A stretch of DNA of 64,000 bases, taken from positions 124,001 to 188,000 of the forward strand of contig NZ_FCOI02000007.1 of assembly GCF_001544795.2 (NCBI RefSeq). The letters run 5' to 3'. Origin of the DNA: Caballeronia temeraria. GTDB lineage: Bacteria > Pseudomonadota > Gammaproteobacteria > Burkholderiales > Burkholderiaceae. The translations under genes were made by a program, and so were the position numbers. The notes under the pieces are model-generated. The model searched no databases and was not told the origin of the DNA. It worked only from the letters and a program-made list of their open reading frames with translations. This document shows, one piece after another, positions 1 through 64,000 of the stretch. Position 1 is the first letter of the stretch. The number at the start of each line of letters is the position of its first letter.

Positions 1-1094
1 GACTTCGCGTAATCGCACATGAGGCGGAACGGCAGGATGTCTTCGTCGGCGACGGGCACGTCAAGCACTAGCGTGATCATCTGGCCGCCCTTGTAGGTGA
101 GGTCGTCGCGCAGGAAGTTCGTGTCCCCGAACTGGAGCATGAAGACGGGGTTCTGCTTTGCGTCGAGCTTCACGAAGCGCGTGCCGTCGCGCGAGAGCAA
201 AAGGCCGTCTTGCGACGCCACCGCCTGCACGTAGTTCGCGGACCACGGCGCGCCGTCGGAGAGAATGTTGATCGACAGTTGCGCGTCGCATTGCGCGGCG
301 AACGCGTCCAGCTCGCGCGCCATGCCGACGGTTTCCATCATGTCGGGGAATTCAGGCGCGCCGTCGATGGCATCGGCCAGGCGCTGCACGCCCGTCACGA
401 ACTCCGAGAATTCCAGCTCGTTGAGCGGGCCGCTGCGATTCGCGAGTTGCGCGGCCGCGCGCAGTTCGTCGTAACGCGCGCCATTGCGCGGCAATTCCCA
501 CGTGCTCTCGCCTTCCGCCTTGCCTTCGATTGTCACGGGCTTCGTGCCCGCGCGACGCAGGCGCTGCGCGAGCGGAATCACGCGATCGCCCGCGACCGGC
601 GCGGCGAGACGAATCGGCACGACGCAATCGATGCGGCGATCGACGACAGCCGGCGGCGTCGACGAGATCGTCGTCGCGGCGGGCATCACGGGTTCGGTGC
701 GTTCGTCCTCTTTGGCGATTTCCGCTTCTTCGGCTGCGCCATTCGCGGACGTCGCCTCGGCCTGGAGATCGACGGCGGTATCGGCCGGCGCGACCGATGC
801 CGGCGCCGCCGATGCCTCGGCAGCGCCGAAGCTCGGCTCGACGCGCGTGTCGCGCGGCTGATCGTCCGCGCCTTCGACATCGCCCGCGACCGGCTCGCGC
901 CGCGACTGGCGCACCGGCTCGATGAACGGCTGCTCGTCGTCGGCGTCCTGGCGCGCGAGCGCATCGGCTGCTTCGTCGGGCATCGGACGCGGCATCTTGC
1001 GACGCACCTTCGCGCTCTGCCACGCGTTGTACACGACCACGCCGCCCACCACTACGGCTCCGGCTCCAATCAAACCGAGTGTCAACTCGTCCAT
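1..1094 (-). CDS. zipA: Cell division protein ZipA (partial, C-terminus off the left edge)
   Basis: ZipA is a bitopic inner-membrane protein that tethers FtsZ to the membrane in the early divisome. Read from the ATG at 1094, the protein begins MDELTLGLIGAGAVVVGG, a short periplasmic tip followed at once by one membrane segment (about residues 4-23). Then comes a charged RRK stretch, a long Ala/Glu/Pro-rich linker to about residue 160, and a folded C-terminal FtsZ-binding domain (FVTGVQRLADAIDG, SINILSDGAPWSANYVQ). The frame is open to base 1, so the extreme C-terminus is missing. It lies 177 bp downstream of smc on the same strand, the usual beta-proteobacterial order; a DNA ligase gene would be expected next but is outside the window. 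Confidence 0.9.
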   Translation of the reverse strand, partial: MDELTLGLIGAGAVVVGGVVVYNAWQSAKVRRKMPRPMPDEAADALARQDADDEQPFIEPVRQSRREPVAGDVEGADDQPRDTRVEPSFGAAEASAAPASVAPADTAVDLQAEATSANGAAEEAEIAKEDERTEPVMPAATTISSTPPAVVDRRIDCVVPIRLAAPVAGDRVIPLAQRLRRAGTKPVTIEGKAEGESTWELPRNGARYDELRAAAQLANRSGPLNELEFSEFVTGVQRLADAIDGAPEFPDMMETVGMARELDAFAAQCDAQLSINILSDGAPWSANYVQAVASQDGLLLSRDGTRFVKLDAKQNPVFMLQFGDTNFLRDDLTYKGGQMITLVLDVPVADEDILPFRLMCDYAK

Positions 1095-1271
1095 GCAGGC
1101 TCCATCATTCTTTTAAGTTACGAAGCGCCGCGCGATCTGTCGCACGCATCGCGCCGCGTTCCGGCTTCTCGCCGCCGCCTGGCCGATGCGCGCCACTCCG
1201 CGCCTTGACGCACGCCGCCGGATTCTCGCCCGGCCCTTCACTCAATCAATACCGTTGCGAACCGCGTTGCT

Positions 1272-4200
1272 TCAGCCGTTCTGCGCGAAGCCCGCCGCCG
1301 CTTCCATGTCCACCGCGACGATGCGCGACACGCCCTGCTCCTGCATCGTCACGCCGATCAGTTGCTGCGCCATTTCCATCGCGATCTTGTTGTGCGAGAT
1401 GAACAGAAACTGCGTCTTGGCCGACATCGCGCGCACGAGATTCGCGAAGCGCTCGGTGTTGGCGTCGTCGAGCGGCGCGTCCACCTCGTCGAGCAGACAG
1501 AACGGCGCGGGGTTCAACTGGAACATCGCGAACACGAGCGCGGTTGCGGTCAGCGCCTTCTCACCGCCCGAAAGCAGGTGAATCGTCGAATTCTTCTTGC
1601 CGGGCGGCTGCGCCATCACCTGCACGCCGGCGTCGAGGATTTCGTCGCCGGTCATGATGAGCTTTGCCTGGCCGCCGCCGAACAGACGCGGGAACAGCTC
1701 GCCGAAGTGACGATTCACTTCATCGAACGTGCCTTGCAAAAGCGCACGCGTTTCCTGATCGATCTTCTGGATCGCGTCTTCGAGCGTGCCGATGGCATTG
1801 TTCAGATCCGCCGACTGCGCGTCCAGGAAGTGCTTGCGCTCCGTTGCCGCCGCGAGTTCTTCGAGCGCGGCCATGTTGACGGGGCCGAGCGCGGTGATCG
1901 CGTTGTTCAGCCGCGTGACTTCGCCTTGCAGATACGACGGCTTCATGTCCGGCGTGAGCTTTTCGGCGAGCTCGGCTTCATCGACGCCTGCCGCCTGCAA
2001 CTGCTCGACGAACTGCTCCCCGCTGATGCGCGCGGCCTGTTCTTTCAACTGCAATTCGTTGATCTTGTCGCGCAGTGGCTGCAACGAGCGTTCGGCCATA
2101 AGACGCTGTTCGTCGGCCTGACGCAGACGCGCGGTCAGATCGTCCAGTTCGACGCGCGCCGCGTGCAAAGATTCCTCGCGCGCCGCGCGCACTTCGAGCG
2201 CGTCCTGCAGGCCGGTCTGCGCGGTCTGCTCGTTGATCGTTTCGAGTTCGGCGCGCGCGTCTTCCAGCGTGCCCGCGATGCGCTCGCTCTGATCGTGCGC
2301 CGTGTCGATATTGCGCTTGTATTCGTCGATCTTCGCGGCGAGGCCACGCACGGCGAAGCCGGCGTCGCTCGCGGCGCGCTCCAGTTCGCGCAGTTCGTGG
2401 CGCGCGCTCGTGAGTTCCTCGTCGAGCGATTCGAACGCGAGCTGGTTGTCTTCGAAACGCGCCTGCAACTGCGCGATCTCGCCATCGTGACGCTCGAACG
2501 CGGCCTCCGATTCGGCGCGCAATGCGCGCTGCTCGTCGACCTGCGCGGCGATTTCTTCCAGTTCCTCGCCGATCTGCGTGTTGCGCTGCGTATAGCGCTC
2601 ATGCGCCTGCGCGAGCTTGAGCACGTCCATTTGCAAGGCGTGAACGCGCTGCGTCGCGCGCTCGGCGGCGGCACGCGCTTCTGCGAGCGTCTGCGAGCCC
2701 TGCGTATGGGCGGCATCGGCGCGCACGGCGTTGGCCCGGGCTTCGTCGGAAAGCACAGCCTGCGCGCGCACCTGCTTCGTGAGATTCTCGATTTCCTGCG
2801 CACGCGCGAGCATGCCCGACTGCTCGGAATCCGCCGCGTAAAGCTGCACGCCCACGCGCGTCACGATATGCCCCGCCTTCACGACGAACGCGGCGCCATC
2901 CGGCAACTGATTGCGCGACGCGAGCGCCTGCGCGAGATCGTCGGCGACGAAGGTCGTGGCGAGCCATTCGTTGAGCACGGCGCGCAGGCCCGGATCGTCG
3001 ATGCGCACGAGCGACAGCAACGCGCGCAAGCCCTGCGGCGCGTCGACCGGCTTGCCCGCGACGGGCGGCGAATAGAACGCGAGCTTGGCGGGCGGCGCAT
3101 CGGTGGCGAAGGCCTTGACCCAATCCAGATTCGATACTTCCAGCGCGGCGAGACGCTCGCGCAACACGGATTCGAGCGCCGCTTCCCAGCCGGCCTCGAC
3201 GTGCAGCTTCTTCCACAGACGCGGCAGCGCGCCGAGCTCGTGCTTGTCGAGCCACGGCTGGATCTTGCCTTCGGTCTGCACGCTTTCCTGAAGCTGCTTC
3301 AGTGCGGCGAGGCGCGCTTCGAGCTGATGGATCTGCGCGCTTTCCTTTTGCACGCGCTCCTGCGCCGCACGGCGCTCGGCGTCCAGACGCGGCGCGGTTT
3401 CCTGCGCATCGGCGAGACGCGCCTGTGCTTCCGCGAGAATCTCTTCGTTTTCGGCGAGCTGCATGCGCAACTCGTCGAGATGCGCTTCGTCGGGCGCGTC
3501 GAGCCCGCTCGCTTCGCTCTTCAGACGCTCCTGGCGCTGCTGCAATTGCTGAAGCTGCTGATCCGCGTTGCGCTGATGCGCCGCTTCGAGTTTCAGCGCC
3601 TGTTCCGCGCGCGCAATGCCCGCGCGTTCATCGTTCAGTTGCGCCTGTGCGTCGCGCCAGCGAGCTTCGAGCGCCGGCAGCGCGTCGTGCTTCGCGGCGG
3701 CGTTTTCCTGCGCGATCGCGGCCTTTTCCTCACCTTCGGCGAGCGCTTCGGTCGCGGTGTCGATTTCATCTCGCGCCTTTTGCGCCTGCACCTGCCATTG
3801 CTCGCGCTGTGCGGTGAGTGCGGCGATCTGCGCCTGCACGCGATTGCGCGACTCGACGATGAAGCGAATCTCCGCTTCGAGCCTGCTCACTTCGGCATTG
3901 GCTTCGTAGAGCGAGCCTTGCGCGCCCTGCATGGCGTCGCTCGCGCTGTAGTGCGCGACGCGCAGCGTTTCCAGTTGCGCTTCGACTTCACGCAGACGTG
4001 CGGTCTGCGCTTCGAGTTCGACCTGTGCCTCGCGAATGGCGCGCTGCTGGCGCTCGGCCTCGTTGCCCGCTTCCTTCTTGCGCAAGAGCCACAGAAGGCG
4101 CTGCTTTTCCTCGCCTTCGGCCTGCAGCGCCCTGTATTTCGTCGCGACGACCGCTTGCCCTTCGAGCTTCTCGAGATTGGTCGACAGCTCGCGGACGATG

Positions 4201-4787
4201 TCTTCGACGCGCGTCAGATTCTCGCGCGTGTCATGCAGACGGTTCTCCGTCTCGCGGCGGCGTTCCTTGTACTTCGACACGCCCGCGGCTTCTTCGAGAA
4301 ACACGCGCAGCTCTTCCGGCTTCGCCTCGATGATGCGCGCGATCATGCCCTGCCCGATGATCGCGTACGCGCGCGGGCCGAGACCCGTGCCGAGGAAGAT
4401 GTCCTGGATGTCGCGACGGCGCGCGGGCAGATTGTTGATGTAGTAGCTGGAGGTGCCGTCGCGCGTGAGCACGCGCTTCACGGCGATTTCGCCGTAGGCG
4501 CTCCATTGACCGGCGGCGCGGCCGTCGCCGTTATCGAAAATGAGTTCGACGCTTGCCCGGCTGCCGGGTTTGCGCGCCGTCGATCCGTTGAAGATCACGT
4601 CCTGCATCGACTCGCCGCGCAACTCGGAGGCGCGCGATTCGCCGAGCACCCAGCGCACGGCATCGATGATATTGGACTTGCCACAGCCATTCGGCCCGAC
4701 GACGCCAACCAGCTGGCCGGGAACCTGAAAATGCGTGGGATCGACGAAGGACTTGAAGCCAGCGAGTTTTATCGAGGTCAGACGCAC
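1272..4787 (-). CDS. smc: Chromosome segregation/condensation ATPase SMC
   Basis: SMC dimerises, binds ScpA/ScpB and loops DNA for chromosome segregation. The 1171-residue length fits the family. The N-terminal head carries Walker A GPNGCGKSN at residues 31-39. Two long Ala/Glu/Gln/Arg-rich coiled coils flank a hinge near residues 500-660. The C-terminal head has the ABC signature LLSGGEKALTATAL followed by Walker B FCLLDEVDAPLDDAN. The start MRLTSIKLAGFKSFVDPTHF is the canonical SMC N-terminus. It sits 137 bp downstream of a DMT transporter gene and upstream of zipA, all on the minus strand. A long open frame on the opposite strand is only a codon-usage shadow of the coiled coil. Confidence 0.97.
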   Translation of the reverse strand: MRLTSIKLAGFKSFVDPTHFQVPGQLVGVVGPNGCGKSNIIDAVRWVLGESRASELRGESMQDVIFNGSTARKPGSRASVELIFDNGDGRAAGQWSAYGEIAVKRVLTRDGTSSYYINNLPARRRDIQDIFLGTGLGPRAYAIIGQGMIARIIEAKPEELRVFLEEAAGVSKYKERRRETENRLHDTRENLTRVEDIVRELSTNLEKLEGQAVVATKYRALQAEGEEKQRLLWLLRKKEAGNEAERQQRAIREAQVELEAQTARLREVEAQLETLRVAHYSASDAMQGAQGSLYEANAEVSRLEAEIRFIVESRNRVQAQIAALTAQREQWQVQAQKARDEIDTATEALAEGEEKAAIAQENAAAKHDALPALEARWRDAQAQLNDERAGIARAEQALKLEAAHQRNADQQLQQLQQRQERLKSEASGLDAPDEAHLDELRMQLAENEEILAEAQARLADAQETAPRLDAERRAAQERVQKESAQIHQLEARLAALKQLQESVQTEGKIQPWLDKHELGALPRLWKKLHVEAGWEAALESVLRERLAALEVSNLDWVKAFATDAPPAKLAFYSPPVAGKPVDAPQGLRALLSLVRIDDPGLRAVLNEWLATTFVADDLAQALASRNQLPDGAAFVVKAGHIVTRVGVQLYAADSEQSGMLARAQEIENLTKQVRAQAVLSDEARANAVRADAAHTQGSQTLAEARAAAERATQRVHALQMDVLKLAQAHERYTQRNTQIGEELEEIAAQVDEQRALRAESEAAFERHDGEIAQLQARFEDNQLAFESLDEELTSARHELRELERAASDAGFAVRGLAAKIDEYKRNIDTAHDQSERIAGTLEDARAELETINEQTAQTGLQDALEVRAAREESLHAARVELDDLTARLRQADEQRLMAERSLQPLRDKINELQLKEQAARISGEQFVEQLQAAGVDEAELAEKLTPDMKPSYLQGEVTRLNNAITALGPVNMAALEELAAATERKHFLDAQSADLNNAIGTLEDAIQKIDQETRALLQGTFDEVNRHFGELFPRLFGGGQAKLIMTGDEILDAGVQVMAQPPGKKNSTIHLLSGGEKALTATALVFAMFQLNPAPFCLLDEVDAPLDDANTERFANLVRAMSAKTQFLFISHNKIAMEMAQQLIGVTMQEQGVSRIVAVDMEAAAGFAQNG

Positions 4788-4924
4788 GGCGATATCGCTG
4801 TTTTGAATGAGTGACGGAGGATATATAGCAGACAGGCCGCAGCGCGGCCCGTCGTTTCCCGGCCGCGCGGCAGTGAAGCGCCATCATGAAGCGCCATCAA
4901 CGGGCCCGGCGAAAGCGGACACCA

Positions 4925-5902
4925 TCATACCATCGCGCGAGTCGATTTCTTTTTGCTTTCCGGCGCGTGTTCCGCGATGTCGAGCGCTTCGGGCGCGGGA
5001 GGCGAACGCTGCCCGCCCTGCCGATGCACCCACGCCGACAACACGCACGCGACGACGATGCACGCGCCGCCCGCCCACTCGCGCGGGCCGGGCACTTCGC
5101 CCGCGAAGAGCCACGACGACAGCGCCGTGACGACGAGTTCGAAAAGCATGATGATCGACGCGCGATTGGCCGGCACGCGCGCGAGACCCACCTGCACGAT
5201 CATGTTGTTGCCGGCGAGCACGACGCCGAGCCCGATCACGATCAGGCTCAGCGTGGGCAGGAGCGCGGCCGCGGGCGGCGCGGGCATCGGCTCGAACAGC
5301 GTAACGACGGACGCGATGAGCGCCGCGCCGCCGAAGATCACCGCCGTGCGCATCTCGGGCTTCATCGCGGGCAGCGTGCGCGTGACTTTCACGACGAGCA
5401 CGTTGCTCATCGCGAAGCCCATGCCGCCCATCAGACCGGCCCATTCGGCGAGACCGTCCGGCAACGGCATGCCGAGCTCGGGCGACCAGAGCATCGTGAC
5501 CGCGCCCGCGAGCGACAGCAGCGAGAGCGCGGCATCGGTGCGGGTCAGACGCTCTTTCAGGATGAAATGCGCGAAGATCGCGGTCCATGCGGGCGTCAGA
5601 TAAAAGAGCAGCAGCACGCGCATCACCTGACCGTGGATCGCGCCCCACACGAAACCGATATTGGTCACGCCCGCCGCCACGCCGAGCGCGACGAGCAGCC
5701 AGTGCCACGACAGCGTGCTGATCGAGCGGCGCTTCGCGAGCAGCACGAAGACACACGCGGCGGCGCTCGTCGTCGCGCTCGCGGCCGTGCCGGAGAGGCC
5801 CATCCCGGCGAGCATGCGCATCGGGTACCAGACGAGGCCCCACACCGACGCGCCGAGCATGATCGCGAGCGTCGGCCATGCATTGCGCACGCTGCCCGTC
5901 AT
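4925..5902 (-). CDS. EamA/DMT-family transporter (about ten membrane segments)
   Basis: This is a member of the drug/metabolite transporter superfamily, inner-membrane carriers usually exporting amino acids or other small metabolites; the substrate cannot be told from sequence. The 325-residue protein begins MTGSVRNAWPTLAIMLGASV and shows two tandem EamA halves with roughly five hydrophobic helices each (for example WHWLLVALGVAAGVTNIGFVW and LPTLSLIVIGLGVVLAGNNM). The short hydrophilic tail ends in KKKSTRAMV. The frame stays open upstream to 6004, but the ATG at 5902 is preceded by GGGGA about ten bases away and starts right at the first helix, so I prefer it. It is divergent from dapC. Confidence 0.85.
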   Translation of the reverse strand: MTGSVRNAWPTLAIMLGASVWGLVWYPMRMLAGMGLSGTAASATTSAAACVFVLLAKRRSISTLSWHWLLVALGVAAGVTNIGFVWGAIHGQVMRVLLLFYLTPAWTAIFAHFILKERLTRTDAALSLLSLAGAVTMLWSPELGMPLPDGLAEWAGLMGGMGFAMSNVLVVKVTRTLPAMKPEMRTAVIFGGAALIASVVTLFEPMPAPPAAALLPTLSLIVIGLGVVLAGNNMIVQVGLARVPANRASIIMLFELVVTALSSWLFAGEVPGPREWAGGACIVVACVLSAWVHRQGGQRSPPAPEALDIAEHAPESKKKSTRAMV

Positions 5903-6008
5903 TGCGATAGTCCCCGTCTTGCGTCCTGCATGATTGCGTCCTGCATCACTCGCACTTTTGTCCCTCGTGGCGCGCGCCGCCTGCCGTTTCCGGCGCGACG
6001 CCACGCGC

Positions 6009-6014
6009 TATAAT
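6009..6014 (+). promoter_or_regulatory. Candidate -10 box for dapC
   Basis: A perfect TATAAT lies 95 bp upstream of the dapC start, in the 207-bp divergent region between the DMT transporter and dapC. The best -35 candidate is TTTCCG, 16 bp upstream. Only the -10 hexamer is convincing. Confidence 0.5.
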
Positions 6015-6109
6015 CGTGAGTTCGCTTCACGTCCGTTCGATTCTTCCGATGCCGCGCTCGCAGGCGTTTCTGGCCTCGCGCGCATCGCTCACTGCTCACC
6101 GGTCACGCC

Positions 6110-7327
6110 GTGAATCCACTTCTTCAGAAACTTCAGTCTTATCCGTTCGAAAAGCTTCGCCTGCTCTTCAAGGGCATTGAGCCGCGCGCCGGATTCACGC
6201 CGATCAGCTTCGGCATCGGCGAGCCGAAGCACCCCACGCCCCCGCTGATCCGCGACGCCGTGATCGCTTCCCTCGACGGCCTCGCCACCTATCCGGCGAC
6301 GCTCGGCAGCGAGCCATTGCGCCAAGCCATCGCGGCGTGGGCGATGCGGCGTTACGGCCTCGAATCGATCGATCCGGCAACCGAAGTGCTGCCCGTGTCC
6401 GGCTCGCGAGAGGCGCTTTTCGCGCTGGCGCAGACGGTGATCGACAGCCGCTCGTCGGATGCCGCGGAACCGCCCATCGTACTCTGTCCGAACCCGTTCT
6501 ATCAAATCTACGAAGGCGCGGCCCTGCTCGCGGGCGCCGAGCCGTACTTCGTCAACAGCGACCCGGCGCGCAACTTCGCGTGCGATTACTCGGCGGTGCC
6601 CGATCACATCTGGGCGCGCACGCAATTGCTCTACGTGTGCTCGCCGGGCAACCCGACGGGCGCCGTGCTCACGCTCGAAAACTGGCGCGAGCTGTTCGCG
6701 CTGTCGGACAAGCACGGCTTCGTGATTGCGTCGGACGAGTGCTACTCGGAGATTTACTTCGATGAATCCAATCCGCCGCTCGGCGGCCTCGAAGCCGCGC
6801 GCCTGCTCAATCGCAACTTCGATCGTCTCGTGATGCTGTCGAGCCTGTCGAAGCGCTCGAACGTGCCGGGCATGCGCTCGGGCTTCGTCGCGGGCGATGC
6901 ATCGATCCTGAAAGATTTCCTGCTGTACCGCACGTACCACGGTGCGGCTTTGTCCACGGTGTTTCAACGCGCGAGCATCGTCGCGTGGCAGGATGAAACG
7001 CACGTGCGCGACAACCGCGCGCAATATCTGAAAAAATTCCAGACGGTCACGCCGATGCTCGCCGACGTGCTCGACGTGCGCCTGCCCGACGCCGCGTTCT
7101 ACCTCTGGGCGAACGTTTCGGGCACCGGGCTCACGGACACCGAGTTCGCGGCGCGCCTGTACGCCGACTATAATGTGACGGTTCTGCCGGGCTCCTTTCT
7201 CGCTCGCTCCGCGCACGGCACGAACCCCGGCGAGGGTTTCGTGCGCTTCGCGCTCGTGGCCGAGACAGAGGAATGTGTCGAAGGCGCTCGCCGCATCGTC
7301 GAATTCTGCCGCACGCTCAGGTCCTGA
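6110..7327 (+). CDS. dapC: Succinyldiaminopimelate transaminase DapC
   Basis: DapC is a PLP enzyme that transaminates N-succinyl-2-amino-6-oxopimelate with glutamate in the lysine/peptidoglycan precursor pathway. The protein is 405 residues with fold-type I aminotransferase features: SPGNPTGAVL (179-188), the ASDECYSEIY segment (207-216) holding the PLP-ring aspartate, the PLP lysine in SLSKRSNVPGMRSGF (K248), and FVRFALV near the C-terminus. The start is GTG at 6110, giving MNPLLQKLQSYPFEKLRLL, the usual DapC N-terminus. It lies 51 bp upstream of dapD and starts a dapC-dapD-arsC-like-dapE run, which separates it from the general AspC/AlaA aminotransferases. Confidence 0.93.
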   Translation: MNPLLQKLQSYPFEKLRLLFKGIEPRAGFTPISFGIGEPKHPTPPLIRDAVIASLDGLATYPATLGSEPLRQAIAAWAMRRYGLESIDPATEVLPVSGSREALFALAQTVIDSRSSDAAEPPIVLCPNPFYQIYEGAALLAGAEPYFVNSDPARNFACDYSAVPDHIWARTQLLYVCSPGNPTGAVLTLENWRELFALSDKHGFVIASDECYSEIYFDESNPPLGGLEAARLLNRNFDRLVMLSSLSKRSNVPGMRSGFVAGDASILKDFLLYRTYHGAALSTVFQRASIVAWQDETHVRDNRAQYLKKFQTVTPMLADVLDVRLPDAAFYLWANVSGTGLTDTEFAARLYADYNVTVLPGSFLARSAHGTNPGEGFVRFALVAETEECVEGARRIVEFCRTLRS

Positions 7328-7378
7328 CATCGGTCCTGAAAGCGTCGCCGGCCCACCTACCCATCCTTGATACCAACT

Positions 7379-8218
7379 ATGTCGCAACAACTTCAGAGCA
7401 TCATCGATACCGCCTGGGAAAACCGCGCCGAGCTGTCGCCCAAGGCCGCGCCCGCCGAAGTCCGCGAAGCCGTCGCGCATGCGATCGAGCAGCTGGACCG
7501 TGGCCAGATGCGCGTCGCCGAAAAGCGCGACGGCGAGTGGGTCGTGAATCAGTGGCTGAAGAAGGCCGTGCTGCTGTCGTTCCGCCTGGAAGACAACGCG
7601 CCGATGCCTGCCGGCGGCGGGTCTTACAACTACACGCAGTTCTACGACAAGGTGCCCTCGAAGTTCGCGAACTACACCGCGGAAGACTTCGCGGCGGGCG
7701 GTTTCCGCGTCGTGCCGCCGGCCATCGCGCGCCGCGGCTCGTTCATCGCGAAGAATGTCGTGCTGATGCCGTCGTACACGAACATCGGCGCCTATGTCGA
7801 TGAAGGCACGATGGTCGACACGTGGGCCACCGTCGGCTCGTGCGCGCAGATCGGCAAGAACGTGCACCTTTCGGGCGGCGTGGGCATCGGCGGCGTGCTG
7901 GAGCCGCTGCAGGCGAATCCGGTCATCATCGAGGACAACTGCTTCATCGGCGCGCGCTCGGAAGTCGTGGAAGGCGTGATCGTCGAAGAGAATTCCGTCA
8001 TTTCGATGGGCGTCTATCTCGGCCAGTCGACCAAGATCTACGACCGCGAAACCGGCGAAGTCAGCTACGGCCGCATTCCGGCGGGCTCGGTCGTCGTCGC
8101 GGGCAATCTGCCCTCGAAGGACGGCTCGCACAGCCTGTACTGCGCCGTGATCGTCAAGAAGGTCGACGCGAAGACGCGCGCGAAGGTCGGCCTGAACGAA
8201 CTGCTGCGAGGCGACTGA
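7379..8218 (+). CDS. dapD: Tetrahydrodipicolinate N-succinyltransferase DapD
   Basis: DapD transfers succinyl from succinyl-CoA to tetrahydrodipicolinate, the committed step of the succinylase branch of lysine/DAP synthesis. The 279-residue protein has the N-terminal helical domain ([19 protein letters not shown]) and then a left-handed beta-helix of hexapeptide repeats ([40 protein letters not shown]). An in-frame ATG four codons upstream is less likely than the ATG at 7379. Its stop is followed one base later by the TTG start of the next gene, so the two are translationally close. Confidence 0.97.
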
Positions 8219-9823
<1,605 letters not shown>

Positions 9824-9853
9824 CTGAAATCTGACAATAAAAAGGAGCCCTCG

Positions 9854-10738
9854 ATGGCGCTGCCCTTCACCACCGTGCGCGACCTGCTGCGCTTCGGCGT
9901 TTCGCGCTTCACCGAAGCGGGCTTGTCGTTCGGCCACGGCTCGTCCAATGCCTACGACGAAGCCGCGTATCTGATCCTGCACACGCTGCATCTGCCGCTC
10001 GACACGCTCGATCCGTTCCTCGACGCCCGCCTGCTCGACCATGAAATCGACGCCGTCATGAAAGTGATCGAGCGCCGCGCGAAGGAACGCATTCCCGCGG
10101 CGTACATCACGCAGGAAGCCTGGATGCACGGCCGCCGCTTTTACGTCGACGAGCGCGTGATCGTGCCGCGTTCGTTCATCGGCGAATTGTTGCAGGACGG
10201 CCTGCAGCCCTACGTGGCCGATCCGGACCACGTCACACGCGTGCTGGAGCTGTGCACCGGTTCGGGCTGCCTCGCGATTCTCGCGGCGCAGGCCTTCGAA
10301 AACGCCGATGTCGATGCCGTCGACATTTCCGCCGATGCGCTCGCGGTCGCGCGCCGCAATGTCGACGATTACGAACTCGAAGAGCGCGTGAGCCTCTACG
10401 AAGGCGACCTGTACGCGCCGCTGCCGCAAGCGCGCTACGAGGTAATCATCACGAATCCGCCGTACGTCAACGCCGACGCGATGAAGGCGCTGCCGGAGGA
10501 ATACCGGCACGAGCCCGAACTCGCGCTCGCGGGCGGCGCGGACGGCATGGACGTGGTGCGGCGCATCGTGCGCGACGCGGGCAAGTGGCTGACCGAGGAC
10601 GGCGTGCTCGTCGTCGAGATCGGCAACGAGCGCCCGAATGTCGAAGCCGCGCTGGGCGGGCTCGATCTCGTGTGGCTCTCGACGAGCGCCGGGGACGACA
10701 ACGTGTTCCTCATTCAGGCCGCCGACCTGCCGGCCTGA
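9854..10738 (+). CDS. prmB: 50S ribosomal protein L3 N5-glutamine methyltransferase PrmB
   Basis: PrmB is a SAM-dependent methyltransferase that modifies a glutamine of ribosomal protein L3. The 294-residue protein has the HemK/PrmB-type helical N-terminal domain. The Rossmann motif follows (RVLELCTGSGCLAILAAQAF, near residues 130-150), and then the N-glutamine methyltransferase signature ITNPPYVNADAM. The N-terminal region (TTVRDLLRFGVSRFTEAGL) and length favour PrmB over PrmC. An AAGGAG Shine-Dalgarno precedes the ATG. Confidence 0.92.
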   Translation: MALPFTTVRDLLRFGVSRFTEAGLSFGHGSSNAYDEAAYLILHTLHLPLDTLDPFLDARLLDHEIDAVMKVIERRAKERIPAAYITQEAWMHGRRFYVDERVIVPRSFIGELLQDGLQPYVADPDHVTRVLELCTGSGCLAILAAQAFENADVDAVDISADALAVARRNVDDYELEERVSLYEGDLYAPLPQARYEVIITNPPYVNADAMKALPEEYRHEPELALAGGADGMDVVRRIVRDAGKWLTEDGVLVVEIGNERPNVEAALGGLDLVWLSTSAGDDNVFLIQAADLPA

Positions 10739-10758
10739 CGCCGCGGCCTCTGCCCGGC

Positions 10759-10817
10759 CGATCGTTGCGGCGACGCCAAGCGCCGCGACGATCGCTAACC
10801 CTTCGCGGGAAAGGGTT
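10759..10817. other. Two tandem stem-loops between prmB and cls
   Basis: The first is a 14-bp stem with one mismatch (10759-10772 with 10781-10794, eight-base loop). The second is a perfect 7-bp stem AACCCTT/AAGGGTT (10797-10803 with 10811-10817). Neither is followed by a T run, so they may be processing or attenuation structures rather than a classical terminator. The second ends 7 bases before a possible upstream ATG of cls at 10825. Confidence 0.5.
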
Positions 10818-10869
10818 GGGTAATATGGCAAATCGCCATTTGCCGGGCACTTCGCTCCTTCTCGCGTCC

Positions 10870-12360
10870 ATGCAAGCATCCGACTGGCTACACCTCGGCA
10901 CACTCGTGATGGCCGCGCATGTGCTCGGCGTGATCGCCGCGATCCATGCCGTCATCAACACGCGCACGTCGCAGGGCGCGGTCGCGTGGGCGGTGTCGCT
11001 CGTCGCGATGCCCTACTTCACGCTGATCCCGTATCTCTTTCTCGGTCGCAGCAAGTTCGCGGGTTATATCGACGAGCGCAGGCTGGAAATCGAAATCCTG
11101 CGCAGCCGCTCGAAGCCCGCCGAATGGGATTCCGGCGCCCGCAGCGACGCGCCCGAAGGCGCGCCGCTCGTCGATTCCTCCGGCGCGCGCGGCGAGATCG
11201 CGCCGGGACCGGCTGCCTATCTCGGCAATCCCACCATCCGCACGTTGCAGCGCCTGTCGGGCATGCCGTTCTTGCGCGGCAATTCGGTGCGCGTGCTCAT
11301 CAACGGCGACGCGACGTTCGCCGCGATCCTCGACGCGATCGCCGCCGCCGAGCACTATGTGGTCGTGCAGTTCTTCATCGTGCGCGCCGACGCGCTCGGC
11401 GACACGCTCAAGGACGCGCTCATCAGGAAAGCCCAGGCCGGCGTGCGCGTGTACTTCCTCTACGACAGCATCGGCAGCTTCGACCTGCCGCATCGCTATG
11501 TGAACGCGCTGCGCGCGGGCGGCGTCGAAGCGCATCCGTTCGCGGCCACGCGCAAGTTCGTGCATCGTTTCCAGATCAACTTCCGCAATCATCGGAAGAT
11601 CGTCGTGGTGGACGGCAAATGCGCGTTCATCGGCGGGCATAACGTGGGCGTCGAGTATCTCGGCGGCAATCCGCGGCTTTCGCCCTGGCGCGACACGCAT
11701 GTGGAAGTGCGCGGCCCGGCGGTCGCGAGCATCCAGTTCGTCTTTACCGAAGACTGGTACTGGGCGACGCAACGCCTGCCCGAGCTCGGCCCCGCGCCCG
11801 CTTCCGGCGAGAACATGCACTGCATGGTGCTGTCGAGCGGCCCGGCGGACAAGCAGGAGACCTGCTCGCTCTTTTTCGTCGAGGCGATCAACGCGGCGCG
11901 CGAGCGCATCTGGATCACGTCGCCGTATCTGATTCCCGATGAAGCCGTGTTCTCCGCGCTCAGGCTCGCGGTGATGCGCGGCGTCGACGTGCGCATCCTG
12001 ATTCCGAGCCGGCGCGATCATCGCGTGGTGTTCGCGGCGTCGCGGCTCTACGCCTACGATCTGGTGCAGGCCGGCGTGCGCATCTTCCGCTACAAGCCGG
12101 GCTTTCTGCACCAGAAGGTCGTGCTCGTCGACGATATCGCCGCGTCGATCGGCAGCGCGAACCTCGACAACCGCTCGTTTCGCCTGAACTTCGAGATCAC
12201 GGTGCTGACCGTGGACCGCACGTTCGCGAGCGAAGTCGAAGCGATGCTGCTCGCCGACTTCGCGCATTCCTTCGAGATCGACGCCGAAGACTATCGCGGC
12301 AAGGCCTTCTGGCGCCGCATGGCGATGCACGTCGCGCGGCTCTTCTCGCCTATCCTCTGA
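10870..12360 (+). CDS. cls: Cardiolipin synthase (phospholipase D superfamily)
   Basis: Cardiolipin synthase condenses two phosphatidylglycerols, or PG with PE, into cardiolipin at the inner membrane. The protein is 496 residues from the ATG at 10870. Two N-terminal hydrophobic segments (HLGTLVMAAHVLGVIAAIHA; WAVSLVAMPYFTLIPYLFLG) precede two PLD domains with HKD motifs HRKIVVVD (about residue 241) and HQKVVLVD (about residue 414), each followed by the expected GG(H/S)NxG or GSANLDNRS elements. An in-frame ATG at 10825 would add 15 residues overlapping a hairpin, so I prefer 10870. It ends 6 bp from convergent gpx. Confidence 0.93.
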   Translation: MQASDWLHLGTLVMAAHVLGVIAAIHAVINTRTSQGAVAWAVSLVAMPYFTLIPYLFLGRSKFAGYIDERRLEIEILRSRSKPAEWDSGARSDAPEGAPLVDSSGARGEIAPGPAAYLGNPTIRTLQRLSGMPFLRGNSVRVLINGDATFAAILDAIAAAEHYVVVQFFIVRADALGDTLKDALIRKAQAGVRVYFLYDSIGSFDLPHRYVNALRAGGVEAHPFAATRKFVHRFQINFRNHRKIVVVDGKCAFIGGHNVGVEYLGGNPRLSPWRDTHVEVRGPAVASIQFVFTEDWYWATQRLPELGPAPASGENMHCMVLSSGPADKQETCSLFFVEAINAARERIWITSPYLIPDEAVFSALRLAVMRGVDVRILIPSRRDHRVVFAASRLYAYDLVQAGVRIFRYKPGFLHQKVVLVDDIAASIGSANLDNRSFRLNFEITVLTVDRTFASEVEAMLLADFAHSFEIDAEDYRGKAFWRRMAMHVARLFSPIL

Positions 12361-12366
12361 GCGGCG

Positions 12367-12858
12367 TCAGAGCAGCTTTTCGATATCGCCGGTGATCGAC
12401 TCCGGCTTCGTCTGCGGCCCATAGCGCTTGATGACCTTGCCCTGACGATCGACGAGAAACTTCGTGAAATTCCACTTGATCGCTTCGATGCCGAGCAGTC
12501 CCGGCTCCTTGTCCTTCAGGTATTTGTAGAGCGGATGCGCGTTCGAGCCGTTCACCTCGATCTTCGCGAACATCGGAAACGTGACGCCGTAATTCTTCTC
12601 GCAGAAGGCGCCGATCTGCTCGGCATCGCCCGGTTCCTGCTTGCCGAACTGGTTGCACGGAAAGCCGAGCACCGCGAAACCGCGCGCCGCGTACTGCTGG
12701 TAGACCTCCTGCAAACCCTTGTACTGCGGCGTGAAACCGCATTCGCTGGCCGTATTCACGATGAGGAGCACTTTGTCGCGATATGTGTCGAGACTGACGG
12801 TCGCGCCGTCGAGTGTTTCGGCCGAGAAACCGTAGATGCCTTCGTTGGCTGTGCTCAT
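12367..12858 (-). CDS. Glutathione peroxidase (BtuE/GPx type, cysteine form)
   Basis: This thiol peroxidase reduces hydroperoxides with glutathione or thioredoxin. Its 163 residues carry the three GPx motifs: NTASECGFTPQY with the peroxidatic Cys, GFPCNQFGKQEPG with the Gln and the second conserved Cys, and KWNFTKFLVDRQG with the Trp-Asn pair. It is the non-selenium form with Cys rather than a UGA codon. There is no signal peptide, so it is cytoplasmic. It is convergent with cls and divergent from the ABC-F gene. Confidence 0.94.
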   Translation of the reverse strand: MSTANEGIYGFSAETLDGATVSLDTYRDKVLLIVNTASECGFTPQYKGLQEVYQQYAARGFAVLGFPCNQFGKQEPGDAEQIGAFCEKNYGVTFPMFAKIEVNGSNAHPLYKYLKDKEPGLLGIEAIKWNFTKFLVDRQGKVIKRYGPQTKPESITGDIEKLL

Positions 12859-13012
12859 GGCGTGCTCCGGAAAATTCGATTAGAGTGACGCGATGCTAAC
12901 CCGGCGCGCCTTCGCCCGCCATTAGCCGAACGGCCGACCCCTGCATCGGAATCGGTCCGGTCTAAAATAGCGCTTTCCCTCAAAGCCGCGCCCCTTTCGC
13001 CGCCATCCCGAC

Positions 13013-14953
13013 GTGATCCGCTTCAATCAGTTCAGCCTGTCCCGCGGCACCAAGCCGCTTTTCGAAGACACCAGCTTCACGCTCAATCCGGGCGAGAAGG
13101 CCGGTCTCGTCGGCGCAAACGGCGCGGGCAAGTCGACGCTCTTTTCCGTGCTGCGCGGCGAACTGCACGCGGACGGCGGCGATTTCGCGATGCCGCCGTC
13201 GTGGCGCATCGCGCACGTCGCGCAGGAAACGCCCGCGGTGGACCGCAGCGCGCTCGACTACACGCTCGACGGCGACACGCATCTGCGCGCCATCGAAGCA
13301 CGCATCGCGGCTGCATCCGCCGCGCACGACGGCGCCGCGGAAGCGGAAGCCCACGCGGCTTTCGCGGACGCCGACGGCTACACCGCGCCCGCGCGCGCCG
13401 AAACGCTTCTGCTCGGCCTCGGCTTCACGCTCGAACAGACGCGCGAGCCGGTATCGAGCTTTTCGGGCGGCTGGCGCATGCGTCTGAATCTCGCGCAGGC
13501 GCTGATGTGCCCGTCCGACCTGCTTCTTCTCGACGAACCGACCAACCACCTGGACCTCGACGCGATCGTCTGGCTGGAAGACTGGCTCGGACGCTATCCG
13601 GGCACGCTTGTCGTCATTTCGCACGACCGCGAGTTTCTTGATTCCGTCTGCAACGTCACGCTGCATCTTGAGAATCGCCAGGTGAAGCGTTACGGCGGCA
13701 ACTACAGCCAGTTCGAAGTGCTCCGCGCGCAGCAGATCGCGCTGCAGCAGAGCGCCTACGAGAAGCAGCAGAGGACGGTCGCGCATTTGCAGAGCTTCAT
13801 CGACCGGTTCAAGGCCAAGGCGACCAAGGCGAAGCAGGCGCAAAGCCGCGTGAAGGCGCTGGAAAAGATGGAGCTGATCGCGCCCGCGCATGCGAGTTCG
13901 CCCTTCACGTTCGAATTCCGCGAACCCGACGCCGCGCCCAACCCGATGATGGTCATGGAAAGCGTGCGCTGCGGCTATCACAACGACGCGGGCGGCGAGA
14001 TTCCGATCGTCGAGGGCGTGACGCTGTCGATCCAGAACGGCCAGCGCATCGGCTTGCTCGGCGCGAACGGCCAAGGCAAGTCGACGCTCATCAAAACGCT
14101 TGCGCAGACGCTCGAACCGCTCTCCGGCGGCGTCCGGCAGGGCAAGGGCCTGCAGATCGGCTATTTCGCGCAGCATCAACTGGAAACGCTGCGCCCGGAC
14201 GATTCCGCGCTCCAGCACCTCGCACGACTCGCGCCGGATACACGCGAGCAGGAGCTGCGCGATTTCCTCGGCAGCTTCAACTTCTCCGGCGAGATGGCGA
14301 CCGCGAAAATCGCGCCCTTCTCGGGCGGCGAAAAGGCACGGCTCGCGCTCGCGCTCATCATCTGGCAGAAGCCGAATCTGCTGCTGCTCGACGAGCCGAC
14401 GAACCACCTCGACCTCGAAACGCGCCATGCGCTGACGATGGCGCTCGCCCAGTTCGAAGGCACGTTGATTCTCGTATCGCACGACCGGCATTTGCTGCGC
14501 GCGACGACCGACACGTTCATGCTCGTCGCGAAACATCGCCTGAGTCCGTTCGACGGCGACCTCGACGACTACCGCGACTGGCTCCTGCAACACGCCGCCG
14601 AAACGCGCGCGGCGGCGAAGGAAGCGAGTGGCGCGGCGGCGGGCGATGCGCAGGACGGCGGGCTCAATCGAAAAGAGCAGCGCCGGCAGGAAGCGCAGGA
14701 GCGGCAGAAGCTCGCGCATCTGAAAAAGCCCTTGCAGTCGCGCATCGCGAAAATCGAGAAGGAGATGGAAAAGCTCAACGCGGAAAAGGCGGAGCTGGAT
14801 GCGTTCGTCGCCGATCCGTCGAGCTACGAAGCCGCGATGAAAGCGAAGCTCACCGAGACGATCCGCCGCCAGGGCGAAGTGAACGCGCGCCTCGAAACGC
14901 TCGAAATGGAATGGCTCGAAGCGCACGAGGAACTGGAGCAGATCAGCTCATAA
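13013..14953 (+). CDS. yheS: ABC-F family ATPase, YheS type
   Basis: ABC-F proteins are cytoplasmic twin-ATPase translation factors that act at the ribosomal E site. The 646-residue protein has two nucleotide-binding domains. Walker A is GANGAGKST (about 37-45) and GANGQGKST. The signatures are SFSGGWRMRLNLAQ and FSGGEKARLALAL, and DEPTNHLDL appears in both halves. An interdomain arm/linker (YSQFEVLRAQQIALQQSAYE) and a charged C-terminal coiled coil complete the architecture. The C-terminal MEWLEAHEELEQI end fits YheS better than Uup or EttA. The start is GTG at 13013. A CoA transferase gene begins 15 bp after the stop. Confidence 0.9.
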   Translation: MIRFNQFSLSRGTKPLFEDTSFTLNPGEKAGLVGANGAGKSTLFSVLRGELHADGGDFAMPPSWRIAHVAQETPAVDRSALDYTLDGDTHLRAIEARIAAASAAHDGAAEAEAHAAFADADGYTAPARAETLLLGLGFTLEQTREPVSSFSGGWRMRLNLAQALMCPSDLLLLDEPTNHLDLDAIVWLEDWLGRYPGTLVVISHDREFLDSVCNVTLHLENRQVKRYGGNYSQFEVLRAQQIALQQSAYEKQQRTVAHLQSFIDRFKAKATKAKQAQSRVKALEKMELIAPAHASSPFTFEFREPDAAPNPMMVMESVRCGYHNDAGGEIPIVEGVTLSIQNGQRIGLLGANGQGKSTLIKTLAQTLEPLSGGVRQGKGLQIGYFAQHQLETLRPDDSALQHLARLAPDTREQELRDFLGSFNFSGEMATAKIAPFSGGEKARLALALIIWQKPNLLLLDEPTNHLDLETRHALTMALAQFEGTLILVSHDRHLLRATTDTFMLVAKHRLSPFDGDLDDYRDWLLQHAAETRAAAKEASGAAAGDAQDGGLNRKEQRRQEAQERQKLAHLKKPLQSRIAKIEKEMEKLNAEKAELDAFVADPSSYEAAMKAKLTETIRRQGEVNARLETLEMEWLEAHEELEQISS

Positions 14954-14968
14954 CCGGAGATCGACGAC

Positions 14969-15991
14969 TTGACGACGCCTTCCCTCGACGGCCTGCGCGT
15001 GCTGGATCTGACGCGGCTGCTGCCCGGTCCCATCGCCACATTGCGGCTCGCCGAACTCGGCGCCGATGTGCTCAAGATCGAGCCGCCCGGCGAAGGCGAC
15101 TATGCGCGCACGATGCTCCAAAGCGAGGCCGACCGGCAAAGCGGCACGCCGAGCGCGTTCTATCGCATCGTCAATCGTGGAAAGCGGCAACGCACGCTCG
15201 ATCTCAAATCGAAGGAAGGCCGCGAAAAACTGATCGAGCTCGCGCGCGATGCCGACGTGCTCATCGAGAGCTTCCGCCCTTCGGTGATGGCGCGGCTCGG
15301 CGTCGGTTACGACGTGTTGCGCGGCGCGAATCCGAAGCTCGTCTATTGCGCGATCACCGGCTATGGCAGCGAAGGCCCGTTCGCCAGCAAAGCCGGTCAC
15401 GATCTGAACTACCTCGCATACGCGGGCGTGCTCGATCAGCTCGCGGCGCGCGACGGCACGCCCGTCGCACCGAATTTCCAGTTGGCGGACCTGCTCGGCG
15501 GCGCGCTTTCGGCGGTCATGGAAATACTCGCGGCCGCGTGGCATGTCGCGCGCGGCGGCGAAGGACGTTGCCTGAACGTGTCGATGACGCACGCCATGCA
15601 CGCGCACAACGTGATGGCGCATATCGCGCTCGCCAATGCCGACGAAGCCAGGACGCGCGCGGGCGCGGGCCTACTGAACGGCGGCGTGCCCTGCTACGAC
15701 GTGTATCGCACGCGCGATGACCGCTTCGTCGCGGTCGGCGCGCTTGAGCTGAAGTTCTGGCAAACCTTGTGCGAGGCGCTCGGCCGCCCGGATTGGGCGA
15801 CGCGGCACTGGAGCCTCGGACAGGCGATCGGCGGAGCGGACGCAGCGGAGTTGTCCGCGCAACTTGCCGCGCGCTTTCGCGAACGCACGCGCGACGAATG
15901 GATGGCGTTGCTGGAGCCGCTCGATTGCTGCGTCGCGCCGGTGCTCACGCCTGCGGAGGCGGCGGCGCACCCACTATTCCGAAGCTTCTAA
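14969..15991 (+). CDS. CaiB/BaiF class III CoA transferase, C-terminally short
   Basis: Class III CoA transferases and acyl-CoA racemases move CoA between carboxylic acids. The N-terminus DGLRVLDLTRLLPGPIATL with GADVLKIE, the ITGYGSEGPF motif and the catalytic Asp region NFQLADLLGGAL (D174) are all present. The start is TTG at 14969 with CCGGAGA eight bases upstream. The protein stops at residue 340 directly after AEAAAHPLFRSF; relatives I know continue roughly 40-60 residues past that HPLF element, so the C-terminal strand-exchange part looks missing. The stop overlaps the stop of a convergent small gene by four bases. It may be non-functional or altered; the substrate is unknown. Confidence 0.85.
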   Translation: MTTPSLDGLRVLDLTRLLPGPIATLRLAELGADVLKIEPPGEGDYARTMLQSEADRQSGTPSAFYRIVNRGKRQRTLDLKSKEGREKLIELARDADVLIESFRPSVMARLGVGYDVLRGANPKLVYCAITGYGSEGPFASKAGHDLNYLAYAGVLDQLAARDGTPVAPNFQLADLLGGALSAVMEILAAAWHVARGGEGRCLNVSMTHAMHAHNVMAHIALANADEARTRAGAGLLNGGVPCYDVYRTRDDRFVAVGALELKFWQTLCEALGRPDWATRHWSLGQAIGGADAAELSAQLAARFRERTRDEWMALLEPLDCCVAPVLTPAEAAAHPLFRSF

Positions 15992-16251
15992 CGGCGCGGC
16001 AAGACCTGACGCGGCTGGCGCTCGTCATCGATGAGTACATGCTTGCGACCCGTCACGTGCTCGCGAATGGTCGCGACGACTTCGTCCTCGGTGATATCGG
16101 CCGCGACGACACGGCGCGAGATCTGGCCCTGCTCGTCGATCCATTCGACGATCCGGCAACCGCTGCCCCAGGGCTGCTGGAGCGGCGCGGAGACTCGGCA
16201 TCCGCGCAAATGAAATGCGGGCTTCGGCCGGGTTGAATTTGAGTGTTTCAA
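15988..16251 (-). CDS. Small unknown protein (87 aa)
   Basis: I do not recognise this protein. The core CRIVEWIDEQGQISRRVVAA followed by DITEDEVVATIREHVTGRKH looks like a genuine compact alpha/beta domain with normal codon use, whereas the first 20 residues are low in structure and the start could be further in. It has no signal peptide or membrane segment. Its stop codon overlaps that of the convergent CoA transferase, and it lies 162 bp downstream of radA on the same strand. It may replace the lost C-terminal coding region of the CoA transferase. Confidence 0.6.
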   Translation of the reverse strand: MKHSNSTRPKPAFHLRGCRVSAPLQQPWGSGCRIVEWIDEQGQISRRVVAADITEDEVVATIREHVTGRKHVLIDDERQPRQVLPRR

Positions 16252-16413
16252 TGCGTGGTCCTCTCGATCCTTCCAGTCACGCCGCTCTTTGAACTGCCTG
16301 TAGCGGAGTTGGCCGGGTCCGTAGCCCTGTAAGGATAAGAAAACCGCGCGTCGCTTGGGTTACATTGCGCAACGAGATTTTTACGTCCCGTTACGAAGGG
16401 TCCGATCGGAAAA

Positions 16414-17799
16414 TCATTCGAGGTCGCGAACCCGGTCGATCGCTTCTTCGATGCGATCCACCGCGACCACTTTCAGGCCATCGATCGCCTGTTTCGGCGC
16501 GTTTGCCTTCGGAATCAGCGCGACCGAAAAGCCGAGCTTCGCCGCTTCCTTCAGACGATCCTGCCCGCGCGGCGACGGCCGGATCTCGCCCGCGAGACCC
16601 ACTTCGCCGAACGTGATGAGGCCCTTGGGCAGCGGCTTGTTGCGCATCGACGAGTGAATCGCCAGCAGCACGGCGAGATCGGCGGCGGGTTCGGTGATCT
16701 TCACGCCGCCGACCGCGTTCAGGAACACGTCCTGATCGAAGCACGCGATGCCCGCATGCCGATGCAGCACCGCCAGCAACAGCGCGAGCCGGTTTTGCTC
16801 CAGACCGACCGCGAGCCGGCGCGGATTGGGCACTTGCGCGGTATCAACGAGCGCCTGCACCTCGACGAGCAGCGGCCGCGAACCCTCCTGCGTCACGAGC
16901 ACGCACGAACCCGCGACGCTCTGCTCGTGCTGCGACAAAAAGAGCGCCGACGGATTGGCGACGCCGCGCAAGCCCTTCTCCGTCATCGCGAAGACGCCGA
17001 GCTCGTTCACCGCGCCGAAGCGATTCTTGAACGCGCGCACGAGCCTGAACGACGAATGCGTGTCGCCCTCGAAATACAGCACCGTATCGACGATGTGCTC
17101 CAGCACGCGCGGCCCCGCGAGGCTGCCCTCTTTCGTCACGTGGCCGACCATGATGATCGAGGTGCCCGTTTGCTTCGCGATGCGCGTCAGTTGCGCCGCG
17201 CACTCGCGCACCTGCGCGACGGAGCCGGGCGCGGAGGTCAGCGCTTCGGAATAGATCGTCTGGATGGAGTCGATGACGGCGACTTCGGGACGCTGCTCGT
17301 CGATGGTCGCCTGAATCTTTTCGAGCTGGATTTCCGCGAGCAACGCGAGATCGCCCGCTGCGCTCGCACCGCCAACGAGCCCGAGCCGCTGCGCGCGCAA
17401 CGCGATCTGCGCGCCGGATTCCTCCCCGCTCACGTAAAGCGCGGGCCGATCCCGGGCGATTTCAGCGAGCGATTGCAGCAGCAGCGTCGATTTGCCGATG
17501 CCCGGATCGCCGCCGATCAGCACGACGCCGCCCGGCACGAGCCCGCCGCCCAGCACGCGATCGAATTCGCCGACGCCGGTCGTGAAGCGCGGCACGTCCG
17601 ATGCCTCGATGTCCGCGAGCTTGCGCACCGGCGAGCTTTTCGCGAGCGCCTGGAAGCGATGGTTCGACGCCGTCTGCGCCACCGATTCCGTCAGCGTGTT
17701 CCACGCGTTGCATGCGGCGCACTGGCCGGTCCACTTGGGCGATTCCCCGCCGCATTCGCTGCACACGTACAGCGTTTTTGCCTTCGCTACTTTTGCCAC
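16414..17799 (-). CDS. radA: DNA repair/branch-migration protein RadA
   Basis: RadA is a RecA-like ATPase that promotes branch migration in recombinational repair. From the GTG at 17799 the protein is 461 residues, the normal length. It has a C4 zinc finger (C13, C16, C27, C30: CSECG and CAACN), Walker A GGDPGIGKST (97-106), the RadA-specific KNRFG motif (AFKNRFGAVNELGVF) and a C-terminal Lon-protease-like domain. An upstream extension of the frame lacks family character and was excluded. It lies 37 bp downstream of alr on the same strand, so the two probably share a transcript. Confidence 0.95.
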   Translation of the reverse strand: MAKVAKAKTLYVCSECGGESPKWTGQCAACNAWNTLTESVAQTASNHRFQALAKSSPVRKLADIEASDVPRFTTGVGEFDRVLGGGLVPGGVVLIGGDPGIGKSTLLLQSLAEIARDRPALYVSGEESGAQIALRAQRLGLVGGASAAGDLALLAEIQLEKIQATIDEQRPEVAVIDSIQTIYSEALTSAPGSVAQVRECAAQLTRIAKQTGTSIIMVGHVTKEGSLAGPRVLEHIVDTVLYFEGDTHSSFRLVRAFKNRFGAVNELGVFAMTEKGLRGVANPSALFLSQHEQSVAGSCVLVTQEGSRPLLVEVQALVDTAQVPNPRRLAVGLEQNRLALLLAVLHRHAGIACFDQDVFLNAVGGVKITEPAADLAVLLAIHSSMRNKPLPKGLITFGEVGLAGEIRPSPRGQDRLKEAAKLGFSVALIPKANAPKQAIDGLKVVAVDRIEEAIDRVRDLE

Positions 17800-17836
17800 T
17801 CGAAGCCTTGCCTGATTTCTTGTCGTTATCTTGCTG

Positions 17837-18907
17837 TTATTCCGCGCGCACCGGCACGCGCTGCGCAATCGCGCACATGAGTTCATAGCCGATAGTGCCG
17901 GCCGAACTCGCGACATCGTCGATCGGCAGATTCGCGCCCCACAGTTCCACGCGCGAACCGATGCCCGCGCCTGGGCACGGCGTCAGATCGACGGTCAGCA
18001 TGTCCATCGACACGCGGCCGACGAGCCGTGTCCTCACGCCGTCGACGATCACGGGCGTGCCTTCCGGCGCCACGCGCGGATAACCGTCCGCGTAGCCGCA
18101 CGCGACCACGCCGATGCGCATCGAGGTTCCCGCTGTATACGTCGAGCCATAACCGATGCTGCTGCCCGCGTCGACGGTCTGCACGGCAATCAGCTCGGAC
18201 TGGAGCGTCATCGCGGGTTTCAGACCGGTATCGGCGATATCGGCGGTCAAGCCCGACGGCGACGCGCCGTACAGCATGATGCCGGGCCGCACCCAGTCGA
18301 AATGCGCGTCCGGATGCCACAAGACCGCCGCCGAGTTCGCGAGGCTGCGCGCGCCCGCAATGCCTTCCGCGCCGCGCTCGAACGCCTGAAGCTGATGCGC
18401 GATGCCGCGCGGGGCGTCGGCATCGGAAAAATGGGTCATGAGCGTGATCTGACCGACGCCCTGCACGGCGCGCGCCCGTTCCCACGCCGCGCGGAACTTC
18501 TCGGGCGTGTAGCCCAGGCGGTTCATGCCGCTGTTCATCTTCAACTGGATGTTGATGGGCTTCGAGAGCCGCGCCATTTCCAGCATGCGCAACTGCTCGT
18601 CGCAATGCACGGCCGTGGTGAGGCTGTAGCGGTCGATCACGTCGATGTCGGTCGGCCGGAAAAAGCCTTCCAGCAAAAGAATTGGCCCCGCCCAGCCCAA
18701 TTCACGCAACTTCGCGGCTTCTTCGAGGTCGAGAAGGCCAAAGCCGTCCGTTGCGCGCAATCCGGGGAACGCCCGGGCCAGCCCGTGGCCATACGCATTG
18801 GCCTTGACGACGGCCCAGATCTTGGACTTCGGCGCGTACTTGCGTGCAATGGCTAAGTTGTTGGCGAGCGCGGCGGTGTGAATTGTTGCAGAAAGGGGGC
18901 GCGGCAT
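17837..18907 (-). CDS. alr: Alanine racemase
   Basis: Alr interconverts L- and D-alanine for peptidoglycan synthesis. The 356-residue protein is a fold-type III PLP enzyme. The PLP lysine is K35 in [11 protein letters not shown], the opposite-face catalytic Tyr lies in [11 protein letters not shown], and the C-terminal beta domain has [11 protein letters not shown]. The start [20 protein letters not shown] is the expected family N-terminus. It is divergent from lplT across a 281-bp region and upstream of radA. Confidence 0.95.
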
Positions 18908-19188
18908 GAGCGTTTGGTGGAATTGCGATGAGTGCGGTCTAAAAGGCGAGCATACGCGAGCGGGACGGGTCCTGCTGCGCCGACCGGGACGCCTTGCGAA
19001 TCAGTATCTTATGAGGAATCTCACGCACAGACGTGTCATTTCTGGCGCGATCGAGATTACTGCTAGTCAGAATGCGCCTATTTTCGTGTTATAAAGCCGT
19101 GCGCACAACCCATTTCGAAAGGCATAAGCCCGAGTGCACGACAGGTGCCCGGGGCGGATCACCCGCAGTGAGGAAAGCTTCGGATCAG
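18908..19188. promoter_or_regulatory. Divergent alr/lplT control region
   Basis: 281 bp separate the two divergent starts. TATAAA at 19090-19095 is a candidate -10 for lplT about 95 bp before its start; I cannot match a good -35. No gene-like frame is seen here. Confidence 0.35.
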
Positions 19189-20496
19189 ATGAAAAAAGGT
19201 TTTTACACCATCATGGCCGCGCAGTTTTTCTCATCGCTGGCCGATAACGCTCTACTGATCGCTGCCATCGCACTGCTGAAAGATCTTCACGCCCCGAACT
19301 GGATGACGCCGCTGCTCAAGCTGTTCTTCGTCCTGTCGTATGTGATTCTCGCGGCTTTCGTCGGCGCCTTCGCGGATTCCCGGCCCAAGGGCCACGTGAT
19401 GTTCGTGACCAATTCGATCAAGGTCGTGGGCTGCGTGACCATGCTCTTCGGCGCGCATCCGCTGCTCGCGTACGGCATCGTCGGCTTCGGGGCCGCCGCT
19501 TATTCGCCGGCAAAATACGGCATTCTCACCGAACTCCTGCCAGCGGACCGGCTCGTCGCCGCGAACGGCTGGATCGAAGGCACGACCGTCGGCTCGATCA
19601 TCCTCGGCACCGTGATGGGCGGCGCGCTCATCAGCCCGCATATCGCGAGTCATCTGCTCTCGTTCCACATTCCGCGCATCAACACGCCCGCCGAAGCCGC
19701 GATGCTCGTCATCATGCTGATGTACGTCGTCGCCGCGATGTTCAACCTGCGCATCCCCGACACCGGCGCGCGCTATCCGAAGCAGGAAACGCGGCCGCTC
19801 AAGCTCATCACCGATTTCGCCGACTGCTTTCTCGTGCTCTGGCGCGACAAGCTCGGCCAGATCTCGCTCGCCGTCACGACGCTCTTCTGGGGCGCGGGCG
19901 CGACGCTGCAGTTCATCGTGCTCAAGTGGGCCGAAGTGTCGCTCGGCATGACGCTCTCGCAGGCCGCGATCCTGCAGGCGGTGATCGCCGTCGGCGTCGC
20001 GGCGGGCGCGGTGCTCGCGGCCGCGCGCGTGCCGCTCAAGCGCTCGCTCACGGTGCTGCCGGTCGGCATCGTCATGGGCATCGCCGTCATGCTGATGGCC
20101 TTCTACACGCGCCATCTCTTTCCCGCGCACTGGGGCATCTACTTCGGCAAGATGCACTTCCCGGGCTATCTGCTGATCGCGTATGTGTTCCTGATGATCG
20201 TGGGCGGCCTCTCGGGCTTCTTCGTCGTGCCGATGAACGCGCTGCTCCAGCATCGCGGGCACGTGCTGCTGTCGGCCGGGCACTCCATCGCCGTGCAGAA
20301 TTTCAACGAGAACCTCTCGGTGCTCGTCATGCTGTGCCTCTACGCCGTGCTCGTGTGGCTCGACGTGCCGATCCAGTTCGTCATCGTGCTGTTCGGCTCG
20401 TTCGTCTGCCTGATGATGTATTTCGTGATGCGCCGGCATCAGGCCAATCAGCGCGCGTTCGATTCGGTCGCGCTGATCGGCGAAGCGCGGCACTGA
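19189..20496 (+). CDS. lplT: Lysophospholipid transporter LplT
   Basis: LplT is a major-facilitator flippase that brings lysophospholipids across the inner membrane for re-acylation. The 435-residue protein has about 12 hydrophobic helices. The N-terminus is MKKGFYTIMAAQFFSSLADN, then LFFVLSYVILAAFVGAFADS and SPAKYGILTELLP, a characteristic LplT segment. Upstream in-frame starts are excluded because the region has no membrane-protein character. No acyltransferase gene is adjacent here. thiM begins 37 bp downstream, so they may be co-transcribed. Confidence 0.9.
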   Translation: MKKGFYTIMAAQFFSSLADNALLIAAIALLKDLHAPNWMTPLLKLFFVLSYVILAAFVGAFADSRPKGHVMFVTNSIKVVGCVTMLFGAHPLLAYGIVGFGAAAYSPAKYGILTELLPADRLVAANGWIEGTTVGSIILGTVMGGALISPHIASHLLSFHIPRINTPAEAAMLVIMLMYVVAAMFNLRIPDTGARYPKQETRPLKLITDFADCFLVLWRDKLGQISLAVTTLFWGAGATLQFIVLKWAEVSLGMTLSQAAILQAVIAVGVAAGAVLAAARVPLKRSLTVLPVGIVMGIAVMLMAFYTRHLFPAHWGIYFGKMHFPGYLLIAYVFLMIVGGLSGFFVVPMNALLQHRGHVLLSAGHSIAVQNFNENLSVLVMLCLYAVLVWLDVPIQFVIVLFGSFVCLMMYFVMRRHQANQRAFDSVALIGEARH

Positions 20497-20533
20497 CGCG
20501 CCGCGCGCCTTATCGTTTCGATCGATTTCCATC

Positions 20534-21349
20534 ATGCTCGCCGCCGATCTCTTCCCGTTCGTCACCCGCGTGCGCGAACGCGCGCCGCTCGTGCACTGCC
20601 TCACGAATCTCGTCGTCACCAACTTCACCGCGAACGTGCTGCTCGCGATCGGCGCCGCGCCCGCGATGGTCGTCGCGCGAGAAGAAGTCGGCGAATTCGC
20701 GCCCGTGGCCAACGCGCTGTCGGTCAATCTCGGTACGCTCGACGTGCCGCAGAGCCGCGCGATCCGCGCCGCCGTCGATGCCGCCAACGGCGCGGGAACG
20801 CCCTGGGTGCTCGATCCGGTCGCGGTCGGCCCGCTCGCGTTTCGCACCGAATTCGCGCTCGATCTGCTCGATGCGAAACCCGCGGTGATTCGCGGCAACG
20901 CGTCGGAGATCATCAGTTTGTCGGGAGGCGCGGCGAGCGGACGCGGCGTCGACAGCACCGCCGCCACCGATGCCGCGCTCGACGCCGCGCAGGTGCTTGC
21001 GCTGAAGACGCAGGCGGTGGTCGCCGTCACGGGCGGGACCGATTACGTGACCGATGGCCGCCGCGTGATCGCGCTGTCGAACGGTTCGCCGCTGATGACG
21101 CGCGTGACGGGCGTCGGCTGCGCGCTGTCCGCGACGGTGGCGGCGTTCGTCGGCGCGGCGTCCGATCGTGACGAATTCTGGGCCGCGACCGTTGCCGCCA
21201 TCGCGTATTCGACCATCGCGGGCGAGCTCGCCGCGCGCGACGCCGCCCTGCCCGGCAGCTTCGCGGTCGCGTATCTGGACCGGCTCGCGTCGCTCGACGA
21301 CGATGCGTTCGGCAAGACGCTCGTGCAACGCGACATCGTCGCCGGCTGA
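20534..21349 (+). CDS. thiM: Hydroxyethylthiazole kinase ThiM
   Basis: ThiM phosphorylates 5-(2-hydroxyethyl)-4-methylthiazole in thiamine salvage. Its 271 residues are ribokinase-like: PLVHCLTNLVVTNFTANVLL at the N-terminus, then WVLDPVAVG, RGNASEIISLSG, and MTRVTGVGCALSATVAAFVG with the phosphoryl-transfer Gly-Cys segment. It opens a thiM-thiE-thiD run with a two-base gap to thiE. I see no thi-box/TPP riboswitch in the 37 bp upstream. Confidence 0.95.
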   Translation: MLAADLFPFVTRVRERAPLVHCLTNLVVTNFTANVLLAIGAAPAMVVAREEVGEFAPVANALSVNLGTLDVPQSRAIRAAVDAANGAGTPWVLDPVAVGPLAFRTEFALDLLDAKPAVIRGNASEIISLSGGAASGRGVDSTAATDAALDAAQVLALKTQAVVAVTGGTDYVTDGRRVIALSNGSPLMTRVTGVGCALSATVAAFVGAASDRDEFWAATVAAIAYSTIAGELAARDAALPGSFAVAYLDRLASLDDDAFGKTLVQRDIVAG

Positions 21350-21351
21350 TC

Positions 21352-21999
21352 ATGCGTGCTTCGTTCGATCTCTCGCTCTATCTCGTCCTCGATCCGGTGC
21401 AGTGCGGCGGCCACGACGCGGCGGTTCGCGTCGCGCGCGCGGCGCTCGAAGGCGGCGTGACTATCGTGCAATTGCGCGCGCCCGAGTGGCACAAGCGCGC
21501 GTGGCTCGATCTCGCGCGCGAATTGCTGCCGATCACGCGCGCGCACGGCGTGCCGTTCATCGTCAACGATCATGTCGATGTCGCGCTGGCCGTGGGCGCG
21601 GACGGCGTGCATATCGGCCAGCGCGATCTGCCCGCCGATGTCGCGCGGCAACTGCTCGGGCCGGATGCGCTGATCGGGCTGTCGGTATCGAATCCCGATG
21701 AAACCGCCGGTGCGGAGACACTCGCGGGCGTCATCGACTATCTTGGCGCGGGGCCGGTGTACGCTACGCCGACCAAGACCGATGCCTCCCCGCCGTGCGG
21801 CATCGACGGTCTCGCTGAAATCTGCGCCGCTGCCCGCCTGCCGACGGTCGCGATCGGCGGCATCCAGGCGCACAACGCCGCCGACGTCATGCGCGGCAAA
21901 CCCGCCGGTCTCGCCGTCGTGTCCGCGATCTGCAAGGCGGCCGATCCGCGCGAGGCGGCCTCGGCGCTTGCCGCGACCATCGCCCAGTCACGCATCTAA
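21352..21999 (+). CDS. thiE: Thiamine-phosphate synthase ThiE
   Basis: ThiE joins HMP-pyrophosphate and thiazole phosphate to make thiamine monophosphate. The 215-residue TIM barrel shows GGVTIVQLRAPEW (usual family motif QLR-K, with Ala-Pro in this copy), PFIVNDHVDVALAVGADGVH, HIGQRDLP, GLSVSNPDE, YLGAGPVYATPTK and VAIGGI. It starts two bases after thiM and ends four bases before thiD, consistent with translational coupling. Confidence 0.94.
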   Translation: MRASFDLSLYLVLDPVQCGGHDAAVRVARAALEGGVTIVQLRAPEWHKRAWLDLARELLPITRAHGVPFIVNDHVDVALAVGADGVHIGQRDLPADVARQLLGPDALIGLSVSNPDETAGAETLAGVIDYLGAGPVYATPTKTDASPPCGIDGLAEICAAARLPTVAIGGIQAHNAADVMRGKPAGLAVVSAICKAADPREAASALAATIAQSRI

Positions 22000-22003
22000 G
22001 CTC

Positions 22004-22816
22004 ATGGCAACCACGAAACCCATTCCCAACGTCCTCACGATCGCCGGCTCCGACTCGGGCGGCGGCGCGGGCATTCAGGCCGACCTGAAAGCGTTTTCGG
22101 CGCTCGGCGCGTACGGCGCGAGCGTCATCACGGCGCTCACTGCGCAGAACACGCGCGGCGTGACGGCGGTTCACGCGCCGGAGCCCGCGTTCATCACGGC
22201 GCAGCTCGACGCCGTGTTCGACGATATTCGTATCGATGCCGTGAAGATCGGCATGCTGGCGAACGCGGGCATCGTGCGCGCGGTCGCCGACGCGCTCGGG
22301 CGTTATCGGCCGCAGCATGTCGTGCTCGACACCGTGATGATCTCGAAGAGTCATCACGCCTTGCTCGCGCCGGAAGCGGTCGCCGCGCTGCGCGACGAAC
22401 TGCTGCCGCTCGCGACGCTCGTCACGCCGAACCTGCCGGAAGCGGCGGCGCTGCTCGGCACCGAAAGCGCTGCCGACGAAGACGCGATGGTCCGCCAGGG
22501 CGAAGCATTGCGCGCGCTCGGTGCGCAAGCGGTGCTGATGAAAGGCGGCCATCTCGCCTCGAACGACAGTCCGGACTGGCTCATCGAAGCAGGCGGCGCG
22601 CTCCGGCTCGGCGGCGCGCGCGTGCCGCTCAAGAACACGCACGGCACGGGCTGCACGCTGTCGTCGGCGATCGCGGCGCTGATTCCGCAAACCGGCGATC
22701 TCGCGAGCGCCACCGCCGAAGCGAAGCGCTATCTCACCGGCGCGATCGAAGCGAGCGTGCGGCTCGAAGTCGGCCACGGCGTCGGGCCGGTGCATCATTT
22801 CTATCGCTGGTGGTGA
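22004..22816 (+). CDS. thiD: Hydroxymethylpyrimidine (phosphate) kinase ThiD
   Basis: ThiD phosphorylates HMP and HMP-P to HMP-PP. The 270-residue protein has the ribokinase-family signatures VLTIAGSDSGGGAGIQADLK near the N-terminus, DAVKIGMLANAGIV, VVLDTVMISKS, TLVTPNLPEA, and NTHGTGCTLSSAIAA with the catalytic Gly-Cys segment. The ATG at 22004 is four bases after the thiE stop. Its TGA directly abuts the TGA of the convergent DUF1853 gene, leaving no intergenic base. Confidence 0.95.
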   Translation: MATTKPIPNVLTIAGSDSGGGAGIQADLKAFSALGAYGASVITALTAQNTRGVTAVHAPEPAFITAQLDAVFDDIRIDAVKIGMLANAGIVRAVADALGRYRPQHVVLDTVMISKSHHALLAPEAVAALRDELLPLATLVTPNLPEAAALLGTESAADEDAMVRQGEALRALGAQAVLMKGGHLASNDSPDWLIEAGGALRLGGARVPLKNTHGTGCTLSSAIAALIPQTGDLASATAEAKRYLTGAIEASVRLEVGHGVGPVHHFYRWW

Positions 22817-23794
22817 TCAGTCCGCCGATGCGGCGAACTCGCGCGCCCGCGCGGGCCAGTCGTCCGGCACGATGAAACCGCGCGATTCCTCGATCCATTG
22901 CCCCGCTTCGTCGCGCATGTAAGCGGCGATCATCGTCGGGGCGATCGTGGCTTCGAGACGCGAGCGGATCGCATCCGATTCGGCGATCAGCGTGCCGGCG
23001 GCGCTTGCATCGAGGCGTCGCGACGCGAGCCACGCCATGCGCGGCTGCACGACCCACGCGCGTTCATCGCCGGATGCATGCGCGCGCGCCTCGCGCCATT
23101 CCGATGCCGTCAGCCACCATCCGCGCAGATGATGCGCGCCGATTTCCGGCGCGGGCACGACCGCGTCGCCGTCGAGTCCGTGATAGAAAAGCCTGCCCTT
23201 GATGAAAAGCTGCGCCTGCCACGGCCCGTCGAAACCGAGCAACGCGAACTCGGCGCGCCCGGTCAGCGCCAGTTGATGCGTCATGAGCCGCTCGTGCTTG
23301 ATATCGAAGCGATCCTGCAGATTCGGCCCGACATAGTTCGACAGACGCGCCGTGCGCGCGGCATCGTCATCGCCGATATGGAGATAGAACTTCACCGCCA
23401 GCTCCCAGTGGAGCCGCGCGCCATCGGCCGATTCGAGCAGAAAGTCGCATTCGCCGATGGTCCGCCGCTGCCGCCGCAACGGCACGTTCGCCGCGATGAG
23501 GCGCGCCGCCGGTCCGTGCGCGAGGAAAAAGCGGATGAGGCTCTCGGCGTAAATGCCGAGGCGAGTGAATTTGGGATCGCGCGCGTGATCGTGAAGCGGC
23601 TGCGGCGCGGCGTCGAGCGCCTTGAGCCACGCGAGCGTCGCGTCGCGCTCTTCCTTCGACGCGAACGGATGCGCGAGCGCGGCGTCCCCTTCGCGCAGCA
23701 GATCGGGCGCGAAGAGCAGCCAGGCGAGATCGCGAACCGTGACGTCGTCGAAACCATCGACGAGGTGCGTGAGCGCGCTCGCCTGGGCCGTCAT
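22817..23794 (-). CDS. DUF1853 family protein
   Basis: This 325-residue protein matches what I know of DUF1853, a family of unknown biochemical role. Conserved-looking elements are VRDLAWLLFAPDLL, RLGIYAESLIRFFL, TIGECDFLLES and HWELAVKFYLH. The ECDFLL...WELAVKFY arrangement resembles the acidic/lysine core of PD-(D/E)XK nuclease folds, which is my inference. The ATG overlaps the uracil-DNA glycosylase stop by one base (TGATG), so it is the last gene of tsaB-rimI-udg-DUF1853. It ends flush against convergent thiD. Confidence 0.82.
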   Translation of the reverse strand: MTAQASALTHLVDGFDDVTVRDLAWLLFAPDLLREGDAALAHPFASKEERDATLAWLKALDAAPQPLHDHARDPKFTRLGIYAESLIRFFLAHGPAARLIAANVPLRRQRRTIGECDFLLESADGARLHWELAVKFYLHIGDDDAARTARLSNYVGPNLQDRFDIKHERLMTHQLALTGRAEFALLGFDGPWQAQLFIKGRLFYHGLDGDAVVPAPEIGAHHLRGWWLTASEWREARAHASGDERAWVVQPRMAWLASRRLDASAAGTLIAESDAIRSRLEATIAPTMIAAYMRDEAGQWIEESRGFIVPDDWPARAREFAASAD

Positions 23795-24717
23795 CAGACG
23801 CCGCCCTTCTCTGCTCCTTGCTCGACGCCGAGCGCGGCGAGCGCCTCGCGATACGTATTGCGCGCGAGACAGAGATCCGCCCACGCCTTCGACTTGTCCT
23901 GCAAGCTGCGCAACAGATAAGCCGGGTGATACGTGACGATCACCGGCACGCCGCGATACTCGTGCACGCGCCCGCGCATCGACGCGATGCTGGCCTCGTT
24001 CTTGAGCAGGCTTTGCGCGGCGAAGCGGCCCATCGCGACGATGACCTTTGGCTTCACGAGCTCGACCTGCCGTTGCAGATACGGCTCGCAGCGCGCGACT
24101 TCATCGAGTTCGGGATTGCGGTTGCCGGGCGGGCGGCACTTGATCACGTTCGCGATATAGACGTTCGACTGCCGCGACAGCGTGAGCGCGCGCAGCATGT
24201 TGTCGAGCAGCTTGCCCGCCTGGCCGACAAACGGCTCGCCCTGCTTGTCCTCGTTCTCGCCCGGCGCTTCGCCGATCAGCATCCAGTCCGCTTCGCGATC
24301 GCCGACGCCGAAGACCGTGTTCGTGCGGCGTTCGCACAGGCGGCATTGCTCGCAGTTCGCGACGCGCCCGGCGAGTGCGTCCCAGTCGAGCGTGTGGACG
24401 TCGCTCGGCGCTTCGGCGATGACGGGTTCGACGTGGATGGGCGCGTCGTCGGTCCAGGGGAGATCGTCGTAGGCGTCGAGGGGTGGCACGTCGGAATCGG
24501 GCTGAACGGGCTTCGGCTCCTGCCGGATTTCGACGGACGCGGGCGCTTCCACCGCCTGTGCATCGGGTGTCGGCTCTTGCCGCACGGCTTCCATCACCGG
24601 TGCGACGGGCGGGCTTTCTTCCTCGATCGCCGGCACGGTCGACACGGGCGCAAGACCGCGCCGGACCCACACCGGACCGATGCCCAACTCCTCGATCAAC
24701 ATTTCATCGAGCGCCAT
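23794..24717 (-). CDS. Uracil-DNA glycosylase, family 4 (iron-sulfur type)
   Basis: This enzyme excises uracil from DNA. The 307-residue protein has an acidic, Pro/Glu/Val-rich N-terminal region of about 120 residues of unknown role. The glycosylase domain follows: [16 protein letters not shown] with iron-sulfur Cys ligands, [19 protein letters not shown] (the family 4 GEAPG...G-PFVG motif), [16 protein letters not shown] and YHPAYLLRS. The ATG at 24717 lies inside the 3' end of rimI (14-base overlap), and the stop overlaps the next start. The N-terminal extension is longer than in many family 4 enzymes. Confidence 0.92.
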
Positions 24718-25198
24718 GCGCACTCTCCTCCGTGAACGACAGACGCATGACGATTGCGTCCTCGCGCGAGCGATGCCGCGCGGGGTAATAGTTCTTGCGG
24801 CGCCCAATGGCGGCGAAGCCGAACCGCTCGTAAAGCTGGATCGCGCGCGGATTGGACGGCCGCACTTCGAGCAGCACGCCATCGAGCTTTTCCGCGCGCG
24901 TGATGCGCACGGCTTCGCGCAACAGTGTGAGACCCGCGCCCGCGCCCTGGGCCGCCGGCGCGACGCACAGGTTGAGCAAATGCATTTCGTCGACGACGGG
25001 CATCAGCACGCAATAGCCGATCAGCGTGCCGGTCACATGGCGCAGGCACACGCCGAAATAGCCATTGCGCAGCGAATCCTGGAAATTGCCGCGGCTCCAC
25101 GGGAACTCGTAGGCAAGCTTTTCGACCGCGGCGACTTCGTCGAGATCCGCTTCGGTCATCGGCGTGAGATACCGATCAGCCAGCAGCACGCCGCTCAC
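24704..25198 (-). CDS. rimI: Ribosomal-protein-alanine N-acetyltransferase RimI
   Basis: RimI acetylates the N-terminal alanine of ribosomal protein S18. Its 164 residues form a GNAT fold: YLTPMTEADLDEVAAVEKLA, PWSRGNFQDSL, LLNLCVAPAAQGAGAGLTLL with the acetyl-CoA-binding Q-x-x-G-x-G/A loop, and VRPSNPRAIQLYERFGF. The start is a GTG at 25198 overlapping the tsaB stop (GTGA). The same frame stays open far upstream through tsaB, but that is a shadow. Confidence 0.93.
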   Translation of the reverse strand: MSGVLLADRYLTPMTEADLDEVAAVEKLAYEFPWSRGNFQDSLRNGYFGVCLRHVTGTLIGYCVLMPVVDEMHLLNLCVAPAAQGAGAGLTLLREAVRITRAEKLDGVLLEVRPSNPRAIQLYERFGFAAIGRRKNYYPARHRSREDAIVMRLSFTEESAHGAR

Positions 25199-25995
25199 CG
25201 AAGCGCCTCCTCGCGGGCTTGCATGCGCTCGGCCGTGGTCTGGGCGACCTTGTCTCGCACATACTCCGGCGCGGCGAGTTCGGGCGCGATCGTGCGGCCC
25301 GCGCGCCATTCGTGCAAGCCGATGAGCGCAACCGGCAGCGCATGCGGCAACGCTTCGCGATCGACATGCGCCGCGGCCGCGAGCGCCGGCAGACGGTCGC
25401 CGAACGCGGCGGCGGCGTTGCCGGCGAGCGTGAACGGCACGTCCGGCAAGGGCAGCGCGCCGGGCGCATCGAGCGCGGCCGGATGCAGCGTGCGCCATTC
25501 GCCGGTGGCGGCATCGAATTCGAAGTCGGCCCAGTAGACCTCGTCCATCCGGGCATCGAGCGCGGCGAGCACGCGCGGCGGCATCGACGGATCGTTCAGA
25601 CGCGCGCCCTGCGCGCATGCGAGCAGCGTGCTCACGGGCACGACCGGCACGCCCAGGCCGAACGCCAGCCCTTGCGCGACGCCTGTTGCCGTGCGCAAGC
25701 CCGTGAACGAGCCGGGGCCGGCGCCGAACGCGATTCCCGAGCAATCGGCGAGCGCGAGACCGGCGTCGGCGAAAAGTTCGCGCACGGCGGGCAAAAGACG
25801 CGTGCTGGAAACGGCGCCGGTCGCCTCGTGGCGGAACCAGACGCGCGTGTCGCCGCTCGCGTATTGCGGCGCGGCGGCGTTCGAATCGGCGGCGGATGGG
25901 GATGCGGATGCGGATGCGGCGGTATCGGCGAGCAGCAGCGCGACGGAGCAAAACTCTGTCGAGGTGTCGAGGGCGAGCAAAACGGTGCGTGTCAT
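25195..25995 (-). CDS. tsaB: tRNA t6A threonylcarbamoyl biosynthesis protein TsaB
   Basis: TsaB is the non-catalytic partner of TsaD and TsaE in making t6A37 on ANN-decoding tRNAs. The 266-residue actin-like protein begins MTRTVLLALDTSTEFCSVAL. It carries FGAGPGSFTGLRTATGVAQG, the hallmark segment. Residues about 33-42 are a low-complexity Ala/Ser tract encoded by a short GGATGC-type repeat. The first gene of the operon, it overlaps rimI by four bases and is divergent from the acyl-CoA-binding protein gene. Confidence 0.93.
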   Translation of the reverse strand: MTRTVLLALDTSTEFCSVALLLADTAASASASPSAADSNAAAPQYASGDTRVWFRHEATGAVSSTRLLPAVRELFADAGLALADCSGIAFGAGPGSFTGLRTATGVAQGLAFGLGVPVVPVSTLLACAQGARLNDPSMPPRVLAALDARMDEVYWADFEFDAATGEWRTLHPAALDAPGALPLPDVPFTLAGNAAAAFGDRLPALAAAAHVDREALPHALPVALIGLHEWRAGRTIAPELAAPEYVRDKVAQTTAERMQAREEALR

Positions 25996-26173
25996 AGCCG
26001 GTATTGTAATGCGGGACATGCGCCGGATTCGCGTCATCGACGAGACACGATCGCTCGAGTTCACGCGCGCAAAGCGTCTCGAAGACGTCCTCGGTTGGAG
26101 GAAAGCCTCGACAGGCCGGGCGCGCCGCGCTTGCTAAGATCGTCCGGTCCATCTCGATACCAACGGAGAACGC

Positions 26174-26443
26174 ATGACCGACATCGACCAGCAGTTCGCC
26201 CAGGCCCAGTCCGACGTGACCGAGTTGCCCGAGCGCCCCGGCAATCTCACGCTCCTGCGCCTATATGCGCTTTTCAAGCAGGCGAGCATCGGCGACGTGC
26301 AAGGCGACAAGCCGGGCTTCACGGACATCGCCGGAAAGTACAAATACGAAGCGTGGGCCGCGCTGCAAGGCACGCCCGCCGACGACGCGAAAGCGCGCTA
26401 TGTCGAGCTCGTCGACTCGCTCAAGCGGGGCGAAGCGGCCTGA
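26174..26443 (+). CDS. Acyl-CoA-binding protein
   Basis: An 89-residue four-helix ACBP that binds medium- and long-chain acyl-CoA in the cytosol. The family core is visible: LRLYALFKQASIGDVQG, then KYKYEAWAALQG, which includes the conserved Tyr, Lys and Trp that contact the CoA and acyl chain, and KARYVELVDSLKR. It is a complete single-domain protein of normal length. It is transcribed alone and is followed by a 468-bp non-coding stretch before rhlE. Confidence 0.93.
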   Translation: MTDIDQQFAQAQSDVTELPERPGNLTLLRLYALFKQASIGDVQGDKPGFTDIAGKYKYEAWAALQGTPADDAKARYVELVDSLKRGEAA

Positions 26444-26911
26444 GGCCTTCATGTGAACCGGAGCGCGCCATCCGATGCCCGAAGATAGCGCGCTCACGCG
26501 CCAAAATGTGGCGCAGTGCAGCAAACTCAGATATACTAGCGGCTAGCGCTCGATTGCGGGTCGCATGCCAGTGGTCAAAACCCGGCAAGCCTCGCGCAGC
26601 AAGGCGCTTCGTAGCGTTTCGCCCCAATCCAGTTTAGAAACTGTCCCCTCCCTGCTAGGCCGTTGCGCGGTTGTTATGTGCGCAGTATGTTCCGCGGCCC
26701 GTCATGCATCAGGCTGACGTCAGCGCCCCGTCGTTCTTTTTGGAACGTCGAGCCTGCCGAATCCGATACAGCTTCTAACAAAGATACTCGCCGCCGTTCG
26801 CGCGAGTAGCCTACGTTTTTCGATTTGCTCGCTGTTTCTTCGCTCGCTGAATCCAACGACCTGGGTATGCCGATTGGCGCCGACGCCTTATTCCTCGTTT
26901 CAAGGATCGAC
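26444..26911 (+). promoter_or_regulatory. Non-coding region and likely long leader of rhlE
   Basis: 468 bp hold no convincing gene. A TATACT at 26532-26537, within CTCAGATATACTAG, is a plausible -10. If used, the rhlE transcript would have an untranslated leader of about 370 nt. Small stems such as CGTTC/GAACG near 26730 are present. AAGGA at 26902-26906 is the rhlE ribosome-binding site. Confidence 0.4.
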
Positions 26912-28558
26912 ATGACTTCGAGCTTCACCGCTACCCCGTTGGACAACCTCGCAGCAAACATCGGCATCACCCCCACGGCCGACACCCCGGCCATCGACGC
27001 ACCCGCCGACAAGCCCGCCGGCCCCACTTTCGAATCGCTCGGCCTTTGCGCCGAAATCGTGTCCGCGCTGACCGCCGCGGGCTATCAGTCGCCCACGCCC
27101 GTGCAGCAGCGCGCCATTCCGGCTGCGCTCGCCGGCCGCGACCTGCTCGTCTCCAGCCCGACCGGTTCGGGCAAGACGGCGGCGTTCATGCTGCCCGCCA
27201 TCGAGAAATTCTCGCAACTGCAGAAGCTGGAAGCGCAACAGCCGCGCGCGCCGCGTGATGCGAACGCGCAGCGTGGCCGCCGTCCGCAGCCGATCGCCCG
27301 TCCGAAGCTGCTCGTGCTCACGCCGACGCGCGAACTCGCGATGCAGGTTTCCACCGCCGCGACCACGTACGGCAAGCACCTGCGCCGTCTGCGCACCGTC
27401 AGCATTCTCGGCGGCGTCGCGTACGGTCAGCAGTTGATGCTTCTCGCGAAGAACCCCGAAATCCTCGTCGCGACGCCGGGCCGTCTGATCGACCATCTGG
27501 AACGCGGCCGCATCGATCTGTCGGAACTGGACATGCTCGTGCTCGACGAAGCCGACCGCATGCTCGACATGGGCTTCATCGAAGACATCGAGAAGATCGT
27601 CGACGCAACGCCCTCCTCGCGCCAGACGCTGCTCTTCTCCGCGACCATCGACGGCAAGATCACGTCGCTGACCGGCCGCCTGCTCAAGGACCCGGAGCGC
27701 ATCGAGATCGTGCAGAAGCTCGAAGCGAAGAGCAACATCGCGCAGACCGTGCATTACGTGGATGACCGCGATCACAAGGATCGTCTGCTCGACCATCTGC
27801 TGCGCGTCGACGGACTCGATCAGGCGATCGTTTTCACGGCGACGAAGAGCGACGCCGATCTCATCGCCAACCGTCTCGCCGACGCGGGCTTCGAGTCCGC
27901 CGCGCTGCACGGCGATCTGCCGCAAGGCGCGCGTAACCGCACGATCCGCGCATTGCGCGAGCGCCGTGTGCGCGTGCTGGTCGCGACCGACGTCGCCGCG
28001 CGCGGCATCGACATTCCGGGCATCACGCACGTCTTCAACTATGACCTGCCGAAGTTCGCGGAAGACTACGTGCACCGTATCGGCCGTACCGGCCGTGCAG
28101 GCCGCAGCGGCACGGCGGTGAGCCTCGTGCATTACGCCGAAATGGGCGCGCTGAAGCGCATCGAGCGTTTCGTGCGTGCGCCGCTGCCGGTGAACGTCGT
28201 CGCGGGCTTCGAGCCGCGCAAGGCGCCGCCCAAGGGCGGTTTCGGCGGCGGCCGTGGCCGTCCGGGCGGCGGTAACGGCGGTGGCCGTCGCTTCGGCGGC
28301 AATGGCGGCGGCAGCAGCAGCGGTCGCAGCTTCGGTCCGGGCAATGCCAGCGGCTACGGCAACAAGTCGAACGCAGGTGCGCGCGAAGGCGGCTTCGGCG
28401 GCGGCGGCTATCGCGGTGGTAACAGCGACGGCGGCTATCGCGGTGGCAACAGCGATGGCGGCTATCGTGGCGGCAACCGCGAAGGCGGTTACGGCTCGCG
28501 CGACGGCTATAGCGCACGCCGCAACGACGGTCCGCGCGCCCCGCGCCGCGGCAGTTAA
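26912..28558 (+). CDS. rhlE: DEAD-box ATP-dependent RNA helicase, RhlE type
   Basis: This RNA helicase remodels structured RNA in ribosome assembly and RNA decay. The 548-residue protein shows the motifs in order: Q motif TFESLGL...YQSPTPVQQRAIP, I SPTGSGKTAAF, Ia PTRELAMQV, Ib TPGRLIDHL, II DEADRMLDM, III SATI, V ATDVAARGIDI, VI HRIGRTGRAG. About 110 C-terminal residues are Gly/Arg/Asn-rich with GGYRGGNSD repeats, an RNA-binding tail. The ATG at 26912 has AAGGA upstream; an earlier in-frame ATG lacks one. A strong terminator follows. Confidence 0.95.
   Translation: MTSSFTATPLDNLAANIGITPTADTPAIDAPADKPAGPTFESLGLCAEIVSALTAAGYQSPTPVQQRAIPAALAGRDLLVSSPTGSGKTAAFMLPAIEKFSQLQKLEAQQPRAPRDANAQRGRRPQPIARPKLLVLTPTRELAMQVSTAATTYGKHLRRLRTVSILGGVAYGQQLMLLAKNPEILVATPGRLIDHLERGRIDLSELDMLVLDEADRMLDMGFIEDIEKIVDATPSSRQTLLFSATIDGKITSLTGRLLKDPERIEIVQKLEAKSNIAQTVHYVDDRDHKDRLLDHLLRVDGLDQAIVFTATKSDADLIANRLADAGFESAALHGDLPQGARNRTIRALRERRVRVLVATDVAARGIDIPGITHVFNYDLPKFAEDYVHRIGRTGRAGRSGTAVSLVHYAEMGALKRIERFVRAPLPVNVVAGFEPRKAPPKGGFGGGRGRPGGGNGGGRRFGGNGGGSSSGRSFGPGNASGYGNKSNAGAREGGFGGGGYRGGNSDGGYRGGNSDGGYRGGNREGGYGSRDGYSARRNDGPRAPRRGS
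28403..28483 (+). repeat. 27-bp coding minisatellite, three tandem copies, in rhlE
   Basis: Three units (28403-28429, 28430-28456, 28457-28483) each encode GGYRGGNSD or the variant GGYRGGNRE. They differ mainly at third codon positions. Copy number is likely to vary between strains and would change the RGG-like tail length without a frameshift. Confidence 0.85.
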
Positions 28559-28604
28559 GCAGCCTGCACGAAGCGGTTCAACGCCGCTTCGCTGTCACAG
28601 AAAG

Positions 28605-28635
28605 AAAACCGATGCCTCGCGCATCGGTTTTTTTT
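28605..28635 (+). terminator. Rho-independent terminator of rhlE
   Basis: Perfect 11-bp stem (28605-28615 with 28621-28631), loop CTCGC, and an eight-T run at 28628-28635, 47 bp after the rhlE stop. Confidence 0.92.
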
Positions 28636-28670
28636 CGTCCCGACTCCATATTTCACGATGCGCAATGGCC

Positions 28671-28685
28671 TTTTGCGTCGCAAAA
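28671..28685. promoter_or_regulatory. Candidate operator upstream of aceA (TTTTGCG-T-CGCAAAA)
   Basis: A perfect 7-bp inverted repeat with a single central base lies 240 bp upstream of aceA. TTTGCG/CGCAAA half-sites resemble those of acetate/propionate-type regulators of the RamB/ScfR kind, but the assignment is only inference. Confidence 0.45.
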
Positions 28686-28836
28686 GCGGTGCTGCGCCGC
28701 ACAAAGTCTCCTGTTGCAACATGGAAAAAGGCATTCCACATTACGATACTCAACCCCTATCTCATTGAATTCACGCGATAAAAATAATCGCGAAATCTTG
28801 CCCGAAGGGCTGTTTCGCGAATCCGCCTTTCCCTAG

Positions 28837-28852
28837 ACTCTTATATAAGAGT
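28837..28852. promoter_or_regulatory. Perfect 16-bp palindrome ACTCTTATATAAGAGT before aceA
   Basis: The palindrome is centred about 80 bp upstream of the aceA start in an otherwise GC-rich region. It contains TATATAAG, which could also provide a -10. The position fits an operator overlapping the aceA promoter. The binding protein is unknown. Confidence 0.55.
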
Positions 28853-28925
28853 TGCGCAAAAGCAGACCACCGAATGCGGCGCATCGGAGCTCAAGCCGTT
28901 CAGACCACATCTCAGGGAGAAGCCT

Positions 28926-30233
<1,308 letters not shown>

Positions 30234-30279
30234 TACCGCTTTAGCGCAGGTGAATCAGGGAGCGTGGTGAAAAGAAGCG

Positions 30280-30351
30280 GCGGCCGCGGCGCATGCATGA
30301 CGCGCCGCGGCCGCTGCTCAAACGAAAGCGCATGACGTGCGCTTCCGTTTG
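30280..30351. terminator. Two GC-rich hairpins between convergent aceA and uspA
   Basis: A perfect 13-bp stem (30280-30292 with 30302-30314) is followed by a 14-bp stem with one mismatch (30319-30332 with 30338-30351). Neither has a long T run, but they sit between two convergent stop codons and probably block transcription from both sides. Confidence 0.55.
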
Positions 30352-30355
30352 GGCA

Positions 30356-30790
30356 TCAACGGTAGACGATCACCGGAATCTTCGTATGCGTCAGCACGCG
30401 CTGCGTTTCGCTGCCGATTAGCAGGCTGCCGAGACCGCGCCGTCCGTGCGATGCCATCAGGATCACGTCGCAGCCATTTTGCTCGGCCGCCTCGATGATG
30501 CCGATATACGGCGCGGCATCGATACTCGTCACGCTCGAGCAAGGCACGCCGGCGCTCTCGGCGGCGCGCTCGACGGCGCGCAGGTGTTCGCGGGCTTCGT
30601 TCTCGGCGCGGGCGTGAAAGTCGTCGGGCGGCTCGACGGCGACATCGGCGAAAGGCGAATACGGATACTGAGGCAGGCACGCGTATGCCGTGATGCGCGC
30701 GCCGACGGACTGCGCGAGATCGATCGCGCCGTCGATGGCCTTTTGCGATAGCTCGGAGCCGTCGGTCGGCACGAGGATATGTTTGAACAT
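30356..30790 (-). CDS. Universal stress protein, UspA family
   Basis: A 144-residue single-domain Usp. It begins MFKHILVPTDGSELSQKAID with the ATP-binding Asp, and ends with MASHGRRGLGSLLIGSETQR, the G-x2-G-x9-G-(S/T) nucleotide loop, so it is of the ATP-binding type. It is convergent with aceA and downstream of a LysR gene on the same strand with a 151-bp gap. Its specific stress role is not visible. Confidence 0.93.
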   Translation of the reverse strand: MFKHILVPTDGSELSQKAIDGAIDLAQSVGARITAYACLPQYPYSPFADVAVEPPDDFHARAENEAREHLRAVERAAESAGVPCSSVTSIDAAPYIGIIEAAEQNGCDVILMASHGRRGLGSLLIGSETQRVLTHTKIPVIVYR

Positions 30791-30941
30791 GGCGTCCTCA
30801 CCGTGATGTGATGGTGCGTGATTCCATTGTAGTAACGGGGACGGAGGCAGAGCAATTTCGATTCATCCGCGCGGCGATCCGGCGCTCTTCCCGCGCGTAG
30901 GATTCCGAAATTTTCACGGCTCCGCCCGATCAGCCTCGCAG

Positions 30942-31844
30942 TCAGCCCCAATATCCCGTCGCGTTATACGTATGCTTGAGCAGATCGAGAAACAATCGCA
31001 CGCGCAACGGCAAATGCCGCCGCTGCGGAAACACGGCGTGAATGCCGATCGGCGGCGCGGCGAACGCATCGAGCACGCTCACGAGGCGGCCCGCGTCGAT
31101 GTCGTCGCCGACTTCCCACCAGGAGCGCCACGCGAGGCCGCGGCCTTCGAGACACCATTCGTGCAGCACGGCGCCGTCCGAGCATTCCATCGTGCCGGAG
31201 ACCTTGATCGTCACGACCTTGCCGTCCTGCTCGAAGACCCAGCCGCGCTGCTGATTCGCCGAGGCCCCGAGCGCGAGGCAATTGTGATGCGCGAGCGCGG
31301 CGAGATCGGCGGGTTCGCCGCGCTTGTCCAGATAGTCCGGCGACGCGACGCACACGCGCCGGTTCTCTCCGAGCTTCAGCGACACGAGCGACGAATCCGG
31401 CAGCTCGCCGAGACGCACGGCGCAATCGAAGCCCTCGTTGACGAGATCGACCATGCGATCCGTCAGATCGAGACTCACGGACACATCCGGATGCAACGTG
31501 GTGAATTTCGGCACGAGCGGCGCAACGTGAAGCCGCCCGAAACCCGCCGGCGCCGACACGCGCAAATGCCCGCTCGCCTTCACGCCGCCCGCCGACACGC
31601 TCGCCTCCGCGTTCTGCATGTCGTTGATGATGCGCTGGCAGTCCTCGAGAAACGCCGAGCCTTCGAACGTCAGCGTGATCCTGCGGGTCGTGCGCACGAG
31701 CAGTTTCACGCCGAGCCGCTCTTCGAGCGCGTCCAGCCTGCGTCCGATGACCGCCGGCGCGATGCCTTCCGCCTGCGCCGCCGCCGAGAGGCTGCCCTTC
31801 GCCGCGACCGAGGCGAAAGTTTCAATCTGCTTGAATCGATCCAT
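30942..31844 (-). CDS. LysR-family transcriptional regulator
   Basis: A 300-residue LysR-type regulator. The winged HTH lies at about residues 3-60 (FKQIETFASVAAKGSLSAAA, IGRRLDALEERLGVKLLVRT), followed by a periplasmic-binding-like effector domain. It belongs to the group with VRTTRRITLTFEG and DCAVRLGELPDSSL. It is divergent from the haloacid dehalogenase/aceB pair across 138 bp, so it may control them. The inducer is unknown. Confidence 0.92.
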   Translation of the reverse strand: MDRFKQIETFASVAAKGSLSAAAQAEGIAPAVIGRRLDALEERLGVKLLVRTTRRITLTFEGSAFLEDCQRIINDMQNAEASVSAGGVKASGHLRVSAPAGFGRLHVAPLVPKFTTLHPDVSVSLDLTDRMVDLVNEGFDCAVRLGELPDSSLVSLKLGENRRVCVASPDYLDKRGEPADLAALAHHNCLALGASANQQRGWVFEQDGKVVTIKVSGTMECSDGAVLHEWCLEGRGLAWRSWWEVGDDIDAGRLVSVLDAFAAPPIGIHAVFPQRRHLPLRVRLFLDLLKHTYNATGYWG

Positions 31845-31982
31845 GCGTGTTCGTCGTCAATATCGCTACTAAGGCACAGATTAGGTAAGTAAAAGTAAAA
31901 GATCAAGTGATGCTGCGGTGCTTTTTCCATCACTTAGATCACGAATACAATCGGTCCCGACCTCTAAACGGAGCGCAAGGCT

Positions 31983-32800
31983 ATGTCGGCCATAACGACA
32001 CACGCATCGTCCATCGAATTGTCCAGGCTTCCCCGCGCAGTCATCTTCGACGCTTACGGCACGCTCTTCGACGTCCATTCGGTCGTCGCGGCGGCCGAGC
32101 AGCTTTTTCCCGGCCACGGCGACGCGCTCTCGAAGCTCTGGCGCCGCAAGCAGATCAATACACGCAGTTGCGCTCGCTCGCCGATCCGTCGGGCGCGCAT
32201 TACGAGCCGTTCTGGACAATCACGATCGATGCGCTGCGCCACGCAGCCGCGCGCCTGAAACTCGCCGACGCGCTCACGAGCGCCGCCGAGAAGCGCCTGA
32301 TGGACGAATACGCGTGCCTTTCCGCGTTTCCCGACACGTTGCCCGCGCTCAGATCGTTGCGCGATGCCCTCGGCGTTCCCCTCGCGATTCTGTCGAACGG
32401 CAATCCGCCGATGCTCGACATCGCCGTGAAAAGCGCCGGCATGACTGGGCTTTTCGATCATGTGCTGTCCGTCGATGCCGCGCGCGCCTACAAGCCCGCG
32501 CCCGCCGCCTACGCGCTCGGCACGCATGCCTTCGACGCCGCCGCGCGCGACATCGTGTTCGCATCGAGCAACGGCTGGAACGTGGCCGGCGCAACGTGGT
32601 TCGGCTACACGACTTTCTGGATCAACCGCGCCGCGCTGCCGCTCGAGGAACTCGGCGTCGCGCCGCACGGCAGCGGCCGCGGCATGGCCGATCTCATCGC
32701 TTTCATCGAAGACGGCGCGGCGCGCAGCCGCAAGACAGGCAGCGCGCGCGCCGGCCGCCGTTTCATCGCTTCAAGCAAAACCACTAGCAAAACCGTCTGA
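31983..32800 (+). pseudogene. Haloacid dehalogenase type II, frameshifted
   Basis: L-2-haloacid dehalogenases hydrolyse short 2-haloacids. Motif I IFDAYGTLFDVHSVV (Asp23) and LWRRKQI lie in the first frame, up to 32156. The rest, starting YTQLRSLADPSGAHYEPFW and going on to LSNGNPPML, YKPAPAAYALG and the motif IV region SSNGWNVAGATWFGY, lies in the -1 frame. One missing base near 32156/32157 (ATC-AA-TAC where ATC-GAA-TAC would keep frame) explains this. The repaired protein would be 272 residues. Motif IV has Asn where family members usually have Asp (SSNxWD), a second sign of decay. It is 18 bp upstream of aceB. Confidence 0.8.
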
Positions 32801-32818
32801 CCGACCAAGGAGAAAACC

Positions 32819-34429
32819 ATGACGCATCCATCGAATCCGCTTTCGCTTCCGAAAGGCATGGCAATCTCGGCCGACTTCAAGCCCGGCTACGAGACCATCC
32901 TGACGCCCGAAGCGCTCGCGTTCGTCGCGTCGCTGCATCGCCAGTTCGAGCCGCGCCGCCAGCAACTGCTCGGCGCGCGCGTCGAGCGCACGAAGCGCCT
33001 CGACGCGGGCGAGCGCCCGAACTTTCTCGAAGAAACGAAATCGATCCGCGATGGCGACTGGAAAGTCGCGCCGCTGCCGAAAGATCTGCAATGCCGCCGT
33101 GTCGAGATCACCGGTCCTGTCGAGCGCAAGATGATCATCAACGCGCTCAACTCCGGCGCGGATTCGTACATGACGGACTTCGAGGATTCGAACGCGCCGA
33201 ACTGGGACAACCAGATCGTCGGCCAGATGAACCTGAAGGAAGCCGTGCGCCGCACGATTTCGCTCGAGCAAAACGGCAAGTCGTACACGCTCAACGACAA
33301 GATCGCGACGCTGATCGTGCGTCCGCGCGGCTGGCATCTCGATGAAAAGCACGTCACCGTCGATGGTCAGCGCGTGTCCGGCGGCGTCTTCGACTTCGCG
33401 CTCTTCCTGTTCCACAACGCGAAGGAGCTGATCGCACGCGGCAGCGGCCCGTACTTCTATCTGCCGAAGATGGAAAGCCATCTCGAAGCGCGTCTGTGGA
33501 ACGACATCTTCGTCGCGGCGCAGGAAGGCGTGGGCATTCCGCGCGGCACGATTCGCGCGACGGTGCTCGTCGAAACGATTCTCGCCGCGTTCGAGATGGA
33601 CGAAATCCTGTACGAGCTGCGCGAACATAGCTCGGGCCTCAACGCGGGCCGCTGGGACTACATTTTCTCGGCGATCAAGAAGTTCAAGAACGACACGGAC
33701 TTCTGTCTCGCCGACCGCGCGAAGATCACGATGACCTCGCCTTTCATGCGCGCCTACGCGCTCGAACTGCTGAAGACCTGCCACAAGCGCAACGCGCCGG
33801 CGATCGGCGGCATGTCCGCTTTGATTCCGATCAAGAACGATCCGGCCGCGAACGACCGCGCGATGGGCGGCGTGCGTTCCGACAAGGCGCGCGACGCCGG
33901 CGACGGCTACGACGGCGGCTGGGTCGCGCATCCGGGCCTCGTGCCGCTCGCGATGGAAGAGTTCGTGAAGGTGCTCGGCGACAAGCCGAACCAGATCGAA
34001 AAGCAGCGCACCGACGTGCAGGTGACCGCGCACGATCTGCTCGATTTCCGTCCGGAAGAGCCGATCACCGAAGCGGGTCTGCGCAACAATGTGAACGTCG
34101 GCGTCCACTATCTCGGTTCGTGGCTCGCGGGCAATGGCTGCGTGCCGATCCACAATCTGATGGAAGACGCGGCGACCGCCGAAATCTCGCGCTCGCAGGT
34201 GTGGCAATGGATCCGCTCGCCGAAGGGCAAGCTCGACGATGGCCGCAAGGTCACGGCCGCGATGGTGCGCGACATCACCATCGACGAACTGGAGAAGGTG
34301 AAGCAGGCCATCGGCGCATCGGGCGCGGATACGAAGCCGTATGAACGCGCGGCGAAAATCTTCGAGGACATGTCGACATCGGCGCAATTCACCGAGTTTC
34401 TGACGCTGCCGCTGTACGAGGAAATCTGA
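32819..34429 (+). CDS. aceB: Malate synthase A
   Basis: AceB condenses glyoxylate with acetyl-CoA to malate. The 536-residue length and N-terminus fit isoform A rather than the larger GlcB. Motifs: SYMTDFEDSNAPNWDNQIVG, LIVRPRGWHLDEKHVTVDG with the catalytic Arg region, VLVETILAAFEMDEILYELR and GRWDYIFSAIKKF. An AAGGAG site lies seven bases before the ATG. It follows a broken dehalogenase gene and ends before a strong symmetrical terminator. With aceA it completes the glyoxylate bypass. Confidence 0.97.
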   Translation: MTHPSNPLSLPKGMAISADFKPGYETILTPEALAFVASLHRQFEPRRQQLLGARVERTKRLDAGERPNFLEETKSIRDGDWKVAPLPKDLQCRRVEITGPVERKMIINALNSGADSYMTDFEDSNAPNWDNQIVGQMNLKEAVRRTISLEQNGKSYTLNDKIATLIVRPRGWHLDEKHVTVDGQRVSGGVFDFALFLFHNAKELIARGSGPYFYLPKMESHLEARLWNDIFVAAQEGVGIPRGTIRATVLVETILAAFEMDEILYELREHSSGLNAGRWDYIFSAIKKFKNDTDFCLADRAKITMTSPFMRAYALELLKTCHKRNAPAIGGMSALIPIKNDPAANDRAMGGVRSDKARDAGDGYDGGWVAHPGLVPLAMEEFVKVLGDKPNQIEKQRTDVQVTAHDLLDFRPEEPITEAGLRNNVNVGVHYLGSWLAGNGCVPIHNLMEDAATAEISRSQVWQWIRSPKGKLDDGRKVTAAMVRDITIDELEKVKQAIGASGADTKPYERAAKIFEDMSTSAQFTEFLTLPLYEEI

Positions 34430-34456
34430 TCGTTTCGCTTCGGTTCACGCACCACG

Positions 34457-34482
34457 AAAAAACGGCCTGCAGGCCGTTTTTT
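34457..34482 (+). terminator. Symmetrical Rho-independent terminator after aceB
   Basis: Perfect 11-bp arms with six A's on one side and six T's on the other, core ACGGCC-TGCA-GGCCGT, 27 bp after the aceB stop. It can work in both directions. Confidence 0.92.
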
Positions 34483-34582
34483 CGTCTGGCGCGCCTCATG
34501 GATCGCGCACGGCGTGTGCTACATTGCGCATCGTCTTTTCAACGATTCAACCGTGGAGCGCACTCAGCGTGCGAACGACAGC

Positions 34583-34843
34583 ATGAGCAATATCCAGCTC
34601 GATATCGAATGGACCGAAGCGGCATCGCGCAAGATCGAAAAACTGATGCCGCGCAACGTGAACAAGGACTCGTATCTGGCGCTGCCGCCCGTCGAATGCC
34701 TGCCGATGGAAGGCGACGTGCTCTTTCTCGGACCGTCCGGCAAGCAGCAGCCGTTTATCGTCGCGGAGCGCCAGTATCACCATGACGGCGACGCCGACTG
34801 GACCATCATCCTGATCCTCGACGTCCCGCACGAAACGCACTAA
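34583..34843 (+). CDS. Small hypothetical protein (86 aa)
   Basis: I cannot name this protein. It begins MSNIQLDIEWTEAASRKIEK and continues VECLPMEGDVLFLGPSGKQQ and ERQYHHDGDADWTIILILDV, a mostly beta, soluble, compact domain with good codon use. There is no signal peptide. The frame opens 69 bp earlier, but the ATG at 34583 starts the folded-looking part. It is convergent with the monooxygenase gene with a 15-bp gap. Confidence 0.75.
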   Translation: MSNIQLDIEWTEAASRKIEKLMPRNVNKDSYLALPPVECLPMEGDVLFLGPSGKQQPFIVAERQYHHDGDADWTIILILDVPHETH

Positions 34844-34858
34844 AGACGGTTTCGACCG

Positions 34859-35149
34859 TCAGAGAATCTTGCTCGCGACACGGACCTCGCCGTGCTCGCA
34901 CAAGTCCGGCGACCTGGCGCGAAACGCCTGAATATGCGCTGTTTCGCCGTGCTTCGCGAGCGCGGCCTCGCTTTCCCAGCGTTCGACGAAGATAAAGCGC
35001 CGCGGCTCCTTGATGTCGCGGTGCAAGTCGTATTGCAACGCACCCGCTTCCTTGCGCGTCGGCTCGACGTTCGCTTCCAGCACTTGCCTCAGTTCCTCTT
35101 CCTTGCCCGGCTTGGCGACAAAAATAGCGACGACCGCAACTTCCGACAT
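34859..35149 (-). CDS. Antibiotic biosynthesis monooxygenase (ABM) domain protein, YgiN-like
   Basis: A 96-residue ferredoxin-like ABM-domain protein of the YgiN quinol-monooxygenase type. Typical elements are AVVAIFVAKPGKEEELRQVL, then EAGALQYDLHRD, and RFIFVERWESEAALAKHGET with the conserved FVERWES...H pattern. It is cytosolic, usually a dimer. Annotated roles for such proteins (quinol oxidation, heme or polyketide chemistry) are not testable here. The frame extends upstream to 35404 without family character. Confidence 0.88.
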   Translation of the reverse strand: MSEVAVVAIFVAKPGKEEELRQVLEANVEPTRKEAGALQYDLHRDIKEPRRFIFVERWESEAALAKHGETAHIQAFRARSPDLCEHGEVRVASKIL

Positions 35150-35235
35150 GAACGTTCTCCTGTTTTCACTGAAACGATGAAAGCAGGAGCATAACCGTGC
35201 ATCGCCCATATCGCCGAAACGCCGATGAGCGGGCC

Positions 35236-35400
35236 AAAGAAAAAGCCCGCGTTCCAAGCGAAACGCGGGCAAAAACCGTCGCCCTACGAGGATAGGCGAC
35301 GGGGCCATCGGGGTTCGCGCGTGGCGAACCAATCGTCTGTTTAACCGGTGCAACGAGCCGGATGAGCGCGCTTTGAAGAACTTCGGGCGGGTGAATTTCG
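35236..35400 (-). ncRNA. Candidate structured small RNA or attenuator with tandem terminators
   Basis: On the minus strand three hairpins follow each other: GGTTCGC/GCGAACC (35330-35312), then CCGTCGCC/GGCGACGG (35302-35276) directly followed by TTTTT, then GCCCGCGTT/AACGCGGGC (35270-35245) followed by TTTTTCTTT. It lies downstream of bamC, which has its own terminator at 35555-35584, and 90 bp upstream of the ABM gene, so neither gene's end explains it. It could be an independent sRNA or an ABM-gene leader. The 5' end is a guess. I match no known RNA family. Confidence 0.45.
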
Positions 35401-35554
35401 CCATTGATGCAATGTACTGTTTGCGCGCCCATTTCTATAAGCTTTTGCGCACATTTCCCGATCGAAAGAATTGTCTGCGCAATTCTTACTCATGGCTCGC
35501 ATTTCCGTGCACGCTGAAAAAATCGTTTGCGAGGCATCATGCGCGCGACGGCAT

Positions 35555-35584
35555 AAAAAAACCGCCTCGCGTAGGAGGCGGTTT
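35555..35584 (-). terminator. Rho-independent terminator of bamC
   Basis: Perfect 10-bp stem (35559-35568 with 35575-35584), loop of six, followed on the minus strand by a seven-T run. It starts 24 bp after the bamC stop. Confidence 0.9.
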
Positions 35585-35607
35585 CTGCGGGATCGGCTCG
35601 AAGAAAA

Positions 35608-36819
35608 TCAGCTGATCTGGTCGGCGAGCAGCGCCATGATCTGGCGCGCTTGCGGCGAGGAATCGACCGCGCCCTTGTCGTCGACGATCGCGATGCGCGT
35701 CTGCTGCTCGGTCACTGCGCGCACGTTGATCTGATACTGCTTCGCCTTCATTTCCTTGCGGCCATGAAATACCTGGCTCCAGAAACCCTGTTCCGCCGAC
35801 GACTTGTCCGTCGGATCGACGTAGCGCACGTAGTAGACGCCCTTGTTGCGGTCGCGGTCGTCCACCGTGAAGTTGGCGCGATCGAGCGCATTGCCTACGC
35901 GCAGCCAGGCGCGGTCGTAGGCTTCGGGCAAGGTCAGTTCCGACGACGAGGCTTCGGGCACGACTTCGTTGCGGATCGGCGTATTGCCCGCGTTCACGAC
36001 GTTCTGCGCCGCAACCGATGCCGCCTTCGGATCGCCGCCCTTCGCGGCTTGCGCGCCCGCAGCTCCGGCGGCAGCCGGGGCATCGAGCGGCGTGGCGCCA
36101 CCGGACGCACTGCGCTGATCTGCCTGCGCGAGCGAGGACATCAGGCGCTTCAGGTATTCGTTCTCGAGCGCCGGATCGTTCGGGCGCGCCTGCCACTGGC
36201 TCGTGTCGTTGTTCACGCCGGTCAGCGCCTCGCGCATGCCCTTCTGGCTGATGAACACGTACGTGCCGCCGCTCGGCGCCTTTTCGAGACGCGTGCGGTA
36301 TTTGTTGCGCTCGGCGGTCACATATGAGTTGCCGGTCGCCTTGGCGAGCGTGTCGCGGATCAGGCCGTCGGAAATCTGCGGATGGGTTTCGTTCCAGTCC
36401 GTTTCCATCACGCCCTTGTCGCGCTGATCGACGACGAGCAGAAAGCCCTGTTCCTGCCAGAAGCGGCGAATCTGCGGCCACACCTGATCGGGCGTCTTGC
36501 CGTCGACGACGAGCCAGCGCTCGGTGCCGTCGCGCTGAATGCGCATGCCCGACACCGGCGGAACCACCGTGGGTGCGTTCGGTGCGACTTTCTGGATCTG
36601 CTGCAGATCGGACAGCGATGCCTGACCGCCCTGCGGCGGCAGCGAACGCTGGTCGGCCGCTTCGTCGAGCAGGTTCGGCGGAACGGCGAGAGACACCTGT
36701 TTCGAACGCTGATCGCTCTTGTAGTTGAACGCATTGGGATTGGTGGAACCACATCCCGCCACGATTCCGGCCACCGCGAAAAGCGCAGCCATCCGCTTCG
36801 TTACACGAAAATCTGTCAT
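35608..36819 (-). CDS. bamC: Outer membrane assembly lipoprotein BamC
   Basis: BamC is a lipoprotein of the BAM complex that inserts beta-barrel proteins into the outer membrane. The 403-residue protein has a signal peptide (MTDFRVTKRMAALFAVAGIV) and lipobox VAGC with the lipidated Cys23. A disordered N-terminal lasso (KSDQRSKQVSLAVPPNLL) and two helix-grip domains (RWLVVDGKTPDQVWPQIRRF; LPEAYDRAWLRVGNALDRA) follow, separated by an Ala/Gly-rich linker near 240-280. The Ala-rich linker is longer than in E. coli. No dapA gene sits upstream as it often does. Confidence 0.93.
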   Translation of the reverse strand: MTDFRVTKRMAALFAVAGIVAGCGSTNPNAFNYKSDQRSKQVSLAVPPNLLDEAADQRSLPPQGGQASLSDLQQIQKVAPNAPTVVPPVSGMRIQRDGTERWLVVDGKTPDQVWPQIRRFWQEQGFLLVVDQRDKGVMETDWNETHPQISDGLIRDTLAKATGNSYVTAERNKYRTRLEKAPSGGTYVFISQKGMREALTGVNNDTSQWQARPNDPALENEYLKRLMSSLAQADQRSASGGATPLDAPAAAGAAGAQAAKGGDPKAASVAAQNVVNAGNTPIRNEVVPEASSSELTLPEAYDRAWLRVGNALDRANFTVDDRDRNKGVYYVRYVDPTDKSSAEQGFWSQVFHGRKEMKAKQYQINVRAVTEQQTRIAIVDDKGAVDSSPQARQIMALLADQIS

Positions 36820-37237
36820 TTGGAAAAGTCCTTCCGCTACGCCACGGGCGTTCTTCCGTGGATCAACCCGTTATTTTACCGGTCCAGCCGTGCGCCGTGA
36901 AAAAAAGAGGTCCGGGCGGCCTCCGGCGACCGTCGCGGCGTGCCCTTTCTGAACGTTGCCTTTCGTCGGATTAAGCAGATTACACGCAGCGAAAACGGCA
37001 CCGCTTCAAAGTGTATTGAAGCCGCTTCGGATCGATTTGACAATTTTTGACAATTACCAAAACTGGCAATTCGATCTTTCGGTCATCGCAAGGTACTGAT
37101 TCACCACGACATTTCTCTTCTCTGCCGCAAAACGGGCTGAATCGCCGCAACACATTCGCACGTATCGCTTCGTTCCGACTTCCTCTTAAAATTCCATCTC
37201 GAAAATAAGAATAGTCCTAATTAACGGAGAGAAAGCA
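36820..37237. promoter_or_regulatory. 418-bp divergent control region bamC / DUF2844
   Basis: An AT-richer region with no gene. TTGACAATT occurs twice with a 10-bp period (37037-37045 and 37047-37055), and a related TGGCAATT lies at 37064-37071. An AT-rich dyad-like motif at 37202-37223 lies just before the DUF2844 ribosome-binding site and has a near-copy at 47632-47653. Confidence 0.45.
37202..37223. promoter_or_regulatory. AT-rich 22-bp motif before the DUF2844 gene (copy 1)
   Basis: Read on the minus strand it contains TTAGGACTATTCTTAT, an imperfect dyad of the TTAGGA-N3-TCTTA kind. It matches 47632-47653 at 19 of 22 positions. It lies 15-36 bp upstream of the GTG start, so it could be an operator overlapping the transcript start. 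Confidence 0.45.
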
Positions 37238-37699
37238 GTGGAAAAAATCAGAATTCCTCATTACGTGGCGACCTGCCTGGGTGTCTTCGTGATGGGCGCA
37301 TCGGCGTGTGCCCATGCGCAACTCGGCACGACCGGGGCCGCCGCGGCCGGAACGCAAGGCGATGTCGTGCATCAGGCGCAGGGCGGACTCGTGCAATACC
37401 ACGAAACGACCGACGCCAACGGCATCGTCGTGCGTGAATACGTCGATTCGAGCGGCACAGTGTACGCCGTGTCCTGGCGCGGTCCGGCGATGCCGGATGT
37501 CCAGTCGCTGCTCGGCGGCTACTTCGAGACGTTCCGGCAAGGCGCGAACGCATCGGCCGGCGATGCGGGACTGCACACGTCGCGCGTCGCGAGCGGCGAT
37601 CTCGTCGTCGAAAATCGCATGAGGCTGCGGGAATTCACCGGCCGCGCCTGGCTCGTGAGCGCGTTGCCGCCGGGCGTGACGTCGACGGACATCCAGTGA
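37238..37699 (+). CDS. DUF2844 secreted protein
   Basis: A 153-residue exported protein of a family of unknown function. It has a Sec signal peptide (MEKIRIPHYVATCLGVFVMG) ending in AHA-Q, with predicted cleavage near 27/28. A beta-rich mature part follows: GLVQYHETTDANGIVVREYV, GTVYAVSWRGPAMPDVQSLL, and VENRMRLREFTGRAWLVSA. The start is GTG at 37238 with GGAGAGAAAG upstream. Its TGA overlaps the GTG of the next gene (GTGA), so it is coupled to the DUF3443 lipoprotein gene, a pairing I associate with Burkholderiaceae. Both products should reach the periplasm or envelope. Confidence 0.85.
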   Translation: MEKIRIPHYVATCLGVFVMGASACAHAQLGTTGAAAAGTQGDVVHQAQGGLVQYHETTDANGIVVREYVDSSGTVYAVSWRGPAMPDVQSLLGGYFETFRQGANASAGDAGLHTSRVASGDLVVENRMRLREFTGRAWLVSALPPGVTSTDIQ

Positions 37700-38989
37700 G
37701 AAGCCGATCATCTCTCCTTCGCCGCACCCGTTTTCTGCGTCCTGCTCCACGCCTGCGGCGGTGGCGGCGGCTCGAGCGACAGTTCCGCCGCCGCGTCGCC
37801 TCAGCAGGCAAGCGCACCCGCAACGGCCAGCGCCGCCACGCCGGCGAGCTCGCCGTCGTCCGCGAGCGCGGCGTCACCGGCATCCGACGGCACGACCGTG
37901 GCTCAGTCGACGACGCCCAACGTCCAGATCATCCGCGTCGCCAGCACGCCGACCAGCACGCGCAACATGCTGCAAACCAGCGTGACGATCTGCGTGCCGG
38001 GCACGAACACCTGCCAGACCATCGACAACATCCAGGTCGATACCGGATCGCACGGCCTGCGCGTGCTGGCGTCCGCGCTCGATCCGTCGATCGCGCTGCC
38101 GCTCGTCGCGGGCAGCAGCCCGAGCGCGGTCGTCGCGGAATGCGCCGTGTTCGGCTCGGGCTATACGTGGGGCGCGGTGCGCAGCGCCGATATCCGGCTC
38201 GCGAGCCAGGTCGCGCCCTCGACCTCCGTGCAACTGATCGCCGATACCGCCGCGGGCAACGCGGCCCAGGATTGCAGCCAGTCCGGCCTGCCGATGCTCA
38301 CCGCGTCGGGCCTGCGCGGCAACGGCATTCTCGGCGTCGGCCCGTTCACCGCCGATTGCGGCGCGGGCTGCGCGCTCTCCGCGCTGCCGCGCTGGTATTA
38401 CAACTGCACCTCGGGCAACTGCGTCGCGGGCACGCTGGCGGTCGCGCAGCAAGTGACCAATCCGGTCGCGAACTTCGCGTCCGACAACAACGGCGTGCTG
38501 ATCGAGCTTCCCGACGTGCCCGACAGCGGCGCATCGTCGGTCACGGGGACGATGACCTTCGGCATCGGCTCGCAGTCGAACAACCTGCTCGGCGCCGCGA
38601 CGGTGCTCAAGTCGAGCTCGGCGTCCGGCTATGTCACGACGGTCTTCAGCGGCAGCCAGTACGGTTCGAGCTTCATCGACAGCGGATCGAACGGCGTCTT
38701 CTTCCCGTCGACGACGCTCGCGAAATGCGGCGTGTGGTATTGCCCGTCGACGCCGCAGACGGTCGCCGCGACGATCCGCTCGTCGAGCGGCGCGCAAAGC
38801 GCGGTGAGTTTCACGGTCGCGCAATCGACGGCCTTGTTCGGCACGGGCAACTTCGCCTTCGACAACCTGGCCGGCTCCGCGAGCGGTTACTTCGACTGGG
38901 GCCTGCCGTTCTTCTACGGCCGGCGCGTGTTCACGGCGCTCTCCGGGCGCGCGACGCCGGCGGGACCGGGGCCGTACTACGCGTTCTGA
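37696..38989 (+). CDS. DUF3443 lipoprotein, pepsin-like motifs, apparent frameshift in the signal peptide
   Basis: The GTG at 37696 overlaps the DUF2844 stop and reads MRSRSSLL. The remainder of a lipoprotein signal (AAPVFCVLLHACGGGGGSS, with lipobox LHAC) is in the +1 frame, so one extra base lies within 37717-37720. Without a shift the first ATG would be at 37898 and export would be lost. The mature part has a Ser/Ala/Pro linker and then a DUF3443 domain. It contains IQVDTGSHGLRV (38039-38050), GILGVG (38324-38341), SFIDSGSNGVFF (DSGS 38678-38689) and WGLPFFYGRRVF (38897-38932). These match in order the catalytic and structural motifs of pepsin-type aspartic proteases. Protease activity is inference. 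Confidence 0.8.
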
Positions 38990-39000
38990 GTCCGCACACG

Positions 39001-39033
39001 AAAAAACCGTCTCCGGTTTCCCGGAGACGGTTT
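39001..39033 (-). terminator. Rho-independent terminator of the pca operon
   Basis: Perfect 13-bp stem (39004-39016 with 39021-39033), four-base loop, followed on the minus strand by a T run. It lies 22 bp after the pcaC stop and could also stop the convergent DUF3443 transcript. Confidence 0.88.
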
Positions 39034-39054
39034 CGCGCCGAAGCCGCTCTGCGA

Positions 39055-39438
39055 CTACGCCTTGCTTTCTTCGTCGAAAATCTTCTGCGCGAGATGGAAG
39101 GCCGAATTCGCTGCCGGCACGCCGCAATACACGGCCGTCTGCAACAGCACTTCCTTGATCTCGTCCTGCGTGACGCCGTTGTTCTTCGCGGCGCGCAGGT
39201 GCAGCGCGAGTTCCTCGCTGCGGTTCAGCGCGACCATCATCGCGATCGTGAGCAGACTGCGCGTGTGACGCGGCAGGCCGTCGCGCGTCCAGATTTCGCC
39301 CCACGCATAGCGCGTGATGAAGTTCTGAAACTCGGTCGTCAGCTCGGTGCGATTCGCAAGCGACCGGTCGACGTGCGCGTCGGACAGCACCGCGCGGCGC
39401 ACCTTCATCCCGGCTTCGTAACGTTCGTCGTCGGTCAT
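39055..39438 (-). CDS. pcaC: 4-Carboxymuconolactone decarboxylase
   Basis: PcaC decarboxylates 4-carboxymuconolactone to the 3-oxoadipate enol-lactone. The 127-residue AhpD-like helical protein has MTDDERYEAGMKVRRAVLSD at the N-terminus. RYAWGEIWTRDGLPRHTRSL, ALNRSEELALHLRAAKNNGV and ETAVYCG-type LLQTAVYCGVPAAN follow. It is a separate protein, not fused to PcaD as in some actinobacterial PcaL. It is the last gene of pcaIJFBDC, two bases after pcaD, and is followed by a terminator. Confidence 0.95.
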   Translation of the reverse strand: MTDDERYEAGMKVRRAVLSDAHVDRSLANRTELTTEFQNFITRYAWGEIWTRDGLPRHTRSLLTIAMMVALNRSEELALHLRAAKNNGVTQDEIKEVLLQTAVYCGVPAANSAFHLAQKIFDEESKA

Positions 39439-39440
39439 CT

Positions 39441-40229
39441 TTATTCTCCGAGGAAGTCGAGGACGGCGCGCGTGTAGTCGTCGCGCTTTTCAATGTTCGA
39501 CAGATGCGCCGCGTCCAGTTCGACGTAGCGCGATCCTTCGATGTAACCCGCCAGCTCGCGGCCCTGCTCGGCCGTCGTCGACAGATCGTGCGTGCCCGCA
39601 ATCACGAGCACGGGCAGCCTGATCGTCTTCGCTTCGTCGCGCAGGTCGGCGTCGCGGATCGCCTCGCAGTTCGACGCGTAGCCGTCGCCATTGGTATGGC
39701 GGAACACGTCGCGGATGTTCGCGAGTTCGAGCTGCTCGCGCTCGATGAACGGCGCGGTGAACCAGCGCGCGATCACGGCATCGGTCAGCGCGGGCATGCC
39801 GCCCGGCTCGCGCGCTTTCGCGGCACGCGGCGTCCATACGGCATCCGAGCCGATCAGCGCCGCCGTGTTCGACAGCACCACGCGCGAGAAGCGCTCCGGA
39901 TGACGCGCGGCGAGGCCGACGCCGGTCAGGCCGCCCATCGACAGACCGCAGTAGTTCGCGCGCTCGATCTTGAGATGATCCATCAGGCCGATCACGTCGC
40001 CGATCAGCTGATCGATGGTGTACGGGCCGGGCGGCACGTCCGAATGGCCGTGGCCGCGCGTGTCGTAGCGCAGCACGCGATAGCGCGCCGCGAAGGCTTC
40101 GATGTTCGGCGTCCACATCGAGACATCGGCGCCGAGTGAATTCGACAGCACGAGCCACGGCGCGTTGTCGCCCGCCGTGACATCGATGCGATAGTGGATT
40201 CGCGTTCCGTTGACTTCGGCAAGAGGCAT
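39441..40229 (-). CDS. pcaD: 3-Oxoadipate enol-lactonase
   Basis: PcaD hydrolyses the enol-lactone to 3-oxoadipate. The 262-residue alpha/beta hydrolase has the oxyanion/DTRGHGHSD segment, the nucleophile elbow GLSMGG, the acid in VIAGTHDLSTT and the histidine in LDAAHLSNIE. The ATG at 40229 opens MPLAEVNGTRIHYRIDVTAG; upstream in-frame sequence belongs to the shadow of pcaB. It lies four bases after pcaB and two before pcaC, so the genes are tightly coupled. Confidence 0.94.
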   Translation of the reverse strand: MPLAEVNGTRIHYRIDVTAGDNAPWLVLSNSLGADVSMWTPNIEAFAARYRVLRYDTRGHGHSDVPPGPYTIDQLIGDVIGLMDHLKIERANYCGLSMGGLTGVGLAARHPERFSRVVLSNTAALIGSDAVWTPRAAKAREPGGMPALTDAVIARWFTAPFIEREQLELANIRDVFRHTNGDGYASNCEAIRDADLRDEAKTIRLPVLVIAGTHDLSTTAEQGRELAGYIEGSRYVELDAAHLSNIEKRDDYTRAVLDFLGE

Positions 40230-40233
40230 GTTT

Positions 40234-41601
40234 TTACCGCTCCTGTTTTTTCGAGCTGGCGCGTGCGATGGCCGCGGCGACGAACGCCTGCGCCTCACCG
40301 ACGTAGTTCGCCGGATCGAGCAATGGTTTGAGTTGATCCTGCGACAGATGACGCGTGACGGTTTCGTTCGCGGCGAGTTCGTCGAAGAGCGACGTGCCGT
40401 TCGCCACCGACGCCTTCGACGCGCCTTCGACGAGCTTATGCGCATCGAGCCTGCCGATGGCGTCGCCGAGCGCGAGCATCACCGCTTCGCCGAGAATCAG
40501 ACCGTTGGTCACGCCGAGATTGCGCGCGAGGCGTTCGACATTGACTTCCATCGACGGAACGATGCCCACGATGTTCGACAACGCGCCCGCCGTCAGACGC
40601 GCGAGATCGGGCAGCGCTTCCCATTCGGCCTGCCAGCCGCCGAGCGCGCGTTCGTGCTCCTGGACCATGCCCGCGAAGATCGTCGCGACGAGATTCGGCG
40701 CGCGCGTCGCCGCGGTGAGCACGGCCGCGCAGCCGACGGGATTGCGCTTGTGCGGCATCGTCGACGAGCCTCCCTTGCCTGCCGCCGCCGGTTCGGCCAC
40801 TTCGCCGAGTTCGGTCTGCATCATGAGCGAGATGTCGCGCGCGATCTTGCCGAGCGTGCCGGTGACCATGCCGAGAAACGACGCCGCTTCCGCGATGCGA
40901 TCGCGCTGCGTGTGCCACGGCAAGGCCGGAAGCGCGAGCTTCAGGTCTTCGGCGAGCGACGCCGCGACCGGCAACGCCTTGTCGCGCAGACTCGCGAGCG
41001 TGCCCGCCGCGCCGCCGAATTGCAGCACGAGCGCGCGCGCCTTCAGTTCGCCGAGCCGCTCGCGATGACGCGTCACGGCATCGAGCCATTGCGCGAATTT
41101 GAGACCGAGCGTGATCGGCAGCGCTTGTTGCAGCCACGTGCGGCCGATCATCGGCGTCTTGTCGTGCGCGCGGGCCTGTCTGACGAGCGCATCGGAGAGC
41201 GCGCGCAGATCGGCATCGAGCAGATCGAGCGCCGCGCGCAACTGCAGCACGACGCCCGTATCGATGATGTCCTGACTCGTCGCGCCCCAGTGCACGTACT
41301 TCGCGGCTTCGGCGTCGCGTGCCTTCACGACGGCCGTCAGTTGCTTGACGAGCGGAATCGCGAGATTGCCGCCCGCCGCGGCGCCGGTCATCAACGCGTC
41401 GGCGTCGATGTGATCGGCGTCGCACGCGGCGACGATCGCCTCGACCGCGCTCGACGGAATCACCCCGTGCAGCGCCGAAGCACGCGCGAGCGCGGCCTCG
41501 ACGTCGAGCATCGCCTGCACGGTCGCGCGCGGCGACCAGATTTCATTCGCGGCCGCGTTGCCGCAAATGAGATCGGTCAAACGTCCTGTCGATGAAAACA
41601 T
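40234..41601 (-). CDS. pcaB: 3-Carboxy-cis,cis-muconate cycloisomerase
   Basis: PcaB lactonises 3-carboxy-cis,cis-muconate, the product of protocatechuate 3,4-dioxygenase. The 455-residue member of the fumarase/aspartase superfamily shows YVHWGATSQDIIDTG, TWLQQALPITLGLKFA and the superfamily signature GKGGSSTMPHKRNPVGC. The bacterial cycloisomerase ends after ANYVGEAQAFV. No pcaGH dioxygenase genes are in this window, so the first pathway step must be encoded elsewhere. Confidence 0.95.
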   Translation of the reverse strand: MFSSTGRLTDLICGNAAANEIWSPRATVQAMLDVEAALARASALHGVIPSSAVEAIVAACDADHIDADALMTGAAAGGNLAIPLVKQLTAVVKARDAEAAKYVHWGATSQDIIDTGVVLQLRAALDLLDADLRALSDALVRQARAHDKTPMIGRTWLQQALPITLGLKFAQWLDAVTRHRERLGELKARALVLQFGGAAGTLASLRDKALPVAASLAEDLKLALPALPWHTQRDRIAEAASFLGMVTGTLGKIARDISLMMQTELGEVAEPAAAGKGGSSTMPHKRNPVGCAAVLTAATRAPNLVATIFAGMVQEHERALGGWQAEWEALPDLARLTAGALSNIVGIVPSMEVNVERLARNLGVTNGLILGEAVMLALGDAIGRLDAHKLVEGASKASVANGTSLFDELAANETVTRHLSQDQLKPLLDPANYVGEAQAFVAAAIARASSKKQER

Positions 41602-41605
41602 GGGC

Positions 41606-42808
41606 TCAGACGCGCTCGATGATCATCGCGATGCCCTGGCCCACGCCGATGCACATCGTGCAGAGTGCGAAGCGGCCGCCGGTGCGTTGCAGCTGATAGC
41701 TCGCCGTCGTCACCAGACGCGCGCCCGACGCGCCGAGCGGATGGCCCAGCGCGATCGCGCCGCCGTTCGGGTTGACGCGAGGATCGTCGTCGGCGACTCC
41801 GAGCATGCGCAGCGTGGCGAGTCCTTGCGAGGCGAACGCTTCGTTCAGTTCGATCACATCCATCTGGTCGATGGTCATGCCGAGACGCTTCAACAGCTTC
41901 TGCGACGCCGGACCCGGACCGATGCCCATCACGCGCGGCGGCACGCCGGCGGTGGCCAGACCGAGAATGCGCGCGCGCGGCGTGAGGCCGTTGCGTTTGG
42001 CCGTTTCCTCGTCGGCGATCAGCATGGCGACCGCGCCGTCGTTCACGCCCGACGCGTTGCCGGCCGTCACCGAGCCGTCCGGACGCACGACGCCTTTCAG
42101 CTTCGCCAGCGCTTCGAGGCTCGTTTCACGCGGATGCTCGTCGCGGTCGACGACGAGCGCATCGCCCTTCTTCTGCGGAATCGTCACCGCGACGATTTCC
42201 TGCGCGAGCGTGCCGTCCTTCTGCGCGCGCGCCGCCTTCTGCTGCGAGCGCAAGGCGAACGCGTCCTGATCGGCGCGGCTGATCTTGTAGTCGTCCGCGA
42301 CGTTTTCGGCGGTCTCGGGCATCGAATCGACGCCGTACTGCTTCTTCATCAGCGGATTGATGAAACGCCAGCCGATGGTCGTATCGTGGATCTCGGCGGA
42401 ACGCGAGAACGCGCTCGTCGCCTTGCCCATCACGAACGGCGCGCGGCTCATGCTTTCGACGCCGCCCGCGATCATCAGGCTCGTTTCGCCCGCCTTGATC
42501 GCGCGCGCCGCGACGCCGATCGCGTCCATGCCCGAGCCGCACAGGCGGTTGACCGTCGAGCCTGGCGTGCCGACCGGAAGACCCGCCAGCAGCGCGGACA
42601 TGCGCGCGACGTTGCGATTGTCTTCGCCCGCCTGGTTCGCGCAGCCGTAGATCACTTCGTCGATGGCTTCCCAGTCCACTTCCTTGTTGCGCTCGACGAG
42701 CGCGCGCAGCGGCACGGCGCCGAGATCGTCGGCACGGACGGAGGACAGCGAACCGCCGTAACGGCCGATCGGCGTGCGGATGGCATCACATACGAAAGCT
42801 TCTTTCAT
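41606..42808 (-). CDS. pcaF: 3-Oxoadipyl-CoA (beta-ketoadipyl-CoA) thiolase
   Basis: PcaF cleaves 3-oxoadipyl-CoA into succinyl-CoA and acetyl-CoA. The 400-residue thiolase has the nucleophile region VNRLCGSGMDAIG, the HxxxxG segment GGAIALGHPLGASGARL and the C-terminal catalytic Cys in ALCTMCIGVGQG. The ATG at 42808 has GGAGA eight bases upstream; a TTG two codons earlier is less likely. Context in pcaIJFBDC distinguishes it from acetyl-CoA acetyltransferases. Confidence 0.95.
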   Translation of the reverse strand: MKEAFVCDAIRTPIGRYGGSLSSVRADDLGAVPLRALVERNKEVDWEAIDEVIYGCANQAGEDNRNVARMSALLAGLPVGTPGSTVNRLCGSGMDAIGVAARAIKAGETSLMIAGGVESMSRAPFVMGKATSAFSRSAEIHDTTIGWRFINPLMKKQYGVDSMPETAENVADDYKISRADQDAFALRSQQKAARAQKDGTLAQEIVAVTIPQKKGDALVVDRDEHPRETSLEALAKLKGVVRPDGSVTAGNASGVNDGAVAMLIADEETAKRNGLTPRARILGLATAGVPPRVMGIGPGPASQKLLKRLGMTIDQMDVIELNEAFASQGLATLRMLGVADDDPRVNPNGGAIALGHPLGASGARLVTTASYQLQRTGGRFALCTMCIGVGQGIAMIIERV

Positions 42809-42830
42809 CTTCAATGTCTCCAGAATTCTC

Positions 42831-43487
42831 TCAGGCAGCTTCGGTGAGCGGCGCGTATTGAAGCGGCACTTTGGCCAGCTTCTGCAACGCTTCGAACGTC
42901 AGTCCTTCCACCATCTCGCGCACGACCAGGCCTTGCGGCGTGACGTCGAACACGGCGAGGTCCGTGTACACGCGGTTCACGCACTCGACGCCGGTCACCG
43001 GATACGTGCAGACATCGACGAGCTTGCTTTCGCCCTGCTTCGTGAGCAGCTCCATCATCACGTAGACCTGCTTTGCGCCGATCGCGAGGTCCATCGCGCC
43101 GCCGACGGCCGGAATCGCGTCGGGCGCGCCGGTGTGCCAGTTCGCGAGATCGCCCGACGCCGACACCTGGAACGCGCCGAGCACGCAGAAGTCGAGGTGG
43201 CCGCCGCGCATCATCGCGAACGAATCCGCGTGATGGAAATACGCGCCGCCCGTGAGCAATGTCACGTGCTGCTTGCCGGCGTTGATGAGTTCGTCGTCTT
43301 CCTCGCCTTTGGCGGGCGCCGGGCCCATGCCGAGCAGGCCGTTTTCGCTGTGCAGGAAGATTTCGCGATCCGCCGCGAGATGATTGGCGACGAGCGTCGG
43401 CACGCCAATGCCCAGATTCACGTATGCGCCTTCGGGAATGTCCGCGGCCACGCGCTTGGCCATTTCGTCACGAGTGAGTTTCTTCAT
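42831..43487 (-). CDS. pcaJ: 3-Oxoadipate CoA-transferase subunit B
   Basis: PcaJ, with PcaI, transfers CoA from succinyl-CoA to 3-oxoadipate. The 218-residue subunit starts MKKLTRDEMAKRVAADIPEG. It has GAYVNLGIGVPTLVANHL and LHSENGLLGMGPAP with the catalytic Glu that forms the CoA thioester. It is 14 bases downstream of pcaI. A paralogous subunit pair (scoAB) lies at 62.2-63.5 kb. Confidence 0.94.
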   Translation of the reverse strand: MKKLTRDEMAKRVAADIPEGAYVNLGIGVPTLVANHLAADREIFLHSENGLLGMGPAPAKGEEDDELINAGKQHVTLLTGGAYFHHADSFAMMRGGHLDFCVLGAFQVSASGDLANWHTGAPDAIPAVGGAMDLAIGAKQVYVMMELLTKQGESKLVDVCTYPVTGVECVNRVYTDLAVFDVTPQGLVVREMVEGLTFEALQKLAKVPLQYAPLTEAA

Positions 43488-43501
43488 GGCTTCGTCCTTC
43501 C

Positions 43502-44194
43502 TTAAGCGGCGAGTTCGGCTTGATGCACGGCTTGCGGCACTTCCACGACGCGCTGCACGAAAATGCCCGGCGTCACGATGTTTTCGGGGTCCAGTTCGCC
43601 GAGCGGCACGACCTTCGACACCTGCACGATGGCCGTTTTCGCGGCGCTCGCCATGATCGGCCCGAAATTGCGCGCAGTTTTACGATAGACCAGATTGCCC
43701 CAGCGGTCGCCCTTGTAGGCCTTCACGAGCGCGAAATCGGCGTGCAGCGGCGCTTCGAGTACGTAATGCTTGCCGTCGATCACGCGCGTTTCCTTGCCTT
43801 GCGCGAGCTTGGTGCCGTAACCGGTCGGCGTGAAAAAGCCGCCGATGCCCGCGCCCGCCGCGCGGATGCGCTCCGCGAGATTGCCCTGCGGCACGAGTTC
43901 CAGCTCGATTTCGCCCGCGCGATAGAGCGCGTCGAACACATACGAATCCGTCTGACGCGGAAACGAGCAGATGATCTTGCGCACGCGCTTCGCCTTGAGC
44001 AAGGCGGCGAGTCCCGTGTCGCCGTTGCCGGCGTTGTTGTTGACGATCGTGAGCTCGCGCGCGCCTTGCTCGATGAGCGCGTCGATCAGCTCGGACGGCA
44101 TGCCCGCCGTGCCGAAACCGCCGATCATGATGGTCGCGCCGTCGTGGACGTCGGCCACGGCCGAGGCGAGCGAATCGAAAATCTTGTTGATCAT
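43502..44194 (-). CDS. pcaI: 3-Oxoadipate CoA-transferase subunit A
   Basis: PcaI is the CoA-binding subunit of the 3-oxoadipate:succinyl-CoA transferase. Its 230 residues begin MINKIFDSLASAVADVHDGA. They show TIMIGGFGTAGMPSELIDAL, VNNNAGNGDTGLAALL, and GAGIGGFFTPTGYGTKLAQG. It is the first gene of the pca operon, divergent from pcaR. The 240-bp intergenic region carries a three-half-site operator. Confidence 0.94.
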   Translation of the reverse strand: MINKIFDSLASAVADVHDGATIMIGGFGTAGMPSELIDALIEQGARELTIVNNNAGNGDTGLAALLKAKRVRKIICSFPRQTDSYVFDALYRAGEIELELVPQGNLAERIRAAGAGIGGFFTPTGYGTKLAQGKETRVIDGKHYVLEAPLHADFALVKAYKGDRWGNLVYRKTARNFGPIMASAAKTAIVQVSKVVPLGELDPENIVTPGIFVQRVVEVPQAVHQAELAA

Positions 44195-44240
44195 GCCGTT
44201 CCTTCTCCTGTCCCGGGCGAGCCGATGCTCGATCGCGCTT

Positions 44241-44267
44241 CCCGAATTCGGGTTTACCAGTTGGTAA
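44241..44267. promoter_or_regulatory. Adjacent palindromes CCCGAATTCGGG and TTACCA-GT-TGGTAA before pcaI
   Basis: A perfect 12-bp palindrome (44241-44252) abuts a 6-bp-arm inverted repeat (44254-44267), 47-73 bp upstream of pcaI. They are distinct from the PcaR-like half-sites and may bind a second regulator or shape the leader. Confidence 0.45.
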
Positions 44268-44283
44268 TCAGACTTGCCTCAAA

Positions 44284-44321
44284 ATGTTCGTCATGCGAAC
44301 ATGGATTCGTTTAGCGAACAT
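44284..44321. promoter_or_regulatory. PcaR/PcaU-like operator between pcaI and pcaR
   Basis: ATGTTCG (44284-44290) and CGAACAT (44296-44302) form a perfect dyad with a five-base spacer. A third half-site CGAACAT lies at 44315-44321 as a direct repeat of the second. PcaU of Acinetobacter is known to bind a palindrome plus one extra repeat of this sort. The site lies about 114-150 bp upstream of pcaR and 90-127 bp upstream of pcaI. Confidence 0.7.
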
Positions 44322-44434
44322 CGGCATGGTAGTCCTGCATTCGTTGTCGTGTCAACGAAGCAAGTGCAGACTGCGGGTTTTCACGGAGTCCGACTCCGGT
44401 TCGACCGCTGATTCGCGCTTTCATCACGGGTCTT

Positions 44435-45253
44435 ATGAAGAATTCAGCCACGCTCAATCCGGATGCCGAGCCGCAAGACGCGCAATCGCGTCCCGGCGAT
44501 GCCTACGTGCAGTCGTTCGCGCGCGGCCTCGCCGTCATCCGCTCGTTCGATGCGAACCGCCCCGCCCAGACACTCACCGATGTCGCCGCGGCCACCGGCC
44601 TCACGCGCGCGGGCGCCCGCCGCATTCTTCTGACGCTGCAGGCGCTCGGTTATGTGGAAGCGGACGGACGTCTCTTTCAACTGACGCCGAAGATCCTCGA
44701 TCTCGGCTTCGCGTATCTGACGTCGATGCCCTTCTGGAACCTCGCCGAACCGGTGATGGAAGACCTCGTCGAGCAGGTGCACGAAAGCTGCTCGGCGGCC
44801 GTGCTGAACGGCGCGGAGATCGTCTACGTGCTGCGCGTGCCGACGCACAAGATCATCACGCAGAATCTGTCGATCGGCAGCCGTTTGCCCGCGTTCTGCA
44901 CGTCGATGGGCCGCGTGCTTCTCGCCGCCCTCGACGATGCGCGCCTCGACGAAGCGCTCGATGCGAGTTCGCTCGTCGCACGCACGCCGCGCACGATCAT
45001 CGACAAGCACGCGCTGAAGGAAGCCATCGCGGCGGTGCGCCGTCAGGGCTGGGCCATCGTCGATCAGGAACTGGAGGAAGGACTGATTTCGATGTCCGCG
45101 CCGATCCGCGACCGGCAAGGCCGCGTGATCGCGGCGCTGAACATCAGCGGCAATGCGCAGCGCAAGAGCGCGAAGCAGATGGTGAAGGCGTATCTCGAAC
45201 CGCTGCAGGACGCGGCGCAGCGCGTGTCGGACATGGTCGCGCGGCGCGGGTGA
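44435..45253 (+). CDS. pcaR: IclR-family pca regulator PcaR/PcaU
   Basis: PcaR activates pca genes in response to 3-oxoadipate, whereas PcaU responds to protocatechuate. The 272-residue protein has an N-terminal winged HTH (QTLTDVAAATGLTRAGARRI, about 45-64) and a C-terminal IclR effector domain with LPAFCTSMGRVLLAAL, a hallmark of the Pca/Pob subgroup, and VDQELEEGLISMSAPI. It is divergent from pcaI. Which inducer it senses cannot be decided from sequence. A LysR gene begins 43 bp downstream on the same strand. Confidence 0.93.
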   Translation: MKNSATLNPDAEPQDAQSRPGDAYVQSFARGLAVIRSFDANRPAQTLTDVAAATGLTRAGARRILLTLQALGYVEADGRLFQLTPKILDLGFAYLTSMPFWNLAEPVMEDLVEQVHESCSAAVLNGAEIVYVLRVPTHKIITQNLSIGSRLPAFCTSMGRVLLAALDDARLDEALDASSLVARTPRTIIDKHALKEAIAAVRRQGWAIVDQELEEGLISMSAPIRDRQGRVIAALNISGNAQRKSAKQMVKAYLEPLQDAAQRVSDMVARRG

Positions 45254-45296
45254 TCCGCACCGACGCCGCATCGACGCGCGAGGAGGCAGCCCGGTG

Positions 45297-46220
45297 ATGA
45301 CCGATCTCGATCTCAACCTGATTCCGTACCTCGTCGCCATCGAGGAAACACGCAACGTGAGCCGCGCCGCCGAACGGCTCGGCGTGAGCCAGCCGCGCGT
45401 GTCGACGGCGCTCGCGCGGCTGCGCGAATACTTCAACGATCCGCTTTTCGTGCGCACCTCGCGCGGCATGGAGCCGACGCCGCGCACCATCGCGCTCGTG
45501 CCTGCGGCGCGCGAGGCGCTGGCACGCATCGAGCGCGGCTTGCTGGACCGGCAGCATTTCGATCCGTCCGCGAGCACCGAGACGTTTTCGATCGCACTGT
45601 CCGATGTCGGCGAGATCGTGTTTCTGCCGCGGCTTCTGCAGGCCTTCGCGAAAGAGGCGCCGAACGCGAATCTGCGCTCGGTGTCGGCGTCGCACGGCGA
45701 TGTCGAGCGTGGGCTCGAAGCGGGCGACATCGATCTGGCCGTCGGATATTTTCCGGACTTGCGCGGCAACAACTTTTTTCAGCAGCGGCTCTTCTCGCAT
45801 CGCTTCATCTGCCTGATGCGCCGCGATCATCCGTTCGCGAATCAGCCGCTCACGCTCGAGCGCTTCATGGCGTGCGGCCACGCGGTCGTGCGCGCCGAAG
45901 GCCGCAGTCAGGAGGTGCTGGAGAACTATCTGGACAAGGAGCGCGTGCGGCGGCGCGCGGTGCTGGAGACTCCGCACTTCATGAGCTTGCCGTTCATCCT
46001 GTCGCGCACCGATCTCATCGCGACGGTGCCGCATGCGATCGGCTTCGCGTATGTCGCCGAGCATGCGTCGATCACGCTCGCCGAGCCGCCGCTGCCGTTG
46101 CCGCGCTTCGATCTGAAGCAGCACTGGCATCGCAAGTTTCACAACGATGCGCGCACGATGTGGCTGCGCGGCATCGTCGCGTCGCTCTTCAACGACGAGC
46201 TCGACGAGTGGCCCAAGTAG
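45297..46220 (+). CDS. LysR-family transcriptional regulator (NodD/NahR-like)
   Basis: A 307-residue LysR protein starting MTDLDLNLIPYLVAIEETRN. The HTH (NVSRAAERLGVSQPRVSTAL) is followed by YFNDPLFVRTSRGMEPTPRT, the NodD/NahR/LeuO-type wing, and an effector domain (GDIDLAVGYFPDLRGNNFFQ). A GTG lies one codon earlier. AGGAGG at 45281-45286 is seven bases from GTG and ten from ATG, so either is possible. It follows pcaR and overlaps no gene; target genes are unknown. Confidence 0.9.
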   Translation: MTDLDLNLIPYLVAIEETRNVSRAAERLGVSQPRVSTALARLREYFNDPLFVRTSRGMEPTPRTIALVPAAREALARIERGLLDRQHFDPSASTETFSIALSDVGEIVFLPRLLQAFAKEAPNANLRSVSASHGDVERGLEAGDIDLAVGYFPDLRGNNFFQQRLFSHRFICLMRRDHPFANQPLTLERFMACGHAVVRAEGRSQEVLENYLDKERVRRRAVLETPHFMSLPFILSRTDLIATVPHAIGFAYVAEHASITLAEPPLPLPRFDLKQHWHRKFHNDARTMWLRGIVASLFNDELDEWPK

Positions 46221-46223
46221 ACA

Positions 46224-46640
46224 TCAACGCCGCTTGTCGATGCTCCACGCGCCCGGCCCCGCCGCCGCGATGAACAGAAAGATGAACGACAGCAGCACGG
46301 CCGGCTCGCCCTGATTCAGCAGCGGCAGGAAGAAGTGCCCGTTCGGCGCATGTCCGATGAAATACGCGAACGCCAGTTCGCCCGACAGCACGAACGCCGC
46401 CGCGCGCGTGAACAGGCCGATCAGCACGAGCACGCCGCCGATCAGTTCGATGATGCCCGCCACGCCGAGCAGCGAGAAAAGCGGCAAGCCATCGAACATC
46501 GCGATGTGCGGAACGTGGAACAGCTTCGCGCTCGCGTGCGTAAGCAGCAGATACGAAGCGACGATGCGCAGCAGCGCGTGCGCGTAGCCGGCGAGCGCGG
46601 GCACGCTGGCCGTGAGCGGACGAGTTTGGGTCGTGGACAT
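46224..46640 (-). CDS. DoxX family inner-membrane protein
   Basis: A 138-residue DoxX protein with four hydrophobic helices: HALLRIVASYLLLTHASAKL, LPLFSLLGVAGIIELIGGVL, TRAAAFVLSGELAFAYFIGH, and the C-terminal PAVLLSFIFLFIAAAGPGAW. The family is linked to redox/thiosulfate stress but its role here is not known. The ATG at 46640 gives the usual short soluble N-terminus. It ends three bases from the convergent LysR stop and is divergent from another LysR gene, its probable regulator. Confidence 0.9.
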   Translation of the reverse strand: MSTTQTRPLTASVPALAGYAHALLRIVASYLLLTHASAKLFHVPHIAMFDGLPLFSLLGVAGIIELIGGVLVLIGLFTRAAAFVLSGELAFAYFIGHAPNGHFFLPLLNQGEPAVLLSFIFLFIAAAGPGAWSIDKRR

Positions 46641-46743
46641 CGCAAGACTCCTTCGAAGATGGATTGCCTGAAGTTTAGGCAGACATCGCCCGTCGATAAA
46701 TCCGGTTAACATTAGCGTTTTGTTTCCCAGCAGGAAATGATCG

Positions 46744-47634
46744 ATGGACGCTCTGACCAGCTTGCGCGTATTCCGCGAAGTCGTCGAAGCAGGAAGCTTC
46801 GTGAAGGCCGCGGAACGGCTCGACATATCGACCGCGATGACGAGCAAGCACGTCGCCAATCTGGAACGCCATCTGGGCGTGCGCCTCCTGAACCGCACGA
46901 CGCGCCACCTGAGTCTCACGGAGGCCGGCAACGTGTACTACGAGCAGTGCAGCGAGGCGCTCGATATCCTTCAGGCCGCGCAGGCCGCCGTCGGCGTGCA
47001 GACGGCGCAGCCGCAAGGCGTGCTCAAGGTCACGGCGCCGGGCTGGTTCGCCAATCGCAAGTTCGCAGATCTGCTCGTCGCGTATCAGGCGCGCTATCCG
47101 GGCGTGCTCGTCGATCTGCGGCTGGAGAATCGCTTCGTCGATCTCGTCGAGGAAGGCTACGACATGGCGATACGCGCGACCTCGGAGCCGTCGCCCTCGC
47201 TGATCGTGCGGCCCTTGTGCAAGATGCCTTTCGTGCTCGCGGGCTCGCGCGCGTATCTCGAAGAACACGGCAAGCTGCGCCATCCGGACGATGTCGCGCG
47301 TCATCGCTTCGTCTTGCCGACGTACACCAACATCGACTCCGTGACGCTGACCGGGCCGGACGGCGCGTTCACCGTGAAGAATCAGGCCGTGCTCAAGACC
47401 AACGATACGTCGATGGCGCTGCAACTCGTGCGCGCCGGGCTCGGACTCGCGTACTTCCCGGCGTGGATCGTCGAGCCGGAACTGGCGTCGGGCTCGCTCG
47501 TGCGCGTGCTGCCGAGTTATACGGCGTTTTCCCCATCGGTCTACGCCGTGTACACGAGCCGAAAATACATGACGACGAAGGTTCGGACCTTCATCGATTT
47601 CCTGTCGGAGTCCCTGGCCGATCGGCCGACATGA
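46744..47634 (+). CDS. LysR-family transcriptional regulator
   Basis: A 296-residue LysR protein: MDALTSLRVFREVVEAGSFV, HTH AAERLDISTAMTSKHVANLE, RLLNRTTRHLSLTEAG, and the effector domain (APGWFANRKFADLLVAYQAR). It belongs to the large CrgA/AaeR-like group. Divergent from doxX across 103 bp, it probably controls doxX. Its TGA overlaps an AT-rich motif also found before the DUF2844 gene. Confidence 0.92.
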   Translation: MDALTSLRVFREVVEAGSFVKAAERLDISTAMTSKHVANLERHLGVRLLNRTTRHLSLTEAGNVYYEQCSEALDILQAAQAAVGVQTAQPQGVLKVTAPGWFANRKFADLLVAYQARYPGVLVDLRLENRFVDLVEEGYDMAIRATSEPSPSLIVRPLCKMPFVLAGSRAYLEEHGKLRHPDDVARHRFVLPTYTNIDSVTLTGPDGAFTVKNQAVLKTNDTSMALQLVRAGLGLAYFPAWIVEPELASGSLVRVLPSYTAFSPSVYAVYTSRKYMTTKVRTFIDFLSESLADRPT

Positions 47635-47653
47635 TTAGGATTACTCTTATTTT
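47632..47653. promoter_or_regulatory. AT-rich 22-bp motif (copy 2)
   Basis: Contains TTAGGATTACTCTTAT and matches 37202-37223 (opposite strand) at 19 of 22 positions. It overlaps the LysR stop codon and lies 126 bp upstream of the next gene. Confidence 0.4.
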
Positions 47654-47778
47654 TGCATCGAAACTTGCGTGTAATGATCGCGCTCGTTTCCGGATCGGGC
47701 GCGTCAGATGCGGCAAAAAGTCACATTTCGCGCGCCACCGGGATCGTCCCTGTCACCTGCACGCGAGGCATGCGCGAA

Positions 47779-48189
47779 ATGGATTTTCCCTGGCTTCCCC
47801 TGGCCTTCATTCTGACCTTGCTGGGCGTCATGCTCTTTGTCTGCCACGCGTTGAATGCGCGCGACGGCAGCCTGAAGTGGAACGGCGCGCTGATCTTCCT
47901 GGCGCTGTGCCTTTCGGCCATGCTGCTCGACTTCACCTTGACGATGATCTTCGCGTCCGCGGGCTTCGACACGCGCAGCCCATACGACAATTTCGGATCG
48001 AGGACGGCATGGAGCGAGCGCATTTTCGCGTATCTCATTCCATGCGCGATTTCCCTGCTGCTGGCGTTCAGGTTCCGCAGGCGTCAGCGCTTCGCACGCG
48101 CGCTCGATAGTGACCGGACATCGACGGAACGGGGCGACGCCGTGAAGATTCAAACCTCGCCGTACACTCAGTCGGAGTTGACGCTATGA
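47779..48189 (+). CDS. Small inner-membrane protein of unknown function (136 aa)
   Basis: I do not recognise the family. Three hydrophobic segments are clear: FPWLPLAFILTLLGVMLFVC, WNGALIFLALCLSAMLLDFT running into LTMIFASAG, and IFAYLIPCAISLLLAFRFRR. A charged cytoplasmic tail of about 35 residues follows. The frame is open from a TTG at 47653, but the first 42 residues lack character; the ATG at 47779 with GAGG ten bases upstream starts just before the first helix. It is followed by tRNA-Pro. Confidence 0.65.
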   Translation: MDFPWLPLAFILTLLGVMLFVCHALNARDGSLKWNGALIFLALCLSAMLLDFTLTMIFASAGFDTRSPYDNFGSRTAWSERIFAYLIPCAISLLLAFRFRRRQRFARALDSDRTSTERGDAVKIQTSPYTQSELTL

Positions 48190-48263
48190 CGCTTCGGCGA
48201 GTGAATTTGGTAAGTGCAACAGCGAAATTGTTCGAAGCAGTTCTACTATTCGTTTCTCTCTGA

Positions 48264-48269
48264 TATACT
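48264..48269 (+). promoter_or_regulatory. -10 box for tRNA-Pro
   Basis: TATACT in an AT-rich context, 11 bp before the mature tRNA 5' end. A matching -35 is not obvious. Confidence 0.55.
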
Positions 48270-48279
48270 TTCGCTCTTT

Positions 48280-48356
<77 letters not shown>

Positions 48357-48363
48357 GAAATAC

Positions 48364-48398
48364 AAGGCTCTCCGGCTTATGGCCGGAGAGCCTTTTTT
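48364..48398 (+). terminator. Rho-independent terminator of tRNA-Pro
   Basis: Perfect 13-bp stem (48364-48376 with 48382-48394), five-base loop, six T's at 48393-48398. Confidence 0.93.
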
Positions 48399-48445
48399 CT
48401 TTGGCCCATCCAGGGTCGCCGTATCGATCGACACGAGCAACAACG

Positions 48446-48700
48446 ATGGCATACAACAAGCTCAACAACCCGCGCGCGTTCCCTGGCAATAGCAACTACG
48501 GCATGTCGCTACGCGACTACTTCGCAGGCCAGGCACTGGCGGGCGACATGGCCGACGAAAAACTTTCCAACGACGCGCCGCCCGCATTTCTTCAGGAACG
48601 CGCGCAACTCTACTACCGTCTCGCCGATGCCATGCTCAAGGCCCGCGCCGAGGAAGAAGCCCTGAGCGGCACGACCGCCATGATGGGCATGAGCTACTGA
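48446..48700 (+). CDS. Small phage-like hypothetical protein (84 aa)
   Basis: The protein begins [20 protein letters not shown] and has [20 protein letters not shown] and [20 protein letters not shown]. The [14 protein letters not shown]...ADAMLKAR pattern is common in short proteins from prophages and genomic islands; its function is unknown. It is cytoplasmic and helical. It sits just past the tRNA-Pro terminator, a typical integration-site position, but no integrase is visible. An earlier in-frame start would run through the tRNA and is excluded. Confidence 0.75.
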
Positions 48701-48782
48701 CGTCGTCCGTCTTGGACGATTCGCGCAGCAAAACCGTAGCGCCACATCGTTTATTCAGACGTTAAGGCGAAAAAAACGCTTG

Positions 48783-48820
48783 TGTGTCAGTGCCTTAAGC
48801 CCTAATCTTAAGGTGACACA
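48783..48820. promoter_or_regulatory. Long interrupted inverted repeat before the 115-aa gene
   Basis: TGTGTCA-gtg-CCTTAAG (48783-48799) is complementary to CTTAAGG-TGACACA (48807-48820) with a three-base bulge and seven-base centre. It ends 16 bp before the start codon and just before AAGGAA. It could be an operator or a leader hairpin hiding the ribosome-binding site. Confidence 0.55.
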
Positions 48821-48836
48821 TAAGGAACGGCGCCCC

Positions 48837-49184
48837 ATGCCTTTGTCTGTCCCAGCGTCCGCGCAGGAGCGGCGCACCCGATCCGGTCGAACCTGTTCCG
48901 CCCTGCGCGCGGAAATCGCGAGATGGTTCGATTCGGGAAGCCGCGCGCGCGTCACGCGCTTCGGGCGCATCTATCCCGGCGGCAGCCGCTATATCTCCGT
49001 GAGCGCCACCAAGCCAGGTCGATGCTTCGCGCTTTATTTCTTCCATCATGGCGTCGATGACTGGCGCATCTATCCGCCTTGGGGCGTCGGGCCGAGCATC
49101 GTCTATTGGTCGGTCAAGACCAAGCTGCCGCCCTCGCAGGCAGCCGGTCCGAAAAAGCGCTTTCGCGTCGGCGTCAAGTCTTAG
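48837..49184 (+). CDS. Small hypothetical protein (115 aa)
   Basis: I do not recognise this protein. It begins MPLSVPASAQERRTRSGRTC and has a compact, aromatic-rich centre (RFGRIYPGGSRYISVSATKP, RCFALYFFHHGVDDWRIYPP, GVGPSIVYWSV) and a basic C-terminus (KKRFRVGVKS). There is no signal peptide. AAGGAA lies nine bases before the ATG. An inverted repeat lies directly upstream. Its 3' end overlaps the convergent SDR gene by 11 bases. Confidence 0.65.
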   Translation: MPLSVPASAQERRTRSGRTCSALRAEIARWFDSGSRARVTRFGRIYPGGSRYISVSATKPGRCFALYFFHHGVDDWRIYPPWGVGPSIVYWSVKTKLPPSQAAGPKKRFRVGVKS

Positions 49185-49773
49185 CGGCGGGCAGCGTCTG
49201 GCCGGTCATCGTTTCGTCGACGGCGCGCTTGTAGACTTTCGCGACATCCGCAGCGGCAATGCCTTGCGATGCATCCTTGCCCATCGAAGCAAGCGTCTCC
49301 GCGACCCAGCCCGGACTCACGACGTTCACGCGAAGCTTGCCTTGCAGTTCGAGCGCCGCGACGCGAACGAAGCCTTCCACGCCTGCGTTGACGATGCTCA
49401 CTGCGCCGCTGCCGACCATCGGCTGTTGAGCGAGCGTGCCGCTCGTCAGCGTGATGGAGCCGCCTTCGTCCACATGACCGATGCCGCAGCGCACGAGATT
49501 CACCTGCCCCATGAGCTTGTTCGCGAGGCTGAAGGCATAGTCGTCGTCGGCGAGTGAATCGAGCGGCGCAAACTTCGCCGCGCCGCCGACACACACCACA
49601 GCGCCGACCTTTCCGACCTTCTCGTACATCGCGACGATGCTCGCCTTGTCCGACAAATCCACCGATACATCCGAGCCCTTGCGGCTCGCGGTGATCACTT
49701 CGTGCCCGGGTTCCAGAATCCGTTTGATCTCCGTGCCCAACATGCCAGTTGCGCCAACGAGCAACACTCGCAT
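49174..49773 (-). CDS. Short SDR-family protein lacking the Tyr-x3-Lys motif
   Basis: A 199-residue Rossmann protein that begins MRVLLVGATGMLGTEIKRIL with the NAD(P)-binding GATGMLG, then DVSVDLSDKASIVAMYEKVG, and VVSPGWVAETLASMGKDA. Where classical SDRs have Y-x3-K, this one has AVSIVNAGVEGFVRVAALEL, so neither Tyr nor Lys is in place; catalysis may differ or be absent. The Ser of SGTL is kept. The ATG at 49773 opens the first beta strand. It lies 133 bp downstream of merR on the same strand. Confidence 0.85.
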   Translation of the reverse strand: MRVLLVGATGMLGTEIKRILEPGHEVITASRKGSDVSVDLSDKASIVAMYEKVGKVGAVVCVGGAAKFAPLDSLADDDYAFSLANKLMGQVNLVRCGIGHVDEGGSITLTSGTLAQQPMVGSGAVSIVNAGVEGFVRVAALELQGKLRVNVVSPGWVAETLASMGKDASQGIAAADVAKVYKRAVDETMTGQTLPAAKT

Positions 49774-49906
49774 AAGCCCTCCTGAATCGACGTGATGAAA
49801 CCGCGAAGCGACCATGCTACCGCCGTCGCGAATGTCGTGCAGCGCGTGGGCGGGACGAAAAAAAGCCGCGACGAATCGCGGCATTGAGATTTGAATCCGG
49901 CGGCGG

Positions 49907-50287
49907 TCAACCGCCCAGCAGATCGATCACCTGAAGAATATCCTTGCGTAGCTGATCGACATCGACACTTGCTTGCGCCGGTGCAGAAGCTTGCGTCTCG
50001 GCAGTCTCCGTGTCCTCGTCGATTGCGCGGCCTTGCGAATCGAGCCGGTTACGCGCGCCGTTGATCGTGAAGCCCTGCTCGTACAGCAACTCGCGAATCC
50101 GCCGGATCAGCAGGACTTCGTGATGCTGATAATAGCGGCGATTGCCCCGCCGCTTGACCGGCCGCAGTTGCGTGAACTCCTGCTCCCAATAGCGCAGCAC
50201 GTGAGGCTTGACGCCGCACAACTCGCTGACTTCGCCAATCGTGAAGTAACGCTTGGCGGGGATCGGAGGCAAGACGACTTTTTCCAT
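49907..50287 (-). CDS. MerR-family transcriptional regulator of the pheST-ihfA region
   Basis: A 126-residue MerR-like protein: YFTIGEVSELCGVKPHVLRY gives the HTH (about 14-33), followed by WEQEFTQLRPVKRRGNRRYY and a dimerisation helix (EVLLIRRIRELLYEQGFTIN). No metal-binding cysteines are seen at the C-terminus, so it is not a metal sensor of the MerR/CueR kind. It is the standard neighbour downstream of ihfA in beta- and gamma-proteobacteria. Confidence 0.9.
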   Translation of the reverse strand: MEKVVLPPIPAKRYFTIGEVSELCGVKPHVLRYWEQEFTQLRPVKRRGNRRYYQHHEVLLIRRIRELLYEQGFTINGARNRLDSQGRAIDEDTETAETQASAPAQASVDVDQLRKDILQVIDLLGG

Positions 50288-50376
50288 CGTCGATCAACCA
50301 TCGTTATAAGTGATGTCGATTGAAGCGCGGTGGTCGAGCAGCGCGGCGCGCGATTCATGCGCACGCCGCCGGGAGA

Positions 50377-50781
50377 TCAGCGGGTGAGATCGGTCTCCGC
50401 TCCCGTTTCGACCAGTGCCTTCAGCTTCTGACTTGCGTGAAACGTGACGACCCGCCGCGCGGCGATAGGAATCGCCTCGCCCGTCTTCGGATTGCGGCCC
50501 GGACGTTGAGGCTTGTCGCGCAACTGGAAATTGCCGAAGCCGGAGAGCTTGACGCTCTCGCCGCTCTCCAGCGCATCGCGGATGACTTCGAAGAAGGCTT
50601 CGACCATGTCCTTGGCTTCGCGCTTGTTCAGACCGACATGGTCGAACAGCATTTCCGCCAGTTCGGCTTTGGTGAGCGTCGGCGTGTCGCCGGGCGTGCT
50701 CGAGGTCTGGGTATCTCGGGTCATGGCGCTACGCTGCGCCGAAAGAAGGGCTTCGAAATCACTCGAGTTCATTTGGTTCAT
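50377..50781 (-). CDS. ihfA: Integration host factor subunit alpha
   Basis: IhfA, with IhfB, bends DNA in recombination, replication and sigma-54 transcription. The core matches the family: [40 protein letters not shown], and the minor-groove arm [20 protein letters not shown]. The protein is 134 residues, against about 100 in E. coli. The extra N-terminal ~35 residues ([20 protein letters not shown] onward) are Ser/Thr/Gln-rich; a later start at the ATG at 50724 is possible. It lies 65 bp downstream of pheT. Confidence 0.93.
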
Positions 50782-50846
50782 ATCGGTAAAACGGCGCTTG
50801 CCACTTTTGAGACCTGGGCGTTGAAACGGAAAGGGCCAACTGCAGG

Positions 50847-53279
50847 CTATCCGCGCAACCGCGCGCCGTGTACTCGAGCCAGGCGATCCACCAGCGTTTT
50901 GATAGCCGTATCGACCGTTTCGTCCTGAAGCGTGCCGCCAGTATCTTGCAACGTTACACGGAAGGCAAGACTTTTCTCATGCTCTCCCAAGCCACCGGAA
51001 GTATTTGATTTTGGACGAAATTCATCGAAAAGCGCAACCCTCGTGACGTGCTTGCAAGCGGCCTCCGAACGGGCGCTTTCGAGCTCGTCGAGCAGCGCCT
51101 GAACGGCGACGTCTTGATCCACGACAATCGCGATATCGCGACGCACGGGCGGAAATTTCGACACTTCGGATGGCGTCGGCAAGGCGCGATCCATCAGCGC
51201 GTCGGCGTCGATTTCGAAGAGGATCGGCGCGTTCGGCAGGTCGTACTTTTGCAGCCAGCGCGGATGCAATTCGCCGATCCAGCCGACCGCACGCCCCGCC
51301 ACTTCGATGCGCGCGCTGCGTCCCGGATGCAGCGCCGGATGCTCCGCCTTCACGAAGCGCGGCACGACCGGCGCGAACAGCGCTTCGACATCGCCCTTCA
51401 CGTCGAAGAAGTCGACGTTGCGCGAGGCCACGCCCCACTGCTCCTCGATCACCGGACCATACGCGAGGCCGCCGATCATCTTCGGCTGCGCGAAGCCTTC
51501 GACCGCGAGTTCGCCCGCTTTCACCGCTACATCGCGATGGAACACGCGTCCCGCTTCGAACACGCGCACGCGGTCCGCGCGGCGGTTCAGGTTATGACGC
51601 AGCACTTCGATCAGGCTGCCGAACATCGTCGTGCGCATGACCGAGAGCTGGCTCGCGATCGGGTTCAGCAGCTTGATCGGGTTGTCGTTGCCGGCGAAGT
51701 CCTTCTCCCATTCGGCATCGACGAAGCTGAAGTTCACCGTCTCCGAGTAATCGCGCGCGGCGACTTCATGACGCAGCGTGTGGATCGAGCGCTTCGTTTC
51801 GTTCGTGATGCGCATCTCGCTGCGCGCGACCGGCGGACGCGCCGGAATCTTCTCGAAACCGTAGATGCGCGCGACTTCCTCGATCAGATCTTCTTCGATC
51901 TCGATATCGAAGCGATACGGCGGCGGCGTGACCCTGAAGGTATCGCCGTCGCGCTCGAACGCGAGGTTCAGGCGCGTGAAAATTTGTGCGATCTCTTCCG
52001 CGCCGATCTCCACGCCGATGATGCGATGCGCGCGCGACACGCGCATCGACACCGGATTGCGCTCGGGCACGTTGACGATCTGATCGTCGACGGGACCGGC
52101 CTCGCCGCCGCAGATATCGAGAATCAGGCGCGAGATGCGCTCGATGTGCTCGACGGTCGTCGAGTAATCGACGCCGCGCTCGAAACGATGCGCTGCATCC
52201 GTCGAGAAGTTGTACTTGCGCGCGCGGCCGCGGATCGCGTCCGGCCACCAGAATGCGGCTTCGAGATAGATGTTGGTCGTGTCGAGCGACACGGCGGTGC
52301 TGTCGCCGCCCATGATGCCCGCGAGACTTTCGAGATGGTGATCGTCCGCGATCACGCCGACGGTTTCATCGACCTCGATGGTGTTGCCGTTCAGCAGTTT
52401 GAGCGATTCGCCCTTCTTGCCCCAGCGCACTTCCATCGCGCCGTGGATCTTGTCGAGATCGAACACGTGCGACGGACGGCCGAGTTCGAGCATCACGTAG
52501 TTGGAGATGTCGACGAGCGCCGAGATGCTGCGCTGGCCCGAGCGTTCGAGGCGCTCGACCATCCATTGCGGCGTCTTGGCGTGCGCGTTCACGCCGCGAA
52601 TCACGCGGCCGGAGAAACGTCCGCACAGATCGGGCGCCATGATTTTCACGGGCAGCTTTTCGTCGAGCTTCGTCTCGACGGCGGGCATGTCGAGCGCCTT
52701 CAACGGCGCGCCGGTGATCGCGGCGGTCTCGCGCGCGACGCCGAACACGGACAGGCAATCCGCCTTGTTCGGCGTGAGCTTGATCTCGAAGACGGTGTCG
52801 TCGAGATTGAGCGCCTCGCGGATGTCCTGGCCGACCTTCGCATCGACGGGCAGGATCAGCAGACCGCTGTGATCTTCCGACAGCTTGAGCTCGCGCGCCG
52901 AGCACAGCATGCCCTGACTGTCGACGCCGCGCAGCTTGGTCGGCTTGATCGCGAACGGCTCGCCGCCCGTTTCGGCCGGCGGCAACACGGCGCCGATCAG
53001 CGCGACCGGCACCTTGATGCCCGGCGCCACGTTCGGCGCGCCGCACACGATGTTCAGTTGCTCGCCCGTGCCGGCATCGACCTGACAGACGTTGAGCTTG
53101 TCGGCATTCGGATGCTTGGCGACTTCGAGCACTTGGCCCACGACGATATTCGTGGTCGGCGGCGCGACCGGACGCAGGTCTTCGACTTCGAGACCGGCCA
53201 TGGTCAGCGCGTGCGCGAGTTCGTCGGTGGAGAGCTTGGGATCGACGAAACTGCGGAGCCAGGATTCTGGGAATTGCAT
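50847..53279 (-). CDS. pheT: Phenylalanine-tRNA ligase beta subunit
   Basis: PheT forms the alpha2-beta2 PheRS with PheS. Its 810 residues start [20 protein letters not shown]. They contain a tRNA-binding OB fold ([20 protein letters not shown]), the B3/B4 editing domain, the B5 domain, a catalytic-like core ([20 protein letters not shown]) and a C-terminal FDX-ACB anticodon-binding domain ([20 protein letters not shown]). It is downstream of pheS with a 77-bp gap and upstream of ihfA. Confidence 0.97.
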
Positions 53280-53356
53280 GTGTGTCTACGTTCGAAATAT
53301 TTGGAGTCTCTCGATCGCCGCTTCTCGAGCAGCGATCGCCGCGGGCGCAGTGTGCT

Positions 53357-54370
53357 TTACGCGAACTGACGCAGGAAACGCAGATCGTTCTCGAAGAACA
53401 GACGCAGGTCCTGCACGCCATAGCGCAACATGGTCAGGCGCTCGAGACCGCTGCCGAACGCGAAACCGATGTAGCGCTCCGGGTCCAGCCCCATGTTGCG
53501 GATAACGGTCGGATGCACCTGACCCGAGCCGGAGATTTCCAGCCATTTGCCCGCGTTCTTGCCGTGTTCGAACATCATGTCGATCTCGGCGGAAGGCTCC
53601 GTGAACGGAAAATACGATGGACGGAAGCGCACGAGAATGTCGTCGCGCTCGAAAAACTTCTTCAGAAAATCGGTGTAGACGCCCTTCAGATCCGCGAAGC
53701 TGATGTTCTCTTCGATCCACAGGCCTTCGACCTGGTTGAACATCGGCGAATGGGTGGCGTCGCTGTCCACGCGATACGTGCGGCCCGGCACGATCACCTT
53801 GATCGGCGGCTTGTTCATGCGCGCGTAGCGTACCTGCATCGGGCTCGTGTGCGTGCGAAGAAGCAGCGGACGGCCATCGGCGTCCTTGCCGTCGACGTAG
53901 AACGTGTCCTGCATCGAACGCGCCGGATGGTTCTCCGGGCTGTTCAACGCGGTGAAGTTGTACCAGTCGGTTTCGATCTCGGGACCGTCGGCCACGTCGA
54001 AGCCGATCGTGCGAAACACCTGTTCGACGCGCTCCCACGTGCGCATCACCGGATGCAGCGTGCCCGCGCCCGCGCCGCGGCCGGGCAGCGTGACGTCGAT
54101 GGCTTCCGCCGCAAGCCGCTGGTTCAGCAGCGCATCGGCGAGCGCCTGACGGCGCGCGTTCAGCGCGGCTTCGACTTGCTGCTTCGCCTGATTGATGCGT
54201 GCGCCTTCGGTCTTCTTCGCTTCCGGATCGAGCTTGCCCAAGCCCTTCAGCAATTCGGTCAGCGCACCGGACTTGCCAAGGAACCGCGCCTTCTCGTTTT
54301 CGAGCGTGGTGGTATCGGTGGCGTGTTCAAAGGCGCTTTTCGCGTCGGCGACAATCTGGTCCAGATCCAT
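53357..54370 (-). CDS. pheS: Phenylalanine-tRNA ligase alpha subunit
   Basis: PheS carries the class II catalytic site of PheRS. The 337-residue protein begins [20 protein letters not shown], with an N-terminal coiled coil for tRNA. Motif 1/2 segments follow: [55 protein letters not shown], and motif 3 [18 protein letters not shown]. An ATG three codons upstream exists; the family N-terminus supports 54370. A large inverted repeat lies about 40-100 bp upstream. Confidence 0.97.
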
Positions 54371-54408
54371 TGATCCCATCTTTTAACGTCGAAATTCAAA
54401 CTTAGGTT

Positions 54409-54467
54409 CGGTTTTGCTCATCCACGCCGTCCTACGCGCATGCCGATGGCGTGGATAAGCAAAACCG
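54409..54467. promoter_or_regulatory. Large inverted repeat in the pheS leader (20-bp arms, one mismatch)
   Basis: Arms 54409-54428 and 54448-54467 are complementary at 19 of 20 positions around a 19-base centre. It lies between the rplT terminator and pheS, 39 bp from the pheS start, and would fold into a very stable hairpin in the pheS mRNA. No T run follows, so it is not a terminator. Confidence 0.7.
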
Positions 54468-54477
54468 TCCGACCAAC

Positions 54478-54507
54478 AAAAACGGGGCTCGGTGAGAGCC
54501 CCGTTTT
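54478..54507. terminator. Bidirectional Rho-independent terminator after rplT
   Basis: ACGGGGCTC/GAGCCCCGT stem (54482-54490 with 54496-54504), five-base loop, with A/T runs on both sides. It should end part of the infC-rpmI-rplT transcripts, partly separating them from pheST. Confidence 0.88.
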
Positions 54508-54570
54508 CTGCCTTCGCGCCGCCCTGTGAAGGACGACGTTCAGGCGAACCACGCAGTACTAATTTCGCAA

Positions 54571-54930
54571 TTAGGCTGCAACGGCGGCTTTCACCTGCTT
54601 CACGATCGCAGCAAAAGCAGCCTTGTCGAACACAGCCATGTCAGCCAGAACCTTACGGTCGAGTTCGATCGAAGCCTTCTTCAGGCCGTTGATGAACACG
54701 CTGTAGGTCATGTCGTGCTGACGCACCGCCGCGTTGATACGCGTGATCCACAGTGCGCGGAACACACGCTTCTTGTTGCGGCGATCGCGGTAGGCGTACT
54801 GGCCTGCGCGCATGACCGCCTGCTTGGCGATGCGATAGACGTTATTGCGACGGCCGCGGTAACCCTTGGCCAGACGGATGATCTTCTTGTGACGGGCCCG
54901 TGCGGTAACCCCACGTTTTACTCGAGGCAT
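54571..54930 (-). CDS. rplT: 50S ribosomal protein L20
   Basis: L20 is an early 23S rRNA-binding assembly protein and often a translational repressor of its own operon. The 119-residue basic protein begins [20 protein letters not shown]. Family features: [40 protein letters not shown]. It is 28 bp downstream of rpmI, in the order infC-rpmI-rplT. Confidence 0.98.
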
Positions 54931-54958
54931 CTTGCTCTCCTTGGAGTGTCAGTTGAGG

Positions 54959-55156
54959 TTAAGCGAACGGCAGCATCGCGCGGACGGAGTTCAGATCGGA
55001 ATCATGAACGGCCGTGGCGCCACGCAGATGGCGTTTGTTCTTGGTGGTTTTCTTGGTAAGAATGTGGCGCTTGAAGGCCTGACCGCGCTTGACGGTACCG
55101 CCCGGACGCACCACGAAGCGCTTTGCAGCACTCTTCTTGGTCTTCATCTTCGGCAT
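54959..55156 (-). CDS. rpmI: 50S ribosomal protein L35
   Basis: A 65-residue basic ribosomal protein starting [20 protein letters not shown], with [20 protein letters not shown] and HLRGA before the C-terminus. The frame is open upstream, but the ATG at 55156 gives the exact family length. The 233-bp gap to infC contains small stem-loops such as CGCGCCG/CGGCGCG; it is where an L20 autoregulatory leader would be expected, but I cannot identify one. Confidence 0.97.
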
Positions 55157-55389
55157 GAAACAACTCCAGTTTATTAGATGGTCATGGGTGTGCGGCTGAT
55201 CCGCCGATACTGCCTGCGAACCCCTTCCCGCCCTTCGAAACCCACGCTCCACTTGTGTGCGAGCGGCTCGGTGAAGAACCGCCGCCTTTCATGACCGGCG
55301 CCACCGGAGTGACGCCCGCCTGAACCTGCCGGCAATGCCGCGCCGACCGCCTTTCGACGGCGCGCGATCCATTACCTTACTGCTTTCGG

Positions 55390-55917
55390 TTACTTGGCCT
55401 TCTTCTTCGGGGCAAGCACCATGATCATCTGACGCCCTTCCATCTTCGGCATCTGCTCGACCTGACCGTATTCGTCCAGATCCGTCTTCAGACGTTCGAG
55501 CATGCGCATGCCGATTTCCTGGTGCGCCATTTCGCGACCGCGGAAACGCAACGTGATTTTCGTCTTGTCGCCGTCTTCGAGGAAGCGAGTGAGGTTGCGC
55601 AGTTTGACGTTGTAGTCACCGTCGTCCGTGCCGGGGCGGAATTTGACTTCCTTCACCTGCACGATCTTCTGCTTGAGCTTCGCCTCGTGTTGCTTCTTCG
55701 CTTCCGAATACTTGAACTTGCCGTAATCCATCAAACGGCAGACAGGCGGTGACGCCTGCGGCGCGATTTCGACGAGATCCACGTCGAGTTGCTCCGATTG
55801 ACGGAACGCCTCGGCCAGTTTCACGATTCCGAGCGGCTCGTTGTCCACTCCGACCAAACGCACTTCCGGCGCAGTAATTTCACCGTTGATGCGATGTGAC
55901 GACTTATCAGTAGCGAT
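55390..55917 (-). CDS. infC: Translation initiation factor IF-3 (rare AUC start)
   Basis: IF-3 splits ribosomes and proofreads start codons. The conserved N-terminus [20 protein letters not shown] lies upstream of the first ATG/GTG. Reading back from it, the only start consistent with a Shine-Dalgarno is ATC at 55917, with GAGG nine to ten bases upstream, giving (M)[18 protein letters not shown] and 175 residues. Rare start codons on infC are known to allow IF-3 autoregulation (AUU in E. coli). Starting at the GTG at 55863 would cut off the N-terminal domain beginning. The C-terminal domain has [20 protein letters not shown]. It is 47 bp after thrS. Confidence 0.93.
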
Positions 55918-55964
55918 GTTACGTTTCCTCTAAAAATGAAAAAACAAGCCGCGCTGCGAGTGAC

Positions 55965-57872
55965 TTACTTGAACGCCCGCACTTCCTGCTGCAGACGTTC
56001 GAGGAATGCGTCGACTGGCATTACACCCAGGTCGACACCGCCACGAGCACGCACGGCCACGGTTTGTGCATCACGCTCTTTGTCGCCGACGACCAGCAAA
56101 TACGGCACCTTTTGCAGCGTGTGCTCGCGTATTTTATAGCTAATCTTCTCGTTGCGCAAATCGGACTCCACTCTAAGCCCTTGTTTTTGCAACGATTGAG
56201 CCAGATTTGCGGCATATTCCGCCTGACTTTCAGCAATATTCAACACAACGGCCTGGATCGGAGCGAGCCAGGGCGGCATGGCGCCGGCATGGTGCTCGAT
56301 CAAAATGCCGAGAAAACGCTCCATTGATCCGACGATTGCACGGTGAAGCATGACCGGACGGCGGCGGCTATTGTCTTCCGCCACGTATTCCGCGCCGAGA
56401 CGCTCCGGCAGCACCATGTCGAGCTGGAGCGTGCCGCACTGCCACGATCGGCCAAGCGCATCCTTGATGTGGTACTCGATCTTCGGACCGTAGAACGCGC
56501 CTTCGCCCGCGAGCTCTTCCCACTTCAGACCGCACGCGGTCAGCGCTTCGCGCAGGCCCTGCTCGGCGCGATCCCACGTTTCATCGGTGCCGGCGCGTTG
56601 CTCCGGACGCAGCGACAATTTGATGTCGATCTGATCGAAGCCGAAATCCTTGTACACGCTCATCGCGAGGGTGTTGAACGCGATCGATTCCGCGATGAAC
56701 TGATCTTCGGTACAGAAGATATGCGCATCGTCCTGAACGAAGCCGCGCACGCGCATCAGGCCGTGCAGCGCGCCCGACGGCTCGTTGCGATGGCACGAAC
56801 CGAACTCGGCATAACGCAGCGGCAGATCGCGGTACGAACGCAGGCCATGATTGAACACTTGAACATGACCCGGGCAGTTCATCGGCTTGATCGCGTAGTC
56901 GCGCTTTTCCGACTCGGTCGTGAACATGTTTTCACGATAATTCTGCCAGTGGCCCGACGCTTCCCAGAGCGAGCGATCCATGACCATCGGGGTCTTGATC
57001 TCGAGATAGCCGGCTTCGTTCACGCGGCGGCGCATGTACTGCTCGACTTGCTGCCACAGCGACCAGCCCTTCGGATGCCAGAAGACCATGCCCGGCGCTT
57101 CGTCCTGCAGATGGAACAGGTCGAGCTGCTTGCCGAGCTTGCGGTGATCGCGCTTCTCGGCTTCTTCCAGCATGTGCAGGTACTGGTCCTGGTCTTCCTT
57201 TTTGGTCCAGGCAGTGCCGTAGATGCGCTGAAGCTGCTCGTTCTTCGAGTCGCCGCGCCAGTAGGCGCCCGCGACTTTCATCAGCTTGAAAACCTTCAGC
57301 TTGCCGGTGGACGGCACGTGCGGGCCGCGGCACAGGTCGATGAAATTGCCGTGCGAATACAGCCGGATCTCGTCGCTTTCCGGAATCGATTCGATGATCT
57401 CGGCCTTATATGCCTCGCCGATGCTCTTGAAGTACTCGACGGCCTCATTGCGCGACACGACGCGGCGCGATACCGGCTCGTTCTTCTGCGCCAGTTCCTG
57501 CATGCGCTTCTCGATCTTCTCGAGATCTTCGGGCGTGAAAGGACGGCTATACGAGAAGTCGTAATAGAAGCCGTTGTCGATGACCGGTCCGATGGTCACC
57601 TGCGCTTGCGGGAACAGATCCTTCACCGCATAGGCCAGCAAGTGCGCGGTCGAGTGGCGCACGACATCGACGCCTTCGGGATCCTTGTCGGTGACGATCG
57701 CGAGCGACGAATCCTTGTCGATCAGAAACGAGGTGTCGACGAGTTCGCCGTTGAGCTTGCCGGCGAGCGCCGCCTTGGCAAGGCCCGCGCCGATCGATGC
57801 CGCGACTTCCGCGACGGTCACCGGGTGGTCGTATTGTCGGACCGACCCATCAGGCAAACGTACCGAAACCAT
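55965..57872 (-). CDS. thrS: Threonine-tRNA ligase
   Basis: ThrRS charges tRNA-Thr and edits Ser-tRNA. From ATG 57872 the protein is 635 residues. In order: TGS domain ([20 protein letters not shown]), editing domain with [12 protein letters not shown], and a class II core with zinc ligands near [40 protein letters not shown] and the C-terminal anticodon-binding domain follow. A TTG four codons upstream is also open, but GGAGA precedes the ATG. It is first of the thrS-infC-rpmI-rplT-pheST-ihfA-merR run. Confidence 0.97.
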
Positions 57873-57925
57873 ATCGTTCTCCAAGACGCCGGCGCATGCC
57901 GGGCGATTCGATTAAGCATTGCCGC

Positions 57926-57947
57926 GCGATTTCTTTTCGAAAATCGC
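57926..57947. promoter_or_regulatory. Stem-loop in the thrS leader
   Basis: GCGATTT/AAATCGC 7-bp stem with an eight-base loop, 54-75 bp before the thrS start; a second short stem CCGGC/GCCGG lies near the ribosome-binding site. In E. coli the thrS leader folds into a tRNA-like operator; similarity here is not shown. Confidence 0.3.
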
Positions 57948-57952
57948 AAGGC

Positions 57953-57988
57953 AAAAAAAATGCGGCCCCGCTATCGAGGGGCCGCATT
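57953..57988 (-). terminator. Rho-independent terminator downstream of tRNA-Val
   Basis: Perfect 11-bp stem (57959-57969 with 57978-57988), eight-base loop, followed on the minus strand by an eight-T run. It ends the tRNA-Val transcript about 180 bp past the tRNA. Confidence 0.92.
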
Positions 57989-58166
57989 CACTTTTCACAC
58001 ATACCGCGAAACAATTTGGCAGAAGGCGAATATGGTCCTCGACTAGCGTCGCTCCGAAGTTGTTTCGGTCAACGTTCGACGTGCCATTTTCTTTTCGCCT
58101 TTTGCGCAGTGCGCTTCTTGCGGTTTGAAACTCCGCGAACTGAAGTCCGCTGAATTTCGTTTTCGT

Positions 58167-58243
58167 TGGTAGGCTCGATTGGACTCGAACCAACGACCCC
58201 CACCATGTCAAGGTGGTGCTCTAACCAGCTGAGCTACGAGCCT
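58167..58243 (-). tRNA. tRNA-Val (anticodon GAC)
   Basis: 77 nt with encoded CCA. Acceptor AGGCTCG pairs with CGAGCCT. The anticodon stem CCACC/GGTGG encloses TTGACAT, giving anticodon GAC for GUC/GUU. The T-loop is TTCGAGT. Confidence 0.97.
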
Positions 58244-58255
58244 GAAAGAAGTGAG

Positions 58256-58284
58256 ATTATATGGAGCGTTTCGGATCTTGGCAA
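58256..58284 (-). promoter_or_regulatory. Sigma-70 promoter of tRNA-Val
   Basis: On the minus strand TTGCCA (58284-58279), 17-bp spacer, TATAAT (58261-58256), 12 bp before the mature tRNA. A near-consensus promoter. Confidence 0.8.
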
Positions 58285-58339
58285 GTGGGTTTCTTCAGAA
58301 AAATCGAAAATATTCGCCGATCCGTTCAACACTCCCCGA

Positions 58340-60574
58340 CTACGCGCGGCGCGACGCGCGAATGACGCCCTGCACTTCTCCGAGCAGCGTGCACGCGCGC
58401 TGAATCTGTGCGGCGCTCGATACTTCCACGGTGAACTGCATATAGGCGATATTCCGACGGCTCTGGCTCTTCACGCCGATCACGTTGATTTTCTCGCGCG
58501 CGAACACTTCGGAGATATCGCGCAGCAGACCCTGCCGGTCGGCCGACTCCACCGCGAGATCCACCGGATACACCGACGAGCCGCGTCCGTTCATCACGTC
58601 GGCGGACCATGTCGTGTGCAGCACGCGTTCGGGCGAACGCTGGGCCATGCGCTTGAACGTCGTGCAATCGGTGCGATGGACCGACATGCCTTTGCCGCGC
58701 GTGACGAAACCCGCGATCGGATCGGGCGGCGCCGGACGGCAGCAGCGCGCGAGTTGCGTGAGCAGTGCATCCACGCCGACGACGAGCACGCCCGTCGACG
58801 CACCGTGCGCGACGCTCTGTCCGCTGCTGCGCTTTTCGAACTGCTCGGGCGCTTCCGGCTCGGGCTCGGGCGGCGGCGTGTCGGAGAGCGCCTGCTCGAT
58901 GTTGCGCAGACTGAACTCTTCCTTCGCGACGACCGCGTAGAGATCCTCGGGCGTCTTGAAGCCGAGCTTGCTCGCGAGCTGATCGAGACTGACCGACGTC
59001 TTCCCCTCGCGCTGCAAGGTCTTTTCGACCAGGCTCCGTCCCGCCGCGATGTTTTCCGCCGCGTCCGCCGCCAGGAACCACGAGCGCACTTTCTGCCGCG
59101 CGCGCGGGCTTTGCAGATAGCCGAGCTGTGGATTGAGCCAGTCGCGCGACGGCCCGCCCTCTTTCACCGCGACGATCTCGACCGTCTGCCCGTTCTGCAG
59201 CGGCGTGTTGAGCGGCACCATCGCGCCGTCGACGCGCGCGCCGCGACAGCGATGCCCAAGCTCGCTATGCAGGTGATACGCGAAATCGACGGCCGTCGCG
59301 CCCTGCGGCAGCGCGATCACGCGGGCCTGCGGCGTCAGCACGTAGATGTGGTCGTCGTCGAGGGTGGCATCGCGCAGATGCTGCCAGCCGCGTTGTTCGC
59401 CGCGCCCCTCGCCTTCCACGTCGTCCTTCCATGCGAGAAGCTGACGCAGCCATGCAATCTTCTCGTCGTATTTCTCGCTCGCCGTCACCTGCCCCGCGTA
59501 ACCGCGCGCGCCCGCTTCCTTGTAACGCCAGTGCGCGGCCACGCCGTACTCGGCGAACTGATGCATCTCGTGCGTGCGGATCTGAACTTCGAATGCGCGC
59601 CCGTCGTCGCCGATCACGACCGTATGCAGCGACATGTAGCCGTTGGGTTTGGGACGCGAGATGTAGTCGTCGAACTCGCGCGGCACCGGCTGCCACAGGT
59701 TGTGCACAATGCCGAGCACGGTGTAGCAATCCTTGATGTCGCCGACGATCACGCGAAACGCGCGCACATCGTTCAGTTCGGAGAAGTCGAGATGCTTGCC
59801 GCGCATCTTCTTCCAGATGCTGTAGATGTGCTTCGGCCGCCCGCTCACTTCCGCCTTGATGTGCGCGGTGTCGAGCTCCTTCTGCAGACGCGCGATCGCC
59901 TCCGTCACATAGCTTTCGCGCTCGATGCGCTTCTCGTCGAGCAGCTTGGCGATGCGCTTGTACGTGACCGGATCTTCGAAGCGGAACGAGAGATCCTCGA
60001 GCTCCCACTTCAGTTGCCAGATGCCGAGCCGGTTGGCGAGCGGCGCGTAGATTTCGAGCGTCTCGCGCGGCACATCGGGCGTGGGATCGATCTTGTGGGC
60101 CGCGTGATAGCGCAACGTCTGCACGCGCGATGCGAGCCGGATCAGCACGACGCGAATGTCCTGCGCGAACGCGAGCAGCATCTTGCGCAGCGCCTCGACC
60201 TGCGCGCGCCGCGCGGCTTGGGCATCGCGCGTGTTCTCGGGCAATTCCGCGAGCGTCGCGCGCGAGCTGACCGAGCCGAGCCGCAAGAGCTTGCGCACGT
60301 CGCCGACGAGCCGCTGCACTTCCGGTCCGAAGCGCTCGGCGATCACCTTCTCGGGATCGTCGAGATGCGGCGCCAGCACGAAGAGCGCCGCCGCGGCGAC
60401 CGCGTGCGAATCGACGTTGAGCGTCTGCATGATGCGCGCGGTGCCCGCCGCGTGGTCCGAGAGCAGTTCGCCGGTCGAGACGCGCGCGTCCTTCGCGTGC
60501 TCGCGCACGAACGCGAGCGCGTCGTCGATGGACGGCTCGGGCAGCGTTTGCGCAGGAATAGCGGTCTCGGTCAT
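58340..60574 (-). CDS. relA: (p)ppGpp synthetase RelA
   Basis: RelA makes (p)ppGpp on stalled ribosomes. The 744-residue protein has a degenerate N-terminal HD-like domain (LLSDHAAGTARIMQTLNVDS without the paired HD and ED residues of SpoT). The synthetase domain has EFDDYISRPKPNGYMSLHTV; the acidic EFDD motif is typical of RelA rather than SpoT. A TGS domain (VIALPQGATAVDFAYHLHSE), a Cys/His region with LLTQLARCCRPAPPDPIAGF, and a C-terminal ACT domain follow. It is 35 bp downstream of ridA; the tRNA-Val promoter begins 55 bp past its stop. Confidence 0.95.
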   Translation of the reverse strand: MTETAIPAQTLPEPSIDDALAFVREHAKDARVSTGELLSDHAAGTARIMQTLNVDSHAVAAAALFVLAPHLDDPEKVIAERFGPEVQRLVGDVRKLLRLGSVSSRATLAELPENTRDAQAARRAQVEALRKMLLAFAQDIRVVLIRLASRVQTLRYHAAHKIDPTPDVPRETLEIYAPLANRLGIWQLKWELEDLSFRFEDPVTYKRIAKLLDEKRIERESYVTEAIARLQKELDTAHIKAEVSGRPKHIYSIWKKMRGKHLDFSELNDVRAFRVIVGDIKDCYTVLGIVHNLWQPVPREFDDYISRPKPNGYMSLHTVVIGDDGRAFEVQIRTHEMHQFAEYGVAAHWRYKEAGARGYAGQVTASEKYDEKIAWLRQLLAWKDDVEGEGRGEQRGWQHLRDATLDDDHIYVLTPQARVIALPQGATAVDFAYHLHSELGHRCRGARVDGAMVPLNTPLQNGQTVEIVAVKEGGPSRDWLNPQLGYLQSPRARQKVRSWFLAADAAENIAAGRSLVEKTLQREGKTSVSLDQLASKLGFKTPEDLYAVVAKEEFSLRNIEQALSDTPPPEPEPEAPEQFEKRSSGQSVAHGASTGVLVVGVDALLTQLARCCRPAPPDPIAGFVTRGKGMSVHRTDCTTFKRMAQRSPERVLHTTWSADVMNGRGSSVYPVDLAVESADRQGLLRDISEVFAREKINVIGVKSQSRRNIAYMQFTVEVSSAAQIQRACTLLGEVQGVIRASRRA

Positions 60575-60609
60575 GCCGGCAATGCAGTTACGTCAGGCGA
60601 TGCAACGAA

Positions 60610-60963
60610 TCAGCTGCGCTGCGCCGCGATCACGACGATTTCGACGAGGCACGCCGGATTCGCCAGCTTCGACTCGACCGTCGCGCGCGGCGGCGTGTTG
60701 CCTTCCGCGACCCACGAATCCCACACGGCGTTCATGCCGGGGAAATGGATCATGTCCGAGATGTAGATCTGCACCGTGAGCAAATGCGACTTGTCGCTGT
60801 TCGCTTCCTCGAGCAAGCGGTCGATGTGGCCGAGCACTTCACGCGTCTGACCGGTGATGTCCTGCTCCGTGTCCTCGGCGATCTGGCCGGCGAGATACAC
60901 GGTGCCGTTGTGGATCGCGGTTTCGGAAAGGCGCGGGCCGACGTGATGACGAATGACTGCCAT
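60610..60963 (-). CDS. ridA: RidA/YjgF-family enamine/imine deaminase
   Basis: RidA proteins hydrolyse reactive enamine/imine intermediates from PLP enzymes. The 117-residue trimeric-fold protein has RLSETAIHNGTVYLAGQIAE, LLTVQIYISDMIHFPGMNAV, then PPRATVESKLANPACLVEI containing the active-site Arg-Ala-Thr-Val pattern. The group with DxDITGQTREVL is one of several RidA subfamilies (Rid2/3-like), so the exact substrate is uncertain. It lies between a hydrolase gene and relA. Confidence 0.88.
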   Translation of the reverse strand: MAVIRHHVGPRLSETAIHNGTVYLAGQIAEDTEQDITGQTREVLGHIDRLLEEANSDKSHLLTVQIYISDMIHFPGMNAVWDSWVAEGNTPPRATVESKLANPACLVEIVVIAAQRS

Positions 60964-61025
60964 TGTGTGTTCCTGATCGATGATGTTGAAAAGACGAGCA
61001 CTGGCGACGGACGCTCAACCCAATA

Positions 61026-61946
61026 TTATGCCCCGCTGCCGCCATCGCCGAGAAAGAACCCCCTGGCAATGGCGATTTGATCCTCGACAAGAAACGCGGG
61101 CGCGTGCCCCGCGCCCGGAATCTCGGCGCGCGTCACGGCGTGGCCCTTTTCGACCATTTGCGCGACCGTCTCGCGCGACAGCAAATCCGAGCTCTCGCCG
61201 CGCACGACGAGCACCGGCGTCCTGATCGACGCGAGCGAACGCCACAGAAATGCCTCGCCGGCTGCGTTCTGCTCGTCGGTGGCCGAGGTGAAAGGCGTCG
61301 CGATGCCCGGATCGTAGCGAAAGCCCCACGCGCCGTCCCGCTCTTGCAGAAGCGGCGTGTTGATGCTCGCCCACTCTTCGTCGGTCAGCGGCCCGAACGA
61401 CGAGGCCAGCGCCGCCGCATGACGCACGCCTTCATCGAGCGACGCGAAGCGCGCCGGCTTGCCAAGATACTCGCCGATGCGCTGCAGCGCGATCGGCTCG
61501 ATATGCGGCCCGACATCGTTGAGCAGCATCTTCCTGATCGGCGTGTTCGGCAGCCCGCCGAGCGCCATGCCGATGAGTCCGCCCATCGACGTGCCAAACC
61601 AGTCCACCGTCTCCACGTTCAGCCGCGCGATCAGCGTGACCATGTCCGCGACATATTGCGGCACGCCGTAGTAGCGCGGATCGGCGAGCCAGTCGGACAG
61701 ACCGCGCCCGACGACGTCCGGACACACCACGCGATACTCGTGCGCGAAAGCCCGCGCGAGCGTGTCGAAATCGCGTCCGGAACGCGTCAGGCCGTGCACG
61801 CAGAGCAGCACGCGCGGATTGCCCGGATCGCCCCACTCCGTATAGGCGATGCGATGCAGACCCGCCGGGCTCGCGCATTGGACGAAGCGCTGACGCGGTT
61901 CGTTCAGATCGGAATGCACTGCTTCGACGACGATGGATGCGGTCAT
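61026..61946 (-). CDS. Alpha/beta hydrolase
   Basis: A 306-residue alpha/beta-hydrolase-fold enzyme: VLLCVHGLTRSGRDFDTLAR (oxyanion HG), PDVVGRGLSDWLADPRYYGV, nucleophile elbow DWFGTSMGGLIGMALG (G-T-S-M-G), a catalytic acid probably in VVRGESSDLLS, and His in IPGAGHAPAFLVED. Such proteins are carboxylesterases or carbon-carbon hydrolases; the substrate is unknown. From ATG 61946 it has GAGGA upstream. It starts a hydrolase-ridA-relA run. Confidence 0.9.
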   Translation of the reverse strand: MTASIVVEAVHSDLNEPRQRFVQCASPAGLHRIAYTEWGDPGNPRVLLCVHGLTRSGRDFDTLARAFAHEYRVVCPDVVGRGLSDWLADPRYYGVPQYVADMVTLIARLNVETVDWFGTSMGGLIGMALGGLPNTPIRKMLLNDVGPHIEPIALQRIGEYLGKPARFASLDEGVRHAAALASSFGPLTDEEWASINTPLLQERDGAWGFRYDPGIATPFTSATDEQNAAGEAFLWRSLASIRTPVLVVRGESSDLLSRETVAQMVEKGHAVTRAEIPGAGHAPAFLVEDQIAIARGFFLGDGGSGA

Positions 61947-62061
61947 GGAGGATTCCTCGTGGCAAGTGTCGAAAACGATTGTAAAGCGCATCACGCCGGA
62001 CCGAGCGAACGTTGGCCGAACGGACGACCCCGTTCAAAGCCTCCCAGATGCGGCCGATCGC

Positions 62062-62101
62062 GCAAAAACAAAGCGGGCGGAGCTTCGAAAGCTCCGCCCG
62101 C
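62062..62101 (-). terminator. Rho-independent terminator of scoAB
   Basis: Perfect 13-bp stem (62073-62085 with 62089-62101), three-base loop, followed on the minus strand by TTTGTTTTTG. It lies 50 bp past the scoB stop. Confidence 0.88.
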
Positions 62102-62151
62102 CCGTGTTTCGCGCTCACGCCGCGCGAAGCGGCGTTCGTGTCACGCCGAAA

Positions 62152-62793
62152 TTACTTCACGCTCGAGACATCGAGCGGCGCGCCCGTCTTCTTCTGGATT
62201 TCCTCGGCCGTCACGCCGTCAGCCAGCTCGACGAGCTTCAGTCCGCCGTTCACGACGTCGATCACGCCGAGATCCGTGATGATGCGGTTCACGACGCCCA
62301 CGCCCGTCAGCGGCAGCGTGCACGCTTCGAGAATCTTGTGCTGGTCGCCCTTCGCGACGTGCTCCATCAGCACGACCACGCGCTTCACGCCGGCGACGAG
62401 GTCCATCGCGCCGCCCATGCCCTTGATCATCTTGCCGGGGATCATCCAGTTCGCGAGATCGCCCTTCTTGCTGATCTGCATTGCGCCGAGGATCGCCAGA
62501 TTGATGTGGCCGCCGCGAATCATCGCGAACGAATCCGCCGACGAAAAGATCGACGAGCCCGGCAGCGTCGTCACGGTCTGCTTGCCGGCGTTGATGAGAT
62601 CGGCGTCGACTTCGTCTTCATACGGCGACGGGCCGATCCCGAGCAGGCCGTTTTCCGATTGCAGCCACACTTCCATGCCGTCCGGAACGTGATTGGCGAC
62701 GAGCGTCGGCAAGCCGATGCCCAGGTTCACGTAGAAGCCGTCCTGCAGTTCCTGCGCCGCACGCGCGGCCATCTGGTCACGAGTCCAAGCCAT
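62152..62793 (-). CDS. scoB: Succinyl-CoA:3-ketoacid CoA transferase subunit B
   Basis: ScoB, with ScoA, transfers CoA from succinyl-CoA to acetoacetate. The 213-residue subunit begins [20 protein letters not shown]. It has [39 protein letters not shown] with the catalytic Glu, and [20 protein letters not shown]. It starts two bases after scoA. The frame is open upstream but non-homologous. It is a paralogue of pcaJ. Confidence 0.93.
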
Positions 62794-62795
62794 GA

Positions 62796-63500
62796 TTACT
62801 CTCCTTTCGCGCGGACGATGCGTTGTTCGATGCGCTTTTCCGGGTGCGCATTCAGCACGAGGCGTTGCACGAAGATGCCAGGCGTATGGATATGGTCCGG
62901 ATCCAGCTCGCCCGTCTCGACGATCTCTTCGACTTCGGCGACGGTGATCTTGCCGGCCATCGCGCAATTCGGGTTGAAGTTGCGCGCCGTGCGGCGATAG
63001 ATCAGGTTGCCGGACTTGTCGGCCTTCCAGGCTTTGACGAGCGCGACATCGGCGGTCAGCGAATGTTCGAGCACGTAGTGGTTCTCGCCGAACTGGCGCG
63101 TTTCCTTGCCATCGGCGATCACGGTGCCGAAACCGGTGTTCGTGAAGAACGCCGGAATGCCCGCGCCGCCCGCGCGCAGCTTCTCGGCGAGCGTGCCCTG
63201 CGGCGTGAATTCGAGCTCGAGTTCGCCGGCGAGATACTGCCGCTCGAACTCCTTGTTTTCGCCGACGTACGACGAAATCATCTTCTTGATCTGGCGCGTC
63301 TCGAGCAGCAGACCGAGGCCGAAGCCGTCGACGCCCGCGTTATTGCTGATGCAGGTGATGTCCTTCACGCCCGTGTCGCGCAGTGCCGCGATGAGCGCTT
63401 CGGGAATGCCGCAGAGCCCGAAACCGCCGACGGCGAACGTCTGCCCGTCCTTGACGATGTCCTCGAGCGCGGCTTTCGCGCTGGGATAGACCTTGTTCAT
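62796..63500 (-). CDS. scoA: Succinyl-CoA:3-ketoacid CoA transferase subunit A
   Basis: The 234-residue A subunit begins [20 protein letters not shown]. It has [56 protein letters not shown] and [13 protein letters not shown]. The GLCGIPE motif and the Asn-Pro-Asn-Cys segment fit ScoA rather than PcaI, so the substrate is probably acetoacetate in ketone body or PHB use. It is divergent from a PAS-domain gene across 220 bp. Confidence 0.93.
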
Positions 63501-63720
63501 CTGTGTGTCCCTTCCATGTTTGAAACCAACTGAAAATCGGCTTTTTGGCGCCGCCGATGCGCTTCTTTGAGCGCGCCGCGCGGCCTTTTGGCGTGGCACA
63601 AGAGTACTTTGGGCCGATGATCCGGCACAATACGCAAAAATACATAAGTCATTGCCCGCGCGCTTTTGGTTCCCGGCGCTTTTCGCCGCGAAACGAGAGT
63701 CCCCGCGCGCCCGATTTCAC

Positions 63721-64000
63721 ATGCGTGCACTGGATTATCAAACCGCGTTTCATCTCGCGCCCGTGGGGCTCGTGCTTTCGCGCGAGCGCACCATCGAGGA
63801 CTGCAACGCGCAGCTCTGCGCGATCTTCGGCTCCGCGCGCGAGGCGCTCATCGGCAAGTCGTTCGAGGTGCTGTATCCGTCGCCGGACGAATTCGCGCGC
63901 ATCGGCGAGCGCATCGCCGCGCACATCAGCAAGGAAGGCACGTATAGCGACGACCGCATCATGAAGCGCAAGAACGGCGAGCTGTTCTGGTGCCACGTGA
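63721..64000 (+). CDS. PAS-domain regulator (partial, runs off the right edge)
   Basis: The first 93 residues begin MRALDYQTAFHLAPVGLVLS and make up most of a PAS domain (RERTIEDCNAQLCAIFGSAR, EALIGKSFEVLYPSPDEFA, RIMKRKNGELFWCHV). Such a PAS domain next to scoAB is often joined to a C-terminal LuxR-type HTH, but that part is outside the window, so the output domain is inference. It is divergent from scoA and may control it. Confidence 0.8.
   Translation, partial: MRALDYQTAFHLAPVGLVLSRERTIEDCNAQLCAIFGSAREALIGKSFEVLYPSPDEFARIGERIAAHISKEGTYSDDRIMKRKNGELFWCHV

Follow-up and report, generated by a model that had tools for sequence, protein, structure and literature searches.

DUF3443 as a candidate family of exported, lipid-anchored aspartic peptidases with a pepsin fold, usually encoded beside DUF2844

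The DUF3443 family (PF11925) is probably a divergent group of aspartic peptidases of the two-lobed pepsin fold that are exported and lipid-anchored and usually work with the protein DUF2844. That its members have the pepsin fold is almost certain, and proteolysis, the activity predicted from it, is likely. The copy described here lies in a stretch of 64,000 nucleotides of Caballeronia temeraria (contig NZ_FCOI02000007.1, positions 124,001 to 188,000), which we call the window; positions are counted from its first letter and its features are given in Table 1.

The DUF3443 frame of the window scores 439.3 bits against PF11925, for which the curated cut-off is 25, and covers profile positions 2-367 of 367; a search of NCBIfam gave no match above cut-off. 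The gene directly upstream codes for DUF2844, a small secreted protein whose translation, read by eye, has a signal peptide and the A-x-A site that usually marks signal-peptide cleavage. In the DUF3443 frame a lipobox, the mark of bacterial lipoproteins, is directly followed by Gly-rich sequence, and no pepsin-type prosegment was recognised by eye in the tether (translation of 37757-37900). Ten Cys are conserved in an alignment of 42 members, seven of them invariant and three nearly so. The pair is flanked by a lipoprotein gene (35608-36819), which we take from its translation to resemble bamC, and by further genes (39055-42814) presumably resembling a pca catabolic cluster.

Table 1. Features of the DUF2844-DUF3443 locus in the window.
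Feature	Position	Strand	Remarks
DUF2844 gene	37238-37699	+	153 codons; PF11005 E 7.9e-35
GTG proposed earlier as start	37696-37698	+	frame 1, outside the DUF3443 frame
Stop codon TGA of the DUF2844 gene	37697-37699	+	
DUF3443 open frame	37700-38989	+	429 codons plus stop; PF11925 E 1.4e-131
16-nt gap relative to four Caballeronia relatives	37711-37712	+	DNA alignment; exact placement ambiguous
Lipobox L-H-A-C	37745-37756	+	translation; equivalent present in relatives
Gly/Ser/Ala/Pro low-complexity tether, about 48 residues	37757-37900	+	translation
Earliest in-frame start codon, GTG	37898-37900	+	downstream of the lipobox
VDTGS, first catalytic Asp motif	38036-38050	+	Asp at 38039-38041
FGSGYTWG, flap hairpin	38150-38173	+	model strands E78-85, E88-101
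GILGVG, N-lobe hydrophobic-hydrophobic-Gly (psi-loop) motif	38324-38341	+	
FIDSGS, second catalytic Asp motif	38672-38689	+	Asp at 38678-38680
WGLPFFYGRRVF, C-lobe segment	38897-38932	+	colinear with GLPLMNNYFTVF of L126 by hhalign

A preliminary description of this DNA had recognised the ordered motifs of a pepsin-type protease. Its positions for VDTGS, GILGVG and the C-lobe segment are exact, whereas the one it gave for FIDSGS (38675-38689) covers IDSGS only. The catalytic Asp codons are residues 114 and 327 of the frame and are indeed 213 codons apart. The C-lobe segment occupies what we take to be the place of ILGDVFxRxYY in pepsin. All 25 aligned members have D114, T115, S117, D327 and G329. 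The two Asp, there numbered D48 and D261, are likewise present in every one of the 42 members of a set (A2) made of the window copy and 41 others with less than 75% identity to each other, from which four of the 45 non-redundant members (L094, L101, L111 and L112) were left out as masked or broken. A wider alignment of 119 rows, ten of 129 frames having been dropped beforehand by length, has the second Asp in all 119 and the first in 115; the four misses are broken frames (L101, L111, L112) or masked bases (L094). The Asp of the first motif and the Ser three residues on are kept in all 115 rows, of the 119, that are readable there, and the commonest motif pair, DTGS/DSGS, occurs in 100 of the 119. 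Both D(T/S)G motifs are thus conserved across the members read, which include Andreprevotia and acidobacterial bins, and the loss of either Asp that the preliminary description had named as a refutation did not occur. This invariance, together with the predicted fold, rules out a chance resemblance of the motifs.

Set beside the pepsin family A1, DUF3443 has a catalytic D(T/S)G(S/T) in each lobe and, in the N-lobe motif GILGVG, a hydrophobic-hydrophobic-Gly sequence (I/V-L-G), with I or V in 116 of 119 rows, L in 115 and G in all. The C-lobe psi-loop reads x-W-G, its first position being D (84) or G (32) in 116 of 119, with W in 111 and G in all 119, and is not a hydrophobic-hydrophobic-Gly motif. 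The flap carries F-G-S-G at the place where pepsin has Y-G-T-G; Phe is found in 115 of 119 and Tyr in one, so that the flap Tyr75 of family A1 is not a feature of DUF3443. This residue, Phe151, likely stands in the place of pepsin Tyr75, judging from the position of the hairpin in the model and from the [YF]-G-[TS]-G pattern.

Structure prediction followed by a fold search gave the two-lobed fold of pepsin-type aspartic proteases within one chain, as had been proposed, and not an unrelated fold. Foldseek gives moderate TM-scores (0.48-0.56 when normalised by query length, with rmsd of 5.7-9.6 among the rows listed), and identity to pepsin-fold structures is 12-18% among the structural alignments listed. 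Aligned with each other, the two lobes of DUF3443 match at DTGS/DSGS (E 0.0049). With both lobes in one chain, a homodimer of the retropepsin type was rejected.

In hhalign the DUF3443 profile is colinear on all four motifs with the bacterial pepsin homologues L126, L130 and L131 (E 0.013), and with the pepsin-like domain of L012 from the first D(T/S)G to past the second (E 1e-4), both being E-values of single comparisons; when only bacterial pepsins are compared, the profile-profile probabilities lie at 0.4-3.3%. The match to L127-L129 is out of register (E 0.16), and that of A2 to the mixed alignment A3, which combines two groups far from each other, is for this reason limited to DTGS and its surroundings (E 0.055). 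Nothing of use came from aligning DUF3443 with the bacterial pepsins in global mode. A profile search of the PDB returned only three matches, all rhizopuspepsins and none significant (E 0.52-0.77), and a single-sequence search of the PDB returned chance matches only, to pilus proteins and Kunitz-type inhibitors. Among the 42 members, weak Pfam matches were found to two models of aspartyl peptidases, PF20729 (two members, best E 1.7e-5) and PF13650 (five members, best E 0.0014); the unrelated model Rit1_C matches weakly in eight (best E 0.0017), more than any peptidase model. The Pfam Asp model (PF00026) has no match in the source genome and is absent from the 19 Pfam families listed for the 42 members, so that a significant match to it is lacking. 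The L012 domain (1501-1740; DTGS, GIIG, DSGA, VLG) lies inside a 4118-codon frame of genome G137 and is matched by the DUF3443 profile at E 3.9e-4. Three other loci (L103, 5638-7161; L104, 5233-7056; L107, 5338-7047) have a far longer N-terminal part ahead of the peptidase domain, perhaps an extra domain.

DUF2844, which the preliminary description had pointed to as the adjacent gene (37238-37699 in the window), turned out to be the usual neighbour of DUF3443. In a draw of 398 genomes from the phylum, the same ten hold both families over the cut-off, and these ten span six families, their kinship making the counts less independent; G137 has a sub-threshold DUF3443 match only. In the genus, DUF3443 is found in 57 of 58 genomes and DUF2844 in all 58, the genome without DUF3443 (G406) retaining only pieces of DUF2844. 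Of 124 DUF3443 loci, a best-scoring and hence near-relative-biased sample that comprises 117 distinct sequences over the last 250 residues and includes some organisms from two collections, 123 have DUF2844 upstream in the same orientation; in the remaining one, L037, the locus is interrupted by the end of a contig, and a DUF2844 piece is listed there. No other recurrent neighbour was apparent at a glance in ten loci read by eye. The DUF2844 and DUF3443 distance trees are correlated (r 0.74; none of 500 shuffles as high) and have 47 of 104 splits in common, as is expected of co-inherited genes. When L001 and L002 served as seeds for dividing the loci into two clades by distance, the two proteins disagreed for 67 of 107 loci; this division was discarded, as we consider the seeds unsuitable, L002 sitting on a long branch. 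In its AF2 model DUF2844 is a small alpha/beta domain (pLDDT 83.6), for which no clear structural match was found, and its alignment (A4, made without L112, whose frame runs on into DUF3443) contains invariant W, LG, G and P.

The pairing is not an absolute rule, being broken by three divergent DUF3443 genes without an adjacent DUF2844. These are L151 (4989-6065) on a plasmid of B. vietnamiensis, L188 (3995-5065, the same place as L191) on plasmid p1 of Caballeronia SL2Y3, and L190 in genome G410; no DUF2844 was found near them within the 7.5-11 kb read, and they keep lipobox-like N-termini and both Asp (DTGS, DTGT). Genomes G410 and G435 have more DUF3443 than DUF2844 matches. The other plasmid copies, L149, L150 and L189, do have DUF2844. 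In both annotated cases a gene for a TAXI-family TRAP binding protein precedes the partner-free DUF3443.

In a second Caballeronia paralogue the first-lobe motif reads DTAS, not DTGS, in all 20 copies fetched (L152-L171), with both Asp kept; DTAS is also found in L002, L007 and the Burkholderia plasmid copies L149 and L189. The source strain carries such a DTAS gene elsewhere (L002, 1501-2559). At L149 (4217-6029), on plasmid pBGF2 of Burkholderia glumae, the DUF2844-DUF3443 pair sits among chemotaxis and flagellar genes. In most of the small genomes of the genus, DUF3443 is fragmented, interrupted by stops or missing, and DUF2844 often likewise (G400, G402, G406, G412, G423, G441, G442 and G447; loci L090, L111 and L112); G424 and one of the two G416 copies look intact. 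These small genomes include Candidatus species that we take to be leaf symbionts.

The window copy itself presents a particular difficulty at its 5' end. The preliminary description had treated 37696-38989 as one gene, translated from a GTG overlapping DUF2844, and this has to be given up: the span is 1294 nt, which is not divisible by 3, and the GTG at 37696 is in frame 1, whereas DUF3443 lies in frame 2, which is open from 37700. The first ATG, GTG or TTG of that frame comes at codon 67 (37898), so that none stands upstream of the lipobox, and a start at that codon would give a 363-aa product without a signal peptide. In a DNA alignment the ATG of four relatives falls where the window copy has its 16-nt gap; the genus copies inspected mostly have their ATG 8-18 nt past the DUF2844 stop. 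Among 118 frames that fitted the lipobox pattern (ten more did not), all but that of the window have a start codon 10-50 codons ahead of the lipobox Cys, and 16 of 16 further genus copies that were read have an ATG ahead of the lipobox. The lipid anchoring proposed earlier for this protein stands as far as the lipobox goes, but start codon, signal peptide and lipobox do not occur together in one frame, and since the start codon is absent the window copy as assembled is probably not made as a lipoprotein. The remainder of the frame is intact, dN/dS of the DUF3443 domain against seven relatives is 0.15-0.27 (0.149-0.240 among the relatives themselves), and dN to outgroups is raised slightly at most: 0.069 to L045, against 0.056-0.065 for L034, L043 and L041, and 0.080 to L028, against 0.076-0.088. 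From the intact frame, the low dN/dS and the barely raised dN it follows that the loss of the start is recent, or an assembly error, or that initiation is unconventional. We lean somewhat towards an ordinary start-loss pseudogene, with nothing functional at this locus in the source strain; the missing start, the gap and the ATG of the other copies point that way, and the intact, constrained remainder of the frame speaks against it. The conclusion on the family is left untouched by this loss.

For the family, a pseudo-enzyme is a rather unlikely alternative, in which the protein retains its Asp pair and pepsin fold but binds a peptide or sugar ligand, or DUF2844, without cutting it; plant xylanase inhibitors are pepsin-fold proteins of this non-cutting kind. 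The flap Phe, the altered second psi-loop motif (x-W-G) and the DTAS of the second paralogue (20 of 20 copies), L149 and L189 form the chief evidence against catalysis. Tyr75 and two hydrophobic-hydrophobic-Gly motifs are given as features of active A1 enzymes by Rawlings and Bateman (PMC2761423). According to these authors, activity had at that time been demonstrated for no homologue with Phe75, and the two bacterial homologues without the hydrophobic-hydrophobic-Gly motifs are probably inactive. A further precedent is PE_PGRS16, for which no activity was observed although the fold and the two motifs are present (PMC6819658). Against such a loss of function, both Asp and the Ser three residues past the first are kept in the 115 of 119 rows readable there, Andreprevotia and the acidobacterial bins included. 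The non-enzymatic pepsin relatives that are known to us lose catalytic residues. It is still less probable that DUF2844 is a dedicated substrate, cut by the lipoprotein to release or mature a secreted peptide: the usual pairing would fit, as would the low confidence of the model in an N-terminal stretch that follows the signal peptide (residues 11-15 of the model, pLDDT below 50), but the conserved part is folded (107 of 128 residues at pLDDT of at least 70), with its invariant W, LG, G and P, and looks more like a binding domain than a cleaved linker, and divergent DUF3443 genes exist without DUF2844.

Under the favoured reading, a catalytic lipoprotein, DUF3443 would be exported through the inner membrane, receive a lipid on its lipobox Cys and be held in the envelope by its flexible tether of about 48 residues. 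The residue after the lipobox Cys directs the sorting of lipoproteins, and Gly rather than Asp at this position suggests the outer membrane as the probable site. The ten conserved Cys could form up to five disulphides; with the export signal, lipobox and tether, they suggest an oxidised envelope protein. The two Asp (114 and 327), one from each lobe, would activate a water molecule and a peptide would be cut in the cleft under the flap, the cleft with its two Asp suggesting peptide hydrolysis. As DUF3443 has no recognisable pepsin-type prosegment, its usual partner DUF2844, secreted separately, would most likely act in trans to regulate it or to help it fold, and would less likely be its substrate; the divergent clade would do without it. 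That all this amounts to an undescribed two-protein envelope protease system of Gram-negative bacteria, with a prosegment-free lipid-anchored peptidase, control by a secreted partner, duplication of the two genes together with divergence into DTGS and DTAS types, and a partner-free branch, is a speculative proposal, to which we give rather little weight.

DUF3443 resembles the pepsin family (MEROPS A1; PF00026) in its two lobes, each with a D(T/S)G, in the N-lobe hydrophobic-hydrophobic-Gly motif, the flap hairpin and a C-terminal segment in the same order. It differs in its low identity (12-18% among the listed alignments), the lack of a PF00026 match in the source genome, the flap Phe for Tyr and the x-W-G of the second psi-loop, and in being a lipoprotein without a recognised prosegment, usually encoded beside DUF2844. 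Mycobacterial PecA and PE_PGRS16 (PF20729) share with it export and a bacterial aspartic protease domain that carries DTG and DSG, and match it weakly by profile (two of 42 members, as above). PecA, unlike DUF3443, is presumably not a lipoprotein. The cited portion of PMC6819658 describes PecA as an active mycobacterial surface aspartic protease that needs its first Asp and as a PE_PGRS-type substrate of type VII secretion, and mentions no DUF2844 partner. The shewasins and their kin are likewise bacterial and two-lobed, with colinear motifs, and L126, L130 and L131 have in common with DUF3443 a GLP after the second psi-loop, although the relation is weak by sequence (E 0.013). The 2009 survey listed pepsin homologues in seven bacterial species, all predicted to be intracellular, the shewasin group lacking signal peptides (PMC2761423), whereas DUF3443 is by its sequence exported and lipidated. 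The retropepsin-like APRc and secreted Pseudomonas enzymes (the latter in PMC12239564) are also bacterial aspartic proteases, some of them secreted; the retropepsin type implies one lobe per chain (PMC2761423), and DUF3443 has both in one.

Searches of open-licence papers found none that names DUF3443, DUF2844 or PF11925, nor one on a pepsin-like aspartyl protease lipoprotein of Burkholderia. The suggestion of an undescribed system agrees with these searches, although exported bacterial aspartic proteases as such have a precedent in PecA (PMC6819658).

With these results a family of unknown function gains a concrete, testable activity, and many exported, lipid-anchored pepsin-fold proteins are added from Pseudomonadota and from bins named as Acidobacteria, which bears on the origin of two-lobed pepsins. 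They also supply a usual partner, DUF2844, whose role can be tested directly, and the partner-free DUF3443 branch is a natural comparison for its putative control in trans.
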